DNA of 64,000 nt from Gammaproteobacteria bacterium (GTDB taxonomy: Bacteria; Pseudomonadota; Gammaproteobacteria; HTCC5015). The position numbers and the translations under genes were made by a program. Under the pieces are notes generated by a model. It saw only the letters and a list, made by a program, of their open reading frames with translations, was not told the origin of the DNA and made no database searches. The stretch lies in contig JACDDA010000005.1 of assembly GCA_013817245.1 (NCBI GenBank), positions 1 to 64,000 on the forward strand, read 5' to 3'. Position 1 is the stretch's first letter. The number at the start of each line of letters is the position of its first letter. Shown one piece after another: positions 1 through 64,000 of this stretch.

Positions 1-877
1 CGTCACGGGCGATACTAAAAAATTCTGTCCTTACGCTAAGATTATTCATATCGATGTTGATCCTTCTTCAATTTCGAAAAACATTCGTGTTGATGTGCCG
101 ATTGTTGGTCAAGTAAAAAATGTTTTACAAGAAATGTTGGAGTTGTTGAAAAAACCCACCATTAAAATTGATCAAGCGAGTTTAAAATCGTGGTGGCAAC
201 AAATAGCGGAATGGCAAAAAGTGGATTGTTTGCACTACGACCGTAGCAGCGACATCATTAAGCCGCAATATGTTATTGAACAGTTGTATGCCGCCACTAA
301 AGATCGCGACACTTATGTAACTTCAGATGTTGGTCAACATCAAATGTGGGCAGCGCAGTATTATAAATTTGATAAACCCAATCGTTGGATTAATTCCGGT
401 GGCTTAGGCACCATGGGTTTTGGTTTGCCCGCCGCGATTGGCGCGCAATTAGCGTATCGAGATGCCACCGTTGCCTGTGTAACCGGTGAAGCCAGTATTC
501 AAATGTGTATTCAAGAATTATCGACCGCCTTGCAATATCGTTTGCCGATTAAGATTGTGAACTTAAACAATCGTTATATGGGCATGGTGCGGCAATGGCA
601 GGAATTTTTCTATGAAGGCCGTTACGCGATGTCTTATATGGATGCATTGCCAGATTTTGGAAAATTGGCTGAAGCCTATGGCCACGTGGGTATGCGCATT
701 GAAAAACCAGGCGATGTAGCGGCTGCGTTTAAAGAAGCGTTGGCGATGAAAGATAAATTAGTATTTATGGATTTTATTACCGATCAAACTGAAAATGTTT
801 ATCCCATGATTATGAATGGTAAGGCGCATAACGAAATGCACTTATCGCCACAAACCGGGGATAGAGAGCTTGCTTGA
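1..877 (+). CDS. ilvI: Acetolactate synthase large subunit, C-terminal part (5' end outside window)
   Basis: Catalytic subunit of acetohydroxyacid synthase, the first common step of valine, leucine and isoleucine synthesis. The frame is open from base 2, so the ATG at 95 is internal. The visible part covers the end of the middle domain (HIDVDP) and the C-terminal ThDP-binding domain. The Mg/ThDP segment reads TGEASIQM...[14 protein letters not shown]. The usual motif is GDG; here it reads GEA. From memory, GEG occurs in Pseudomonas relatives, so I read this as variation rather than inactivation. It is followed by its regulatory subunit ilvH and then ilvC. Calling it IlvI rather than IlvB rests on that pairing and on the IlvI-like C-terminal sequence. 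Confidence 0.97.
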
Positions 878-953
878 TCATACTCGCGATAGAATGCCCG
901 CCGGGCGTTTTGACGATGAGTCGTCAGCAGCTGTCATGACTGAAGGAAAACCG

Positions 954-1442
954 ATGAGACATATTATTTCACTGTTGCTCGAAAATGAAGCTGGTGCTTT
1001 ATCGCGTGTAGCAAACTTATTTTCAGCGCGGGGTTACAATATTGAAGCGCTGAGTGTAGCACCCACTGATGATCCTACCATTTCACGTATGACGGTGGTT
1101 ACTGTTGGCACTGATGAAGTGATTGAGCAAATCACTAAACAATTAAATAAATTGATTGATGTCATTAAGTTGGTTGATTTAACGGAATCAACGCACATTG
1201 AACGCGAAATGATGTTAGTGAAAGTGGCCGTTAAAGATGATGGCGACGAAGTAAAACGGTTGGCTGATATTTTTCGTGGTCATGTGATCGATGTATCGGA
1301 ATCAACGTACACGATTGAATTAACTGGTGACGCAGAAAAGTTAGATGCGTTCGTAAAAAGTTTAGCTCATTTGGAAATTGTTGAAGTTGTGCGCTCTGGC
1401 CCCTTAGGCATCGCGCGCGGCGAACGCAGTTTGCATAGCTAG
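954..1442 (+). CDS. ilvH: Acetolactate synthase small (regulatory) subunit
   Basis: Regulatory subunit of acetohydroxyacid synthase. It carries the ACT domain through which valine feedback acts in this family. The protein has 162 residues, the length of E. coli IlvH. It opens MRHIISLLLENEAGALSRV, the ACT signature, and continues with the C-terminal small-subunit domain. The frame is open back to 816, overlapping ilvI. The ATG at 954 is preferred because AAGGA at 943-947 lies at good spacing and family homology begins exactly there. The intervening 76 bases after ilvI contain no other gene. It is probably co-transcribed with ilvI and ilvC. Confidence 0.96.
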   Translation: MRHIISLLLENEAGALSRVANLFSARGYNIEALSVAPTDDPTISRMTVVTVGTDEVIEQITKQLNKLIDVIKLVDLTESTHIEREMMLVKVAVKDDGDEVKRLADIFRGHVIDVSESTYTIELTGDAEKLDAFVKSLAHLEIVEVVRSGPLGIARGERSLHS

Positions 1443-1490
1443 AATGTAAGCGATGTAAGTGTATTAAAAGTGTTATTCATTAAGTCTTAA

Positions 1491-2537
<1,047 letters not shown>

Positions 2538-2559
2538 ACATTTATTAGTGTATGAAATT

Positions 2560-2587
2560 GAACCCGCCGCTGGCGGGTTCGTTTTTT
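2560..2587 (+). terminator. Rho-independent terminator of the ilv operon
   Basis: A perfect 9-bp GC-rich stem (GAACCCGCC / GGCGGGTTC, 2560-2580) with a 3-base loop is followed by GTTTTTT. It lies 22 bases after the ilvC stop codon. Confidence 0.93.
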
Positions 2588-2640
2588 AGATGGTCGTGTT
2601 TGTAAGTAAACTTGTTAAATACTTTAAAAGTAGGTGCTGT

Positions 2641-3426
2641 ATGAATATCTCAGACGAAGATGATAAACGCTCACACGGCATTTATTTGCTACCCAATTTA
2701 TTTACCACCGCGGGTTTGTTTTCAGGTTTTTATGCGATTGTTGCTGCGACCCAAGGTCGTTTTGAAGCGGCAGCGATCGCAATATTTGCGGCCATGATAT
2801 TAGATGGTATTGATGGTCGTGTTGCGCGTTTAACCAATACGACCAGTGATTTTGGTGCTGAATACGATAGCTTGGCTGATATGGTGTCTTTCGGTTTAGC
2901 GCCCGCATTAGTGATGTACGAATGGGCTTTATTCTCGATGCATGATTGGGGTTGGCAACATTGGTCAAAAGTAGGTTGGCTCGCTGCATTTATTTATGTT
3001 GCCGCCGCCGCTTTGCGTTTAGCACGTTTTAATACTCAAGTAGGCAAAGCTGATAAACGTTTTTTTCAAGGTCTCGCAAGTCCTGCTGCGGCAGCCATTA
3101 TGGTGGGTTTGGTGTGGCTAGGTTATGACTTAGGTTATAAAGGCAGTGAATTAGCCGGATTAGCGTGCATTACTACTGTTGTCGTTGGCTTGTTGATGGT
3201 GAGTAATTTTTCTTATTATAGTTTTAAAGATTTAGGTTCTAAAAATCGCGTACCACTGACGGCGATGTTGGCTGTGGTTTTTGTGTATGTGTGTATTGCT
3301 TTTGATCCGCCTAAAGTATTATTTACGTTTTTTGTACTTTATATGTTGTCTGGTCCTGCATTAACTATTTGGCGTTGGGCGCGTCGCCATCAGCGCCACA
3401 CTGATAAGCCTGATACGCCTGCATGA
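2641..3426 (+). CDS. pssA: CDP-diacylglycerol--serine O-phosphatidyltransferase
   Basis: Inner-membrane enzyme making phosphatidylserine, the precursor of phosphatidylethanolamine. It belongs to the CDP-alcohol phosphotransferase family, shown by DGIDGRVAR...GAEYDSLAD, which supplies the DG-x2-AR-x8-G-x3-D-x3-D metal site. Several hydrophobic helices follow, and the C-terminus is basic. The frame extends upstream to 2590, but the ATG at 2641 (MNISDEDDK) gives the usual family N-terminus and 261 residues. Its last four bases overlap the next gene (ATGA), implying translational coupling. The association with ilvC is common in proteobacteria, but here a terminator separates them. Confidence 0.94.
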   Translation: MNISDEDDKRSHGIYLLPNLFTTAGLFSGFYAIVAATQGRFEAAAIAIFAAMILDGIDGRVARLTNTTSDFGAEYDSLADMVSFGLAPALVMYEWALFSMHDWGWQHWSKVGWLAAFIYVAAAALRLARFNTQVGKADKRFFQGLASPAAAAIMVGLVWLGYDLGYKGSELAGLACITTVVVGLLMVSNFSYYSFKDLGSKNRVPLTAMLAVVFVYVCIAFDPPKVLFTFFVLYMLSGPALTIWRWARRHQRHTDKPDTPA

Positions 3427-4208
3427 GTAATGTGCAACACCAGTATTTGGATGCGCTCGGCATTACTCGTTGGGTAATACGCGCGCCGGCAGTAAATCCA
3501 ATTATTGAAACCTCAGCGCTGATTGAACCCGCTGTTGAAACTAAAGCCGGTGGTGCAGCACTCATGCATTCCGCTGCAGCGCGTGGATTAAATAAAACCT
3601 CAGCACCGCAAAAAAAACCGGCACTTGTATCACGCGATTTATCTGCATTCGATTGGACGGCGTTGCGCGAAAATATAGCGCAATGTGGTTTGTGTGATTT
3701 ATCGAATAGTCGTAAGCAAACCGTGTTTGGTGTCGGTAATCAGCAAGCGGATTGGTTGGTAGTTGGAGAAGCTCCGGGCCCTGATGAAGATGCGCAAGGT
3801 GAGCCTTTTGTAAATCGCATCAATGGTCAGTTATTGGATGCGATGTTACTGGCAATTGGTTTGCCGCGCGCACAAGTTTATATGACCAATAGTTTAAAAT
3901 GTAAGCCGCCGAATAATCGCGATGCAAAAGCAGATGAAGCTGCTTGTTGTAAGCCTTATTTGTTGCAACAAATAAATTTACTGCAACCTAAAATTATTTT
4001 AGCGATAGGGCGCATTCCGGCGCAGCAATTATTGCAAACCGACACACCGCTTGAGCGTTTACGCGGTCAAGTGCATACGCTGTCGGAATTTGGCATTCCT
4101 GTTATTGCTACCTATCATCCTGATCATCTATTACGCAAACCAATAGCTAAACGCAAAGCGTGGGATGATTTGAAGTTGGCTTTAAGCGTTTATAAGCAAG
4201 CTCAGTAA
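3423..4208 (+). CDS. Family 4 uracil-DNA glycosylase (4Fe-4S)
   Basis: Removes uracil from DNA in base-excision repair. The first roughly 75 residues are variable and low in complexity. The catalytic domain follows, with VVGEAPGPDEDAQGEPF (about 113-129), C88 and C91, then C160 and C175 or C176, matching the iron-sulfur ligand spacing of family 4. A conserved TYHPDHLLRKP segment lies near the end. The uracil-pocket stretch reads PFVNRINGQLL, where the family usually has PFVGRAGQLL, so there is one extra residue and the Gly is replaced. The gene overlaps pssA by 4 bases and precedes rimI, a common pairing in gammaproteobacteria. Confidence 0.92.
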   Translation: MSNVQHQYLDALGITRWVIRAPAVNPIIETSALIEPAVETKAGGAALMHSAAARGLNKTSAPQKKPALVSRDLSAFDWTALRENIAQCGLCDLSNSRKQTVFGVGNQQADWLVVGEAPGPDEDAQGEPFVNRINGQLLDAMLLAIGLPRAQVYMTNSLKCKPPNNRDAKADEAACCKPYLLQQINLLQPKIILAIGRIPAQQLLQTDTPLERLRGQVHTLSEFGIPVIATYHPDHLLRKPIAKRKAWDDLKLALSVYKQAQ

Positions 4209-4253
4209 ATTTAATTAAATTCAATTTAATAGGGTGCCGCAGCGGAGTTGCAC

Positions 4254-4730
4254 ATGGTTGCTGTCATACAATCATCACCGCTAGATATTCGAGCCATGAC
4301 TGCGGACGATGTTACGCAGATCATGAGCATTGAAAATGCGTCGTATCCTTATCCTTGGACAACGAGCATTTTCACCGAATGTTTGCGAGTGGGTTATGTT
4401 TGTCGAGTGTTATGCGAACAACAACATATTTTGGGTTATGTGGTGTTGAGTGTTGCAGTACAAGAATGCCATATATTAAATGTGTGCGTCGCGGATCATG
4501 CCCGCGATCAAGGTAATGGTCGTTTATTAATACGTTATGTAATAGAACAAGCCACTCGGTTACAACTTAATACTATTTATTTAGAAGTTCGTCCGACCAA
4601 TACCCATGCCATTGGCTTGTATCATTCTTTGGGATTTCAGCGGATTGGTGTGCGCAAAGACTATTATCCTGCAGATAATGGCCGCGAAGATGCGTGGGTG
4701 ATGGCGCTTAATATGTCGCCGCAGTGGTAG
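4254..4730 (+). CDS. rimI: Ribosomal protein S18-alanine N-acetyltransferase
   Basis: GNAT-family enzyme that acetylates the N-terminal alanine of ribosomal protein S18. It has 158 residues. Visible are the RimI opening IRAMTADDVTQIMSIENASYPYPW, the acetyl-CoA loop DHARDQGNGRLLIRYVIEQA, and the substrate-end motif LEVRPTNTHAIGLYHSLGF...YY. The ATG at 4254 follows GCGGAG at 4242-4247 with 6-base spacing. An in-frame TTG at 4248 lies inside that site and is rejected. It sits 45 bases after the glycosylase gene, probably in the same transcript. Confidence 0.95.
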   Translation: MVAVIQSSPLDIRAMTADDVTQIMSIENASYPYPWTTSIFTECLRVGYVCRVLCEQQHILGYVVLSVAVQECHILNVCVADHARDQGNGRLLIRYVIEQATRLQLNTIYLEVRPTNTHAIGLYHSLGFQRIGVRKDYYPADNGREDAWVMALNMSPQW

Positions 4731-4757
4731 TTTTGTTTGCAAGCGACGTGGTTTGGG

Positions 4758-4771
4758 TATAATGCCGCGCC
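4758..4771 (+). promoter_or_regulatory. Candidate sigma70 -10 element for prfC with GC-rich discriminator
   Basis: A perfect TATAAT at 4758-4763 is followed immediately by GCCGCGCC. No good -35 is present (the best is TTGTTT at 4733, 19 bases away). It lies 30 bases before the prfC ATG, so the leader would be short. GC-rich discriminators are a known feature of stringently controlled promoters. Confidence 0.6.
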
Positions 4772-4792
4772 TTGTTCGTTTTGAGTAGCTCA

Positions 4793-6388
4793 ATGTTTAG
4801 CATGAAAGAAGAAATCCAACGTCGGCGTACCTTCGCTATTATTTCGCATCCTGACGCGGGTAAAACCACACTCACAGAAAAGCTGCTGTTATTCGGCGGC
4901 GCGATTCAATTGGCGGGTACCGTTAAAGGTCGTAAAGCTGCGCGGCATGCAACGTCTGATTGGATGGAGATGGAAAAGCAACGCGGTATTTCTATTACTT
5001 CCTCTGTTATGCAGTTTCCGTATAAAGATCGCATTATTAATTTGCTTGATACGCCCGGTCACGCCGATTTTTCTGAAGATACCTATCGTACTTTAACCGC
5101 GGTTGATTCCGCGTTAATGGTAATCGATGCCGCAAAAGGCGTAGAAGAACGCACGATTAAATTAATGGACGTGTGCCGCTTACGTGACACGCCTATTTTT
5201 ACCTTCGTTAATAAATTGGATCGCGAAGGCCGTGATCCTATGGAATTGTTAGATGAGGTAGAAAGCATTTTAAAAATAAAATGCGCGCCGATTACCTGGC
5301 CGATTGGTATGGGCAAACAATTCAAAGGCGTTTTTCATTTATATCGGGATGCTATTCATTTATTCAGCGCCCAACATGGCGGAAAAATCGTCGCGGGTGA
5401 TGTGATTCAAGGTTTAGATAATCCTAAACTAGATGAATTATTGGGCATGCAAGCCGCGGAATTACGCGAACAAATTGAATTAGTCAAAGGTGCGAGTCAC
5501 GAATTTAATAAAGCTGATTATTTGGCGGGTCGTTTAACACCGGTGTTTTTTGGTTCGGCGATTAATAATTTCGGCATTACTGAATTATTAGATGATTTTG
5601 TTGAGAATGCACCGCCACCGTGTCCGAGGCTCGCGGAACAACGCGTAGTTGAACCCGCTGAAAATAAATTTACCGGCTTTGTATTTAAAATCCAAGCCAA
5701 TATGGATCCGAATCACCATGACCGTATGGCATTTTTTCGAATTTGTTCTGGCGTGTTTGAAAAAGGCATGAAAGTTAAACAAGTGCGCACCGGCAAAGAT
5801 TTAAAACTTAATGATGCATTGACATTTATGGCCGCCGATCGTGAACATGTCGATGCGGCTTATGCTGGCGATATTATCGGTTTGCATAATCATGGCACCA
5901 TTCGGATTGGTGATACTTTTACCGTGGGTGAAACGTTACGCTTTACCGGCATTCCGAATTTTGCGCCGGAATTATTTCGCCGTGTTGTTTTACGCGATCC
6001 CTTAAAAGCGAAAGCCTTGCAAAAAGGCTTGAGTCAATTATGTGAAGAGGGCGCTACACAGTTATTTAAACCGATGCTGAATAACGATTACATATTGGGC
6101 GCTGTCGGTGTTTTGCAGTTCGACGTAGTGGCGCATCGATTAAAAAGTGAATACAGCGTTGAGTGTAGTTTTGAAGCCGTTAATGTGACAACCGCACGGT
6201 GGGTGCTGTGTAAAGATGCTAAAAAATTAGCCGACTTTAAAAACAAGCACAGCGCGAATTTAGCTTTGGACCATGGCAACGATTTAGTCTATATCGCGCC
6301 TACCCGTGTGAATTTACAAATGACACAAGAACGTTGGCCAGAGATTCAATTCCTAGCTACGCGTGAACATGGTGACAATGTTGATTAA
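4793..6388 (+). CDS. prfC: Peptide chain release factor 3
   Basis: GTPase that recycles RF1 and RF2 from the ribosome after peptide release. It has 531 residues from the ATG at 4793 or 528 from the ATG at 4802; the family is near 529, so both are plausible. The G domain shows the P-loop [10 protein letters not shown]3 [15 protein letters not shown], and G4 [16 protein letters not shown]. These are followed by domains II and III with the RF3-type C-terminus ending [10 protein letters not shown]. The gene stands alone between a TATAAT element and a bidirectional terminator. Confidence 0.97.
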
Positions 6389-6424
6389 TATCGTCTGTGA
6401 CTAAAAAACAATTAAAAAATGGGT

Positions 6425-6455
6425 AAAAAAAGAGCGGCTAGGCCGCTCTTTTTTG
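6425..6455. terminator. Bidirectional terminator between prfC and the parvulin gene
   Basis: The 8-bp stem AGAGCGGC / GCCGCTCT (6431-6438, 6442-6449) with loop TAG is flanked by A7 on the left and T6 on the right. It can therefore end transcription from both converging genes. Confidence 0.93.
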
Positions 6456-6481
6456 TTTACTGTTTTAGTTTAATAAAAAAA

Positions 6482-7378
6482 CTATTTCTTTTCTTCAGCA
6501 GCAGCTGCGTCTTTTTTGTTTTCTTCTTTGCTTTCTTCTTTGGCTTCTTTTGGCGCTTCTAGTTTGCTGGTGACAATTTCAATTTTGGCGCCATCTTTTA
6601 GTTTAGCTAAATAATCTTCAATGCGCTTATTGATTAAAGCACGTTGTGCCATACCCACTAATTGTTCGGTATCAACTTGACGAATTTCATCTAGTTTGAT
6701 GATGTGGTAACCGAATTGTGATTTCACTGGGGTTTCGGTAATTTTGCCGGGTTTGAGTTGTGCCATAGCTGCACCAAATTCTGGTACATACATAGAAGGT
6801 GTTGACCAACCTAAATCACCACCACGACGTGCACTACCGTCAATGGAATGTTGCGCTGCTAATTTACCGAAATCAGCTTTTTTCTTTAATTCGCCAATCA
6901 GTTTTTTTGCTAACGCTTCATCTTTTACTAAGATGTGACGTGCATGATATTGAGTAGCATCAGCACTTTGCGATTGGGCAATGGCTTGAATTTCTTCTTG
7001 AGTCGGTGGATTGTCTTTCAAAATTTGACGCACCATTTTGCTGACTAAGGTGTTGGTGGCCGCACGATTAATATCCATTGCGACTTCTGGATCTTTACCT
7101 AAGCCTGCAGCAATGGCTTTTTGACGCATCAATTCTTGTTGAATAACGGGTTCTAACATTTCAACGGTAACTTCTTTACCTTGATACACGCCGTTGCCTT
7201 CCAGCAAAGGTTTAACTTCTTGCTCGCGAATTTCTACGCCGTTGACAGTCACGATAACTTTGCCGCTGACCGGCATAGGGCGACCAACATTACTATCATC
7301 GTTTTTGTTGCAAGCAGATAAGGTAAAAGCGAGAGCGCATGCGCTGCTTAAGCCCAATAGCACAGTTCTAAATTGCAT
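6482..7378 (-). CDS. Periplasmic parvulin-type peptidyl-prolyl isomerase lipoprotein
   Basis: Predicted lipid-anchored foldase of the periplasm. It has 298 residues from the ATG at 7378, which is preceded by an AAAAAGGAC ribosome-binding site. The start further upstream, at 7411, lacks one and would put ten polar residues before the signal. The signal peptide ends in lipobox LSAC. An N-terminal SurA/PrsA-like helical region follows, then a PpiC rotamase domain at about 145-245 (YHARHILVKDEA ... GGDLGW ... SQFGYHIIKLDEIR). The Lys/Glu/Ala-rich tail is probably disordered. It lies 25 bases after bolA, in the same direction. Confidence 0.92.
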   Translation of the reverse strand: MQFRTVLLGLSSACALAFTLSACNKNDDSNVGRPMPVSGKVIVTVNGVEIREQEVKPLLEGNGVYQGKEVTVEMLEPVIQQELMRQKAIAAGLGKDPEVAMDINRAATNTLVSKMVRQILKDNPPTQEEIQAIAQSQSADATQYHARHILVKDEALAKKLIGELKKKADFGKLAAQHSIDGSARRGGDLGWSTPSMYVPEFGAAMAQLKPGKITETPVKSQFGYHIIKLDEIRQVDTEQLVGMAQRALINKRIEDYLAKLKDGAKIEIVTSKLEAPKEAKEESKEENKKDAAAAEEKK

Positions 7379-7403
7379 GGTATGTCCTTTTTGGTTGATT
7401 AAT

Positions 7404-7676
7404 TTATACATTACTTTCGTGGATCGTTTTGGCTTGAATACTCAGAGCGTGAATCTCGCCCTGCATTAAATCGTTAAGTGCATGGTAGACCATGCGATGA
7501 CGTTGAATGGGATTTTTGCCATCAAACGCATCGGACACTATATAAACATTAAAGTGCCCACCGTGTTTAGCGCCTTCATGTCCTGCGTGCGCGGCGCTGT
7601 CATCAACAATGTCGAGTTGTTGCGGTTGAAACGTTTGGCTTAAACGTTCACGTATCGAATTAACACGTTCACTCAT
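7404..7676 (-). CDS. bolA: BolA family protein
   Basis: Small BolA-fold protein. In other bacteria these act with monothiol glutaredoxins in iron-sulfur trafficking and influence morphology and stress responses. It has 90 residues with the class II KH-like fold and the conserved RHRMVYHALNDLM helix. Histidines in HAGHEGAKHGGHFNVYIVSDAF form the variable loop where the cluster ligand lies. The start codon shares one base with the stop of the YciI-family gene (TAATG), which indicates translational coupling. Confidence 0.93.
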   Translation of the reverse strand: MSERVNSIRERLSQTFQPQQLDIVDDSAAHAGHEGAKHGGHFNVYIVSDAFDGKNPIQRHRMVYHALNDLMQGEIHALSIQAKTIHESNV

Positions 7677-7978
7677 TAGAACACTCGCTTAAAAGGTTTA
7701 ATGTCTACATGACTATATACGCCAGTCATCATATAGGGATCTGTTTGTGCCCATTGCTCCGCTGCTTGTAATGAAGCAAATTCAGCAACTATTAAACTAC
7801 CGGTAAAACCTGCCGTGCCTGAATCTATTGCATCAATAGCAGGATGCGGTCCGGCTATTAATAAACGTCCTGCATCTTGTAATGCTTGCAAACGTTCCAA
7901 ATGCGCCGCGCGTGCACTTTGGCGCTTGCTTAAGCTGTCGCTTACATCATGCGCAATAATGGCGTACCACATCGTCAT
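7676..7978 (-). CDS. YciI family protein
   Basis: A 100-residue stand-alone YciI domain (ferredoxin-like dimer fold). The biochemical role of these proteins is unsettled. Visible conserved features are [12 protein letters not shown] at the N-terminus, HLERLQAL, the [10 protein letters not shown] segment, and the closing [18 protein letters not shown], including the His and Asp thought to form the active site. It lies 8 bases after yciB and overlaps bolA by one base, so yciB-yciI-bolA-parvulin forms one minus-strand operon. Confidence 0.92.
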
Positions 7979-7986
7979 TCAATAAT

Positions 7987-8691
7987 TTACTCAGCGTCTT
8001 TTTTTGATGACGTTGATGGATCGGATAAACGTTTTAAATCTGTTTCGCTCAAGTGGCGGCTCATATACCAAAACATGGCAATGCCCATCAGTAGCGTGAT
8101 ACCTAAAGAACCAAATAATTTTACGTTAACCCACAGCTGTTCTTTATCACGCGCATCGACACATAAAGACTGTGCATTCGCTGGAAAAGTTTCAGCGCAG
8201 GACCAATTAACTAATTCGCTGTCAGTGACGTTTGGATATTGTGTTCTTAAAGCACGTTCTGCGTTTAGATAAGACATGGCAAAAGGCACATTAAGACAGC
8301 CGATTAATAAAAAAGACGTAATCCAAAAACTATCTAGTTTTAACCACATGGCATTAGGTAGTTCGAGTTTATCGCCCATTAGTTTTTGCATCATTGATTG
8401 ACGACGCCAGATTAATTGAATAAGTAATACGCCTGCGATGACCCAGCTGACAATAGTGGGTTTCCATAAAATAAAACTTTTATCATGGAGCGCAATCGTT
8501 AAGCCGCCTAATACGGTAATCATGATGGCGGAGACGGCGTGGGATTTTTCAACTTTATGATGTTTAAACCACGTGTAAGCAATTTGTATTAATGAGACGG
8601 CAATCGCCGTAAAGGTCGCAGCATAAATGCCATGCGACTTATAGACGATAAAAAATAGGGCAATGGGCAGAATATCGAACAAGAATTTCAT
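7987..8691 (-). CDS. yciB: Inner membrane-spanning protein YciB (septation protein A family)
   Basis: Polytopic inner-membrane protein of the YciB/IspZ family, linked to cell-envelope synthesis and septation. It starts MKFLFDILPIALFFIVYKSHGIYAAT, typical of the family, and shows five to six hydrophobic helices plus the conserved FILWKPTIVSW and LWVNVKLFG segments. At 234 residues it is about 55 longer than the E. coli protein. Most of the extra length is one soluble loop of about 45 residues before the last helix, containing two cysteines (WSCAETFPANAQSLCVD). It is divergent from the yciO-family gene. Confidence 0.93.
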   Translation of the reverse strand: MKFLFDILPIALFFIVYKSHGIYAATFTAIAVSLIQIAYTWFKHHKVEKSHAVSAIMITVLGGLTIALHDKSFILWKPTIVSWVIAGVLLIQLIWRRQSMMQKLMGDKLELPNAMWLKLDSFWITSFLLIGCLNVPFAMSYLNAERALRTQYPNVTDSELVNWSCAETFPANAQSLCVDARDKEQLWVNVKLFGSLGITLLMGIAMFWYMSRHLSETDLKRLSDPSTSSKKDAE

Positions 8692-8723
8692 GAGTTTTCT
8701 GGTGAGTTAGCTAAGTTTGTCGG

Positions 8724-8738
8724 TATGATGCGGCGCCC
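8724..8738 (+). promoter_or_regulatory. Candidate -10 element with GC-rich discriminator upstream of the yciO-family gene
   Basis: TATGAT at 8724-8729 is followed by GCGGCGCCC in the 128-base space between divergent yciB and the yciO-family gene. The -35 is poor. The arrangement matches those before prfC and the first tRNA-Ser. Confidence 0.4.
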
Positions 8739-8819
8739 ATCATAACGTATTTGTGATGAATGTGGGTCTATTCGGCGAGCTGTTGTGGATATGATCCGGA
8801 TTTTTAGAGTGGTTAGTTT

Positions 8820-9440
8820 ATGAGCCAGTATTTTGAAATTCATGCGACCCATCCGCAAACCCGTTTGATTAGGCGTGCGGTAGATATTATTGAGCAGGGA
8901 GGCGTGATCGCTTATCCCACCGATTCGGGTTATGCCTTGGGTTATCACTTGGGTGATAAAAATGCGTTGGAACGCGTCTGTCGCATTCGCGAAGTGGATA
9001 AAAACCATAATTTCACCTTAATGTGCCGCGATTTATCCGAAATTGCTACGTATGCGAAAGTTGAAAATAGCGATTACCGCTTATTAAAGGCCCATACCCC
9101 GGGGCCTTATACCTTTATATTGAACGCGACCCGTGAAGTCCCTAAACGTCTGCAGCATGCTAAGAAAAAAACCGTAGGGATTCGAGTGCCGGATCATGCC
9201 GTAGCCTTGGCCTTGTTGGAAACCTTGGGCCAGCCCTTGATGAGTAGCAGCCTGATTTTACCCGGGGAAGAGCTCCCCATGGCGGATCCCGAATTGATTC
9301 GGGAGCAATTGGCTACGCAATTGGATCTGATCATTGATGGCGGGCACTGTATAACCACGCCGACCACCGTCTTGGATTTAACAGGCGAGACGCCGGAAGT
9401 GATCCGCGTAGGGACGGGTGATGTGAGTTGGCTCAGCTAG
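8820..9440 (+). CDS. yciO: YciO family protein (Sua5/YrdC-like, L-threonylcarbamoyladenylate synthase fold)
   Basis: A 206-residue YrdC-fold protein of the YciO branch. It carries the ATP and carbamoyl-site segments GGVIAYPTDSGYALG, KNHNFTLMCRDLSEI and TPGPYTFILNA, plus the YciO-like KTVGIRVPDHAVALALLE and MSSSLILPGEE. True Sua5/TsaC enzymes make threonylcarbamoyl-AMP for tRNA t6A. YciO paralogues have the same fold, but their physiological role is less certain. The ATG follows a weak GTGG-like site. Downstream, 190 bases without a gene separate it from trpS. Confidence 0.9.
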   Translation: MSQYFEIHATHPQTRLIRRAVDIIEQGGVIAYPTDSGYALGYHLGDKNALERVCRIREVDKNHNFTLMCRDLSEIATYAKVENSDYRLLKAHTPGPYTFILNATREVPKRLQHAKKKTVGIRVPDHAVALALLETLGQPLMSSSLILPGEELPMADPELIREQLATQLDLIIDGGHCITTPTTVLDLTGETPEVIRVGTGDVSWLS

Positions 9441-9567
9441 GTTTGCATATTAATCGGATGAATTGAGCTGAGTATTAATTGGGAATTAAGTGGCCGATTA
9501 ATCAAAAGAACTGCCGCAAGATTGAAAAGGCCGCATTGTCAATCTTCCACCCACCCCGCCCAAGCCC

Positions 9568-9581
9568 TACAATAGCCCCCC
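9568..9581 (+). promoter_or_regulatory. Candidate -10 element for trpS
   Basis: TACAAT at 9568-9573 is followed by AGCCCCCC, 57 bases before the trpS GTG. TTCCAC, 17 bases upstream, is a weak -35. Apart from this, I see no structured RNA in the 190-base gap, and no Trp-codon leader peptide. Confidence 0.4.
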
Positions 9582-9630
9582 TTGCGGGCGTCCTTGGCGT
9601 CAACATATTCGAAATTAAAGAAGGATCACA

Positions 9631-10842
9631 GTGGCGAACCCTGGCAAGAATGAGCGGGTGTTGTCTGGCATGCGTCCTACCGGCGCACTGCATTTAGGGC
9701 ACTATCACGGCGTATTAAAAAACTGGTTGCAGCTGCAACATAGCTACGAATGTTTATTCTTCGTGGCCGATTGGCATGCTTTAACGACGCATTACGACGA
9801 GCCCGGCATGTTGGCGCAACAAAGCGTGGACATGGTTATCGATTGGTTAGCGGTGGGGATCGTGCCGACCTCTGCGCATATCTTTGTGCAATCGCGCGTG
9901 CCTGAACACGCAGAATTACATTTGTTGTTGTCGATGGTGACACCGTTGTCTTGGTTAGAACGCGTACCCACTTATAAAGATCAACAAGAAAAATTGAAAG
10001 AACGTGATTTAGGTACTTATGGTTTTTTAGGTTACCCATTATTACAAAGTGCAGATATTTTAATTTATAAAGCGGGTTTAGTCCCGGTGGGCGAAGATCA
10101 AGTCGCACATGTGGAATTAACGCGCGAAATCGCACGGCGCTTTAATCATATTTACGGTAATGAGCCGGGCTTTGCAGTAAAAGCGGAAGCCGCAATTGAT
10201 AAAATGGGTAAAAAAAATGCCAAACTTTATCGAGAATTACGCAAACGTTATACCGAGCAAGGCGATGGTGAAGCGTTAAGTGTGGCGCGTGCTTTATTAG
10301 AAGAGCAGCAAAATGTTTCAATCGGTGATCGCGAACGTTTGTTTGGTTATCTCGAAGGTTCTAGCAGAATTATTTTGCCGGAACCGCAGGTTTTATTAAC
10401 CGCGCAATCGAAGATGATTGGTTTGGACGGACAAAAAATGTCTAAGTCCTATAACAACACCATCGGCTTGCGCGATGAACCCGACGTGATCGAGAAAAAA
10501 TTACGCACCATGCCAACCGATCCTGCGCGGGTGCGACGTACCGATGCAGGTAATCCAGAACGTTGTCCCGTGTGGCAACTGCATCAAGTTTATTCGAATG
10601 ATGATGTTAAGCAGTGGGTAGTGCAAGGTTGCACCACCGCGGGCATCGGTTGCATAGAATGCAAACAACCGATTATTGATACCGTGCAAGCAGAATTAGC
10701 GCCGATTCGAGAACAGGCGTTGGAATATGTAAAAGATGTTGGCGCAGTACAAACTATTTTAGCCAATGGTTGTGAGGCCGCACGTGATCTTGCGCGCGAT
10801 ACATTAGATGATGTGCGTAAAGCCATGGGATTAGTGAAGTGA
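9631..10842 (+). CDS. trpS: Tryptophanyl-tRNA synthetase
   Basis: Class I aminoacyl-tRNA synthetase charging tRNA-Trp. It has 403 residues from a GTG start with AAGAAGGA upstream. The HIGH motif is HLGHY (about 21-25) and the KMSKS motif is exact in GQKMSKSYNNT (about 268-278). The ATP and Trp-site segments GYPLLQSADILIYKA and VPVGEDQVAHVELTREIARR are present. It is longer than the roughly 335-residue E. coli enzyme because of an inserted stretch before KMSKS, as in several other gammaproteobacteria. It overlaps scpA by 4 bases (GTGA), giving a trpS-scpA-scpB operon. Confidence 0.97.
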   Translation: MANPGKNERVLSGMRPTGALHLGHYHGVLKNWLQLQHSYECLFFVADWHALTTHYDEPGMLAQQSVDMVIDWLAVGIVPTSAHIFVQSRVPEHAELHLLLSMVTPLSWLERVPTYKDQQEKLKERDLGTYGFLGYPLLQSADILIYKAGLVPVGEDQVAHVELTREIARRFNHIYGNEPGFAVKAEAAIDKMGKKNAKLYRELRKRYTEQGDGEALSVARALLEEQQNVSIGDRERLFGYLEGSSRIILPEPQVLLTAQSKMIGLDGQKMSKSYNNTIGLRDEPDVIEKKLRTMPTDPARVRRTDAGNPERCPVWQLHQVYSNDDVKQWVVQGCTTAGIGCIECKQPIIDTVQAELAPIREQALEYVKDVGAVQTILANGCEAARDLARDTLDDVRKAMGLVK

Positions 10843-11699
10843 GCGAAATTTTACCGAAAGATAATAGCAGCGCTATTCAACAAGAAGAAATGCCGTTTGC
10901 TTTAGTGCAAGGTGAGCCGCTAACGGTTATGCCAAAAGACTTATATATTCCGCCGGATGCTTTAGAAGTTATTTTGGATGCTTTCGAAGGCCCGTTGGAT
11001 TTATTGTTATATTTAATTAAACGTCAAAATTTAGATATTTTGAATATTCCGATTGCAGAAATTACCCGTCAGTACATGCATTATATTGACATGATGGAGA
11101 TTCTAAAGCTCGAATTAGCGGCGGAATATTTAGTTATGGCCGCAATGTTGGCGGAAATTAAATCGCGCATGTTATTGCCACGCTTAAACGATGTAGAAGA
11201 TGAAGACGATCCGCGTGCAGAATTAATTCGCCGCTTGCAAGAATACGAGCGTTACAAACAAGCGGCCGAATCTATCGATGCATTGCCGCGCATGGAGCGC
11301 GAAATTTTTCAGGCACAAGCGGAGCCGCCAGAGTCTACGCATCAACAGCCGCAACCCGATGTCTCATTAAAAGAATTGTTATTGGCTTTCCGTGACGTTT
11401 TGCATCGCGCGGATATATTATCTAGCCACCAAATTAATCGTGAAGTCTTATCTGTACGGGAACGCATGACGCGGGTGTTGGAAGCGATGCAAGCGGATCG
11501 TTATGTAGAATTCCATAGCTTATTTACGTTGCAAGAAGGTCGCATGGGTGTAGTGGTTACTTTTTTAGCGATTTTAGAATTGATTAAAGAATCATTAATT
11601 GATTTTGTCCAAGCGGCGCCGTATGCGCCTATTTATTTAAAACCGATGGGCGCTGAAATTAGTTTGCCATCGGATGCACAGATTGTTGAGGAGTTGTAA
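10839..11699 (+). CDS. scpA: Segregation and condensation protein A
   Basis: Kleisin subunit of the SMC-ScpAB condensin complex, needed for chromosome compaction and segregation. It has 286 residues from a GTG start overlapping the trpS stop. After a variable N-terminus comes the diagnostic FEGPLDLLLYLIKRQNLDIL, then the helical SMC-binding region with LAAEYLVMAAMLAEIKSRMLLP, a linker, and the C-terminal winged helix (VVTFLAILELIKESLI). The partner scpB follows three bases later. No smc gene is in the window. Confidence 0.96.
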   Translation: MSEILPKDNSSAIQQEEMPFALVQGEPLTVMPKDLYIPPDALEVILDAFEGPLDLLLYLIKRQNLDILNIPIAEITRQYMHYIDMMEILKLELAAEYLVMAAMLAEIKSRMLLPRLNDVEDEDDPRAELIRRLQEYERYKQAAESIDALPRMEREIFQAQAEPPESTHQQPQPDVSLKELLLAFRDVLHRADILSSHQINREVLSVRERMTRVLEAMQADRYVEFHSLFTLQEGRMGVVVTFLAILELIKESLIDFVQAAPYAPIYLKPMGAEISLPSDAQIVEEL

Positions 11700-11702
11700 T
11701 TT

Positions 11703-12374
11703 ATGGACTTAAAAAAAATCAAAAATATTTTAGAAGGTGCTTTGTTGGCTGCTGCTAAACCGCTAAGCATTAATCAGCTGGATGAATTATTTAATTTAGA
11801 AGATCAAGCCCGGCCTTCGCGTGATGATGTGCGCAAAGCCTTGGGTGAGCTGCAACAAGATTACGCTGAACGCGGTGTGCAATTAAAAGAAGTCGCCAGT
11901 GGTTATCGCATGCAAGTGCGTCAAGAATATGAGCCGTGGATTGGTCGTTTGTGGGAAGAAAAAGCGCCACGTTATTCACGTGCTTTATTAGAAACCTTGG
12001 TTATTATTGCGTATCGTCAACCCATTACGCGCGGCGAAATTGAAGAAATTCGCGGCGTAGCGGTCAGCACGAATATTGTCAAAACCTTGCAAGAGCGTGA
12101 ATGGATTAAAGTAGTAGGGCATCGCGATGTGCCTGGTAAACCTGCGATGTTTGGTACCACCCGTGAATTTTTAGATTATTTTGATTTGCGCGCTTTGGAT
12201 GAATTGCCCACGCTGATGGAAATTAAAGATTTAGACAAATTGTATCCGCAATTAGATTTTGAAGGTCAGCCCGCCGCTATTTTGAATGAAGTGGTGAGCA
12301 GCTTGACAGAGTCAGGTGAATTAGTTGCGCCGGCGGTTGATGACACGGTTGTTAATATAAACACGGTGCATTAA
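11703..12374 (+). CDS. scpB: Segregation and condensation protein B
   Basis: Winged-helix dimer that stabilises the ScpA kleisin in the SMC complex. It has 223 residues. It opens MDLKKIKNILEGALLAAAKPLS and carries the conserved core ALLETLVIIAYRQPITRGEIEEIRGV and KPAMFGTTREFLDYFDL. It follows scpA by three bases. Its TAA overlaps the stop codon of the convergent NlpC/P60 gene, so the two 3' ends share bases 12371-12374 with no room for a separate terminator. Confidence 0.96.
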   Translation: MDLKKIKNILEGALLAAAKPLSINQLDELFNLEDQARPSRDDVRKALGELQQDYAERGVQLKEVASGYRMQVRQEYEPWIGRLWEEKAPRYSRALLETLVIIAYRQPITRGEIEEIRGVAVSTNIVKTLQEREWIKVVGHRDVPGKPAMFGTTREFLDYFDLRALDELPTLMEIKDLDKLYPQLDFEGQPAAILNEVVSSLTESGELVAPAVDDTVVNINTVH

Positions 12375-12871
12375 TTCAGCACGCTGCCAGCACCCACGTA
12401 AGTTGTTTGCCAATAAGGCGCGTCGAGATTTTCAGTGGTAACTGCGCGGCCGCGACCCGGCGCATGCACAAATTCATTGTTGCCAATATAAATACCTACG
12501 TGTGAAACGGTTTTGCCGCCGAGTCGAAAAAATACCAGATCACCTAATTTTAACCGTGATCGACTAATGGCTTCGCTGCGGCGATATTGTTCATAAGATG
12601 TACGGGGTAATTGAATACCGTTTTGTGCAAAGCTGTAACGCACCAAACCACTGCAATCAAAACCTTGCTGTGGAGTTTGTCCACCGTAGTGATAAGGTTT
12701 TCCTTGTAAACTCAGGGCCGTGCGAACTACTTGCTGACGTTGTTGGTTTTGTTGACCTTGTTTGGGATTGGATGGCGTGGCTACACACGCGCTTAACAGC
12801 ATGCTCAAACTACTGATAAAAAGTAGTTGGCGTAGACGTGGTAAGGTCGCTGCTTGATTGTGTATTAACAT
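12371..12871 (-). CDS. NlpC/P60 family lipoprotein (probable D,L-endopeptidase)
   Basis: Predicted lipid-anchored murein hydrolase cutting peptide cross-links or stem peptides, like MepS/Spr. It has 166 residues. The signal peptide ends in lipobox LLSAC with lipidated C29. A Gln-rich linker is followed by the NlpC/P60 domain with catalytic C73 (FDCSGLV), H124 (SHVGIYIG) and H136 (FVHAPGR). The substrate-site tyrosines in PYHYGG are present. It is monocistronic and convergent with scpB. It starts 47 bases from divergent rluB. Confidence 0.94.
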   Translation of the reverse strand: MLIHNQAATLPRLRQLLFISSLSMLLSACVATPSNPKQGQQNQQRQQVVRTALSLQGKPYHYGGQTPQQGFDCSGLVRYSFAQNGIQLPRTSYEQYRRSEAISRSRLKLGDLVFFRLGGKTVSHVGIYIGNNEFVHAPGRGRAVTTENLDAPYWQTTYVGAGSVLN

Positions 12872-12918
12872 TAGTTTTTATCCGTTACTTTTATCTATCA
12901 TAGGATGTTGAGCCTTAC

Positions 12919-13665
12919 ATGTCTGCCGAACGTTTGCAAAAAATTCTAGCGGCGGCGGGTCTTGGATCCCGTCGCGAATGTGAGCGCCTCATCAGCGAAG
13001 GTCGTGTTACCGTGAATGGTAAAGTGATTGAGCTCGGTGATAAAGCGTTATTGACCGATGACATTCGTTTAAATGGTCGGCGCATTGCGACCCCGAGTAA
13101 AACTCAAACGGCGCATAAAGTGTTGATGTATCACAAGCCTGAAGGCGAAGTGTGCACGCGTCGTGATCCGGAAGAACGACCCACGGTTTTTGCTGCATTA
13201 CCTCGTTTAAAAACGGGACGCTGGATTAATATCGGCAGACTCGATTTAAATACCTCAGGATTATTATTGTTCACCACCGATGGCGAATTAGCTAATCGCT
13301 TGACGCATCCGTCTTATGAAGTGGAGCGTGAATATTCTGTGCGTGTGTTTGGCGCAGTAGATAAAACTATTTTAGATAAATTATTGGCTGGTGTGACCTT
13401 GGAAGATGGTCCCGCAAAATTTTTAAGTATTGAAGATGGTGGCGGTGAAGGTCGCAATCATTGGTATAACGTCGTGTTACGTGAAGGTCGTAAACGTGAA
13501 GTTCGACGTTTATGGGAATCGCAAGGCTTGCAAGTGAGTCGATTGATCCGCATTCGTTTTGGTACCGTTCAATTGGCAGCGCATTTGCGTCAAGGCCAAC
13601 ATCGTTTATTAGAAGCCGCTGATGTTCAAAGTTTGTATGCGGCCGCTGATTTACCGTTTGAATAA
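12919..13665 (+). CDS. rluB: 23S rRNA pseudouridine synthase B
   Basis: RsuA/RluB-family enzyme; RluB of E. coli makes pseudouridine 2605 in 23S rRNA. It has 248 residues. An N-terminal S4 RNA-binding domain (ERLQKILAAAGLGSRRECE) is followed by the catalytic domain with GRLDLNTSGLLLFTTDGELANRL, where the Asp in GRLDLNTSG is the nucleophile. The family end motif EGRKREVRRLWESQGLQVSRLIRI is present. Its position after scpB matches the gammaproteobacterial order. Without the long basic tail of some RluB proteins, RluE or RsuA cannot be fully excluded. Confidence 0.93.
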   Translation: MSAERLQKILAAAGLGSRRECERLISEGRVTVNGKVIELGDKALLTDDIRLNGRRIATPSKTQTAHKVLMYHKPEGEVCTRRDPEERPTVFAALPRLKTGRWINIGRLDLNTSGLLLFTTDGELANRLTHPSYEVEREYSVRVFGAVDKTILDKLLAGVTLEDGPAKFLSIEDGGGEGRNHWYNVVLREGRKREVRRLWESQGLQVSRLIRIRFGTVQLAAHLRQGQHRLLEAADVQSLYAAADLPFE

Positions 13666-13671
13666 AAGTTT

Positions 13672-14220
13672 TTAACCGCGTTTGAGTAATACGTAGACGG
13701 CGCCACTACCACCATCGACGGGACGTGCGGTGCAAAACGCCAGCACACAATCTAGTTGGGTGAGCCATTTGCCCACCATCGGTTTTAGCACGGGGCCTTT
13801 GTTGGCGGATTTACGTCCTTTACCATGAATGATACGTACGCATTGCATTGAATGATGACGCGCATGATCAAGAAATTCGAGTAAGACGGTGCGAGATTCT
13901 TTCACGGTTAAACCGTGTAAATCTAATTCGGCTTGAATGGAATATTGGCCGCGACGTAATTTGCGTAATGCGCTATGTTGAATGCCGGGGCGGTGATAAC
14001 TCATTTCCTCGCCGCTATCTAAATTCATCGGATCGTTAGGATCGTAATGATCGGATAATAAGTTTTCTAGAATATGTTGTTCGTCTTTTTGTTTTTGTAA
14101 GGGAATAGGTTTAGGTCGAACCGGTTCTGGTACGTGTTTGTCATGCGACAGCGGTTTCGCATCGGCTACTGCTTGGCGAAATAATTGGCTGTCGTCATCA
14201 TTAATGATTTTTTTGCTCAT
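13672..14220 (-). CDS. Smr domain protein (endonuclease-like)
   Basis: A 182-residue protein with a charged N-terminal half and a C-terminal Smr domain. The domain carries LDLHGLTVKESRTVLLEFLDHA, the IIHGKGRKS motif, and the closing GGSGAVYVLLKRG. Small MutS-related domains nick nucleic acid. Single-domain proteobacterial forms (SmrA/SmrB type) act in DNA handling or in cleavage of mRNA at collided ribosomes. I cannot tell which from the sequence; SmrB of E. coli has a similar size and layout. It is convergent with rluB, leaving 6 bases between stops. Confidence 0.9.
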   Translation of the reverse strand: MSKKIINDDDSQLFRQAVADAKPLSHDKHVPEPVRPKPIPLQKQKDEQHILENLLSDHYDPNDPMNLDSGEEMSYHRPGIQHSALRKLRRGQYSIQAELDLHGLTVKESRTVLLEFLDHARHHSMQCVRIIHGKGRKSANKGPVLKPMVGKWLTQLDCVLAFCTARPVDGGSGAVYVLLKRG

Positions 14221-14341
14221 AGCATTTAGGTGATGATTAGCGGTTATTTTCGCTGAGATCCTGCGTAAAATTCCGGTAACATGGCGGCTGGCTCCTACTT
14301 GTTTGTAAGTGTATGTTATTCAAAAGGTGATTGCTGTATTC

Positions 14342-15091
14342 ATGCGTATTTTATTAAGTAATGATGATGGATATTTAGCGCCAGGCTTAAAAGCCTTGAG
14401 TGAAGCAGTTAAGCAAATAGCAGAAGAAGTAACCGTGATTGCGCCTGATCGTAATCGCAGTGGCGCCAGTAATTCATTAACGCTTTATGACCCCTTACGT
14501 GTTTATCTCGCCGACAACGGTTTTTATTATGTGAATGGCACGCCTTCTGATTGCGTGCATTTGGCTTTAACGGGTTTGTGGGATTATGAACCCGACATGG
14601 TTATTTCTGGCATTAATGCCGGTGCTAATTTAGGTGATGATGTTATTTATTCTGGCACCGTTGCCGCGGCTATGGAAGGTCGTTTTTTAGGTTTGCCTGC
14701 GATCGCAGTATCGATGGCGAGTCGTGATCCACAAAACTTTGCAACTGCGGGTCGCGTGGTACAAAACTTAATACAGCGTTTACAACATCATGCTTTACCT
14801 GCAGATACTATTTTAAATGTGAATGTGCCAGATGTCGCATGGGAAGATTTAGCGGGCTGGGAAGTTACACGACTTGGCAATCGACATAAATCAGAAGCGG
14901 TCATTAAAGAACGCGATCCTAAAAATCTGCCTATCTATTGGATAGGACCCGCAGGTTCTGAAGCAGATGCGGGGCCGGGCACTGATTTTCATGCGGTTAA
15001 TAATAACTGCGTTTCTATTACACCTTTGAGCGTTGATCTTACCCGTTACGACAGCATCAACTCTTTGCGCGAATGGTTAAAGGCTAAGTGA
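14342..15091 (+). CDS. surE: 5'/3'-nucleotidase SurE
   Basis: Metal-dependent survival phosphatase acting on nucleoside monophosphates. It has 249 residues from the ATG at 14342, beginning [19 protein letters not shown], where the paired aspartates bind the metal. The conserved [27 protein letters not shown] and [25 protein letters not shown] stretches are all present. The frame is open to 14309 but family homology starts at 14342. An AAAGGTGA lies upstream at somewhat long spacing. It opens the classic surE-pcm-nlpD-rpoS stationary-phase cluster and overlaps pcm by 4 bases. Confidence 0.97.
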
Positions 15092-15771
15092 AATCTTTCA
15101 ACAAACAAGCGTTGTTAGGTATTGGCATGACGTCGCAACGACGACGTGATGAATTAGTGCGGCGCTTGCGTGAAAAAGGTGTGAGCAATGAAAGTGTATT
15201 AAGCGTGATACGCACGATGCCGCGACATTTGTTTATTGATGAAGCGATGGCGAATCGCGCGTATGAAGATTGCGCATTGCCGATAGGTCATGGTCAAACA
15301 ATATCGCAACCTTATACCGTTGCGCGCATGACAGAAACTATTTTGGGTAGCGATCCTCTGCAATATCCGAAAAAAGTTTTAGAAGTTGGCACCGGTTCCG
15401 GATATCAAGCCGCCGTGTTAGCGATGTTAGTGCCACAGTTTTATAGTGTTGAGCGTATTTTAGGTTTGCATGAACGTGCGCAAGCTATTCTTCGTGGTTT
15501 ACGTTTAAGTAATGTGCGCTTAAAACATTCCGATGGTTCGTGGGGTTGGGCGGCACATGGTCCTTATGATGCCATCATCGTAACAGCCGCGCCTGAAGAA
15601 GTGCCGCAACCTTTGTTGGAGCAATTAGTGATAGGCGGGCGTTTAGTTATTCCGGTAGGCAATATGGGTGAAGCGCAACGCTTGTTGTGCATTACGCGTA
15701 CCGCTGATGGTTTTGAAAAAAAAGAATTAGATTTAGTTAGCTTTGTACCTTTTTTAAAAGGTCGTGTGTAA
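15088..15771 (+). CDS. pcm: Protein-L-isoaspartate O-methyltransferase
   Basis: SAM-dependent repair enzyme for damaged aspartyl residues. It has 227 residues from a GTG that overlaps the surE stop (GTGA). An internal ATG at 15127 ([11 protein letters not shown]) is the start seen in pseudomonads, but a longer form reading ...GIGMTSQR occurs elsewhere. I keep the coupled GTG. Motifs are [20 protein letters not shown] for the isoaspartyl site, [16 protein letters not shown] for SAM, and [17 protein letters not shown]. Its TAA directly abuts the nlpD ATG. Confidence 0.95.
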
Positions 15772-16566
15772 ATGATGCTCGGGAATATTTTTAGAAAAAC
15801 AATTCAACTATTTAAATCAGTGCGTGTTGGTATATTCATCAGCGCGTTGTTAATGCTGATCACTGGCTGCGCCACTTTAGATGCGTGGGATCCGCACGCT
15901 TATCGCGTGCAACCGCGCGATACCTTGTATGGCATTTCGTGGTTGTATCAAGTGGATTATCGTGATGTTGCACGCTGGAATAATTTATCACCGCCATACA
16001 CATTAAAACCGGGGCAAACCTTAGTTTTAAAAACAAATCCGAATGCGGTAGTGGCGTTGAATGAGCCGCGCAATAATAAACCGCTAAGTGTGCCAACTAA
16101 AACAAATACTAAATCGGTGCCTAAGACCGCAGTAAAAGCACCAATACAAATGCCCGCGCCTATTAAGGTTGCGCCGAAAGTAGCTGCGCCGCCACCTGCA
16201 AACTGGCAGTGGCCGGTGCGCGGTAATGTAGTGCAACGTTTTGCAGGCGCGCAAAGCACGGCACAAGGCATCGATATTAGCGGAACATTGGGTCAAGCGG
16301 TGGTCGCAACTGCAAGTGGTCGCGTGGTATATAGTGGTGATGGTTTAGCGGGTTACGGTAATTTAGTTATTGTGAAACATAACGACACTTATCTGAGTGC
16401 CTATGCCCATAATCGGAAACTCCTATTTAAGGAAGGTGATTCCGTTAAGATGGGTCAAGCGATTGCCGAAATGGGATATAAAGAAGGCAATAAAGCCTTG
16501 CTTCATTTTGAAATTCGCAAAGACGGTACTCCTGTTGATCCTATGAAATATTTACCAGCCCCGTAA
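15772..16566 (+). CDS. nlpD: NlpD-like LysM/M23 lipoprotein, catalytically degenerate
   Basis: Predicted activator of a cell-separation amidase (AmiC in E. coli). It has 264 residues. A lipoprotein signal ends in LITGC, a LysM peptidoglycan-binding domain follows (YRVQPRDTLYGISWLYQVDYRDVARWN), then a Pro/Ala/Lys linker and a C-terminal LytM/M23 domain from about residue 140. The zinc ligands of active M23 peptidases are missing: AQGIDI stands in place of H-x3-D, and ALLHFEIR lacks the first His of HxH. That is the pattern of NlpD and EnvC. It follows pcm with no gap and precedes rpoS by 50 bases. In E. coli, rpoS transcription starts inside nlpD. Confidence 0.94.
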   Translation: MMLGNIFRKTIQLFKSVRVGIFISALLMLITGCATLDAWDPHAYRVQPRDTLYGISWLYQVDYRDVARWNNLSPPYTLKPGQTLVLKTNPNAVVALNEPRNNKPLSVPTKTNTKSVPKTAVKAPIQMPAPIKVAPKVAAPPPANWQWPVRGNVVQRFAGAQSTAQGIDISGTLGQAVVATASGRVVYSGDGLAGYGNLVIVKHNDTYLSAYAHNRKLLFKEGDSVKMGQAIAEMGYKEGNKALLHFEIRKDGTPVDPMKYLPAP

Positions 16567-16616
16567 TAAATCACATGCAACACACTATTAGACTTGGTTG
16601 ATGTATAGAGGCAGTT

Positions 16617-17663
16617 ATGGCGAAGAAGGAAGATAAAAAAGCCGCATCCAACGATGACGCTATCGAACCGCAAGATGATGAATTGCTTGATGCTGCGTTA
16701 GAAGAGTTAAGCGAGGACGTATTAGTTGATGCAGATCCCGATAGTGATGACGATCTTGAAGCCGACATTGACGAAGCATTAATTGAAGAACCTGAAGTTC
16801 AAAAATTCATTGCCGGCGAAATATCCACTAAAGATGTGGATGCAACGCGCATGTATCTTAAAGAAATTGAATTCTCGCCTTTATTAACCGCCGAACAAGA
16901 AGTGCATTACGGTACCTTGGTGCAAGCGGGTAATGTAGCCGCTCGCCAAAAAATGATCGAAAGTAATTTGCGTTTAGTGGTGAAAATTGCGCGGCGTTAT
17001 ATGAATCGAGGATTAGCCTTAGCGGATTTAATTGAAGAAGGTAATTTAGGTTTAATTCGTGCAGTAGAAAAATTTGATCCAACGCGTGGTTTTCGTTTTT
17101 CTACTTATGCAACGTGGTGGATACGTCAAACCATTGAGCGCGGCTTAATGAATCAAACGCGCACGATTCGTTTACCGATTCATATCATCAAAGAATTAAA
17201 TGTGTATCTGCGTGCTGCCCGCAAAATGCAGCAAGATTTAGAACGCGAGCCCACGCCGGAAGAAGTAGCAGAAAAACTCGATAAACCGATTGAAGATGTG
17301 CAGCGCATGTTTGGTTTAAATGAACGTGTAGCGTCGGTTGATGTGCCCATGGGTAAAGATGGCGATAGTCCCTTGTTGGATATTATTCCCGACGAACAAA
17401 ATCCAGATCCTTTTGAACTACTGCAATCGAATGAAATTTTGGAACATTTGCATGATTGGTTGGCAGAGTTGGATGAAAAACAACGCCAAGTCGTGTTGCG
17501 ACGTTTTGGTTTATCTGGCTATGAGCGTGCGACCTTGGAAGAAGTAGGTGTCGAGCTGGGCGTGACCCGCGAACGCGTCCGTCAAATCCAGATGGAAACC
17601 TTAAAACGGCTGCGCCGAATCCTCGAAAGCAAAGGTTTTTCAATCGATACTTTATTGCGCTAA
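16617..17663 (+). CDS. rpoS: RNA polymerase sigma factor RpoS
   Basis: General stress and stationary-phase sigma factor. It has 348 residues. A very acidic N-terminus of about 55 residues is longer than usual. It is followed by region 1.2 ([21 protein letters not shown]), region 2 with the -10 recognition helix ([18 protein letters not shown]), region 3, and region 4 with helix-turn-helix [19 protein letters not shown]. The position directly after surE-pcm-nlpD supports RpoS over RpoD or RpoH. No obvious terminator lies in the 155 bases that follow. Confidence 0.97.
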
Positions 17664-17751
17664 TGGGTTAACCAAGCGGCATCTATCTGCCTACGACCTG
17701 ATGCGTGATTTTTGCTACCCACCTTAATTTCGTTTTCATGAGTTTTGCCAT

Positions 17752-17780
17752 TTGACAGCCGCCAGTCTGGCCAGTAACTT
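17752..17780 (+). promoter_or_regulatory. Candidate promoter for alaC-hom-thrC
   Basis: A perfect -35 TTGACA (17752-17757) is followed at 17 bases by TAACTT (17775-17780), a 3 of 6 match to the -10. It lies 38 bases before the GTG start of the aminotransferase. Confidence 0.5.
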
Positions 17781-17818
17781 AGCGCGTTTATCCACGTCCC
17801 TCGCCCAATAGGCCTAAT

Positions 17819-19012
17819 GTGAAGACTGATTTCCCGCGAATTAATCGTTTGCCGCCGTATGTGTTCAATATCGTCAATGAATTGAAGGCGCAGGCGCGTG
17901 CGCAGGGCGAAGATATTATCGATTTCGGCATGGGCAATCCCGATCAACCGACTCCGCAGCATATTGTAGATAAAATGATCGAAGCCACTCATCGTGGCGA
18001 TACGCATCGTTATTCCGTTTCCAAAGGTATTCCGCGCTTACGGCGCGCGATTTGTCGCTGGTACAAAAACACCTATGACGTGGATTTAGATGCAGACAAA
18101 GAAGCCATTGTCACCATTGGTTCTAAAGAAGGTTTAGCGCATTTAGCGTTGGCGACGATTGGCCCCGGCGATGCGGTCTTGGTGCCGAATCCGGCTTATC
18201 CGATCCATCCCTACAGTGTGGTTATCGCCGGCGGCGATATTCGTCATGTGCCGTTGAAAGAGGGCGTGGATTTTTTTGCTGAATTAGAGGCCGCGACGCG
18301 CAATTCTTTTCCTAAACCTAAAATGCTTATTTTGAATTTCCCCGGCAATCCCACGACACAATGTGTTGAATTGGATTTTTTTGAACGCATTGTGGAATTC
18401 GCGCGTGAACACGAAATTTGGGTAGTGCATGATTTAGCGTATGCCGCGATTGCATTTGATGGTTATAAAGCACCCTCTATTCTGCAAGTGCCCGGCGCCA
18501 AAGATGTGGCCGTAGAGTTTTACACTTTATCAAAAACTTACAACATGCCCGGTTGGCGAGTGGGCTTTATGGTGGGCAATCCGATTTTGGTGGGTGCGTT
18601 AGCGCGCATGAAATCGTATCTTGATTACGGCATGTTCACGCCGATTCAAGTGGCGGCGATCACTGCCTTAGAAGGTGACCAAAGTTGTGTTGCAGAAATT
18701 TGCGAAATGTATAAAGAACGTCGTGATGTATTGTGCGAAGGTTTATGCAGCATCGGTTGGGATGTAGTTAAACCCAAAGCGAGTATGTTTGTGTGGGCAC
18801 CGATTCCCGAGGCCTATAAAGCAATGGGTTCTTTGGAATTTACCAAAAAATTATTATTAGATGCGAAAGTTGCAGTATCACCCGGAATTGGGTTTGGTGA
18901 ATACGGCGATGATCATGTCCGTTTTGGTTTGATTGAAAACAAACATCGCACGCGCCAAGCTATTCGCGGTATTCGGCAAATGTTTCGGCAAGATGGTTTA
19001 ATCAATGTATAA
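17819..19012 (+). CDS. alaC: AlaC-type pyridoxal-phosphate aminotransferase
   Basis: Class I/II aminotransferase, best matched to the alanine-forming AlaC (glutamate-pyruvate) branch. It has 397 residues from a GTG; the overlapping ATG at 17817 runs straight into TGA. Conserved features are [19 protein letters not shown], the cofactor-pocket [12 protein letters not shown], the [10 protein letters not shown] motif, and the Schiff-base lysine in [13 protein letters not shown]. It is adjacent to hom and thrC, an arrangement common in beta- and gammaproteobacteria. That ties it to aspartate-family or alanine metabolism; the exact substrate is inferred. Confidence 0.92.
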
Positions 19013-19041
19013 ATATCATGCACGTTATATAAGGTTTAGTA

Positions 19042-20349
19042 ATGAAGCCGGTTAAAGTTGGTTTGTTAGGTGTTGGTACCGTCGGCAGTGGCACGGTTAA
19101 TGTGTTGCGTCAAAATGCCAAAGAAATTAGTCGTCGTGCTGGCCGCGAAATTGTAATTAGTCATGCGGCTACGCGCACCTTGAGTAACGTATCAGTTGAT
19201 ACTCAAAATATTAAACTAACCACCGATTTATTTGCAGTCGTTAATGATCCCGAAATTGATGTTGTGATTGAACTCATCGGCGGTTATCAACCGGCGCGTG
19301 AATTAGTCATGCAAGCAATTGAAAATGGTAAGCATGTCATTACGGCGAATAAAGCCTTGATCGCGATTCATGGTAATGAAATTTTTAAAGCCGCGCGCGC
19401 CAAAGGTGTGGTCGTGGCATTTGAAGCAGCCGTTGCGGGTGGTATTCCCGTCATTAAAGCCATTCGCGAAGGTTTGGCTGCGAATCATATTGAATGGATT
19501 GCCGGTATTATTAATGGTACGGGTAATTTTATTTTGACGGAGATGCGCGACAAAGGTCGTGCGTTTGATGATGTATTAAAAGAAGCGCAAGCCTTAGGCT
19601 ATGCAGAAGCTGATCCTACTTTTGATGTTGAAGGGATTGATGCCGCACACAAGTTAACAATTTTAGCGTCGATTGCGTATGGTATTCCATTGCAGTTTGA
19701 AAAAGCTTACACCGAAGGCATTACCCAAATCAGCCGCGAAGATGTGATGTATGCAGAAAGTTTGGGTTATCGCATTAAACATTTAGGTATTACTCGCCGT
19801 ACAGCGAATGGCATTGAACTACGCGTACATCCCACTTTAATTCCAGAACGTCGTTTGATTGCGAATGTAGATGGCGTCATGAATGCAGTATTAGTGCGCG
19901 GCGATGCCGTTGGCCCCACTTTATATTACGGCCCCGGTGCGGGTGCATTACCCACGGCTTCAGCAGTTGTTGCTGACTTGGTCGATGTAGTGCGCTCATT
20001 AACTACCGATCCTGAAAATCGCGTACCGCATTTAGCATTTCAACCCACGGCATTAGCAGACTTGCCCATACTGCCGATGGAAGAAGTTGAAACAGCGTAT
20101 TACTTACGTTTGTTGTTAGTGGATGAGCCGGGCATGATGGCCGCAGTCACTACGATTTTAGGTAATGCCGGTATTAGTATTGAAGCCGTTTTACAAAAAC
20201 CAGCGCGTGCTAATGAAACCGCAGTGCCGGTTATTATTTTAACGCAACGTATTAAAGAACGTTATATGAATGCAGCGATTCGTGAGTTAGAAGCGTTACC
20301 CGCGCTGACCGGCAAAGTAACGCGCATTCGAATGGAAAATTTAGCTTAA
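19042..20349 (+). CDS. hom: Homoserine dehydrogenase
   Basis: Reduces aspartate semialdehyde to homoserine, the branch to threonine and methionine. It has 435 residues and is monofunctional, not fused to aspartokinase. Order: Rossmann domain (VGLLGVGTVGSGTVNVL), catalytic domain with GGIPVIKAIREGLAANHIEWIAGIINGTGNFIL and EADPTFDVEGIDAAHKL, and a C-terminal ACT domain (YYLRLLLVDEPGMMAAVTTILG) of the kind that mediates threonine feedback. It starts 29 bases after alaC and precedes thrC by 42 bases. Confidence 0.97.
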   Translation: MKPVKVGLLGVGTVGSGTVNVLRQNAKEISRRAGREIVISHAATRTLSNVSVDTQNIKLTTDLFAVVNDPEIDVVIELIGGYQPARELVMQAIENGKHVITANKALIAIHGNEIFKAARAKGVVVAFEAAVAGGIPVIKAIREGLAANHIEWIAGIINGTGNFILTEMRDKGRAFDDVLKEAQALGYAEADPTFDVEGIDAAHKLTILASIAYGIPLQFEKAYTEGITQISREDVMYAESLGYRIKHLGITRRTANGIELRVHPTLIPERRLIANVDGVMNAVLVRGDAVGPTLYYGPGAGALPTASAVVADLVDVVRSLTTDPENRVPHLAFQPTALADLPILPMEEVETAYYLRLLLVDEPGMMAAVTTILGNAGISIEAVLQKPARANETAVPVIILTQRIKERYMNAAIRELEALPALTGKVTRIRMENLA

Positions 20350-20391
20350 ATTTTTTAATCATCACGATATAAAGCGAAAGAGGATTACGCA

Positions 20392-21525
20392 ATGACTTTG
20401 GGTTCTCGTTACACCGGTTTAATTGAACGTTACCGCGAATTTTTACCGGTAAGCGCTACTACGCAACTCATTAGCTTAGGTGAAGGCAATACACCGTTAA
20501 TTCGTTTGGAAAATGTACCACGCGAAGTCGGTGTTGAATGCGAGTTATATGTAAAGTTTGAAGGTTTAAATCCCACGGGATCCTTTAAAGATCGCGGCAT
20601 GACTATGGCTGTAACCAAAGCGGTGGAAGCGGGTAGTCGCGCGATTATTTGTGCATCCACTGGCAATACTTCAGCTGCTGCGGCTGCGTATGCGGCACGC
20701 GCCGGCATTAGCGCATTTGTATTAATTCCTGATGGCAAAATTGCGATGGGTAAATTAGCGCAAGCCATGATGCATGGTGCGCGTGTTATTCAAATCAAAG
20801 GTAATTTTGATGCAGGCATGCAACTCGTCAAAGATGTTGCAGAAGAAGCGCCGGTAACTATTGTAAATTCAATTAATCCATTTCGTTTGCAAGGTCAAAA
20901 AACAGCAGCATTTGAAATTGTTGAAGAGCTAGGTTGTGCACCGGATTTTCATTGTTTACCCGTCGGTAATGCGGGCAATATCACTGCGCATTGGATTGGT
21001 TATACCGAATTTTGTAGCGGTGCCCACAAAACTGAAAGCTGCGCATTTTGCGATGGTGATTGTCGTTATCAGCACAAACCTTTGGTGAATAATCGTCCGC
21101 GCATGGTGGGTTATCAAGCAGCAGGTTCTGCGCCTTTTATGCGTGGTCATATGGTCGATAATCCAGAAACGGTTGCTACTGCGATTCGCATTGGTCATCC
21201 GCAGTCATGGGATCGCGCTTGGAAAGTTCAAGCCGAATCGAATGGTTGGTTTGATGAATTAACGGATGCTGAAATTTTAGCGGCGCAAAAATTATTAGCA
21301 GAAAAAGAAGGCGTTTTTTGTGAGCCGGCATCAGCCGCCTCTGTTGCAGGTGCCTTGCGTGATTTGCAGCGTGGTAAAATTCCTGCGGGTAGTCGCATAG
21401 TGTGTACGTTGACCGGGCATGGTCTTAAAGATCCCGATACCGCGATGCAGCAAAGTACCGCCGATGTTGTAACGGTAGACGCGACTTTATTAGATGTTAA
21501 ACGTGCGATACTCAAAAACCTCTAA
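20392..21525 (+). CDS. thrC: Threonine synthase with Cys-rich insertion
   Basis: PLP enzyme converting phosphohomoserine to threonine, last step of the pathway started by hom. It has 377 residues. The Schiff-base lysine lies in NPTGSFKDRGM, the phosphate loop is GNAGNITAHW, and the tail carries CEPASAASVAGAL and TGHGLKDPDTA. Between GNAGNITAHWIGY and RPRMVGYQAAGSAPF is an insertion of about 22 residues holding C208, H212, C217, C220 and C224 (C-x8-C-x2-C-x3-C). The compact form in Bacillus, as I recall it, lacks this. A metal site or redox switch is possible, but that is inference. Confidence 0.96.
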   Translation: MTLGSRYTGLIERYREFLPVSATTQLISLGEGNTPLIRLENVPREVGVECELYVKFEGLNPTGSFKDRGMTMAVTKAVEAGSRAIICASTGNTSAAAAAYAARAGISAFVLIPDGKIAMGKLAQAMMHGARVIQIKGNFDAGMQLVKDVAEEAPVTIVNSINPFRLQGQKTAAFEIVEELGCAPDFHCLPVGNAGNITAHWIGYTEFCSGAHKTESCAFCDGDCRYQHKPLVNNRPRMVGYQAAGSAPFMRGHMVDNPETVATAIRIGHPQSWDRAWKVQAESNGWFDELTDAEILAAQKLLAEKEGVFCEPASAASVAGALRDLQRGKIPAGSRIVCTLTGHGLKDPDTAMQQSTADVVTVDATLLDVKRAILKNL

Positions 21526-21527
21526 GC

Positions 21528-21704
21528 ATGCGTTACATTATTGTCATATTGTTTTGGATTGCGGTTTTTTATCTATTAGCACGACGTGTTTTTCATAAAC
21601 CCGCTTGGCATTTTTTGCGGCAAGTGTGTTTTACTTTGATATTTGTGTTGACCTTGTTACTGCTTTATATTGTCATCACAGGTATATTGGGTTTACCATT
21701 TTAG
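21528..21704 (+). CDS. Small membrane protein, 58 residues, unrecognised
   Basis: Short open frame starting two bases after the thrC stop. The protein begins MRYIIVILFWIAVFYLLARR and ends GILGLPF. It has two hydrophobic segments, residues 3-17 and about 34-56, joined by a short basic loop with R, K, H and W residues. That matches an inner-membrane hairpin with the loop in the cytoplasm. No strong Shine-Dalgarno precedes the ATG at 21528, so expression would rely on coupling to thrC. I do not recognise a family. Confidence 0.6.
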   Translation: MRYIIVILFWIAVFYLLARRVFHKPAWHFLRQVCFTLIFVLTLLLLYIVITGILGLPF

Positions 21705-21720
21705 GATAACGGAGAGTTTT

Positions 21721-22062
21721 ATGCTGACAGCAGCACAACGTGATTTTCAGCAGCTTTATTTAACCATGATTTCAATTGGTGGAGGACTGCTGGCTTTAAC
21801 GCTTATCTTAATTACCATTTCTGTGGGCATCTTGCCTAAAAATATTCCATTGTTGGGATTTTTCGCTCAAGAAGGTTGGATTGCTTTAATCGCCTGCGCA
21901 TCAAGTGTTTTTTCTTTATACGGCGGTTATCTGAGTTATATGCACAGCGGTGAGACACCAACCACTTTACTGTGGAATTATTGGGTGCCATTAGGTTTAG
22001 GTATTGCGAGTATTTTAGTAGCTGTGCCTGTAGGCTTAGTTTATTTTGTGTTTCCTATTTAA
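21721..22062 (+). CDS. Small integral membrane protein of unknown function
   Basis: A 113-residue protein starting MLTAAQRDFQQLYLTMIS at the ATG at 21721, preceded by GGAGAG (21711-21716). The frame is open to 21670, but that region overlaps the 58-residue gene. Three hydrophobic helices are visible: about 16-38, 53-75 and 86-112. No family is recognised. It is the last gene of the alaC-hom-thrC run and is followed by a long inverted repeat. Functional link to threonine synthesis is positional only. Confidence 0.75.
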   Translation: MLTAAQRDFQQLYLTMISIGGGLLALTLILITISVGILPKNIPLLGFFAQEGWIALIACASSVFSLYGGYLSYMHSGETPTTLLWNYWVPLGLGIASILVAVPVGLVYFVFPI

Positions 22063-22082
22063 AAAATAAAGTCATTAAATCA

Positions 22083-22115
22083 GCAGAGAAACTGTTTTTA
22101 CAGTGGTTTCTCTGC
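22083..22115. terminator. Inverted repeat at the convergent ends of the threonine cluster and aat
   Basis: Perfect 10-bp arms GCAGAGAAAC (22083-22092) and GTTTCTCTGC (22106-22115) enclose a loop with an inner CTG/CAG pair. It overlaps the last codons of aat. There is no clear T-run on either side, so terminator function is probable but not certain. Confidence 0.55.
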
Positions 22116-22775
22116 CGATATCCGCAATAACTTTTCTAGCCGCTGCAAAAATTCAGTACGCGTCATGCGTTCAACACCTAAAGACATTAAATGTGGATTA
22201 GGTATCTGGCAATCAATTAATTGAATATCGGCGCGTTGCGCTAATGCATAGAGTGCTAACTTAGAGCCATTGCTGATACGACTAAACATCGATTCACCAA
22301 AAAATACGCAGCCTAATTGCACGCCGTAAATTCCACCGATCAATTCATCTGCTTGCCAGCATTCTAAAGAATGTGCATAACCTAATATGTGCAAACGTTT
22401 ATAAGCATTTTGCATTTCTGCGGTAATCCACGTGTCATTCGCATAACTACGCGGCGCAGCACAAGCCGCAATCACCGCATTAAAATCTTGATTCCATGTA
22501 ATATTAAAAGTGTGTTGATTTAAGTAGCGCCGAAAACTACGCGACACATGAAAGCGTTCTGGAAATAAGACCGCACGTTGACTCGGTGACCACCATAAAA
22601 TCGGTTCGCCTGAATTGTACCAAGGAAAAATACCTTGCCGATAAGCGCTGACTAAGCGTTGCGGCGAAAGATCACCGCCTGCTGCCAGCAAACCATCTGG
22701 TTCATCCAGCGCCATTTCTGGATGCGGAAAGCGCATTTTAGTATCACCGGGTGATAACCAAATTAAATTTGTCAT
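22098..22775 (-). CDS. aat: Leucyl/phenylalanyl-tRNA--protein transferase
   Basis: Adds Leu or Phe to N-terminal Arg or Lys, making N-degrons for ClpAPS. It has 225 residues and opens with the family pattern of a Pro-rich start, then MALDEPDGLLAAGGDLSPQRLVSAYRQGIFPWY. The core WWSPSQRAVLFPERFHVSRSFRR, the ECWQ...LIGGIYGVQLG region and FFGESMFSR are present. It is read on the minus strand after the FemAB-like gene, with a 38-base gap. No clpS or clpA is in the window. Confidence 0.96.
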   Translation of the reverse strand: MTNLIWLSPGDTKMRFPHPEMALDEPDGLLAAGGDLSPQRLVSAYRQGIFPWYNSGEPILWWSPSQRAVLFPERFHVSRSFRRYLNQHTFNITWNQDFNAVIAACAAPRSYANDTWITAEMQNAYKRLHILGYAHSLECWQADELIGGIYGVQLGCVFFGESMFSRISNGSKLALYALAQRADIQLIDCQIPNPHLMSLGVERMTRTEFLQRLEKLLRISAEKPL

Positions 22776-22813
22776 GAACTTATCTTAGCGCGATAACAGT
22801 GGCTTGCCACTCG

Positions 22814-23980
22814 TTAATCATTGTCACTCGTTGCGCGTCGAAACGGCGCTAAGGCTTCTAGTTCTGGTAAAGAGGTTTTTAGATAATCGGTTTCTTGTTT
22901 TAAAAATCGGCTAATGGCGTGTTTAAAATCGGCATGTCGAATCCAATGCGCTGACCACGTTTCGGTCGGCATAAAGCCGCGCGTAATTTTATGTTCGCCT
23001 TGTACCCCGGGTTCGAATCGTTGTAGATTTTTTTCTATGCAATATTCAATACCTTGATAAAAACACAATTCAAAATGCAATGCATCATAGTCTTCCAGGC
23101 AGCCCCAATAACGACCATACATGGCTTGTGTGCCAATAAAATTAATCACGCCAGCTACCCAACGTTGTTCATGTTGCGCGAGCAGGATTAACATTTGTGC
23201 GCCCATTTGCAGCGCCGTTTGTTTAAAGAACGCGAGTGTTAGCGCAGGGTAGTTGCCCTTTTTATGAAAAGTGCTCGCATAAAAAGCATACACGGTGGGC
23301 CATAGTTCTTCAGGTAGTTCGTTGCCATGAAAACGTTGAATGCTAATGCCATCGCTGTGTAAGCGTTCACGTTCTTTGCGCAAATCTTTGCGTTTGCGAG
23401 AGCGGAATTCGCCTAGAAAATCATCGAAGCTGTTGTAGCTGTGGTTTTTCCATTGATATTGATATTGTAAACGACGTAAGTAACCTTGTTGCTCTAGCCA
23501 ATCCATATCACTGTTTTGTGCAAATAAAATATGTGCAGAGGAGAGTTGTTGGGTTTCTAGTTTTTCAATTAATGCCGAGTGTAAAGTTTGTTTAATAGTT
23601 TCTTGTTCGGTCGCCGCCATGTTTTGATGTGTTAGAAAGCGTGCACTAGCAATAGGTGAAAACGGAATGGCGCTGACCAATTTTGGATAATAATTTAATC
23701 CATTTTGTTCATAGGCAGAAGCCCATGCTCCATCAAACACAAATTCACCAAAATAATTAGTTTTTAAATACAGCGGCAATGCACCGACTAAATGTTCTGC
23801 TGCATCACGCACCAGCAAGTGTTGTGGCAACCAACCGATGCGTGCGCCTAAACATTGTTGTTGTTCGAGATTGTTTAAGAACGCATGATTTAAAAAAGGA
23901 TTGTCTTGGGTGTGTAGCGCATCCCATTCATGGGCGGCGGTTGTATCGAGATGGGTCAACGTATCAGTGTGCAATGACAT
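22814..23980 (-). CDS. FemAB-like GNAT acyltransferase (PF04339 family)
   Basis: A 388-residue protein of the PF04339 peptidogalycan-biosynthesis/FemAB-like group. The family appears to consist of two GNAT-like folds, and its substrate is unknown. Recognisable segments are EWDALHTQDNPFLNHAFLNNLEQ, LYLKTNYFGEFVFD.WA.AY, the basic FRSRKRKDLRKERERL, and MYGRYWGC...LHFELCFYQGIEYCIE. No signal peptide or membrane helix is seen, so it is cytoplasmic. It lies between trxB and aat in the same direction. An aminoacyl- or acetyl-transfer role in envelope or amino-acid metabolism is inference. Confidence 0.87.
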   Translation of the reverse strand: MSLHTDTLTHLDTTAAHEWDALHTQDNPFLNHAFLNNLEQQQCLGARIGWLPQHLLVRDAAEHLVGALPLYLKTNYFGEFVFDGAWASAYEQNGLNYYPKLVSAIPFSPIASARFLTHQNMAATEQETIKQTLHSALIEKLETQQLSSAHILFAQNSDMDWLEQQGYLRRLQYQYQWKNHSYNSFDDFLGEFRSRKRKDLRKERERLHSDGISIQRFHGNELPEELWPTVYAFYASTFHKKGNYPALTLAFFKQTALQMGAQMLILLAQHEQRWVAGVINFIGTQAMYGRYWGCLEDYDALHFELCFYQGIEYCIEKNLQRFEPGVQGEHKITRGFMPTETWSAHWIRHADFKHAISRFLKQETDYLKTSLPELEALAPFRRATSDND

Positions 23981-24072
23981 ATCTCATCGATGGGTAGCAG
24001 TTGTAAAAAATCCTGCCGTGTTATTGAAAAATAAACACGACAGGTTTTTGTGGGTCTAGAATAATTGAAAGA

Positions 24073-25047
<975 letters not shown>

Positions 25048-25173
25048 CTACTCCTATCCAGAATGTGTATACACTGTATCTTAATGTATTTATGTCACGG
25101 TGTTATGGTCGCTAATAGTACGGAATGCAAGTAACAGCGTAAACCGCTAAACGTTAAATAAGGTAGAACTCAC

Positions 25174-26238
25174 ATGCATATCGGTATACCCAAAGAAACC
25201 AAGCTACGCGAAGGTCGTGTGGCGATTATTCCGACGGATGCAGCACGTTTATTAGCAGCGGGGCATACCGTATCAATAGAGACTGGCGCGGGTGTCAGCA
25301 GTGGTTTTAGTGACAGCGAATATTCGACAATAGGTGTACAGATTGCAGCCAATGCCGCGCAGTTGTACGCACAAGCCACGTTGATTGTTAAAGTCAAAGA
25401 ACCTATCTCCGGTGATTTAGCTTTATTACGCTCAGATCATTTGTTATTCAGTTATTTACATCTTGCGGCGGAACCCGCGCTTACTCAGCATTTATGCAAC
25501 ATTGGTTTAACTGCGATTGCGTTTGAAACAGTGACAGCCGCTGATGGTAGCTTGCCTTTGTTAGCACCTATGAGTGCAATTGCCGGTCGTGTTGCGGTGC
25601 AAGTGGGTGCGCATGCCTTGCATCAATCACAAGGTGGTCGAGGAATTTTACTCGGCGGATTAAATGGTACCGAACCCGGACATGTCGTGATATTAGGCGC
25701 CGGTGTCGCAGGACACCATGCCGCGCAAATGGCGATAGGTTTAGGCGCACATGTCACGCTCTTAGATAAACGTGCTGATCGATTAAGCGCCATTGCGCAA
25801 CAATTATCGGTACAAACCGTGTTGGCGGATGAACAACAAATTGCAATGCTAGTGCAGCAAGCCGATTTGTTAATTGGTGCGGTCTTAATTCCCGGTGCAC
25901 GCGCCCCGATTGTTGTCAGTGAAGCGATGGTGAAAACCATGCGCAGCGGTAGCGTGATTGCAGATATTTCTGTTGATCAAGGCGGGTGTATCGCCACCAC
26001 CAGACCCACCACGTACGCTGATCCTTTATACACCATGCACGGCGTACAACATTTCACAGTAACGAATATGCCCGGCGCGGTACCGCGTACTGCCGCACAA
26101 GCATTATCAGCTGCAATCACGCCTTATGTATTGAGGTTAGCGAATAATAATTGGCAGCAAGCGGCGGATTTAAAAGCGGGCGTGAATGTGCAAGCGGGGA
26201 AAATTGTGCATCCGGCTTTATTAAGTCTGGCCGTGTAA
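25174..26238 (+). CDS. ald: Alanine dehydrogenase
   Basis: NAD-dependent interconversion of alanine and pyruvate plus ammonia. It has 354 residues and starts MHIGIPKETKLREGRVAIIP with the substrate-binding Arg and Lys. The catalytic His region SYLHLAAEPAL and MSAIAGRVAVQVGA are present, and the NAD fold is VVILGAGVAGHHAAQMA. The conserved DISVDQGGC and TNMPGAVPRTAAQAL close the protein. It is slightly shorter than the usual 371 or so. It occupies the place between trxB and ftsK where E. coli carries lrp. Confidence 0.95.
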   Translation: MHIGIPKETKLREGRVAIIPTDAARLLAAGHTVSIETGAGVSSGFSDSEYSTIGVQIAANAAQLYAQATLIVKVKEPISGDLALLRSDHLLFSYLHLAAEPALTQHLCNIGLTAIAFETVTAADGSLPLLAPMSAIAGRVAVQVGAHALHQSQGGRGILLGGLNGTEPGHVVILGAGVAGHHAAQMAIGLGAHVTLLDKRADRLSAIAQQLSVQTVLADEQQIAMLVQQADLLIGAVLIPGARAPIVVSEAMVKTMRSGSVIADISVDQGGCIATTRPTTYADPLYTMHGVQHFTVTNMPGAVPRTAAQALSAAITPYVLRLANNNWQQAADLKAGVNVQAGKIVHPALLSLAV

Positions 26239-26270
26239 GAACAGTGATTAATTAACGAATTTCAAACTAT

Positions 26271-27521
26271 TTATTCAGTGAATAAAATTTCCATTTGTAC
26301 AGCAAATGCAGGATTAGGTCTGTGACTATCGTAACGGGGAAATACGACGTCTTGACTAAGACGTAAAAAGCACCATTTTTTATATAAAGGTTGGCGATAA
26401 GCTACTGATATAAAATAATCATTAAATTGTACTTTTGGTTCACTAGAGCCAAAAGTACCGACGCTATAAACGATACTGCGTAACTCGCCTTTATCTTCAG
26501 AGATTGAAAATGTTTGCGAAAAAGCGAAAGTATCATCTAAGTCAAAAAATTGTATTTGCGAAACAGCCCCGCGATATTTATTTTTGCGGAAATTTTCGCC
26601 TATGTTAAATGTAGTATTAGAGCGCCAGTCTTGTTCTTCGTAATAAATAAACTCTTGTTTAAATTGACCACTCCATGGTTCTTCAACATCAAGTTCGCGT
26701 CGGGCTGTAAATTTATAAAAAGGTTTTAAGCCCCCCGATTTTAGACCCAGACGATTGCGGAATTTCCAACTATCAATTTCATTGCTTAAAAGTTCTAGGC
26801 CCCCTTCCGAACTTTCTTTGCCGATAGAATTTTGGCGCAACGTGTCTAAGCTCTGTTGTTCGAGAGTTTTGCGATCATCCGAGTCAGTGTCGAAAAACAG
26901 ACGCAAGTGATATTGAGTACTGGGTAAGTCAAGTTTGGCGCGAATGCGTGCAATCGTTTCACGATCGCCGTCTTTTCTAAAAATTTCTCCGATATCTAAT
27001 TGTAGTTTTGATTCATTGGGTTCCGTCCATACTCTTCGGCTAAAAAAGTAATCCAAATCTTCGGCTTTCTCAATAAAATATTCACCAATATTGTCACGTT
27101 GTTCCTGGGCTTTTTCTAATAGCGCACTGTCTGGCTGTTCTGGATTGTTTGGGTTTTCCGGTGTGATCGGTTCCACTGACAGCGTGTCTACAGGCACGGG
27201 GCAGATAAAAACTTTCGGTGTTTGTTTAGGTTTGCGTGTAGTTTTTTTCGACTTCTTTATTGGAAGCTTAGCCGGGCTTGATGCCGGCTCAACCGATGTT
27301 GCGTCTAATGAGTTTGATTGATTGCTATTGGTCGGCTCAGCTGCATATGCGAAAGTTCCGAGCATGGTCATTATTGATAAACATAAAAAAGAACGTCGAT
27401 AGCAGGCAAGTACTCGAATGCACAGCCATTGATTCTTAAAATCGTAAATGCCTAATGCTATAAAACCCAGCAAAAAGGCATGAATAAAGGAAACGATAGA
27501 AGCCAACATAGAGCGCATCAT
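26271..27521 (-). CDS. Unrecognised exported protein, possible outer-membrane beta-barrel
   Basis: No family recognised. The frame gives 416 residues. The first 65 hold two hydrophobic stretches, about 5-27 and 42-60, the second resembling a signal peptide ending FAYAAEPTN. Only 27521 offers a standard start far upstream; an internal ATG at the end of the second stretch would leave it too short for export. Next come a Ser/Pro/Lys-rich linker, a Pro/Glu-rich stretch, then about 280 residues of alternating hydrophobic and polar sequence rich in aromatic residues (LRLFFDTDSDD, FKQEFIYYEEQDW, FFDLDDTFAFSQTF). That is typical of a beta-barrel, although the tail (AVQMEILFTE) does not end in Phe. 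It is divergent from ftsK. Confidence 0.75.
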   Translation of the reverse strand: MMRSMLASIVSFIHAFLLGFIALGIYDFKNQWLCIRVLACYRRSFLCLSIMTMLGTFAYAAEPTNSNQSNSLDATSVEPASSPAKLPIKKSKKTTRKPKQTPKVFICPVPVDTLSVEPITPENPNNPEQPDSALLEKAQEQRDNIGEYFIEKAEDLDYFFSRRVWTEPNESKLQLDIGEIFRKDGDRETIARIRAKLDLPSTQYHLRLFFDTDSDDRKTLEQQSLDTLRQNSIGKESSEGGLELLSNEIDSWKFRNRLGLKSGGLKPFYKFTARRELDVEEPWSGQFKQEFIYYEEQDWRSNTTFNIGENFRKNKYRGAVSQIQFFDLDDTFAFSQTFSISEDKGELRSIVYSVGTFGSSEPKVQFNDYFISVAYRQPLYKKWCFLRLSQDVVFPRYDSHRPNPAFAVQMEILFTE

Positions 27522-27723
27522 GTCGATAAATTATCCTGCGAATTCATAATATTGGACTTGCATAAGGATAGGGAGAATACCACGGCGCTACGAATCTCAA
27601 CGTGCGGCAACGTACTAAGCTTATTGGCCTATCTTTGTGCAAGGCTTTTCAATATACTTTTCAATAAGTTACCGTACAAAATTCGCGTAGACGCGGCACT
27701 AAATTTCACCTTGAGAGACCACT

Positions 27724-30054
27724 TTGGGACAAGCAAAACGTAAACCCGATGCCAGCCCAGCAGCCGATTATGTCGTGCGCGTGCTGCGCGAATCCGCTTT
27801 ATACGTATTAGCTGCGTTGGCGCTGTATTTTTTCTTGGCGTTGTTGGGTTATAGCGCAGAGGATCCGGCGTGGTCGCATTCTGGCACTGGCGCGCCAGTG
27901 CAAAATCTCACCGGCGTTTTTGGTGCGTGGTTTGCGGATGTGGTGTTTTATCTGTTTGGCTATATGGCTTATTTGTTTCCGGTCATGGTGGCTTATAGCG
28001 GTTGGTTGATCATGCGCGAATCCGATGATGAGGGGCATTTTGATCGCCGCAAATTTGCCTTACGTTGGGCAGGTTTTGTGTTGTTGATGATTACCGGTTG
28101 TGGTTTAGGTTCGTTTATTTGGGTGGCGCGCAATAGTTTGCCCGAGGCAGAACTAGGCGCGGGCGGCATTCTTGGTTTGGTCATTGGCATTCAAGGTTTA
28201 GCGACGATTGCTGGCAGCGTTGGCACTAAAATTTTATTACTCGCCGTGTTTTTTGCCAGCATTACGATTTTTACCGGCATCTCGTGGTTCAAAGTGATGG
28301 ACTGGGTTGGCGCATTAACGTTGCGCCTGATTGCGTTAACGCGCCATTTAATTGCGCATTGGGTTGAACAATACCGCGCACGCCAAGCGAAAGTTCAAAA
28401 AGAAGAAACGTATCAAAAAGTAGTCGAACAAGAATTAGCGAAACCACCGCGCAAAGTGCCGCGTATTGAGCCGGTATTTAAACCTGCTGAAACCAGCGAA
28501 CGCGAATTTAAAGAAAAACAAATTACCTTATTCGATGCACCACCTAATACGGAATTACCACCGTTAAATTTATTAGAACCGGCTAAACCTTCTAAAGGTG
28601 GTTATTCGAAAGAAGCATTAGAGGCGATGTCGCGTTTAGTCGAACGCAAACTCAGTGATTTTGGTATTAGTGTTGAAGTTGTCGAAGTGCATCCTGGCCC
28701 CGTTGTTACTCGTTTTGAATTACAACCCGCACCAGGTGTGAAAGTTAGCCAAATTAGTAACTTATCAAAAGATCTAGCGCGCGCCATGTCCATCGTCAGT
28801 GTGCGGGTGGTTGAAGTGATTGCAGGTAAATCAACCGTCGGTTTAGAAATCCCCAATGAAGTCCGCGAAATCGTCATGTTAAGTGAAGTGATTAAATCGG
28901 CTGATTATGAAAAATTAGGTTCACCACTCGCATTAGCGTTGGGTAAAGACATCGCCGGTAAACCGGTGGTTGCTGATCTTGGCCGCATGCCGCATTTGTT
29001 AGTGGCGGGTACTACGGGCTCCGGTAAATCCGTCGGCATCAACGCGATGTTATTGAGCTTGTTGTATAAAGCCACGCCGCGAGATATCCGTTTGATTTTG
29101 GTTGATCCAAAAATGTTGGAATTAAATGTCTATGAAGGCATTCCGCATTTGTTATCACCCGTTGTTACCGATATGAAAGATGCCGCGAACGCACTGCGTT
29201 GGTGTGTAGCAGAAATGGAACGTCGTTATAAAGTGATGGCCGCACTAGGCGTGCGCAATATTGCCGGCTTTAATCGCAAAGTATTAGACGCCAACGAAGC
29301 CGGCAAGCCGATCCCCGATCCTTTATACAAACGTGAAGAAGCGTTTGATCCTAGTGCGCCAGCGCCTACCTTAAATAATTTTCCGTACATCGTCGTCATC
29401 ATTGATGAATACGCCGACATGATTATGGTCGTAGGTAAAAAAGTAGAAGAGTTGATTGCACGCTTAGCGCAAAAAGCGCGTGCGTCGGGGATTCATTTGA
29501 TTTTAGCAACGCAGCGGCCATCGGTAGATGTGATTACAGGTTTGATTAAAGCCAATATCCCCACGCGTATTGCGTTTCAAGTGTCATCAAAAATTGATTC
29601 GCGTACGATTTTAGATCAAATGGGCGCGGAACAATTATTAGGTCATGGTGATATGTTATATCTGCCGCCCGGTACTTCCATTCCCGAGCGCGTCCACGGC
29701 GCATTTGTTGATGATGCAGAAGTGCATCGCGTAGTTGCGCATTTAAAGAAAGCGGGTAAACCTGATTACATCGACGGTTTATTAGAAGGTCCTTCTGAAC
29801 CGTTGTTGGGATTCTCTGGTGAAATGGGCGGCGGTCGTCAAGGCGGCGATGAAAAAGATAGTTTGTATGATGAAGCAGTGGCCATCGTCACCGAAAGTCG
29901 CAAAGGATCTATTTCCTATGTGCAACGGCGTTTGCGTATTGGTTATAACCGCGCCGCGCGAATGTTAGAAGAAATGGAAGCTAATGGTGTGGTCAGTAAT
30001 TTACAGTCCAACGGTTCGCGAGAAGTGTTGGCGCCGCCGCCACCTAAAAATTAA
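27724..30054 (+). CDS. ftsK: DNA translocase FtsK
   Basis: Septum-anchored DNA pump that clears chromosomes from the closing division site and activates XerCD recombination. It has 776 residues from a TTG with GAGAG upstream. Order: four or five N-terminal membrane helices (to about residue 195), a short charged linker, the motor with Walker [11 protein letters not shown] (about 428-437) and Walker [11 protein letters not shown] (about 556-565), the hexamer segment [29 protein letters not shown], and the C-terminal gamma winged helix ([21 protein letters not shown]). The linker is far shorter than in the 1329-residue E. coli protein. Confidence 0.97.
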
Positions 30055-30126
30055 TTCACGTCTATAGAGCAGAAGAGAGCAGGAACTTGCAGTGATCTCG
30101 CTACTCTATAAATATGCTCATCAGAA

Positions 30127-30132
30127 TATAAT
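30127..30132 (+). promoter_or_regulatory. Candidate -10 element for lolA-rarA-purU
   Basis: A perfect TATAAT lies 21 bases before the lolA ATG, in the 98-base gap after ftsK. No convincing -35 is seen at 16-18 bases. The same gap holds a loose inverted repeat TATAGAG...CTCTATA (30064-30110). Confidence 0.4.
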
Positions 30133-30152
30133 ATTTTACTTACGAGGTTGTT

Positions 30153-30851
30153 ATGTCATTGATTAAAAAAATAGTGTCACTCAGTTTGATTGCGGGTCTG
30201 TTTGGTAATGCGTATGCAGGTGAGGGTTTGGAGCGATTAAAACAATACCAGAATGGATTGCGCACACTGAGCGCAGAATTTACTCAAACTGTATTTGATC
30301 AAGATGCTAAACAGCTCGATGTCGCCAGTGGCAAACTCGCGTTACAAAAGCCCGGTAAATTTCGTTGGGAATATACGCAGCCTTATCAACAATTGATTGT
30401 TGCTGATGGTAAAAAATTATGGATATATGACGCTGATCTCGCGCAAGTAACAGTGAAAGACATGAGCAGTGGCTTAGGTGCGGCGCCGATTGCATTGTTA
30501 ACTTCGGAAGTGCCGTTAGAACAAGAATTCACCGTGATTGAATTAGGTTTAATTGATGGCCGTCAAATGCTGCAACTGGAAGTTAAAAACAAAGATACTG
30601 ATTTTGGTTTTATGTTGTTAGCTTTAGGCAAAAATGGTTTAGAAGTAATGGAATTAAAAGACAAGCTCGGTCAAGTCACGCGCATTGAATTGCGCAAATC
30701 GATAGTGAATGCAGCGATTGATGATAAACAGTTTATGTTTACGCCGCCTAAAGGCACAGATATTCTCAGTGATGAACCCGAGCAAAAGGCTAAAACAACA
30801 GATACTGCTAAGCCCGCGGCTAAATCAAAAAATGCTAATAAAGCTAAATAA
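30153..30851 (+). CDS. lolA: Outer-membrane lipoprotein carrier protein LolA
   Basis: Periplasmic chaperone moving lipoproteins from LolCDE to LolB. It has 232 residues. The signal peptide ends NAYA, followed by LKQYQNGLRTLSAEFTQTVFDQ, the KPGKFRWEYTQPYQQLIVADGKKLWIYDADLAQVTV core, and PLEQEFTVIELG. A 30-residue Lys/Ala/Thr-rich tail after FTPPKGTDIL goes beyond the usual length of about 205. It follows ftsK and precedes rarA, the standard gammaproteobacterial order. Confidence 0.95.
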   Translation: MSLIKKIVSLSLIAGLFGNAYAGEGLERLKQYQNGLRTLSAEFTQTVFDQDAKQLDVASGKLALQKPGKFRWEYTQPYQQLIVADGKKLWIYDADLAQVTVKDMSSGLGAAPIALLTSEVPLEQEFTVIELGLIDGRQMLQLEVKNKDTDFGFMLLALGKNGLEVMELKDKLGQVTRIELRKSIVNAAIDDKQFMFTPPKGTDILSDEPEQKAKTTDTAKPAAKSKNANKAK

Positions 30852-30872
30852 TTTTATTAATAACGTTCTGTT

Positions 30873-32201
30873 ATGAAACCGGCGTCTGCATCAGCTGCTT
30901 ATCGACCTTTAGCAGATCGCATGCGGCCGCAAACGCTGGATGAAGTCTCGGGGCAAGAACATGTTTTAAGTATCGGCAAACCGTTACGCGAAGCTATCGA
31001 ACAAGGCCACTTGCATTCGATGGTATTTTGGGGCCCGCCCGGTATTGGTAAAACGACATTAGCAAGATTGGTCGCGCATTATTGCGCTGCACAATTTATT
31101 AGCATGTCAGCGATCATGGCGGGCATTAAAGATATTCGCGCCGCGGTTGAGCAAGCGCGAGAAGCACGCGCCACGCGCAATCAAGCAACAGTATTATTTG
31201 TCGACGAAGTGCATCGATTTAATAAAAGTCAGCAAGATGCGTTTTTGCCTTTTATAGAAGACGGCACGATTTATTTTATTGGCGCCACGACTGAAAATCC
31301 TTCCTTTGAGTTAAACAACGCCTTGTTATCACGTTTGCGTGTCTATGTCTTTAAACCTATTCATGCAGATGCATTGCAGCAACTTTTGCAGCGCGCCTTG
31401 CAAGATAAAGAACGCGGTTTAGGCGCGCAGTCTTTAACTATTTCCACTGACAATCTTTTAGCACTAGCAAACGCCGCAGATGGCGATGCGCGCCGTGCGT
31501 TAAATTTATTAGAAGTCGCTGCGGATTTGGCTGAATCAAATGCAGCAGGCGAACGTGTTATTAGCGCAGCCACGTTGACAGAATTATTAACGCAAGGTCC
31601 GCGTCGTTTTGATAAAGGCGGCGATATTTTTTATGACCAAATATCTGCGTTACATAAGTGTGTGCGCGGTTCTAATCCTGATGCAGCGTTGTATTGGTTT
31701 TGCCGCATGATTGATGGTGGTTGTGATCCTTTATATATAGCGCGTCGCGTAGTGCGCATGGCCACCGAAGATATTGGCAATGCTGATCCGCGTGGTTTAA
31801 CGATCGCATTACAAGCCTGGGATAGTTATGAACGGTTGGGCAGTCCCGAAGGCGAATTAGTGATTGCGCAAGCGATTGTGTATTTAGCCTGTGCCGCAAA
31901 AAGCAATGCGGTTTACACCGCGTACAAAGCTGCCATGCAACTGGCGCAAAAATCAGGTAGCTTAGAAGTGCCGCTAACGATTCGCAATGCGCCGACCAAA
32001 CTCATGAAAACCTTGGGGCATGGCGCGGATTATCGTTATGATCACGATCAGGATGATGCTTTTGCGGCCGGTCAACAATATTTTCCTGATGAATTAGGTC
32101 AGCCGATATTGTATGCACCCGTTAATCGTGGTTTAGAAATAAAAATTGCTGAAAAACTCCAACAACTGCGCGACCTTGATCGCAAGGCCAGAAAAAAATG
32201 A
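30873..32201 (+). CDS. rarA: Replication-associated recombination protein A (AAA+ ATPase)
   Basis: MgsA/RarA clamp-loader-like ATPase acting at stalled replication forks. It has 442 residues. Visible: RPQTLDEVSGQEHVL, Walker A WGPPGIGKTTLARL (about 52-65), Walker B VLFVDEVHRFNKSQQDAFLP, the sensor IGATTENPSFELNNALLSR, and the C-terminal tetramerisation region with RRVVRMATEDIGNADPRGL and the YRYDHDQDDAFAAGQQYFPD end motif. Its final ATGA overlaps purU by 4 bases. Confidence 0.97.
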   Translation: MKPASASAAYRPLADRMRPQTLDEVSGQEHVLSIGKPLREAIEQGHLHSMVFWGPPGIGKTTLARLVAHYCAAQFISMSAIMAGIKDIRAAVEQAREARATRNQATVLFVDEVHRFNKSQQDAFLPFIEDGTIYFIGATTENPSFELNNALLSRLRVYVFKPIHADALQQLLQRALQDKERGLGAQSLTISTDNLLALANAADGDARRALNLLEVAADLAESNAAGERVISAATLTELLTQGPRRFDKGGDIFYDQISALHKCVRGSNPDAALYWFCRMIDGGCDPLYIARRVVRMATEDIGNADPRGLTIALQAWDSYERLGSPEGELVIAQAIVYLACAAKSNAVYTAYKAAMQLAQKSGSLEVPLTIRNAPTKLMKTLGHGADYRYDHDQDDAFAAGQQYFPDELGQPILYAPVNRGLEIKIAEKLQQLRDLDRKARKK

Positions 32202-33052
32202 CCACTGCTGCTATTTTATTAATTCATTGCGATGACCAAAAAGGTTTGGTTGCCGCCGTAACCGATTTTATCGCACGCCACGATGGCAATGTTGTTGATC
32301 TCGATCAACACACCGACGCAGTTAACGGCAAATTTTTTATGCGCGTGGCGTGGGATCTTGCTGGCTTTAAATTAAAACGTGATGACATCGGCAATGGTTT
32401 TGAGCAACAAGTCGCTAACGCTCGCAATATGCAGTGGGAATTACATTTCAACGATCACAAACCGCGCATGGCGATTTTTGTTTCAAAACTGCATCACTGT
32501 TTGCACGATATGCTCGCGCGTTATGAAACCGGCGAATGGGATATCGAAATTCCTGTCATCATTAGTAATCATCCAGAAGTAAAACCTATCGCACAACGGT
32601 TAGGAATTGATTGTCATATATTGTCCGTCACCGCTGACAACAAAGCTGAACAAGAAGCCGCGCAACTGGCCTTATTAAAACAATACAAAATAGATTTTAT
32701 TGTGCTCGCACGTTACATGCAGATTTTGAGCGAAAACTTTATTCAAGCGTACCCACATCGCATTATTAATATTCACCATTCATTTTTGCCAGCGTTTCCA
32801 GGCGCAAGACCGTATCACTCGGCTTATAAGCGCGGCGTGAAAATTATTGGCGCCACCAGTCATTACGTCACCAGTGATTTAGATGCAGGTCCCATCATTG
32901 AACAAGACATCGTCCGGGTCTCACACAAAGATGATATTGAAGACTTAGTGCGTTTAGGTCGTGACTTAGAAAAACTTGTACTTGCGCGGGCTATCTGGCT
33001 GCACCTGCAACGCAAATTATTAGTCTTCGATAACCGCACCGTGGTGTTTTAG
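32198..33052 (+). CDS. purU: Formyltetrahydrofolate deformylase
   Basis: Hydrolyses 10-formyl-THF to formate and THF, balancing one-carbon pools and feeding purine synthesis. It has 284 residues. An N-terminal ACT domain (ILLIHCDDQKGLVAAVTDFIARHDGNVVDLDQHTD) precedes the formyltransferase-fold catalytic domain with VLARYMQILSENF, the Asn/His pair in INIHHSFLPAFPGARPYHSAYKRG, and the catalytic Asp in ATSHYVTSDLDAGPII. It is coupled to rarA by a 4-base overlap, an unusual partner. Confidence 0.97.
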   Translation: MTTAAILLIHCDDQKGLVAAVTDFIARHDGNVVDLDQHTDAVNGKFFMRVAWDLAGFKLKRDDIGNGFEQQVANARNMQWELHFNDHKPRMAIFVSKLHHCLHDMLARYETGEWDIEIPVIISNHPEVKPIAQRLGIDCHILSVTADNKAEQEAAQLALLKQYKIDFIVLARYMQILSENFIQAYPHRIINIHHSFLPAFPGARPYHSAYKRGVKIIGATSHYVTSDLDAGPIIEQDIVRVSHKDDIEDLVRLGRDLEKLVLARAIWLHLQRKLLVFDNRTVVF

Positions 33053-33059
33053 GAAACGT

Positions 33060-33707
33060 ATGCGCAATTTATTAGGAATATTATTTTTTGTAATCTTGCT
33101 GGGCTTTAACCAAAACATAAGCGCAGTAGAGCTCGATGAAATCAGCGCCAATGGCTTGCTAGAAGGCAAAGCCATTTTGAGAATCAACGGCAAGCTCATG
33201 ATGTTTAGCAACGGCGACACCAAAGAAGGCATTAAACTAATTAATGCCAATGAAGACCGCGCCATTATTTTAATCAACGGCAAACGCGAAACGCTGATTT
33301 TAGATAAAACCATTACCGCAGCTTCTAAACGCAGTGCTGAACCAGTAAAAGCACTGGATTCGGTTTTACAAATACAAAAAGTCCAAGTTATCTATCAAAC
33401 GCCACAACTTGCCGTATTTGAAATTGATTACCAGTATAAGGCGGGCGATCCAGTCGCATTAGGAAATGGCCCCACTTTCCTACAAAGCGAATTTTTAAAA
33501 GCAGGTCAAGCAATTAAAAACAGCATCAGCCAAACCGAAGTACGTTTAATTCCGGGCAGCCACAAAACTACGGTGGCGCTGGCCTTGTCTTTGGCTGCAG
33601 CAGACAATGTAAATGTTGATGCCGTGCGGTTTTATGCAATTAGTGGGGAAGGTGTGATATTAACGACGTTGGATTTTGCGTTTTCAAAAATATGGATAGA
33701 TAAATAA
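33060..33707 (+). CDS. Secreted protein of unknown function with N-terminal aspartyl-protease-associated-like module
   Basis: A 215-residue exported protein starting 7 bases after purU. The signal peptide ends about ISA-VELDE. Residues 25-80 (ANGLLEGKAILRINGKLMMF...GIKLINANEDRAIILINGK) resemble the beta-rich module that precedes periplasmic retropepsin-like proteases, but no D-T/S-G protease motif follows. The C-terminal half is predicted beta-sandwich-like and contains YKAGDPVALGNGP and VNVDAVRFYAISGEGVI. I do not recognise it as a named family. A ligand- or glycan-binding periplasmic role is only a guess. Confidence 0.75.
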   Translation: MRNLLGILFFVILLGFNQNISAVELDEISANGLLEGKAILRINGKLMMFSNGDTKEGIKLINANEDRAIILINGKRETLILDKTITAASKRSAEPVKALDSVLQIQKVQVIYQTPQLAVFEIDYQYKAGDPVALGNGPTFLQSEFLKAGQAIKNSISQTEVRLIPGSHKTTVALALSLAAADNVNVDAVRFYAISGEGVILTTLDFAFSKIWIDK

Positions 33708-33712
33708 TTTTT

Positions 33713-34322
33713 ATGGAATATAACTCTATTAAAGAGGCTTTTGGTAGAGTTCAGCGTATCCATCAAAGAGTAAAAACAAAAAAAGGCGGTGATGGAGAAT
33801 GGTCTGTAAAACTTAATGAGGATATTTTTAATTGCTCTATAAAGGGCGTAAAACATTTTGATGACGTGAATGATGATGTGGTTAGCGCATTTGTTTTTTT
33901 TGTGGGGCTTAAAAGATTATGTTAAAGAACGTTTAAGGAGCAAAAAGCAATCAGTAAAATGGGTTGAAACTGAAATTGATAACGATCTTTATTTGGCAAT
34001 TTGTGCAGATATTGCTAATAAAATTAAACATGGGGATTATGATAAGGATAGGCGCGCTAAAACTAGGTCAGGGAGTTTTCCGACGCTTGGAATTCTAAAG
34101 TGCACGATACCGACAGAAGTTTTGAGTCTCGTTTTTTTTAAATCTACTATTGATGTGGTTCCTAAAAACATAGAGCGAATTATATTTTCGATGCCGATAT
34201 TAAATTGTGACGATCAGTATATTGGTGATGCTTTTGAATATATCAACTACGCATGCACTGCCTGGGAAAAAATAATTGAAAAAGCTGAGGTAATAATTGA
34301 ATCAGCGAACATGCAGCTATAA
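33713..34322 (+). pseudogene. Unknown protein gene split by a frameshift at a T8 run
   Basis: Two overlapping frames appear to be one gene. Frame A (33713-33925) reads MEYNSIKEAFGRVQRIHQRV to ...DVNDDVVSAFVFF and then meets a stop. Frame B continues LWGLKDYVKERLRSKKQSV to 34322. They join at the eight Ts at 33894-33901. Removing one T gives a single product of about 202 residues, ...VSAFVFLWGLKDYVKERL. It then has the layout, as I remember it, of uncharacterised proteins with HLKDW-like and CADI-N-KH motifs (here LAICADIANKIKHGD). The stretch is more AT-rich than its neighbours and may be acquired. Sequencing error, pseudogene or slippage cannot be separated here. Confidence 0.7.
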
Positions 34323-34423
34323 GGCGTCCTATATTTTATTTGGAATCTGAGGCTCTACATCTTTTGGATTTGTAAATATTAATCGTACTATCTCAAGTAA
34401 TTTTTTATTAATGGAGAAGTTTT

Positions 34424-34834
34424 ATGGTTCAGACAAGTGCATACACAAAGTTTGCAAAAGCAGCATCGCATTTTTGTGGTCGACCTAAAGTATTTGTGCT
34501 TGCGGTAATGATCATTGCAGTGTGGGCTATTTCAGGACCACTGTTTGGTTTCAGTGATACTTGGCAATTAGTAATTAATACCAGCACTACGATTATTACA
34601 TTCTTGATGGTGTTTATTATTCAAAATACGCAAAACCGCGATACGGAAGCGTTGCAGTTAAAGCTTGATGAACTAATTCGTGTTACGGAAGGTGCGCATA
34701 TTGTGTTACTGGATTTGGAGGAGCTCGATGAAAATGAATTGGAAGCCTATAAAATTAAATACCAAGCGATGGCGAGCGCGGCGCGCGAAAATTTGAAGCG
34801 TGGGATTAATGATACCGGCACCCCCGAATGTTAA
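34424..34834 (+). CDS. Low-affinity iron permease family protein (PF04120)
   Basis: A 136-residue membrane protein with the family pattern: a short amphipathic start (YTKFAKAASHFCGRPKVFVLAV), two hydrophobic helices (about 26-46 and 53-70), then NTQNRDTEALQLKLDELIRV and a polar helical tail with LDLEELDENELEA. A GGAGAAG site precedes the ATG. The family name comes from a fungal relative; in bacteria iron transport is unproven. It stands alone, with about 100 bases before it and 280 after it. In those 280 bases I see only a TATAAA-like element near 35080 and no gene. Confidence 0.88.
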   Translation: MVQTSAYTKFAKAASHFCGRPKVFVLAVMIIAVWAISGPLFGFSDTWQLVINTSTTIITFLMVFIIQNTQNRDTEALQLKLDELIRVTEGAHIVLLDLEELDENELEAYKIKYQAMASAARENLKRGINDTGTPEC

Positions 34835-35113
34835 AAGTCGTAGGTGACAATGACCACTGGCATTTTGCTGGATGAGTTTTCCTGGTGCAATGCGCTGCGC
34901 TTATTGAATCCTGCATTTTATTTTGAAGCAAGTGTTGTTAATCAGGAAAAAATTCATAGCCGGATTTTTTGAAAAATATTTGTTATGTCCGCCAGATAGT
35001 TTGTTATACGCGTGTATAAATTCAGATGTTAGGTTGTCGCTGGATGACGGAGTTGAGCCGATTTAGCCGATTGATGTGGTATAAAAACGGTAAGCAAAAG
35101 AGGCTGTATCATC

Positions 35114-37732
35114 ATGGAATGGTTGTTGTTGGCGGGGTTAATTGTCGCGGTGGTTTCAGCGCATTCGCGGATTTCTATTCTTAAAGAAGAATTAGTATTA
35201 ATGCGCCGCCGTTTGGATGGCGCTGCATCACCTGTTGTTGATAAAACGTTTTCTGCCAATCAACATGCCAGCGCGGCAATTAAGCAAGAGCCACAAAATG
35301 TTGTATTAACCGACACAGCAACACAAAAACCGCATTCTGCATGGCAAGCGCCTGCGTCAGTAAATGATGTTGACGCAACGACTCTGTTAAGCGTAGAAAA
35401 AATTTCGTTTATCAAAGAAAAATTAATGGTTTGGTTCGGCGGCGAAAATGGTTTGGTGCGTATCGGTGCGCTGGTATTTTTTTTAGGCCTCGCATTTTTA
35501 ATTCGTTATAGCGCCAGTCATGGTTGGATCTCAATAGAGTTGCGTTTGTTAGGCGCAGCAATTGCGGGCGCTGTGTTATTAGCAGCAGGTTGGCGATTGC
35601 GTGAACGCAGACCTTATGGCGCTTTATTGCAAGGCACAGGTTTAGCCGTTTTATATTTAAGTTTATTTGCCGCTTGGAAATTAGCCGGTCTATTTACGAT
35701 CTCCATTGTTTTTGGCTTAATGATTTTTGCAGTGGCTTTAACAGTCGCTTTAGCCGTCATGCAAAATATTCAAGCTTTAGCCGTGCTCGCTTTAGGTGGC
35801 GGTTTGTTAGCACCTATTTTAGTGTCGAATGATTCAGGTAATCACATCGGGTTATTTACTTATTATGCTTTATTAAATATTGCCGTAGGCAGTGTGGCGT
35901 GGTTCAAAAGTTGGCGTATTTTAAATTTATTGGCCTTTGTGCTAACGCTAGTGGTAGCAACCGCGTGGGGTGTGTTGCGGTTTGATAATGAGCATCTGGC
36001 GAGTTGCCAATTTTTTATTGGTTTGTTTGCCATTATATATAGTGTCATTGCGGTGTTGTTTGCTTTGCGTCAACCGTTAAGCCGTTTAGGTTGGGTTGAT
36101 AGCACCTTAGTTTTTGGCGTGCCGTTAGCTGCATTTACTTTATTGACGGGCATGTTGCATGAACAACCGCGTGTATTAGCCGCGTGGGCATTCGGTGGTA
36201 GTAGTTATTATGCAATGTTGGCGATTGTTTGTTGGTATCGGTGGCGTGATGCATTTAAATTATTAATGGAAAGTTTTAGTGCCGTCGCCTTGGGTTTAAT
36301 TACTCTAGCGGTGCCGTTAATTTTTAGCGGTGTTGAATTGGCATCGGTGTGGGCGATTGAAGCGACAGCATTGGTATGGGTGTCCGTCCGACAAGCGCGT
36401 TATTACCGCGTTATTTTTGGCGTGTTGTTACAAGTGGCTGCGGGCATTGCGCTATTAAATATACATACACCCGATAGCAGTCTGTTTGTATTAAACGATG
36501 TGTTTGTGACCCGTTTTGTGTTGGTCTTGGCAGGTTTGTTAAGCGCTTATCATTTATACAAAAGTGTAATGCGCTCTGTTTGGGAAAATGTGGTGCGCCA
36601 AAATTTGTTATTAAAGCTAGAAAAATATTTATTGTTATGGGTTGCCGCTTGGTGGTTGTGGACGTGTCATGATGAAATTGATTATCGCTTAGACGCAGCG
36701 TATGAGTTATCTGCTTGGTTAATAAGCTTGCTGGCGACGAGTTTTATTTTATTACTGTGGGAAAAGAAAGGTCAATGGTTAACGTTAGCCGGGCAGTTAC
36801 CGATTTTGTTATTGGGTTTGGTGGTCATAGCGTGGATTACATTAATGCAGTTCGCGCCTTATGAAAATGGTCTAGGTTTTGTGTGGGCAGCAGGATCAAT
36901 GTTAACGCTGCTGTATTTTTATTTGCGCGAATCATTTGATCAGGAAAATTCGCCAGTTAGTTTAAATGATGCGCATGCTATTTTCTTGTGTTTGTTAAGT
37001 GCTTTGTTGTTGTGGGGCGGTTCACAACAATTGTTAGCAAGTGGCATCGCGAGTAGTTGGGTGTGGGTATTTGTTTTATTAGGTTTTGTAACGTTGTTAC
37101 TGTTGGCTAGTTGTTTGCGAGTGTGGCCTCTGAATCGTTATCGTGCGGTGTATTTAGTTCAGCTCATGTCTTTATTGGTGATTGCGGCTTTAGTATGCGT
37201 GCTAATTAATAGTGTTACTGATGCCGTTATTGTTGCGCCATTTCCGTATTTTCCATTGTTAAATCCTGTTGATCTTAGTGTGCTGGCTTTGTTAGGGGCG
37301 ATATATCACTGGCAAAAGGTAGTGATGAAGGATGTAGATTTGCCGGCATCGTTAACAACGCGCCAATGTTTGATGGCAATAGGTTTGACCTTGTTCGTTT
37401 GGTTAAGCGCCACGGCTGCGCGTGTGCATTATCATTTTTATGATTTGCCTTATGCATTAGATAGTTGGTGGGCTTCGCAACTACTGCAAGCGACTTTAAC
37501 GATTACATGGGCCTTAAGCGCAATTGCATTGTTGATTTTTGCCAGCCGCAAACAACAACGCGATGGGTGGAATATAGGCGCTGCTTTAATGGGCTTGGTG
37601 ATTGTTAAATTGTTTTTTGTTGATCTAGACGAACGCGATACTTTATATAGCATCACGGCATTTTTGATGGTCGGTGCTTTGTTGTTAGGTGTGGGTTACG
37701 TTGCGCCTATGCCTCCTAAAGTAGTTAAATAA
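35114..37732 (+). CDS. DUF2339 polytopic membrane protein
   Basis: A very hydrophobic 872-residue protein. A single N-terminal helix is followed by a soluble coiled segment (ISILKEELVLMRRRLDGAAS) and a polar linker to about residue 95. Then comes a long series of more than 20 membrane helices, including the family marker WFGGENGLVRIGALVFFLGLAFLIRY and GAALMGLVIVKLFFVDLDERDTLYSI at the end. The DUF2339 family has no established function; the second half repeats the general character of the first. It is likely co-transcribed with the next gene, 31 bases downstream. Confidence 0.93.
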   Translation: MEWLLLAGLIVAVVSAHSRISILKEELVLMRRRLDGAASPVVDKTFSANQHASAAIKQEPQNVVLTDTATQKPHSAWQAPASVNDVDATTLLSVEKISFIKEKLMVWFGGENGLVRIGALVFFLGLAFLIRYSASHGWISIELRLLGAAIAGAVLLAAGWRLRERRPYGALLQGTGLAVLYLSLFAAWKLAGLFTISIVFGLMIFAVALTVALAVMQNIQALAVLALGGGLLAPILVSNDSGNHIGLFTYYALLNIAVGSVAWFKSWRILNLLAFVLTLVVATAWGVLRFDNEHLASCQFFIGLFAIIYSVIAVLFALRQPLSRLGWVDSTLVFGVPLAAFTLLTGMLHEQPRVLAAWAFGGSSYYAMLAIVCWYRWRDAFKLLMESFSAVALGLITLAVPLIFSGVELASVWAIEATALVWVSVRQARYYRVIFGVLLQVAAGIALLNIHTPDSSLFVLNDVFVTRFVLVLAGLLSAYHLYKSVMRSVWENVVRQNLLLKLEKYLLLWVAAWWLWTCHDEIDYRLDAAYELSAWLISLLATSFILLLWEKKGQWLTLAGQLPILLLGLVVIAWITLMQFAPYENGLGFVWAAGSMLTLLYFYLRESFDQENSPVSLNDAHAIFLCLLSALLLWGGSQQLLASGIASSWVWVFVLLGFVTLLLLASCLRVWPLNRYRAVYLVQLMSLLVIAALVCVLINSVTDAVIVAPFPYFPLLNPVDLSVLALLGAIYHWQKVVMKDVDLPASLTTRQCLMAIGLTLFVWLSATAARVHYHFYDLPYALDSWWASQLLQATLTITWALSAIALLIFASRKQQRDGWNIGAALMGLVIVKLFFVDLDERDTLYSITAFLMVGALLLGVGYVAPMPPKVVK

Positions 37733-37763
37733 CTGAAAGTATTTTAAAGAGTAGGAATTTATT

Positions 37764-38279
37764 GTGCCATTTACGCCATTGCATATGGGGCCCGGCTTAC
37801 TAATCAAAGCTTTGTTGCAAAGCAGTTTTAGTTTAATGGTGTTTGGCTGGGCGCAGATTGTGATGGATATTCAACCGTTGATTGTGTTGATAAGCGGCGA
37901 GGGACATCTGCATGGTTTTACGCATACGTATGTCGGCGCCAGTTTGCTTGCGGTGTTTGTTGCGTTGAGCGGTAAATATTTGGCTGAATGGTTGTTGCGA
38001 TGTTTTTCGAATGACAAGCAAGGTTTTATTGTTATTACCTGGTGGGTAGCTTTTCTCAGTGCCTTTATTGGCACTTATAGTCACGTGATATTAGACAGTA
38101 TTATGCACGTTGATATAGAACCTTTATCACCGTTTTCATTTGCAAATGGTTTGTTGGGCATTATGTCGGTAGAAGCGCTGCATAAGTTATGTTTGTACAG
38201 TGGTTTACTCGGCGCCATTTTGTATTTTGCTATTGAGCAATACAGTCTATTTATGCAAGGCCGCAAGCATGATGAGTAG
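37764..38279 (+). CDS. YdjM-like membrane-bound putative metal-dependent hydrolase
   Basis: A 171-residue protein starting with GTG (MPFTPLHMGPGLLIKALLQ), with four or five hydrophobic helices. Histidines and acidic residues in membrane-proximal motifs (TPLHMGPG, LHGFTHTYVGASL, GTYSHVILDSIMHVDIEP) resemble the His/Asp pattern of the YdjM/DUF457 family. Whether it hydrolyses anything is unknown. It is followed by 79 bases before serS that hold a TAGAAT -10-like element at 38314. Confidence 0.8.
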   Translation: MPFTPLHMGPGLLIKALLQSSFSLMVFGWAQIVMDIQPLIVLISGEGHLHGFTHTYVGASLLAVFVALSGKYLAEWLLRCFSNDKQGFIVITWWVAFLSAFIGTYSHVILDSIMHVDIEPLSPFSFANGLLGIMSVEALHKLCLYSGLLGAILYFAIEQYSLFMQGRKHDE

Positions 38280-38343
38280 CGAGGGAGTGCATGTCATCTG
38301 CAGCTGAATCCGTTAGAATAATGTCCGTTATTTTTCCTTTTGA

Positions 38344-39648
<1,305 letters not shown>

Positions 39649-39667
39649 GCCCAACGCGATTTTCAGC

Positions 39668-39705
39668 TGGTCATGCCGAGGTGTTTTTCGGTATGATTGC
39701 GCCCC
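39668..39705 (+). promoter_or_regulatory. Candidate promoter of the tRNA-Ser(UGA) gene
   Basis: A weak -35 TGGTCA (39668-39673), an 18-base spacer and TATGAT (39692-39697) are followed by TGCGCCCC. The -10 element lies 44 bases before the mature tRNA. A GC-rich discriminator is typical of stringently controlled tRNA promoters. Confidence 0.5.
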
Positions 39706-39741
39706 TCATCGCATGGCCTTGCGCCGGTGTTGAGTTGGTTC

Positions 39742-39831
39742 GGAGGGGTGGCAGAGCGGTTGAATGCACCGGTCTTGAAAACCGGCAGGGATTCACGTCC
39801 CTCGTGGGTTCAAATCCCACCCCCTCCGCCA
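39742..39831 (+). tRNA. tRNA-Ser (anticodon UGA)
   Basis: A complete 90-base class II tRNA. Acceptor arms GGAGGGG and CCCCTCC pair over 7 bp, followed by discriminator G and encoded CCA. The D loop reads AGCGGTTGAA. The anticodon arm CCGGT-CTTGAAA-ACCGG places TGA at 39776-39778. A long variable arm (AGGGATTCACGTCCCT region) and the T arm GTGGG-TTCAAAT-CCCAC complete it. It reads UCA and other UCN serine codons. Confidence 0.98.
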
Positions 39832-39909
39832 TTTATATATTCTCATCTGTCTTATCTCCCCAGCGAATTTGATTTCCCAAGAGAACGACATGCTTCAACA
39901 AACCTCTGC

Positions 39910-40227
39910 ATGAAATTTTTCTTTCTGTATGTAGCCACTGCATTAGCAGAAATCGTGGGATGCTACTTACCTTATTTATGGCTCAAAGAACAACGCTCTG
40001 TTTGGTTGCTGCTACCGGCGGCCTTAAGTCTGGCGTTATTTGTATGGCTATTAACCTTGCACGATACCGCAGCGGGGCGGGTGTATGCGGCTTATGGCGG
40101 GGTTTACATCGGCATTGCTATTTTGTGGCTTTGGGCGGTTAATGGCGTGCGCCCTACACAGTGGGATGTTGCAGGGGTTTTAATCGCGTTCACGGGCATG
40201 GCCGTTATCATGTTGCAGCCGCGTTGA
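39910..40227 (+). CDS. YnfA/UPF0060 family membrane protein
   Basis: A 105-residue four-helix inner-membrane protein resembling small multidrug-resistance transporters in size. It opens [25 protein letters not shown] and carries the family marker [47 protein letters not shown] (two stretches, about 58-100). Transport function is not established for the family. The frame runs back across the tRNA gene, so the ATG at 39910, where homology starts, is used. Confidence 0.93.
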
Positions 40228-40286
40228 TGGGCTGCTTAAGTTGCGTAAGTATTAAAGATGTTGTCTACACATTGATCGAGGTTTAA

Positions 40287-40619
40287 ATGACAAAAACGTT
40301 ATACAAAGTGCGCTTCTTAAATGAAGACAAAGTTTATGAAATTTACGCACGTCATGTGTATCAAGGTGATCTATATGGTTTCGTCATCATCGAAGACATC
40401 TTGTTTGATGAAACCTCCGGCGTGCTAGTCGATCCGGGCCAAGAGCGTTTAAAAACTGAATTTGCCGCCGTGAAAATGACCATGGTGCCGATGCATTCCG
40501 TGATTCGCATTGATCAAGTGGAAAAACAAGGCACGGCAAAAATCACCAGTATCGATGGCAAACATATCAATAATGGCCCTACACCTATTTATACGCCACG
40601 CGGTGATGCAGGTGCTTAA
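40287..40619 (+). CDS. DUF1820 family protein
   Basis: A 110-residue soluble protein of the DUF1820 family, found mainly in gammaproteobacteria and of unknown function. It begins TKTLYKVRFLNEDKVYEIYARHVYQGDLYGFVIIEDILF and continues with DPGQERLKTEFAAVKMTMVPMHSVIRIDQVEKQG. It has no signal peptide or membrane helix. The family is often near tRNA or translation genes, as here, but that does not establish a role. Confidence 0.92.
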   Translation: MTKTLYKVRFLNEDKVYEIYARHVYQGDLYGFVIIEDILFDETSGVLVDPGQERLKTEFAAVKMTMVPMHSVIRIDQVEKQGTAKITSIDGKHINNGPTPIYTPRGDAGA

Positions 40620-40655
40620 ATGAATTAATGGAATAGTGGTAATCGTTGGACTTTA

Positions 40656-40904
40656 TTGGCGTGTGTTTGGACCCTGATCGTTGTTGTTATGCTTCTCATC
40701 GCGTGGCGAGTAAGTCCGTATTTTTATTGGTTTAGCTACATTTTAGCGGGTGCGCTGGGTGTGCCTGCGACCCTTGCTGCGACTATATTTGCGATGCGTG
40801 ATCCGGCATGTCGGTTTGTGAGCATAGCGTTCTTAAATCTCGTGATGTTTACCGTGCTGATGATATTTGGATTTAAATATTTACTGTCGATTCATTGGGC
40901 ATAA
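40656..40904 (+). CDS. Small membrane protein, unrecognised, uncertain start
   Basis: An 82-residue frame with three likely hydrophobic helices (about 3-20, 27-46 and 56-78). The only plausible starts are TTG at 40656 or ATG at 40689, and neither has a convincing Shine-Dalgarno. The codons just upstream in frame (WNSGNRWTLL) also read like membrane-protein lead-in, but there is a stop at 40626 and no standard start in between. No family recognised. It may be a decayed or unusually initiated gene. Confidence 0.5.
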   Translation: MACVWTLIVVVMLLIAWRVSPYFYWFSYILAGALGVPATLAATIFAMRDPACRFVSIAFLNLVMFTVLMIFGFKYLLSIHWA

Positions 40905-41050
40905 AGCGCTTTTGCGCAGCAGCGGTTGAATTTACTCAGCGCTTGCGCTATAAAGCGCAGCGTTGTGGCTTATTATGTACAGCGTTAACCGGATACCAGA
41001 CCACTGGTGGCGGTTCGGGTTGAGATATCCGAAGTGTGTATAAAAAACGA

Positions 41051-41077
41051 GCGGAGCCTTTGGGCTCCGTTACGTTT
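41051..41077 (+). terminator. Hairpin terminator upstream of tRNA-Ser(GGA)
   Basis: The 7-bp stem CGGAGCC / GGCTCCG (41052-41058, 41063-41069) with loop TTTG has an A-run before it and TTACGTTTT after. It would end transcripts from the DUF1820 region. The preceding 150 bases (40905-41050) hold two short GCGC-type hairpins and no gene. Confidence 0.6.
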
Positions 41078-41117
41078 TAAGCGAGCCGCATTTTTTTATC
41101 GCTAAATGTTCGTGTCC

Positions 41118-41208
41118 GGAGAGGTGTCCGAGTGGTTGAAGGAGCACGCCTGGAAAGTGTGTATACGTTAATAGCGTATCGAGGGTTCGAATCCCTCTCT
41201 CTCCGCCA
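41118..41208 (+). tRNA. tRNA-Ser (anticodon GGA)
   Basis: A complete 91-base class II tRNA. The acceptor GGAGAGG pairs with TCTCTCC (one G-U), then discriminator G and CCA. The anticodon arm CACGC-CTGGAAA-GTGTG carries GGA, reading UCC and UCU. A long variable arm (TATACG...CGTATC) and the T arm GAGGG-TTCGAAT-CCCTC are present. Confidence 0.98.
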
Positions 41209-41218
41209 GTTATAAAAC

Positions 41219-41242
41219 AACACGCGCAAGCGTGTTTTTTTA
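41219..41242 (+). terminator. Terminator of tRNA-Ser(GGA)
   Basis: The perfect 7-bp stem AACACGC / GCGTGTT with tetraloop GCAA (41219-41236) is followed by five more Ts. It begins 11 bases after the tRNA CCA end. Confidence 0.9.
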
Positions 41243-41364
41243 TGGCTGAAATAAAATAGCGGAATTTGAAGCCGAGAAATTAAATAGTTGGATGACCACT
41301 AGGGATGGTGGAAATGCAAAAAAAAGAAAAGTAGTTTTTGCCGCGAAATATCGTCAATATTCAG

Positions 41365-41434
41365 GATTAACGATTAACGATTAACGATTAACGATTAACG
41401 ATTAACGATTAACGATTAACGATTAACGATTAAT
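41365..41434. repeat. Heptanucleotide tandem repeat (GATTAAC)9 plus one variant unit
   Basis: Nine perfect head-to-tail copies of GATTAAC (41365-41427) are followed by GATTAAT (41428-41434). Every frame contains TAA, so it is not coding. It ends 17 bases before the ATG of the TerC-family gene, so it lies in the promoter or 5' leader. The other 120 bases between it and the tRNA terminator show no gene. Repeats of this kind change length by slippage. Confidence 0.97.
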
Positions 41435-41451
41435 GAGGACGGAATTTCCAC

Positions 41452-42465
41452 ATGATACTTTTCCCATTTTCAGATTATTGGTGGTTTTATTTAGGATTTA
41501 TTACTTTTGTTTTGGTAATGCTCGCGCTAGATCTTGGTGTGTTCCATAAAAAATCTCATGAAATTAGTTTTAAAGAAGCGGCTATCTGGACAACGATTTG
41601 GATTAGTCTTGCCCTCATCTTTAATTATTTGTTCTATCTGTATGCTCAATATCGTTTCTCGACACACGAGTTTTACACATCGATTCCCGGGTTTGATCCT
41701 GATGGTCAGGCTAAAATTTCAGCACTAGAGTTTTTAACTGGTTTTGTCGTTGAGAAATCACTCGCAATCGACAATATCTTTATTTTTGCTGTGGTATTTG
41801 CTTATTTTGGAATTCCGAAACAATACCAACACCGAGTGTTGTTCTGGGGGATTCTTGGCGCTCTGGTGTTCCGCGGTATTTTTATTGCTTTAGGTTCCGT
41901 GCTCATGCAGTACCACTGGGTAGTTATTTTCTTTGGCGGTTTGTTGATATTAACCGGCGTTAAAATGTTTTTCGCTGGCACTGAGCCTCAGAGCCTAGAA
42001 AACAATTTCATTATTAAAATAATTAATAAAATATTTAGAGTCCATCCTCACATTGAAGGGCAGAAATTCTTCTTTAAAAAAAATGGCCTTACATATGTAA
42101 CGCCGCTATTTTTAGCGCTGATCTTTCTTGAGCTGAGCGATATTATTTTTGCGGTAGATTCTGTGCCAGCAATTTTTGCGCTGACGAAAGAACCATTGAT
42201 TGTTTTTACGTCAAACATTTTCGCAATTTTAGGTTTAAGATCGATGTATTTCATGTTGGTAGGCGTTATGGACAGATTTGGTTACATAAAATATGGATTA
42301 GCGTCAGTATTAGTCTTTGTGGGGTTAAAAATGGTATGGCTCAACGAGGCCTTTGGTGGAAAGTTTCCGATTAATTGGTCATTGATAATTATCGGTGCTC
42401 TCATTGGTTCTTCTATTTTGGTTTCGATTATTATTGATCGAGCAAAACAAAAAAAGCCCCATTGA
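41452..42465 (+). CDS. TerC/Alx family integral membrane protein
   Basis: A 337-residue protein with about nine membrane helices. Conserved TerC-family acidic motifs are VEKSLAIDNIFIFAVVFAYFG (about 99-119) and LELSDIIFAVDSVPAIFALT (about 223-242). Alx of E. coli has similar length, and family members are linked to manganese export and metal homeostasis. GAGGACGGA upstream is the likely ribosome-binding site, placed just after the heptamer array. No yybP-ykoY riboswitch is recognisable. It ends 32 bases before the response-regulator gene and may share its transcript. Confidence 0.94.
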   Translation: MILFPFSDYWWFYLGFITFVLVMLALDLGVFHKKSHEISFKEAAIWTTIWISLALIFNYLFYLYAQYRFSTHEFYTSIPGFDPDGQAKISALEFLTGFVVEKSLAIDNIFIFAVVFAYFGIPKQYQHRVLFWGILGALVFRGIFIALGSVLMQYHWVVIFFGGLLILTGVKMFFAGTEPQSLENNFIIKIINKIFRVHPHIEGQKFFFKKNGLTYVTPLFLALIFLELSDIIFAVDSVPAIFALTKEPLIVFTSNIFAILGLRSMYFMLVGVMDRFGYIKYGLASVLVFVGLKMVWLNEAFGGKFPINWSLIIIGALIGSSILVSIIIDRAKQKKPH

Positions 42466-42497
42466 AACCTTTTGGATTTTGATTATATTCAAGCCTG

Positions 42498-43190
42498 ATG
42501 TCGCTTATGAAAATTCTAATCGTTGAAGATAATCGGGATATTTTAGAAAACATTTGCGCTTATTTAGAAAGCCAGGCGCATGTTGTCGACGTTGCGGCGG
42601 ACGGTAATACGGCTATGCATCTGCTCGGCAAAGAAACCTATGATGTTATTGTTTTGGATATTTTATTGCCGGGTGTTAATGGTATTGAAATTTGTCGGCG
42701 CTTACGCGAAGACTTACATAATGCGACACCTGTTATCATGTTAACGGCGCGCGATAAAGTCGATGATCGTGTGCAAGGCTTGGACGTTGGCGCAGATGAT
42801 TATTTGGTAAAGCCTTTTTCCTTAGTAGAATTAGACGCTAGGATTCGTGCGCAATATCGGCGTAGCCGAGTCAACGAACAATGGGGCTTGTTACAAGTCG
42901 GCGAACTGATCTGTGATGTTGCTCAACATCGTGTCACGCATAGAAGTATGGAAATTACTTTAAGCCCGATTGGATTTCGTATTTTACAAACGTTAATGCA
43001 AGCCTCGCCAAATGTCGTCCCTCGTGAACAGTTAGAGCGCGATATATGGGGCGACAATGTACCAGATAGTGATGCTTTGAAAGTGCATATTCATGCTTTG
43101 CGCGATGCGATTGATAAGCCCTTTGGCACTAATTTTTTATATACTGTGCGGGGCATAGGATTCAAAATGGTGAACTTTGATGCGTCTTAA
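42498..43190 (+). CDS. OmpR-family response regulator
   Basis: Two-component transcription regulator of 230 residues; an ATG at 42507 (MKILIVEDN) is an equally good start. The receiver domain has the acidic pair E10/D11, phospho-acceptor D54 (VIVLDILLPG), switch Thr in VIMLTARD and Lys in DYLVKPFS. The C-terminal winged helix includes REQLERDIWGDNVPDSDALKVHIHALRDAI and the closing YTVRGIGFKM. It overlaps the kinase gene by 11 bases. Its targets plausibly include the phosphotransferase operon downstream. Confidence 0.96.
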   Translation: MSLMKILIVEDNRDILENICAYLESQAHVVDVAADGNTAMHLLGKETYDVIVLDILLPGVNGIEICRRLREDLHNATPVIMLTARDKVDDRVQGLDVGADDYLVKPFSLVELDARIRAQYRRSRVNEQWGLLQVGELICDVAQHRVTHRSMEITLSPIGFRILQTLMQASPNVVPREQLERDIWGDNVPDSDALKVHIHALRDAIDKPFGTNFLYTVRGIGFKMVNFDAS

Positions 43191-44436
43191 ACTTCAGTTA
43201 CGGATAACGCTGTATTTTACCGGTTTAGTTTTTATTACGTGTTTATTATTTTCAATTGCTATGTTTTCTGTAATACATACGATTGAAGATAAATTATTTC
43301 GCAACTACGTAGAAAATTTTTCGATTTGGGCTATTAACTTGATTGAGTATTCACCTGCCGGAAGTTTCCAAAATTGGCCGGCGGGCATTAAAATTTATAC
43401 TGATAAAACGCTTAATAAACCCACTTTTCTAAAAGACATGCCGCCCGGATTTTGGGAGGTTGAGTTACCTGAGCGCGATTTTTTTGTCTTAGTTAAAGCG
43501 CACGCGCAATCGATGTATTTCATTACGTTTGATCAAACAGATTTTGAAACTCGCGAAATACGGATTTTATTTTCTTTAATGCTCAGCGTATTAACACTTA
43601 CCTTGCTCGCGTATTGGACTGCGCGTCGTATTTCAGCCAGCGCTATTGCGCCGGTTATTGCCTTGGCGAATGATGTTAAGAATGATCAGTTAATTTCTGT
43701 AGAAAATAATTTTTATGCTGATGATGAGGTTGGATTTTTAGCGTTAGCTTTTGCAGAAAAACTCACCGAGCAACAGGAATTTCTCAATCGCGAACGTTTA
43801 TTTACAGGTGATATTAGTCATGAGCTAAGAACACCTTTGATGGTTATGCAAAGTGCTGTAGATGTAATGTCATTAGCGCGTGACCGTTTAAATGATCAAG
43901 AGTTAGCCGCTTTAGCGCGATTGCAGCGTGCTTTAAACGACTCAGCTGAAATGGTCGCGGCATTTTTACAGTTATCACGCGCGATGGATGGTTTCAGCGC
44001 TGAGCAGGCTAACTGCGAGATTAATAAAATGGTCGAGCAATGTTTGGATGAACAATTAAGGAATAGCGCGCGACCTAATGTGAAGATCGAATATATTCAG
44101 CTTGCGGTATTGCAGGTACAGGCGAATCCAGCTTTAGTTGCAGTTGTCATTAATAATTTAATTAAAAATGCTTTCGCTTATACTCTCGAAGGCGCAATAA
44201 GTGTGGTAGTGGATAAGCAATCACTGCGCATTACGAGTTCAGGGGATGCGTTACCTGCCGATATCAGCGCGCATATATTTGAGCGCTTCGTTAAAGCTAC
44301 CGATTCTTCGGGCGCGGGGATCGGCTTGTCTATTGTGAAACGCATCTGTGAATACCATCACTGGCTAGTTACTTATCAATGTCATGTGGGCGGCCATGAA
44401 TTTACGATCACTTGGCCGTCTGATTCGTCTCATTAA
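43180..44436 (+). CDS. Sensor histidine kinase
   Basis: Membrane kinase partner of the preceding regulator, 418 residues from the ATG at 43180. Two membrane helices (about 8-32 and 128-147) flank a periplasmic sensor domain of about 95 residues that matches no family I know. A HAMP-like segment follows, then the H box DISHELRTPLMVM, the N box INNLIKNAFAYT, and a G box GAGIGLSIVKRICEYH. The D box (ITSSGDALP) is short, and the ATP lid is compact. The upstream TTG of the same frame is not needed. Confidence 0.95.
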   Translation: MRLKLQLRITLYFTGLVFITCLLFSIAMFSVIHTIEDKLFRNYVENFSIWAINLIEYSPAGSFQNWPAGIKIYTDKTLNKPTFLKDMPPGFWEVELPERDFFVLVKAHAQSMYFITFDQTDFETREIRILFSLMLSVLTLTLLAYWTARRISASAIAPVIALANDVKNDQLISVENNFYADDEVGFLALAFAEKLTEQQEFLNRERLFTGDISHELRTPLMVMQSAVDVMSLARDRLNDQELAALARLQRALNDSAEMVAAFLQLSRAMDGFSAEQANCEINKMVEQCLDEQLRNSARPNVKIEYIQLAVLQVQANPALVAVVINNLIKNAFAYTLEGAISVVVDKQSLRITSSGDALPADISAHIFERFVKATDSSGAGIGLSIVKRICEYHHWLVTYQCHVGGHEFTITWPSDSSH

Positions 44437-44460
44437 TCCTCTGTATTAAGCTAAGCAGTT

Positions 44461-44477
44461 ATTAACGTTTTGTTAAC
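44461..44477. promoter_or_regulatory. Candidate response-regulator box, TTAAC direct repeat
   Basis: ATTAAC-GTTTT-GTTAAC is a direct repeat of TTAAC with 11-base period, lying 46 bases before the LTA-synthase-like gene and just after the kinase gene. OmpR/PhoB-type regulators bind such tandem half-sites; PmrA boxes have the similar TTAA-N7-TTAA pattern. Assignment to the neighbouring regulator is inference. Confidence 0.5.
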
Positions 44478-44522
44478 GCAAGAGCTGCTATTTTCTTCCT
44501 CTGTTTTTCTAGAGGAAGTGTT

Positions 44523-46505
44523 ATGTTGTGGTTACGTGCAATAGTAAGTTGTGTTGGGGCCTTAGTGCGTTCCCGCTTTCTGCTTCTTTTCAGCATGGCG
44601 CTGCTGGCTTTAACGAGCTTTTTTATTACGCGGATAATTCTGGTTTTTAATCTTCCGGAGCTGCACTTTTCTTTTATTGACGTGTTGTTAGCTATGCTTG
44701 TGGGCTTAGTGTATGACATTGGTTTTATTGCATACGCGCTCGGATTGTTGGCTTTATATGTGGCGTTGGTGCCAAACCGTGTTTGGCAGTCTACTTTTAA
44801 TAAAATATTTATTCATGTGTTGGTATTTGCGAGTATCTATGTTTTATGGTTCATAGGTGTGGCGGAGTGGCTTTTCTGGGATGAGTTTGGCGCACGCTTT
44901 AACTTCATCGCGATTGATTATTTGGCTAATAAACGTGAAGTTTTTGACAATATTAAAGAGTCATATCCGCTAGGTGGTTTGCTCTCGGCAATGTTCGTGT
45001 TTAGTACGATTATCTATCTTGTGATTAGACGATCTGTTCGGCGTTCGTTGAGTTTTCATGCGCCATTGTCTACTCGTTTTCAGCTTGGCAGTTTATTTCT
45101 GATTGCTCCTATAGTGATTTTTCTATGCTTAGGTCAGGGTGCTCGTCAAATATCAAATAACGTTTATGTGAATGAATTAGGCAGTAATGGTCCTTATCAA
45201 TTTTTTGCAGCTTTGCGTAATAATCAAATAGATTACGGTCAGTTTTACGTGTCCTTGGATGACAAACTAATTTCGAAAACCTTGAAATCTGAAGTAATTC
45301 AGCCAGATGCTCGTTTTATAAATGACGATCTGTATTCGATTCGGCGCGAGGTCGTTAATACTGGGCCTGAGAAGCGTTTAAACATCATGTTGATTATGGT
45401 CGAAAGTTTGAGCGGCGATTTCATGCAGCATTTTGGAAATGAGGCAGGACTTACACCGAATTTAGATAAACTCGCCGATAACAGTTTATTTTTTACGCAA
45501 TTTTATTCTACGGGTACTCGGACTGATCGTGGCTTGGAAGCGGTTACTTTATCGATTCCACCAACCCCGGGTCGTTCTATTGTGAAACGCATTGGCAAAG
45601 AAAAAAACATGTGGTCGTTAGGCAATGTTTTAAGAAAGAAAGGTTATGACGCTCGCTTTATTTATGGAGGACGCGGTTATTTTGACAATATGAATGAATT
45701 TTTTTCAGGTAATGGCTATGAAATTGTCGATCAAAGTCGCGTAGCCAATAACGAAATTGGTTTTGAAAATGCGTGGGGGATGGCTGATGAATTTACTTTT
45801 ACACAAGCCATTAAACAGGCAGATATTTCTTACAAAGCGGATCGACCATTTTTTCACCACATTATGACCACCTCAAATCACCGGCCTTATACCTATCCTG
45901 ATCGCCGGATTGATATCCCTTCTGGTCACGGACGGAATGGTGCCGTGAAATATACTGACTGGGCCATTAATAATTTTATAGAGCGCGCTAAGTATAAGCC
46001 GTGGTTTGCTGATACTATTTTTGTGATTGTTGCGGATCATTGCGCGCGCAGTGAAGGAAAAGTGCGATTACCCCTTAACCGTTATCATATTCCTTTGATT
46101 ATCTATAGCCCAAAACATATTGCTGCTGCAAAAGTGGATAAAGTGGCTAGTCAAATTGATGTGGCTCCCACTTTATTAGCATTATTAGGTATGAGTTATG
46201 AGTCTAATTTTTTCGGTAAAAATATTTTAACAATGACGCCAGCAGAAGAGCGCGCCTTAGTAGGAAGTTACCAGTATTTAGGACTTTATCAGCACGGGAA
46301 AATGTCTATATTGGGTCCGAAAAAAATAGTTATGCAACAAGAAGATGCCTTAAGCGAAGATCCTATTGTGACAAAACCAGCTGATGATGATCCTTTATTG
46401 TTAGAAAATATCGCTTTTTATCAAGGCGCTAGCTTTATCTATCGAAATAAACTTAATGCTTGGCCGGTAGATGATGCTCTTAAGGCTAAGCCTTCAACTC
46501 ATTAA
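44523..46505 (+). CDS. LTA synthase family sulfatase-fold phosphotransferase
   Basis: A 660-residue inner-membrane protein with a periplasmic catalytic domain. Five N-terminal helices run to about residue 215. An alkaline-phosphatase-fold domain follows: metal site IMLIMVESLSGDF, nucleophile region YSTGTRTDRGLEAVTLSIPP (Thr in GTRT), HIMTTSNHRPYTYP, and VIVADHCARSEG with the late metal ligands. Family members move phosphoglycerol, phosphoethanolamine or similar groups from phospholipids to envelope polymers. The Gram-negative context suggests glucan or lipid A modification rather than teichoic acid. GAGGAAG precedes the ATG. A PAP2 phosphatase follows 5 bases later. Confidence 0.94.
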   Translation: MLWLRAIVSCVGALVRSRFLLLFSMALLALTSFFITRIILVFNLPELHFSFIDVLLAMLVGLVYDIGFIAYALGLLALYVALVPNRVWQSTFNKIFIHVLVFASIYVLWFIGVAEWLFWDEFGARFNFIAIDYLANKREVFDNIKESYPLGGLLSAMFVFSTIIYLVIRRSVRRSLSFHAPLSTRFQLGSLFLIAPIVIFLCLGQGARQISNNVYVNELGSNGPYQFFAALRNNQIDYGQFYVSLDDKLISKTLKSEVIQPDARFINDDLYSIRREVVNTGPEKRLNIMLIMVESLSGDFMQHFGNEAGLTPNLDKLADNSLFFTQFYSTGTRTDRGLEAVTLSIPPTPGRSIVKRIGKEKNMWSLGNVLRKKGYDARFIYGGRGYFDNMNEFFSGNGYEIVDQSRVANNEIGFENAWGMADEFTFTQAIKQADISYKADRPFFHHIMTTSNHRPYTYPDRRIDIPSGHGRNGAVKYTDWAINNFIERAKYKPWFADTIFVIVADHCARSEGKVRLPLNRYHIPLIIYSPKHIAAAKVDKVASQIDVAPTLLALLGMSYESNFFGKNILTMTPAEERALVGSYQYLGLYQHGKMSILGPKKIVMQQEDALSEDPIVTKPADDDPLLLENIAFYQGASFIYRNKLNAWPVDDALKAKPSTH

Positions 46506-46510
46506 AAGAG

Positions 46511-47212
46511 ATGATCCGGGCTATGAATAATAGGGATACCGAAACCTCACATTTCTGGTGGCAACATGCTGGCATACCGATTTTATTGTTTGCTATATTT
46601 TCATTGCTAATAATTTATTTTGAAATTGATTTTGCGTTAGCGGATGCGTTATTTCAGTGGCAAGATCAAGAATGGAATTTGCGTGGCGCTCATTGGTTTA
46701 AAACCATTTTTCATGACGGTGGACGTTATCTATCGCTGAGTATCGGTTTATTGGTTTTATTATTGTGGATTGCGGGCGCGGTGGTAGCTGTACTCAAACC
46801 TTATCGGCGCGGATTTATTTATTTGTTAATCGCGGGTTTGTTATCGAGTGCGTATATCGGATTATTGAAAAAATTTAATCCTGCTTATTGCCCTTGGGAT
46901 TTATTGCGTTACGGTGGTCAACATGAATACATCTCTCCATTTGCGTGGTCGCAATGGGGTGGTGTTATGGGTCATTGTTTTCCCGCCGCACATGCTAGTG
47001 CGGGTTATGCATGGATAGGCATTTATTTTTTTTGTTTAGTGTATGCGTCACGTTATCGTTGGCATGGTTTAGTCAGTGCATTATTGTTGGGTACGATCTT
47101 AGGTTTTTCTCAGCAATTAAGAGGCGCGCATTTTATTTCACATGATGTTTGGACTCTGATGATTTGTTGGTTTAATAGTTTGTTTTGGTATGCTGTTTAT
47201 TTGCGACGGTGA
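46511..47212 (+). CDS. PAP2 superfamily membrane phosphatase
   Basis: A 233-residue inner-membrane protein with six helices and the three PAP2 motifs: KKFNPAYCPWDL (C1), HCFPAAHASAGYA (C2, with PAAH where PSGH is usual) and RGAHFISHDVWT (C3). Such enzymes cleave or transfer phosphate on lipids such as undecaprenyl diphosphate, lipid A or phosphatidylglycerol phosphate. Its pairing with an LTA-synthase-like enzyme and a two-component system suggests recycling of the lipid product or remodelling of lipid A. The ATG at 46511 follows AAGAG; 46523 is an alternative. Confidence 0.93.
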   Translation: MIRAMNNRDTETSHFWWQHAGIPILLFAIFSLLIIYFEIDFALADALFQWQDQEWNLRGAHWFKTIFHDGGRYLSLSIGLLVLLLWIAGAVVAVLKPYRRGFIYLLIAGLLSSAYIGLLKKFNPAYCPWDLLRYGGQHEYISPFAWSQWGGVMGHCFPAAHASAGYAWIGIYFFCLVYASRYRWHGLVSALLLGTILGFSQQLRGAHFISHDVWTLMICWFNSLFWYAVYLRR

Positions 47213-47273
47213 TTAAATTGACTTATCTTAAATAAAGATTAGCTGGATTTTGAATAAATAAATTCACCTAAGT

Positions 47274-47306
47274 TTTTAGGGTTTAACTTATTGCTAAACC
47301 CTAAAA
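47274..47306. terminator. Inverted repeat between the convergent PAP2 and RND genes
   Basis: Perfect 12-bp arms TTTTAGGGTTTA (47274-47285) and TAAACCCTAAAA (47295-47306) enclose a 9-base loop. The outer A and T tracts give a bidirectional terminator-like structure, although the stem is AT-rich. Confidence 0.55.
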
Positions 47307-47332
47307 CTTATTTTATGAGTATGCGTTACAGA

Positions 47333-50500
<3,168 letters not shown>

Positions 50501-51739
50501 TTAGTGATCATGACTGGCGCCGGATTTCTCCAGGTCAGACTTCAGTAAATAACTGTTTCCCACCACATAAGTATCACCAGAGTTTAGTCCTGCTAATACT
50601 TCGGTGAATTGACCATCAGTACGTCCTAATTCGAGTGGACGAATTTCGTAAGTGTCACCAATCTGGATAAACACTACTTGCCAATCACGGAAAGATTGCA
50701 GTGCTCGATTATCAACGCGTAATGCGACATTGATGTGTTCAGTTGTGACGGTTACAGGGACACGACTTCCCGCTATCCAATGCGCTTTGTGATTATCTAA
50801 TGATGCCAGCGCCAGTAGTGCAGGTGTGCCATCATTCGCGGCACTCACTGAATCTAATTTGGTGGATATCGTTTGTGAATCCACCATTAGTTGAACGGTT
50901 TGGCCAGTTTTTATTTTCGCAGCATCTTGAGCAAATACCGGAAAACTTAATTGCAAACGACTGGAATCAACGACTGTAAACAATGGTTGTTCACCAGTGA
51001 TTTCACCCGTGTGAGCATGTCGAGCTGTTATGACACCGCTGATTGGCGTGGTAATGATGTAAGGTTGTAAACTTTCATTGGCTTCAATCGTAGCTAAGAT
51101 ATCGCCTGCTTTGACGTTTTTACCAACCTTGATATTTACTTGTTTAACAATCCCTGGATAACGTGCGCTGAGTTGACGGATGGCAGCGGGATCATGATTC
51201 AATTGCGCATAAAAACGTATCGTTTCAGCTAAGCTTCCTGCGCTAGCTTTAGCGGTGACAATGCCGGAACGTTTTGCTAAATCTGCATTGAGTTGAATAC
51301 GTCCTTCATAGGATGCAAATGTCCAGTGATGTTGTTTATTTTTATAAGTGGCGGTTACTGATACATCAAAAGAATGAGGTTCTGTCACTTCAGCGTCCCC
51401 GCGCAGGAAATCTTGTTCTTGCGTAAAACGAAAATTATCAATTTGTCCACCCAAGCGCGTTAGTTTTACACTGAGCTGCCAATCCTTAGGTGCGAGTGGT
51501 TTGTTGTCTATGCTAGCCCAAGCACGATATTCTGGCGGCACGCCTTTTTCAAAAATAGCCAGTTCTACTTGGAAATCATCGTCGATTAATAAGCGGCCAT
51601 TGTGCGGACCTTTAGTGAATTCTTCAGATTCTAAATTTTCTGCGTGATCGCCCGCAGCAAAGACTTTAAAAAAAATTACACTGCTGAATAAAAATAAAAG
51701 CATTACTGAAAATATATGAATAGGTTTGGATAAGTTCAT
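50501..51739 (-). CDS. czcB: RND periplasmic adaptor subunit, CzcB type
   Basis: Membrane-fusion protein linking the pump to the outer-membrane channel. It has 412 residues with a signal or anchor helix (about 7-29). It contains a long N-terminal extension domain with EGRIQLN, the hairpin and lipoyl halves (VKQVNIKVGKNVKAGDILATIEANESLQPY), the barrel domain (TGEQPLFTVVDSSRLQLSFPVFAQDAAKIKTGQTV), and a C-terminal membrane-proximal domain ending SGASHDH. The final His-x-His could touch metal. Its start overlaps the czcC stop by 4 bases. Confidence 0.94.
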   Translation of the reverse strand: MNLSKPIHIFSVMLLFLFSSVIFFKVFAAGDHAENLESEEFTKGPHNGRLLIDDDFQVELAIFEKGVPPEYRAWASIDNKPLAPKDWQLSVKLTRLGGQIDNFRFTQEQDFLRGDAEVTEPHSFDVSVTATYKNKQHHWTFASYEGRIQLNADLAKRSGIVTAKASAGSLAETIRFYAQLNHDPAAIRQLSARYPGIVKQVNIKVGKNVKAGDILATIEANESLQPYIITTPISGVITARHAHTGEITGEQPLFTVVDSSRLQLSFPVFAQDAAKIKTGQTVQLMVDSQTISTKLDSVSAANDGTPALLALASLDNHKAHWIAGSRVPVTVTTEHINVALRVDNRALQSFRDWQVVFIQIGDTYEIRPLELGRTDGQFTEVLAGLNSGDTYVVGNSYLLKSDLEKSGASHDH

Positions 51740-53037
51740 GGTGTTACCTCACGAAAAAATTTAGTAGATGTCGCTTCATTAGCGTCATTGGGTAGTGAAC
51801 CCGTCATGCGTTCAATCTCAATTCGCGCTTGATGTACTCGAACTGCAGCATCAATCAATGCGCTTTTTGCATACAGTAATTCGCGCTGTGCTTGGTTTAA
51901 TTCTAAATAGCTGTAGCGTCCTTGACGAAATGCGTCAAAGGTTGTGCGAGTAGCGGTTTGCAGTAAAGGCACTATGTGAGTTTGTAAACTTTCTGCTTCG
52001 GCAGAAGCTAAAGTATAAATTTCATAACTAGCGAGTAATTGTGCTTCTAACTGCATTTGTGCCGTGCGTTGATAAAGCAAAGCGCTTTCTTCTTCTGCAG
52101 TTGCGGTAGCAATAGCACCTGCATTGCGACGTCCAAGACCCAGTGGCACGCTCAGACCAAACACATAAGCCGTTTCTTCGTTCGCTTCAAAACGGCGATA
52201 ACCCGCGTTCCATTCAATGCCGGCTGTGGTTGTTTCTGCCTGTCGGCGTTGCGCTTGACGTAATGTTACTTCGCGCTCAAGAAGTTCAGCGTCAGGATTT
52301 GAGGCTAAGTTATTTTGCAATTCTGCTAACGAAAGCGGTGGAGGCAGCGAAAAAAGATTTGCTTCTGCGTTTTTAAAACCAGGGGCAGCATCTGCCCAAT
52401 ATAAACTTAGTTGCAAACGTTGTTGATTAACAGATTGCCGCGCTTTTTGTATTTGTAGACCAGCATGGGCTAACGCAGCTCGTGCGCGCGATAATTCTGC
52501 ATTGGCACTGCGTCCTGCTTGGACTTGCATATTAAGTGCGATCACTGTTTGCTGTGCTAAGCTTTCGGCTTCTAATTCCAAAGCTAATTTTTCTTGTGCG
52601 GCAACCAACATAATAAAATGTTGAGTGACATCCCCAAGTACTTTTAAGGTGGCGGCACGTTGTTGAGAAGCTAGTTGTTGTTGACGCGCATTCACTACAT
52701 TAATGCGCGCATCGCGTTGACCGCCGAGTTCTATGAGTGATGCCAGTGAAAATGTTAGCTCAGCATTATCAGTATCTGCATAAGCATCGGAACCATATGC
52801 ATTTTCAATCTCTGCGCCGATTCGCCAAGCGGGTCTTAATCTTGCGGTTTGACGTTCGCCGTCTATGACTTTGGAACGAAATTTATAGCCGATTAATTCA
52901 GGATTGTGTTGTAGCGTGGCGCGAATAGCGTCGGCAAGTGTAATGTTGTGAGGCGTAGTAGTGACGTCACTAGCGGCCTGGGTAGATAACGACCACGTGT
53001 TAACAACGATAAGCAATGCAGTAAAAATATATTTCAT
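51736..53037 (-). CDS. czcC: TolC-family outer-membrane channel, CzcC type
   Basis: Outer-membrane exit duct of the metal exporter. It has 433 residues with a signal peptide ending TQAAS. Two repeats of the outer membrane efflux protein family follow: long amphipathic helices (VVNARQQQLASQQRAATLK; ELSRARAALAHAGLQIQKARQS) and barrel strands (GIEWNAGYRRFEANEETAYVFGLSVPLGL). The end carries YSYLELNQAQRELLYAKSALIDA. It is the first of the three core genes and is separated from the upstream small protein by 68 bases with two inverted repeats. Confidence 0.94.
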   Translation of the reverse strand: MKYIFTALLIVVNTWSLSTQAASDVTTTPHNITLADAIRATLQHNPELIGYKFRSKVIDGERQTARLRPAWRIGAEIENAYGSDAYADTDNAELTFSLASLIELGGQRDARINVVNARQQQLASQQRAATLKVLGDVTQHFIMLVAAQEKLALELEAESLAQQTVIALNMQVQAGRSANAELSRARAALAHAGLQIQKARQSVNQQRLQLSLYWADAAPGFKNAEANLFSLPPPLSLAELQNNLASNPDAELLEREVTLRQAQRRQAETTTAGIEWNAGYRRFEANEETAYVFGLSVPLGLGRRNAGAIATATAEEESALLYQRTAQMQLEAQLLASYEIYTLASAEAESLQTHIVPLLQTATRTTFDAFRQGRYSYLELNQAQRELLYAKSALIDAAVRVHQARIEIERMTGSLPNDANEATSTKFFREVTP

Positions 53038-53060
53038 AAAAACTCCAGCGAAAAGACCGC

Positions 53061-53109
53061 ACTACCAAGTGGTAGTTAACGGCAATCTAAGTTATTACAG
53101 AGAACTTAG
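53061..53109. repeat. Two adjacent inverted repeats between the small czc gene and czcC
   Basis: ACTACCA-AG-TGGTAGT (53061-53076) is a perfect 7-2-7 palindrome. CTAAGTT (53087-53093) and AACTTAG (53103-53109) form a second with a 9-base loop that covers the stop codon of the small gene. On the transcript both can fold just before czcC, as an attenuator, a processing site or an operator. Confidence 0.75.
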
Positions 53110-53483
53110 GCTGGAATTGCAGGAGGCGCGTGTGAGGGAGGACGTAAATGATATATAGGAGTGGCGCGAAAAGTAATAGAATACGTAGGAGTGATGCGAG
53201 AACGAATCCATAAAACCAACACAAAAAATGCTGCTATAAGTCCAATTAGTGAATCCCACTTAATGATTTTTATAAGCGTAGGTTGTTGTAGCTCAACATC
53301 TTCATCTAGATGTTGTTCGTCTGCATGATGCGTGAGGTGATCACCTAACAGCGTGGCGTGATATGAGACCGGTGTTTCCTGGCCATCAAAACATAAATGC
53401 TTATGCGCCCCGGTCCAACTGGAGAGCAGCCAGAGTGCCAGTGCGAAGTAAGCGAATAGTTTATGAGAGTTCGATATTTTCAC
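53106..53483 (-). CDS. Small His-rich secreted protein in the czcI position
   Basis: A 125-residue protein with an N-terminal signal or anchor helix (about 7-26). It then has a metal-ligand-rich stretch GAHKHLCFDGQE...HATLLGDHLTHHADEQHLDED, one more helix (about 76-94), and a Pro-rich tail (HLRPPSHAPPAIPA). It heads the czcCBA cluster in the same direction, like CzcI of Cupriavidus, a small His-containing secreted protein encoded before czcCBA. Clear homology cannot be shown by eye. Periplasmic metal sensing or buffering is inferred. Confidence 0.8.
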   Translation of the reverse strand: MKISNSHKLFAYFALALWLLSSWTGAHKHLCFDGQETPVSYHATLLGDHLTHHADEQHLDEDVELQQPTLIKIIKWDSLIGLIAAFFVLVLWIRSRITPTYSITFRATPIYHLRPPSHAPPAIPA

Positions 53484-53510
53484 GGCGATGTCGGATTTGC
53501 AATCGGCTGG

Positions 53511-53539
53511 TAGTATGAATGGCTCGATTCTAAGTCAAA
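53511..53539 (-). promoter_or_regulatory. Candidate promoter of the czc operon
   Basis: On the minus strand, TTGACT (53539-53534), a 17-base spacer and TACTAC (53516-53511) lie 28 bases before the ATG of the small His-rich gene. The -35 matches 5 of 6 bases, the -10 only 3 of 6. The rest of the 184-base gap shows no gene. Confidence 0.45.
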
Positions 53540-53667
53540 ATTTCTAGGATAGATAGGCTAAAACGACTGGATAATTAAAATGGACTTCCGATATTAACAA
53601 TAGTTTTTTCAAGAGAATAGATGATAGATCGCTGAGTTAAATTACGCTCTATGAATTTTATAATTAA

Positions 53668-54120
53668 TTATTTGGCGTGATGATGTGTATGGCGCATTCT
53701 AATCCCGGTTGAGCGATGATAATAAAATAGCATAAGCAATGCGCCACCTATTAGAGTGTGGATCAAGCTGGCATAAACTGAAATTTGTTCGTTGCCTGAG
53801 TAGAAAATAATCACGCTTGTTAACATTAACGCAGTAAAAAGTGCCAGCATCAATAAGCCGCTACGATGGTGCTTTTTTTGGCGTAAGCCTACGCGTATAT
53901 GAATGCTCCACAATGCGCCTAAAATTAATGCCATCACAATCGCGGTCAATGTATGAATGATGGCAATGCTCCAGCGCCAATTATTGCTGGGACGCCATAA
54001 GTCTAGTTCCCACTCTAGTCGCATATCCAGCATGGTAGGAATTAATAAACAGCCGCTTAAAAATAATAATGCGACGATTAAGGTAATGAAGTTGCTAAAT
54101 AGTGCTGGATAGCCGCGCAT
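53668..54120 (-). CDS. Four-helix membrane protein with b-type-cytochrome-like histidine pairs
   Basis: A 150-residue inner-membrane protein, no named family assigned. Helices lie at about 11-30, 50-75, 88-108 and 115-136. Helix 2 has H56 and H74, and helix 4 has H121 and H135. Because helices 2 and 4 run in the same direction, H56 faces H121 and H74 faces H135. That is the geometry expected for two stacked b hemes. Both helices begin with the same IHTL, hinting at internal duplication. The tail is His-rich (RMRHTHHHAK). It is the last gene of a Fur-box operon with a flavoprotein and ApbE. Heme binding is inferred. Confidence 0.8.
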   Translation of the reverse strand: MRGYPALFSNFITLIVALLFLSGCLLIPTMLDMRLEWELDLWRPSNNWRWSIAIIHTLTAIVMALILGALWSIHIRVGLRQKKHHRSGLLMLALFTALMLTSVIIFYSGNEQISVYASLIHTLIGGALLMLFYYHRSTGIRMRHTHHHAK

Positions 54121-54131
54121 ACAATATCTCG

Positions 54132-54947
54132 TTAGTGTTCAGAAATTAATTGACCTTTTAAGGTCATAATTAAAGCAGCGCGTTGCGCATCAGTTGCTAA
54201 TAATGCAACTTTAGTCAAAGCATCGGCGCGCCAAGCCGTGTGAGCTTGTACAGTTGCTATGTTAATGCTCGGTGTTTGCGCGGCCGTCGAAATAATGAGA
54301 GCTGGAAAACGCGGATTATAACTGGCTTGCCAGCAAGATGTTGCAATCGCGGCGTTTTTAACGGTGGTCACTGTCGTTAAAACGCCATTCGTTTGTCGAC
54401 GTTGAATGGGTAATGAGAGGTCGCCAAAAACACGGATATCTCCACCCGCATTTATCCAGCCAGTATGATGCCCGTGTTTTTTTAGCATGCTCACTGCACG
54501 ATCGATGGCATACCCTTTAGCGATGCCATCTAGCGTAATGTGGATGCTGCGGCTTAATTGAGCGGTTTTTTTATTAATTATAATATCATCAGCATTGCCA
54601 TAATCTGTGATTGCCGATTTTTTATGCTCCGGTAATGCGCCTTGACGAATCAGTGCGCCACCGACGGTGCAATTAAATAAATGTTGTGAGTGAATGCTGA
54701 TTAACTTAGCTAAGCGTAAAACTTGCAAGGTCCAAGGATGCAGTGCAATAGATTTTCCGTTGGCTTGATTCAGCTGTGATAAGTCGCTGTCGGGATCATG
54801 AAAACTCATGAGTGTATGCACAGTGCTGATGATGTGGAAAGCCTGCGTGATAGAGGCTTGTATATGATCTGGGTTTTGAGTGGTTTTTATTACGCTGATT
54901 TCAACAAATGTACCCAGCAAAGGCTGCATACGTTTTACTTCATTCAT
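54132..54947 (-). CDS. apbE: FAD:protein FMN transferase (ApbE family)
   Basis: Attaches FMN covalently to a Thr of target flavoproteins. It has 271 residues. Conserved: RMQPLLGTFVEISV at the start, MSFHDPDSDLSQLN, the active-site ITLDGIAKGYAIDRAV, GWINAGGDIRVFG, and the late metal-site segment WRADALTKVALLA. No signal peptide is visible, whereas many ApbE proteins are lipoproteins. Its likely substrate is encoded immediately upstream, with an 8-base overlap, and carries an SGAT acceptor motif. An alternative start at 54929 would remove the overlap. Confidence 0.93.
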   Translation of the reverse strand: MNEVKRMQPLLGTFVEISVIKTTQNPDHIQASITQAFHIISTVHTLMSFHDPDSDLSQLNQANGKSIALHPWTLQVLRLAKLISIHSQHLFNCTVGGALIRQGALPEHKKSAITDYGNADDIIINKKTAQLSRSIHITLDGIAKGYAIDRAVSMLKKHGHHTGWINAGGDIRVFGDLSLPIQRRQTNGVLTTVTTVKNAAIATSCWQASYNPRFPALIISTAAQTPSINIATVQAHTAWRADALTKVALLATDAQRAALIMTLKGQLISEH

Positions 54948-55485
54948 GCATTAAAGCGACTTTTTGTAAGGCTAATAGACGTTTCACACCATCCAATACA
55001 TTTCGGCACGATAAAGTAGCGCCGCTGATGTTGGGGACATCTTGATCAAGTTTAAACGTGTCTTGTAATTTCTTGCCTTTAAAATGATTGCGCCAATCTG
55101 CATTTCGTACGGCGCTGCCATGAGTTTCACGATATTCCATAATTTCAATACCGATAACACTGCCGCTAGGTGTAATCGCAGTTGCATACGTAATAAATTC
55201 ATGTTTGCCGATTACATTATCTATAATAAACCAACCTAAAAATTGTCCTTTGCGTTCTGCTCGCCAGACGGGTTGTTCAGCAGAACGCTGGCGGACTCCC
55301 GCCAGCGTTTTGATTTTTTCTCTTTGTTCTTTGCTAAGCGATATTTTTTGATCAATAAACGTATCAGCTTCTGGAAACAATAATTTTTGCGCATCCACTG
55401 CTTGCAAATATTGTTGCGCAAACGCAGGTGTTGCGAGTGCTACCATCGGAATTAATACGAAATTGCCAAAACTATTATTGCTCAT
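54940..55485 (-). CDS. Periplasmic FMN-binding domain protein
   Basis: A 181-residue exported protein from the ATG at 55485. The signal peptide ends about ATPAFAQQ. An FMN-binding domain (PF04205, the NqrC/RnfG type) follows, with FLGWFIIDNVIGKHEFITYATAITPSGSVIGIEIMEYRE and the acceptor motif DVPNISGATLSCRNV, where Thr157 would receive FMN by phosphoester bond. It lies between an outer-membrane barrel gene, 13 bases upstream, and apbE. There is no membrane anchor, so it is probably a soluble or loosely attached periplasmic electron carrier. An upstream ATG at 55515 would add ten residues and is less likely. Confidence 0.92.
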   Translation of the reverse strand: MSNNSFGNFVLIPMVALATPAFAQQYLQAVDAQKLLFPEADTFIDQKISLSKEQREKIKTLAGVRQRSAEQPVWRAERKGQFLGWFIIDNVIGKHEFITYATAITPSGSVIGIEIMEYRETHGSAVRNADWRNHFKGKKLQDTFKLDQDVPNISGATLSCRNVLDGVKRLLALQKVALMHE

Positions 55486-55498
55486 GTTACATTTTATC

Positions 55499-56389
55499 CT
55501 AGAAATTAAAGCCAATTTTGGCGCGAATTTCTTGTTTGGTTTTTTCGATTAAATGCAAGTCGGTGTCAGCTTGATCAGGATATTGTTCTTTACCACCTTC
55601 CAGCTGTTTAAAGTAAGTTAAGGTAAGCCACCAATCGGCGCTGCCATAATGAATACTTGGGCCGGCAAACCAGCTCCAGCGTTCTTGTCCTACTTCAGTT
55701 TCAAATTCGGTTTCATAAATAGTTTCGGCACCAATAAACCAATTGCTAACAACGCGATAGGATAAGCCCGTGCCAACGCTGAGTTCGATTTCCATTTCGG
55801 GTTCTGTTGGCCATTCAAAACCGACAGGTAAATTTTCGATTTCATCGCGTTTTGCATAAGTTGTTTCCATCGCAACATTGCCTGCCCAAATTAATTGGCC
55901 TTCGAGGAAATATTTTTGCATCAGTAAAGCTAAATCCACTGAATAGGTATCTTTATCTTGACCGGAATGAGGATCTAACCAACTGTTACTAAATTCTAAA
56001 TAGCCAGCTAAACCAAAATCGTCTTTTGCTGGACTTAAAAAATTATATTTTAATGCAGCTTCGACACCTGAGGTACGTAAACTATACGATTCATCTTTAG
56101 GTAAATAACCATCAATGATGATTCCTTGGGTATCAATTGATTGCGCATTGAGTGCTATGCCGCCGGTTAAACGATCCGTAAAACCATATTCTACTTCTGT
56201 GCTTAAATTGAGTGCTTCGTAATCGCCTATGCCTTTATCCGTGCGTTGGGTAATCGATTGATACACTTCCCAGCTTTCGGCAGGTAAGGTTTCAGCGCCT
56301 TTTACATAGCCGAATATATTCTCATCAGCGATGCTGGTGGTACAACTTAAGGCAGTGATAGATATTAGTAAATATCGCAGTGTTTTCAT
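55499..56389 (-). CDS. Predicted outer-membrane beta-barrel protein (DUF6662-like)
   Basis: A 296-residue exported protein from the ATG at 56389. The signal peptide MKTLRYLLISITALSCTTSIA is followed by DENIFGYVKGAETLPAESWEVYQ and then alternating-residue strands such as VEYGFTDRLTGGIALNAQS, FGLAGYLEFSNSWL, GTGLSYRVVSNWFIGAETIYETEF and WSWFAGPSIHYGSADWWLTLTYF. The protein ends RAKIGFNF with the terminal Phe that BAM-assembled barrels carry. It is the first gene after a Fur-box promoter. Function unknown; the family label is from memory and tentative. Confidence 0.82.
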   Translation of the reverse strand: MKTLRYLLISITALSCTTSIADENIFGYVKGAETLPAESWEVYQSITQRTDKGIGDYEALNLSTEVEYGFTDRLTGGIALNAQSIDTQGIIIDGYLPKDESYSLRTSGVEAALKYNFLSPAKDDFGLAGYLEFSNSWLDPHSGQDKDTYSVDLALLMQKYFLEGQLIWAGNVAMETTYAKRDEIENLPVGFEWPTEPEMEIELSVGTGLSYRVVSNWFIGAETIYETEFETEVGQERWSWFAGPSIHYGSADWWLTLTYFKQLEGGKEQYPDQADTDLHLIEKTKQEIRAKIGFNF

Positions 56390-56501
56390 TGCTAATCTCT
56401 CGGTTCGGGTTATACCGATCATTCATAGAATGATCCGGGAAGGGCTCACGCATGCGTAGAAGAGATGGGCGAGCGAGCCACATAAACGTTATGCTTCACG
56501 A

Positions 56502-56530
56502 ATATTAATAAGAACCATTCTTATTTGCAA
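56502..56530 (-). promoter_or_regulatory. Promoter with Fur box in the spacer, driving the barrel-FMN-apbE-cytochrome operon
   Basis: The perfect palindrome AATAAGAA-CCA-TTCTTATT (56507-56525) matches the Fur-box type AATGAGAATNATTCTCATT. On the minus strand TTGCAA (56530-56525), exactly 17 bases, then TAATAT (56507-56502) form a good sigma70 promoter whose spacer is the palindrome. Repression by iron-loaded Fur is the natural reading. It lies 113 bases before the barrel start codon. Confidence 0.85.
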
Positions 56531-56545
56531 GTAATTAATTAGCGA

Positions 56546-57655
56546 TTAAACAGTGGTGCTTTGCAAACTAACCCAATGATTGTCCCAAATAAGGTGCTCA
56601 TGGTTGGATCGCTCAGAAGCTGTAATTGAGGTGGACGTAAGATGACGGTAAAGCCCCGTGCCACTGCCTAACCAAAAACCTTGTTGCGGATCGGGACAGG
56701 CCGCACAGACGTCGCGCATATTAATTAGCTCAGGTTCTGCATTTGCATCCGCCCAGTAAAGCGCGGCATTGCCTCGTGGTGAGGTAGCTAAAATCTGTGA
56801 ATCGGCTGTTGCGACCGAACCAATATAATGATTCATGTCTGTCCATTGGGTTGTTGTTGCGGGTAGTGCTTGCAGAGTGTGTAAATTGGCGCGATAAACG
56901 AGAGAGGGATTATCGCTCGCGCTTCCTTCATATTGGGTTCCAATAATAATGTCGCCGGTTTTAGTGCTGGCTAAATGCCGTATGCTTAATTGCGAATTGT
57001 TTAGTGTATGTTGTTTCAACAGTTCGCCTGTTTGTGAGTTTAAAAATAATAAAGCCGGCTGCATATCAGCAATATTAATATTTTCACGCCATTCGGTACG
57101 AATGCCGCCAACGGCCACTACAAGATGCTGAGTTGTAGGATTTAATAATAATTCATGCGGACCGATGCCGATATTGCGCCATTCATGAATGCGTTGATAA
57201 GGGGCATTTGCTTGATAGATGCCAATAATGCCTTCGCTATTAATATTGCCTTCCGTAATTAAAATATGTTGACCATCTGCGCTGTAACACGCATGTCCAT
57301 AATAATGATGATTTTTGGGTGGCGTTAATATGTTGAGCGTTTTGCCATCGTGCGGGTTGAATAACACCGCATAAAAACCTGGGCGGCGCGCCATGCAAAT
57401 AGCATGTTGGCCGTCAGCGCGTACGCTAGTGGCATGAGCGCGTGCAGGCAGCGCGATGCTGTAACGTAATTCACCTTGCGTATTAATGGCGGCAATACAA
57501 AAATCGTTATTAATCGTTTTAGCAGCGCCGATTAACAAAATGGTGCGCGCAATATCCGCGAATGCGGTATTTAAAAGCAACGAAGGTGTTAAAACGCCGG
57601 CGGCGCTTAACAATAAAAATTGCCGGCGATTAAATTCAGTCGCCATCAGTGGCAT
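56546..57655 (-). CDS. DUF1513 family periplasmic protein
   Basis: A 369-residue protein of the DUF1513 family, probably a seven-bladed beta-propeller. The N-terminus FNRRQFLLLSAAGVLTPSLL looks like a twin-arginine signal (RRQFL), so it may be exported folded. Repeated blade-like units include RAHATSVRADGQHAICMARR, HHYYGHACYSADGQHILITEGN and NIGIGPHELLLNPTTQHLVVAVGG. The start at 57655 or 57646 overlaps the lipoprotein imelysin gene by 11-20 bases. The family travels with imelysins and di-heme oxidoreductase in iron-regulated operons; its activity is unknown. Confidence 0.9.
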   Translation of the reverse strand: MPLMATEFNRRQFLLLSAAGVLTPSLLLNTAFADIARTILLIGAAKTINNDFCIAAINTQGELRYSIALPARAHATSVRADGQHAICMARRPGFYAVLFNPHDGKTLNILTPPKNHHYYGHACYSADGQHILITEGNINSEGIIGIYQANAPYQRIHEWRNIGIGPHELLLNPTTQHLVVAVGGIRTEWRENINIADMQPALLFLNSQTGELLKQHTLNNSQLSIRHLASTKTGDIIIGTQYEGSASDNPSLVYRANLHTLQALPATTTQWTDMNHYIGSVATADSQILATSPRGNAALYWADANAEPELINMRDVCAACPDPQQGFWLGSGTGLYRHLTSTSITASERSNHEHLIWDNHWVSLQSTTV

Positions 57656-58721
57656 TAAAGCTTAGCGTGATATTTAAATCTTGCGCTAATTGGTGCAAAG
57701 CATCGCGGCTTTGAGTGATAGCAACATAGGATTCTTGTAGAGCATCTAATGTTTTAATGGGATCTTTCATTAATTCTTGTAAGTCGGTTTCCTGCGAAAG
57801 AGTGTGCTCGGCTAATTTTAGGCGTGTTTCAAATTGCTCAGCATGGACTTTAAAGCCTTGTTGTCGCGCAAGATCATCTAATCCTATACCACCGCGACCA
57901 CCTTGATAAAATTCTTCAATCGCAGAAAGTTGTTTACGTAAAGCCGTCAAAGAATAATCAGCTCGCCACGCTTCCGCAAATAGAGGTTGCACTTGTTCGT
58001 TATTGACAATGATGGTGGAGATTTTTTTTGCACTGACATCAATTTGCGCATCCAATACGCCAAATAATTGAGTAATAGCATAATGTTGCTGCGCAGCATC
58101 TTGATTTGCCATCAGCAGCAACTGAGCTGAGACACCATTAGGCTGTTGGTATTGTTGAGCCAGTTGCTGTATTTGAATTTTTAAACTATCGCTGAGCCAC
58201 AATAAACCTTGGCATTGTTCTGTGTTTTGTAATGTTGATTGGCTAATTAATTTTTCGTCAAATAAAAAATATTCCGCAGCACCTATATTGTTCGCGGGTT
58301 TACCTAATTGCTGCAATGTCTCCGCAGTCGCTTTTGGATTAGCGAGAAGGTTATCAATTTTGTTGGCGGTTAGGTTTTTTTTGTCGGGCCAAAATTGAAT
58401 TAGCCAGCCATCTAATTTGACACCTTCGTTTAAGGTGATGTTAATACCTTGTAAGCCTTGCCAGCGGGTAAATAAAACGCGCCATTTTTCTTGAGCAATG
58501 CCGAGTGTGTCGGCATTGTAATTGGTGCATAAATATTGATTGGCATTTTTTAATTCGGCAGCAGCCATTTTTAATTTTTCTATGCGCTCATCTAACAAAC
58601 GTACTTGTGTGCTAATTACTGCAGAAGGCGTAACTTCACGGACAGGTGCTGATTGACAAGCGCTTAATAGCAGCATGACGCAGAGTAAAGGTAGCTGACA
58701 GTTGAAATGTATTTTGTTCAT
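57636..58721 (-). CDS. Imelysin-family lipoprotein, GxHxxE motif lost
   Basis: A 361-residue lipid-anchored protein (lipobox LLSAC) of the imelysin or insulin-cleaving peptidase family, which in practice are iron-responsive periplasmic proteins. Family features are LGIAQEKWRVLFTRWQGLQGI, WLIQFWPDKKN, and IGAAEYFLFDEK at the place of the GxHxxE motif. That motif has no His here, as in the second-imelysin subgroup. The C-terminal half contains GGRGGIGLDDLARQQG. It overlaps both neighbours, 4 bases with the di-heme oxidoreductase and about 20 with DUF1513, so the genes are translationally coupled. Confidence 0.9.
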   Translation of the reverse strand: MNKIHFNCQLPLLCVMLLLSACQSAPVREVTPSAVISTQVRLLDERIEKLKMAAAELKNANQYLCTNYNADTLGIAQEKWRVLFTRWQGLQGINITLNEGVKLDGWLIQFWPDKKNLTANKIDNLLANPKATAETLQQLGKPANNIGAAEYFLFDEKLISQSTLQNTEQCQGLLWLSDSLKIQIQQLAQQYQQPNGVSAQLLLMANQDAAQQHYAITQLFGVLDAQIDVSAKKISTIIVNNEQVQPLFAEAWRADYSLTALRKQLSAIEEFYQGGRGGIGLDDLARQQGFKVHAEQFETRLKLAEHTLSQETDLQELMKDPIKTLDALQESYVAITQSRDALHQLAQDLNITLSFNATDGD

Positions 58722-60085
58722 AAAGATTCCAAAAATTTAATTAAGGCTTCTCGATCAGCTGTGGGCATGTTGATGAAAGCGTGTTGTGCATCTTGAGCTT
58801 CACCACCATGCCACAGAATAGCTTCAGTCAGATTGCGTGCCCGACCGTCATGTAAGAAAAAAGTATGACCGTTCACTTCTTGTGTATAGCCAATACCCCA
58901 TAAAGGTGGCGTGCGCCATTCTTGCCCGTTGGCATCTCCATCAGGGCGATTATCCGCTAAACCTTTACCCATATCGTGCAATAACAAATCGGTATAGGGG
59001 TGAATAGTTTGTTGTGAAAGTGCAGGGAAATCATTGTGTTTTGCGGTGGTAAATGTTTCCACGTGACAAGCGTTGCATTTTGCATCACGAAATAATTGTT
59101 CGCCGCGTAATGTAATCGGATTAGTAATGTCGCGACGGGCTGGCACCGCTAAATGGTGACTATAAAAATTTACTAAATCTAAAATATTAGTTTCTAGTTC
59201 AGGGGTTCCGCCATCAACTGCTTTTAAGCACGCAGTTTGTGCGTTGGTGCAATCATCTTTTGGAAAAAGCGTTGAGGTAATACCAATGTCGCCATTAAAG
59301 GCAGCAGCGGATTGTTGCAGAATGGTTGGTTGTCCGGCTTTCCAGCCAAATCGACCTAAGACTTTTTTGTTAGTTTGTACGTCTAATACGTAATTGGGTT
59401 TGCCCGAGATACCATCTTGATTTTTATCTTTGGCATCAGCGTGTTTTAAAATGTCTTTAGCGCTAATGGATTCGAGTAAACCTAAGCCAATCATGGGCGG
59501 TGCGATGCGTGCGGAAAGCAAGGTTGTTGGATGTAGTGGGCCGTATTTTAAATCAGTAATCTCTAGGGTTGGTTGGCGTAATTCGATAACACTGCCGTCG
59601 CCAAAGGTGAAACTAACGGGCTGGTAAGTAATTTTGATTTGACCTTCTGGCTCTGCACCCGGAATAGCAAAGTCTTGCAATTGTCCGCCGTAATTAGGTT
59701 CTTCTGTGGTTGTACCTGTCGATGTAGGAATGCTGATGCGGACCAATAAAGAAACGTTATTGGTTGTATCAGCTTCTGGTGGATGGCCACGTCCATCTTT
59801 GATATGGCAGTTTTGACAGCCATTGGTATTAAATAGTGGACCTAAACCATCACGAGACGCTGTAGATGCGGGAGCTGTGACCCAGGGATTACGAAAAAAA
59901 CTATTACCAGAAGAAAATTTTAAACGCTCTTCAAAGCTAATATTGGCGGCTGGTAATGAATAGGCATTGATACCTGTTTTAAAAACGGTAGTACTTCCGC
60001 CAGATAACTCACGAGGATCAGGTACATCCGTTGCAAATGCGAGTGTGGCGCATAGGCTTAAAGCGAGTGTTTTAAAATAATGCAT
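58718..60085 (-). CDS. Di-heme oxidoreductase (DHOR/DUF1111) family protein
   Basis: A 455-residue periplasmic c-type cytochrome. The signal peptide ends LAFA. Heme 1 attaches at CQNCH (NTNGCQNCHIKDGRGHPP, about residue 91) and heme 2 at CNACH (about 335). RAPP-type substrate regions such as GLGLLESISAKDILKHAD and LLHDMGKGLADN are present, as is the peroxidase-like DLLLHDMG. The family resembles bacterial di-heme peroxidases; substrate unknown. It lies between two imelysin genes in an iron-linked operon, suggesting electron transfer or redox change of iron in the periplasm. Confidence 0.93.
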   Translation of the reverse strand: MHYFKTLALSLCATLAFATDVPDPRELSGGSTTVFKTGINAYSLPAANISFEERLKFSSGNSFFRNPWVTAPASTASRDGLGPLFNTNGCQNCHIKDGRGHPPEADTTNNVSLLVRISIPTSTGTTTEEPNYGGQLQDFAIPGAEPEGQIKITYQPVSFTFGDGSVIELRQPTLEITDLKYGPLHPTTLLSARIAPPMIGLGLLESISAKDILKHADAKDKNQDGISGKPNYVLDVQTNKKVLGRFGWKAGQPTILQQSAAAFNGDIGITSTLFPKDDCTNAQTACLKAVDGGTPELETNILDLVNFYSHHLAVPARRDITNPITLRGEQLFRDAKCNACHVETFTTAKHNDFPALSQQTIHPYTDLLLHDMGKGLADNRPDGDANGQEWRTPPLWGIGYTQEVNGHTFFLHDGRARNLTEAILWHGGEAQDAQHAFINMPTADREALIKFLESL

Positions 60086-60176
60086 TCAACACCTTTGTAT
60101 TAATAGTGTTTTTGATTGTACAAAAGATTCAATATTCTGCTGATAATCACGCTAACAGATATTTTACAGCGTGGGT

Positions 60177-61424
60177 TTAGCGTGCATCAGGATTAATATT
60201 TTTGATTCCCAACGTTAAAGCGCCTTTTTCAATGGCGCGCGCGGTATTAATGAGCGCTGCAATGGCATTTCTGAGTAACACATGACCTTGAATATTATCG
60301 GCTGCTATAAGTTGATCGAAGTGCATATTATTTTTTTCTGCACTATCGACAATCTTTTGTAATGCGGCTTGCGTATTATCAAGTTGTTGTTTGAGGTTGT
60401 CGGCAACCTTTGTGTCTTTACTGGCAATTAGTTCGGCGAGACTAGGTCCTTTAAGCACGCTTCCATCGATGCGAATGTAAGTGCCAGTGTAAATATTTTT
60501 AATACCTTGCGCGTTGAAGTATAAAGAATTGTGTGTATTGTCACTAAAGCAATCATGTTCATCTTCGGTAGAATTTGCTTCTAGTGCTACATTGGTTCGC
60601 TCGCCTGCGAGTTCGCCTAATGCTAATGTGCCCATGCCGTAAAGTATTTTACGTAAACCTTGATCGGACGATTCAGCTAAAAGTTTGGCGCGATAGTTAT
60701 TATTTTGCAGGGGCGCCCATTGATTAACCATCCACTGTAAATCTTTGACGAGTAGTGTTGACGCTGCTTGTAAAAATTGTCCGCGACGGTCGCAGTTACC
60801 ATGAGTGCAGGCGTTGCCTTTAGCATAATCACTCGCGGGGCGTTCACCAGCGCCGGATCCTGTGCCATGAGTATCTTGGCCCCAGAGTAAAAATTCAATG
60901 GCGTGATAGCCAGTGGCAATATTCGCTTCTGAACCACTTAATTCATTCAAACTAATTAGAATTTCTGGGGTGATGATGCTTGCATCGATTATTTTGGCGC
61001 CGATTTTAAGTTGCGTGTTAGCGATAACATTCGCTTTTGCGCCTTCATTGCCTAATTCAAACTCATAATCACCGGCTACATAATCAATCATGCCTTCATC
61101 CAGTGGCCAGGTGTTAATTTGTCCTTCCCAATCATCGACGATTGCATTACCAAAACGAAACACTTCGCTTTGACCATAAGGAATACGCGCAGCTTTCCAA
61201 GCGAGTCGCGCCGTTTGCAAATTGGCGGCGGTAGGTTTTGCGATTAATTGGTGAATGGCTTTATCTAATGTTTGGGCGGTGGTTAAAGCATCGCTAAAAG
61301 TTGCATGCGCGATAGCTGCGTAATGTTGAATGACGCGTGGAGCATCTATTACAGGAGTCGCATGCGCCTGGAGACTGAGACTGGCTAATAGACTCAAAAA
61401 GCCTAAGGAGAGCAGGTATTTCAT
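60177..61424 (-). CDS. Imelysin family protein (IrpA-like)
   Basis: First gene of the iron-linked operon, 415 residues. The signal peptide ends LQAHA. The imelysin motif GxHxxE is intact in TGYHAIEFLLWGQDTHG, and the domain also shows ARIPYGQSEVFRFGN, WPLDEGMIDYV, and a C-terminal FNAQGIKNIYTGTYI region like that of IrpA. In EfeO-type proteins the equivalent His and Glu bind metal. A His/Cys loop, CTHGNCDRRGQ, is also visible. A Fur-box-like site lies 64 bases upstream. The 91-base gap to the di-heme gene contains an inverted repeat (CACGCT...AGCGTG) but no gene. Confidence 0.93.
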   Translation of the reverse strand: MKYLLSLGFLSLLASLSLQAHATPVIDAPRVIQHYAAIAHATFSDALTTAQTLDKAIHQLIAKPTAANLQTARLAWKAARIPYGQSEVFRFGNAIVDDWEGQINTWPLDEGMIDYVAGDYEFELGNEGAKANVIANTQLKIGAKIIDASIITPEILISLNELSGSEANIATGYHAIEFLLWGQDTHGTGSGAGERPASDYAKGNACTHGNCDRRGQFLQAASTLLVKDLQWMVNQWAPLQNNNYRAKLLAESSDQGLRKILYGMGTLALGELAGERTNVALEANSTEDEHDCFSDNTHNSLYFNAQGIKNIYTGTYIRIDGSVLKGPSLAELIASKDTKVADNLKQQLDNTQAALQKIVDSAEKNNMHFDQLIAADNIQGHVLLRNAIAALINTARAIEKGALTLGIKNINPDAR

Positions 61425-61487
61425 AGAGGATGCTGGCCCAAAGTCTAAAAATGATGAGAGAGCTTAGCTTAATTTGCTGTTTTTGTA

Positions 61488-61506
61488 AATAAGAACTATT
61501 ATCATT
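61488..61506 (-). promoter_or_regulatory. Fur-box-like site upstream of the imelysin operon
   Basis: AATAAGAACTATTATCATT matches the perfect palindrome at 56507 in 15 of 19 positions and retains TGATAAT and AATAAGAA half-sites. It lies in the 214-base divergent space between the imelysin gene and rlmJ. Core promoter elements on the minus strand are weak (TTTCGC, 17 bases, TATTTA). Confidence 0.7.
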
Positions 61507-61568
61507 GAGCGAAATTAAGATAGCAGATAAATTTAAGAAGCTTGTTTTGCATTGATTGGGAATAAGGC

Positions 61569-61597
61569 TTGCACCTGTCTTTCTAGCAAAGGACAAT
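61569..61597 (+). promoter_or_regulatory. Candidate sigma70 promoter of rlmJ
   Basis: TTGCAC (61569-61574), a 17-base spacer and GACAAT (61592-61597) are followed by the GC-rich discriminator CGCCGCCCC, 42 bases before the rlmJ ATG. Confidence 0.55.
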
Positions 61598-61638
61598 CGC
61601 CGCCCCTCGTCGTTATGAAATGATAGGCAATCGTCACC

Positions 61639-62481
61639 ATGCTCAGTTATTTACACAGCTTTCACGCGGGCAATTTTGCCGATGTTCATAAACACGCGGT
61701 ACTCAGTACCTTGTTGCAAGTAGCGACGCAAAAAGACAGTGCTTTCGCGTATTTTGATACTCATGCAGGACGTGGACATTACGCACTCGATAGCGCCGCC
61801 GCGCAGAAAACCCATGAATATAAACAAGGCATTGCGAAATTATGGGCTTTGCAAGGTGAATGGCCAAAAACCTTGCGACCTTACCAAGAGTTATTGAATA
61901 AAACGGGGGCTAACCCTCGTTATTATCCTGGTTCACCGTTATTTGCTGCACAGGCTTTGCGTGCTGAAGATCACATGATTTTGTTTGAACAACATCCACG
62001 TGAATATCCCGAATTGAGTGAATTATTAAAACGCGATAAACGTGCGCATGTGCATAATCGCGATGGTTATGAAGGTTTATTAGCATTATTACCACCTAAA
62101 CAAGCGAAGCGTGGTTTGGTGTTGATCGACCCGAGTTATGAAGTAAAAAAAGAGTATCAACAAATCGTGCGTTTATTATTAGCCGCGCAACAATGTTGGG
62201 CGGGTGGCACTTATGCTATTTGGTATCCCTTGTTACCTGATGAACAACATTTGCGTTTAAAAATGAAATTAAAGGCCAGTGGCTTGCGAAATATTTATTG
62301 TCATGAGTTGCGCGATATCAATACTGAAAAAGCGCGCAGCATGCAAGGTTCGGGTATGTTGATTATCAATCCGCCGTGGTCAGTGCATGGTGCATGGTAT
62401 CCATTAGCGCAATGTTTAGTCGAAATATTGCGCCAAAATGATCAAGCGACTGCGCACAGCGAATGGTTGGTGCCAGAATAA
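61639..62481 (+). CDS. rlmJ: 23S rRNA (adenine(2030)-N6)-methyltransferase
   Basis: SAM-dependent methyltransferase acting on free 23S rRNA. It has 280 residues. It starts with the conserved LSYLHSFHAGNFADVHKHAVL, then YFDTHAGRGHYALDS for SAM, YYPGSPLFAAQALRAEDHMILFEQHPREY, and the catalytic-loop GLVLIDPSYEVKKEY (D-P-S-Y, the N6-adenine type motif). The tail SGMLIINPPW is also typical. It is a single gene, with the exporter gene convergent 24 bases away. Confidence 0.96.
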   Translation: MLSYLHSFHAGNFADVHKHAVLSTLLQVATQKDSAFAYFDTHAGRGHYALDSAAAQKTHEYKQGIAKLWALQGEWPKTLRPYQELLNKTGANPRYYPGSPLFAAQALRAEDHMILFEQHPREYPELSELLKRDKRAHVHNRDGYEGLLALLPPKQAKRGLVLIDPSYEVKKEYQQIVRLLLAAQQCWAGGTYAIWYPLLPDEQHLRLKMKLKASGLRNIYCHELRDINTEKARSMQGSGMLIINPPWSVHGAWYPLAQCLVEILRQNDQATAHSEWLVPE

Positions 62482-62505
62482 ACTTGGAATAAATTCAGAA
62501 TAAAT

Positions 62506-63696
62506 TTAAGCCGTTATTTTCTTATACAAAGACATGCGATAAAACAGTAATGAACTAATACTAAGCGTAAACATAATTAACATGGTTGGTAAGGTCGTAT
62601 GATCGTACAGCTGCCCAACTAACACGCCGGTTAATGCCGCAAAAGAAATTTGTAAAAACCCAAACACGGATGCTGCGCCACCGGCGCTACTACGAAATAA
62701 ACCAAAAGCGCCGGCTTGACCATTTGCCACTGTTAAACCTGCAGCCATGAAATATAAAAATACCGGTAATAATACGCTGGCTAAGGTGTTGTAGTGCAAC
62801 AGTGCGCTGAGTACACCTAACGTGCTAGCAATCACCGATAAATAAATACCCATGCCCATCACTGACACTATGCCTTTTTTTTGCACGAGACGACCGCTGA
62901 CGACAGCACCTACAATATAACCAATCACTACAAACATAAACGTGTAACCAAAATAATGGACGGGCAGCTTTAATACATCAACGATAATAAAAGAGGTGCT
63001 GGAAATGTAGGCGAACATTCCGCCAAAGACTGCTGATGAGCATACGACATAAGCTACAAAAGTTTGATCAGATAAAAATTGTTTAAAACGATGAGTTACT
63101 AAGCGCAGTGTGGGCTTATCACCACCGCGTTGTTGATTAGTTTCTGGAATAAATAATGAAGTGCCAATAATGACCAGCACACAAAAGAGTAATAACGCAG
63201 CAAAATTAGAACGCCAATCAAACCACAATAATAAGGTACTGCCTATGACCGGCGCGATAGCGGGAATGAGTGCCATAGCAGAAGTGAGATAGGATAATAC
63301 TTTGGCGGCTTCGCGACCTTCGTATAAATCCGCAACAATCGCCCGTGCTAAAGCCGGCGCTGCGGATGCGCCGAGACCTTGAATTAAGCGTCCGAGCAAC
63401 AGCATGGGCATGCTGACAGCGAATAAACACGCGAACGATCCGACTAAATAAATATAAAGACCCAATAATAAAATCGGTTTGCGACCACGCCAATCAGATA
63501 AAGGCCCCATAGCCAATTGACCAAACGCAAAACCAAACATATAAATACTTAATGTTAATTGTCCCATCGCAGGCGTTGAATTAAACGCCTCAACAATTTG
63601 CGGAATAGTGGCTAAGTATAAATCAGTAGAGACCGCACCAAATGCTACCAAGCAAGTCAGAATGACATTAAATAACCAATTAGATGGACGCGGCAT
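62506..63696 (-). CDS. MFS exporter, Bcr/CflA family
   Basis: A 396-residue drug:H+ antiporter type transporter with 12 predicted helices. Markers: VSTDLYLATIPQIVEAFNSTPAMGQLTLSIYMFGFAFGQLAMGPLSDWRGRKPILL (helices 1-2 and motif A, about 22-77), LLLGRLIQGLGASAAPALARAIVADLYEG (motifs B and C, about 103-131), and FGLFRSSAGGAASVFGFLQI in the second half. Known relatives export bicyclomycin, chloramphenicol or sulfathiazole. The substrate here is unknown. It is monocistronic. Confidence 0.93.
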   Translation of the reverse strand: MPRPSNWLFNVILTCLVAFGAVSTDLYLATIPQIVEAFNSTPAMGQLTLSIYMFGFAFGQLAMGPLSDWRGRKPILLLGLYIYLVGSFACLFAVSMPMLLLGRLIQGLGASAAPALARAIVADLYEGREAAKVLSYLTSAMALIPAIAPVIGSTLLLWFDWRSNFAALLLFCVLVIIGTSLFIPETNQQRGGDKPTLRLVTHRFKQFLSDQTFVAYVVCSSAVFGGMFAYISSTSFIIVDVLKLPVHYFGYTFMFVVIGYIVGAVVSGRLVQKKGIVSVMGMGIYLSVIASTLGVLSALLHYNTLASVLLPVFLYFMAAGLTVANGQAGAFGLFRSSAGGAASVFGFLQISFAALTGVLVGQLYDHTTLPTMLIMFTLSISSLLFYRMSLYKKITA

Positions 63697-63818
63697 GGAA
63701 GCTCATGGTGCGAGTACAGGTTTGTAATGAGCGGCATTGTGCCAGAAAATATTTACTAGATATGAAAAATCCAATAGATCGATGCGATTGATAGTGTGAT
63801 AAGCATAATATTAATCGT

Positions 63819-63831
63819 TATAATCGCGACC
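63819..63831 (+). promoter_or_regulatory. Candidate -10 element for the last gene
   Basis: A perfect TATAAT (63819-63824) is followed by CGCGACC, 45 bases before the ATG at 63869. No good -35 at standard spacing. Confidence 0.45.
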
Positions 63832-63868
63832 ATTAATAACCGTCGACTGACATGACCCAGGTGCTGAT

Positions 63869-64000
63869 ATGAGTGAATTACAAGGTTTTGATGATTTGAA
63901 ATTAGATGGCGATAATTTATATCGCGAAGAAGTGTATACCGATCGTAAGTTGGGTACTTTGCGTTGCATGATTCCCATTACTATTACCGGCGCGACTGAC
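63869..64000 (+). CDS. Unrecognised protein, N-terminal fragment (3' end outside window)
   Basis: An open frame of 44 codons from the ATG at 63869 to the window edge. It begins MSELQGFDDLKLDGDNLYRE and continues through VYTDRKLGTLRCMIPITITG. The opening resembles conserved cytoplasmic proteins of gammaproteobacteria that start with a DNLYREE-x-TD pattern, but I cannot name the family. No signal peptide or membrane helix is present in the visible part. Confidence 0.7.
   Translation, partial: MSELQGFDDLKLDGDNLYREEVYTDRKLGTLRCMIPITITGATD

Follow-up and report, generated by a model that had tools for sequence, protein, structure and literature searches.

The window analysed here, a 64-kb stretch (64,000 nucleotides) of a gammaproteobacterial contig, carries a tandem heptamer array in the intergenic gap between the terminator of a tRNA-Ser gene on one side and a gene for a TerC-family membrane protein on the other (Table 1). 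The first-pass annotation had described ten units ending 17 bases before the start codon of a TerC-family gene, and each element of this description was borne out: nine perfect GATTAAC units (41365-41427) are followed by a variant tenth unit, GATTAAT (41428-41434), TRF calls the array at 41365-41433 (period 7, 9.9 copies, 100% match, score 138), the gap to the ATG at 41452 is 17 bases, and the downstream protein matches PF03741 and the Alx subfamily of NCBIfam. The genes for a response regulator, a sensor kinase, an LtaS-like enzyme and a PAP2 protein follow TerC on the same strand.

Table 1. Features of the TerC locus, with one array-bearing locus of a second genome (G326) for comparison.
Feature	Position	Strand	Basis
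tRNA-Ser(GGA), upstream of the array	41118-41208	+	ARAGORN, Rfam tRNA
Hairpin resembling an intrinsic terminator of the tRNA transcript, AACACGCGCAAGCGTGTT followed by a T-run	41219-41236	+	Consensus scan
Tandem heptamer array, (GATTAAC)9-GATTAAT	41365-41434	+	Sequence, TRF, pattern searches
Shine-Dalgarno-like GAGGA, 12 nt before the ATG	41435-41439	+	Sequence; inference
TerC/Alx family membrane protein, 337 aa	41452-42465	+	Pfam PF03741; NCBIfam TIGR03718; loci, tree
OmpR/PhoB-class response regulator, starts 32 bases past TerC	42498-43190	+	Domain searches
Sensor histidine kinase	43177-44436	+	Domain searches
Candidate response-regulator box, TTAACG-N5-TTAACG, 11-bp spacing	44462-44478	+	Pattern search
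LtaS/phosphoglycerol-transferase-like sulfatase-superfamily membrane enzyme	44523-46505	+	Domain searches
G326 example, array	L174:12456-12497		
G326 example, gene behind the array	L174:12499-19347		

Because the 7-base unit puts TAA in all frames, on either strand, the array is non-coding on both strands, and a coding repeat was rejected on account of these stops. At its downstream end, the variant unit and the G that follows it create an out-of-frame ATG (41433-41435), the short frame of which overlaps the TerC start. The terminator-like hairpin should restrict read-through from the tRNA-Ser gene into the array. A consensus scan found no promoter-like site scoring at least 9/12 in the 128 bases from the hairpin to the array, and no sigma-70 promoter of at least 9/12 upstream of TerC. 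TerC and the two-component genes may be cotranscribed, or a promoter-like site (10/12) at 42462-42489 may drive the latter separately; such sites are about equally frequent in the region and in its shuffles. Rfam cmscan of positions 36000-48000 found no riboswitch, and control of TerC/Alx by an Mn riboswitch (yybP-ykoY) was rejected, there being no Rfam match in the leader.

TerC proteins of B. subtilis help to load Mn into exported enzymes, LtaS included (PMC10550928), and by analogy the LtaS-like enzyme encoded downstream is a plausible Mn-dependent TerC client, so that the two may form a chaperone-client pair. This pairing is not conserved in the fetched loci, since no relative of the LtaS-like gene was found in the flanks of the fetched Bdellovibrionota or other TerC loci. 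If it is true, the pairing would give the gene order across 41452-46505 a purpose.

The array is far above chance expectation. It is the only one in the window with a unit of 5 to 9 bases and at least three perfect copies, and 50 Markov simulations of the window with the same dinucleotide make-up yielded a mean of 0.1 such arrays and a maximum of 3 copies. It is a heptanucleotide SSR/VNTR in the sense of at least three perfect tandem 7-bp units beyond chance. Across the 2.27 Mb genome, searched by pattern only and for runs of three or four units, the GATTAAC array occurs once, and it is also the only place where four TAAC cores follow one another every 7 bases.

TerC shares as much as 87% identity with proteins from Bdellovibrionota MAGs, while its best relatives in sampled genomes of the same class reach 39-52% identity, and it is present in one of the four genomes of the family. 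A 107-row tree places it within a 35-row clade (support 100/99), the remaining rows of which are Bdellovibrionota and three Bacteroidota MAGs. These comparisons indicate that TerC was probably acquired horizontally from a Bdellovibrio-like donor, by transfer rather than mis-binning, because ordinary host genes lie to either side on the window's contig. The three Bacteroidota MAGs with a Bdellovibrionota-type TerC (L030, L032 and L034; 77-82% identity) suggest repeated transfer from predators, or mis-binning. No attachment-site duplication of tRNA-Ser(GGA) was found in the window. In a relative from the same family (L098), the 3' end of the same tRNA-Ser(GGA) recurs some 970 bases further downstream (copies at about 1915-1960 and 2893-2935), adjoining an integrase-like fragment, which marks an integration site in the family.

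The upstream regions of donor-type loci are arranged differently from that of the captured gene. In 24 Bdellovibrionota loci, TerC is preceded by a LysR-type gene in divergent orientation, with its start some 95-180 bp away, and several donor-type upstream regions, as read from their sequences, bear a promoter resembling TTGATx-N17-GATAAT. This LysR-type gene is absent from the window, and the array stands where donor-type loci have the LysR regulator and the promoter, both of which are missing here. An upstream array was seen in none of 40 other TerC upstream regions inspected, nor was a GATTAAC array found in any other fetched TerC locus.

Among 369 sampled genomes of the class, one other, G326 (1.54 Mb), carries GATTAAC in runs of three units; it belongs to another family of the same class and has 111 matching positions. 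Eight stretches fetched from it (L172-L179, G326:C1) hold 15 arrays, every one of which ends GATTAAC-GATG, with the ATG opening a large protein; a long ORF lies behind 13 of the 15, and of the other two, one is truncated where the stretch ends and one has no long ORF listed. Two of the proteins were scanned and carry an inverse-autotransporter beta domain, cadherin domains and a Fib_succ_major domain. The arrays contain 3, 3, 5, 5, 6, 6, 9, 9, 10, 10, 12, 12, 14, 15 and 16 units (9 different lengths), and the first 400 bases after them share a mean identity of 98.7%. GATTAAC arrays therefore change length faster than their flanks, a result for paralogs and not for strains at a single locus, and the adhesin paralogs of G326 are likely a length-variable family. 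A literature search on adhesin-linked arrays returned nothing. There is no Shine-Dalgarno sequence in the G326 arrays, and most have a TATAAT or TAAAAT a short way upstream, so that they probably represent the 5' UTR. They share with the TerC array an identical heptamer, in the same orientation and in the translation start region, and differ from it in belonging to a multi-copy adhesin family, in ending exactly at the ATG without a Shine-Dalgarno sequence, and in coming from another family. They support the mutability of the motif and its role as a leader, not a function at TerC.

More loosely defined arrays of this type are scattered across the class. Of the 369 genomes, 19 contain TTAACNN in runs of four units (5 for the reversed control). 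None of the fetched arrays (L180-L207) lies inside an ORF of at least 100 aa, and some closely precede start codons while others do not. In L186, L192 and L194, for example, such arrays adjoin runs of other heptamers. A phylum-level sample of 398 genomes contained no further run of four GATTAAC units. Short GATTAAC runs are present in two viral contigs, in one case in a degenerate intergenic array and in the other overlapping the end of a phage gene; neither has a link to TerC, and a viral origin was rejected.

The TerC array belongs with known heptamer arrays of the hmw1A and TAACTGA kind. The (ATCTTTC)n arrays of hmw1A and hmw2A in H. influenzae are likewise perfect heptamer arrays of about ten or more units that leave the reading frame unaffected, and are promoter/5'-UTR repeats just upstream of a gene for a membrane or surface protein (PMC8262952). 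The hmw arrays vary between isolates, lie between two mapped promoters and lower expression, with hmw1A expression dropping as 7-bp units increase (PMC8262952). At TerC the gene behind the array encodes a transporter instead of an adhesin, and upstream of that gene the promoter-like sites score only 7/12, with none of at least 9/12; by analogy, unit number could alter output in a graded way in both. The TAACTGA repeats of Beggiatoaceae, Cyanobacteria and Bacteroidetes are also TAAC-containing, AT-rich, intergenic heptamers with stops in all frames, and the TerC array resembles them in lying in forward orientation shortly before a start codon (PMC4679880). In the TAACTGA register, its unit reads TAACGAT and is not identical to theirs. 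It comprises ten units in a single array, as against 169 sets of two to six units, and is accompanied by a Shine-Dalgarno-like element, unlike the TAACTGA repeats (PMC4679880); in its 2.27 Mb genome, the search for runs of three or four units did not reveal many sets. The GGGNATC repeats of Xanthomonas and Nostoc are another over-represented class of intergenic heptameric SSRs with strong length variation, but are G-rich and form quadruplexes, which GATTAAC cannot (PMC4692102).

The first-pass annotation had read the array as slippage-prone and as able to shift the spacing of a promoter or leader. The first part is a sound reading for an array in a leader/promoter region, given the lengths of the G326 paralogs (3-16 units) and the analogy with hmw1A. 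A shift in promoter spacing is unlikely: at 70 bp the array is too long to sit within a -35/-10 spacer, and any promoter placed after it would overlap the Shine-Dalgarno sequence.

In light of these comparisons, we favour, with moderate confidence, the explanation that the array is a slippage-born heptanucleotide VNTR in the leader/promoter region of a captured TerC gene, any effect of which would be graded. TerC would have been captured behind the host tRNA-Ser gene with neither its native promoter nor its native, divergent LysR-type regulator. The array would then have arisen, and would grow and shrink, through replication slippage, a variability that we infer for this locus. The intergenic, non-coding gap would tolerate it; inside a gene it could not persist because its TAA-containing 7-base unit has stops in every frame. 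If there is an effect, unit number would grade TerC mRNA output or leader length in the manner of hmw1A, and would act neither as an on/off frame switch nor through titration of a regulator. Candidate routes to such a graded effect are transcript length, mRNA stability, protein binding or a weak TTAACG-N17-AACGAT ladder. The array could at most tune TerC quantitatively.

A strong rival, quite possible if short of probable, is that the array is a neutral product of slippage in the gap left by the insertion of TerC, tolerated as non-coding sequence and having no meaningful effect on expression. The TTAACNN arrays of the class occupy many intergenic positions, including gaps with no following start codon, and heptameric SSRs are over-represented in bacteria in general, which may reflect polymerase geometry (PMC4692102). 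Models of the leader point the same way. Predicted accessibility of the Shine-Dalgarno sequence and AUG hardly responds to unit number, ranging between 0.25 and 0.29 for a full leader and between 0.42 and 0.54 for a short leader over 0-15 units, and the leader is not more stably folded than its shuffled versions (z -1.29). An 8-base complementarity, GUGGAAAU (41308-41315) with AUUUCCAC (41444-41451), flanks the array; the minimum-energy fold of 41290-41475 does not contain this pairing, which could be due to chance. What speaks against neutrality is that the array occupies precisely the region where translation of one gene starts, a position that recurs in G326 and in Beggiatoaceae.

That recurrence could also be accommodated by a translational leader, in which S1, a Csp-like protein or the ribosome binds UUAAC/UAAC heptamers and more units give more binding. 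MacGregor proposed such binding for TAACTGA repeats, most arrays of which lie just upstream of start codons in Orange Guaymas Maribeggiatoa (PMC4679880), and the G326 arrays, with their promoter-like upstream motifs and their ends at the ATG, are 5'-UTR-like and have no Shine-Dalgarno sequence. TerC, however, has its own Shine-Dalgarno-like GAGGA between array and ATG, and with one array per genome no network is visible. To our knowledge, no protein binds these heptamers. We consider such a leader unlikely at TerC. A broader version of the idea would unite the TAAC heptamer arrays at starts (those of TerC and G326, the TAACTGA arrays of Beggiatoaceae and the other TTAACNN arrays found in 5% of sampled class genomes) as one class of transcribed leader element, read by a conserved translation or RNA-binding factor, with unit number tuning new or variable genes; this is speculative, and we think it decidedly unlikely.

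A further reading takes the units as a promoter ladder, in which TTAACG and AACGAT, separated by 17-base spacers, form overlapping weak sigma-70 promoters that scale with unit count. Six overlapping TTAACG-N17-AACGAT sites do occur in the array, and at 7/12 they are level with the best others in the region, but such a match is weak and under the scan threshold, and the spacing is a trivial consequence of the period (3 x 7 + 2), which makes this reading very doubtful. Binding or titration of the adjacent response regulator, proposed in the first-pass annotation from a TTAAC core in common with a candidate box at 44461, is extremely unlikely: TTAAC is indeed present in the unit, the unit and the box at 44462 even have TTAACG in common, and the regulator gene starts only 32 bases downstream of TerC, but the array offers spacings of 7, 14 and 21 as against the ~11-bp half-site spacing of OmpR/PhoB-class dimers and of the box itself (TTAACG-N5-TTAACG), and the genome as a whole shows no enrichment of the box (34 matches at no more than one mismatch, 39 for the reversed control), so that the array lacks both the half-sites about 11 bp apart and the enrichment of an OmpR/PhoB-type binding array.

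If unit number does alter TerC output, a captured metal-transport gene that arrived without its native regulator would have acquired a hypermutable dial, and foreign genes would have a testable route to controlled expression. The occurrence of the same heptamer in front of the G326 adhesin family opens heptamer leader arrays to testing beyond the well-studied pathogens.
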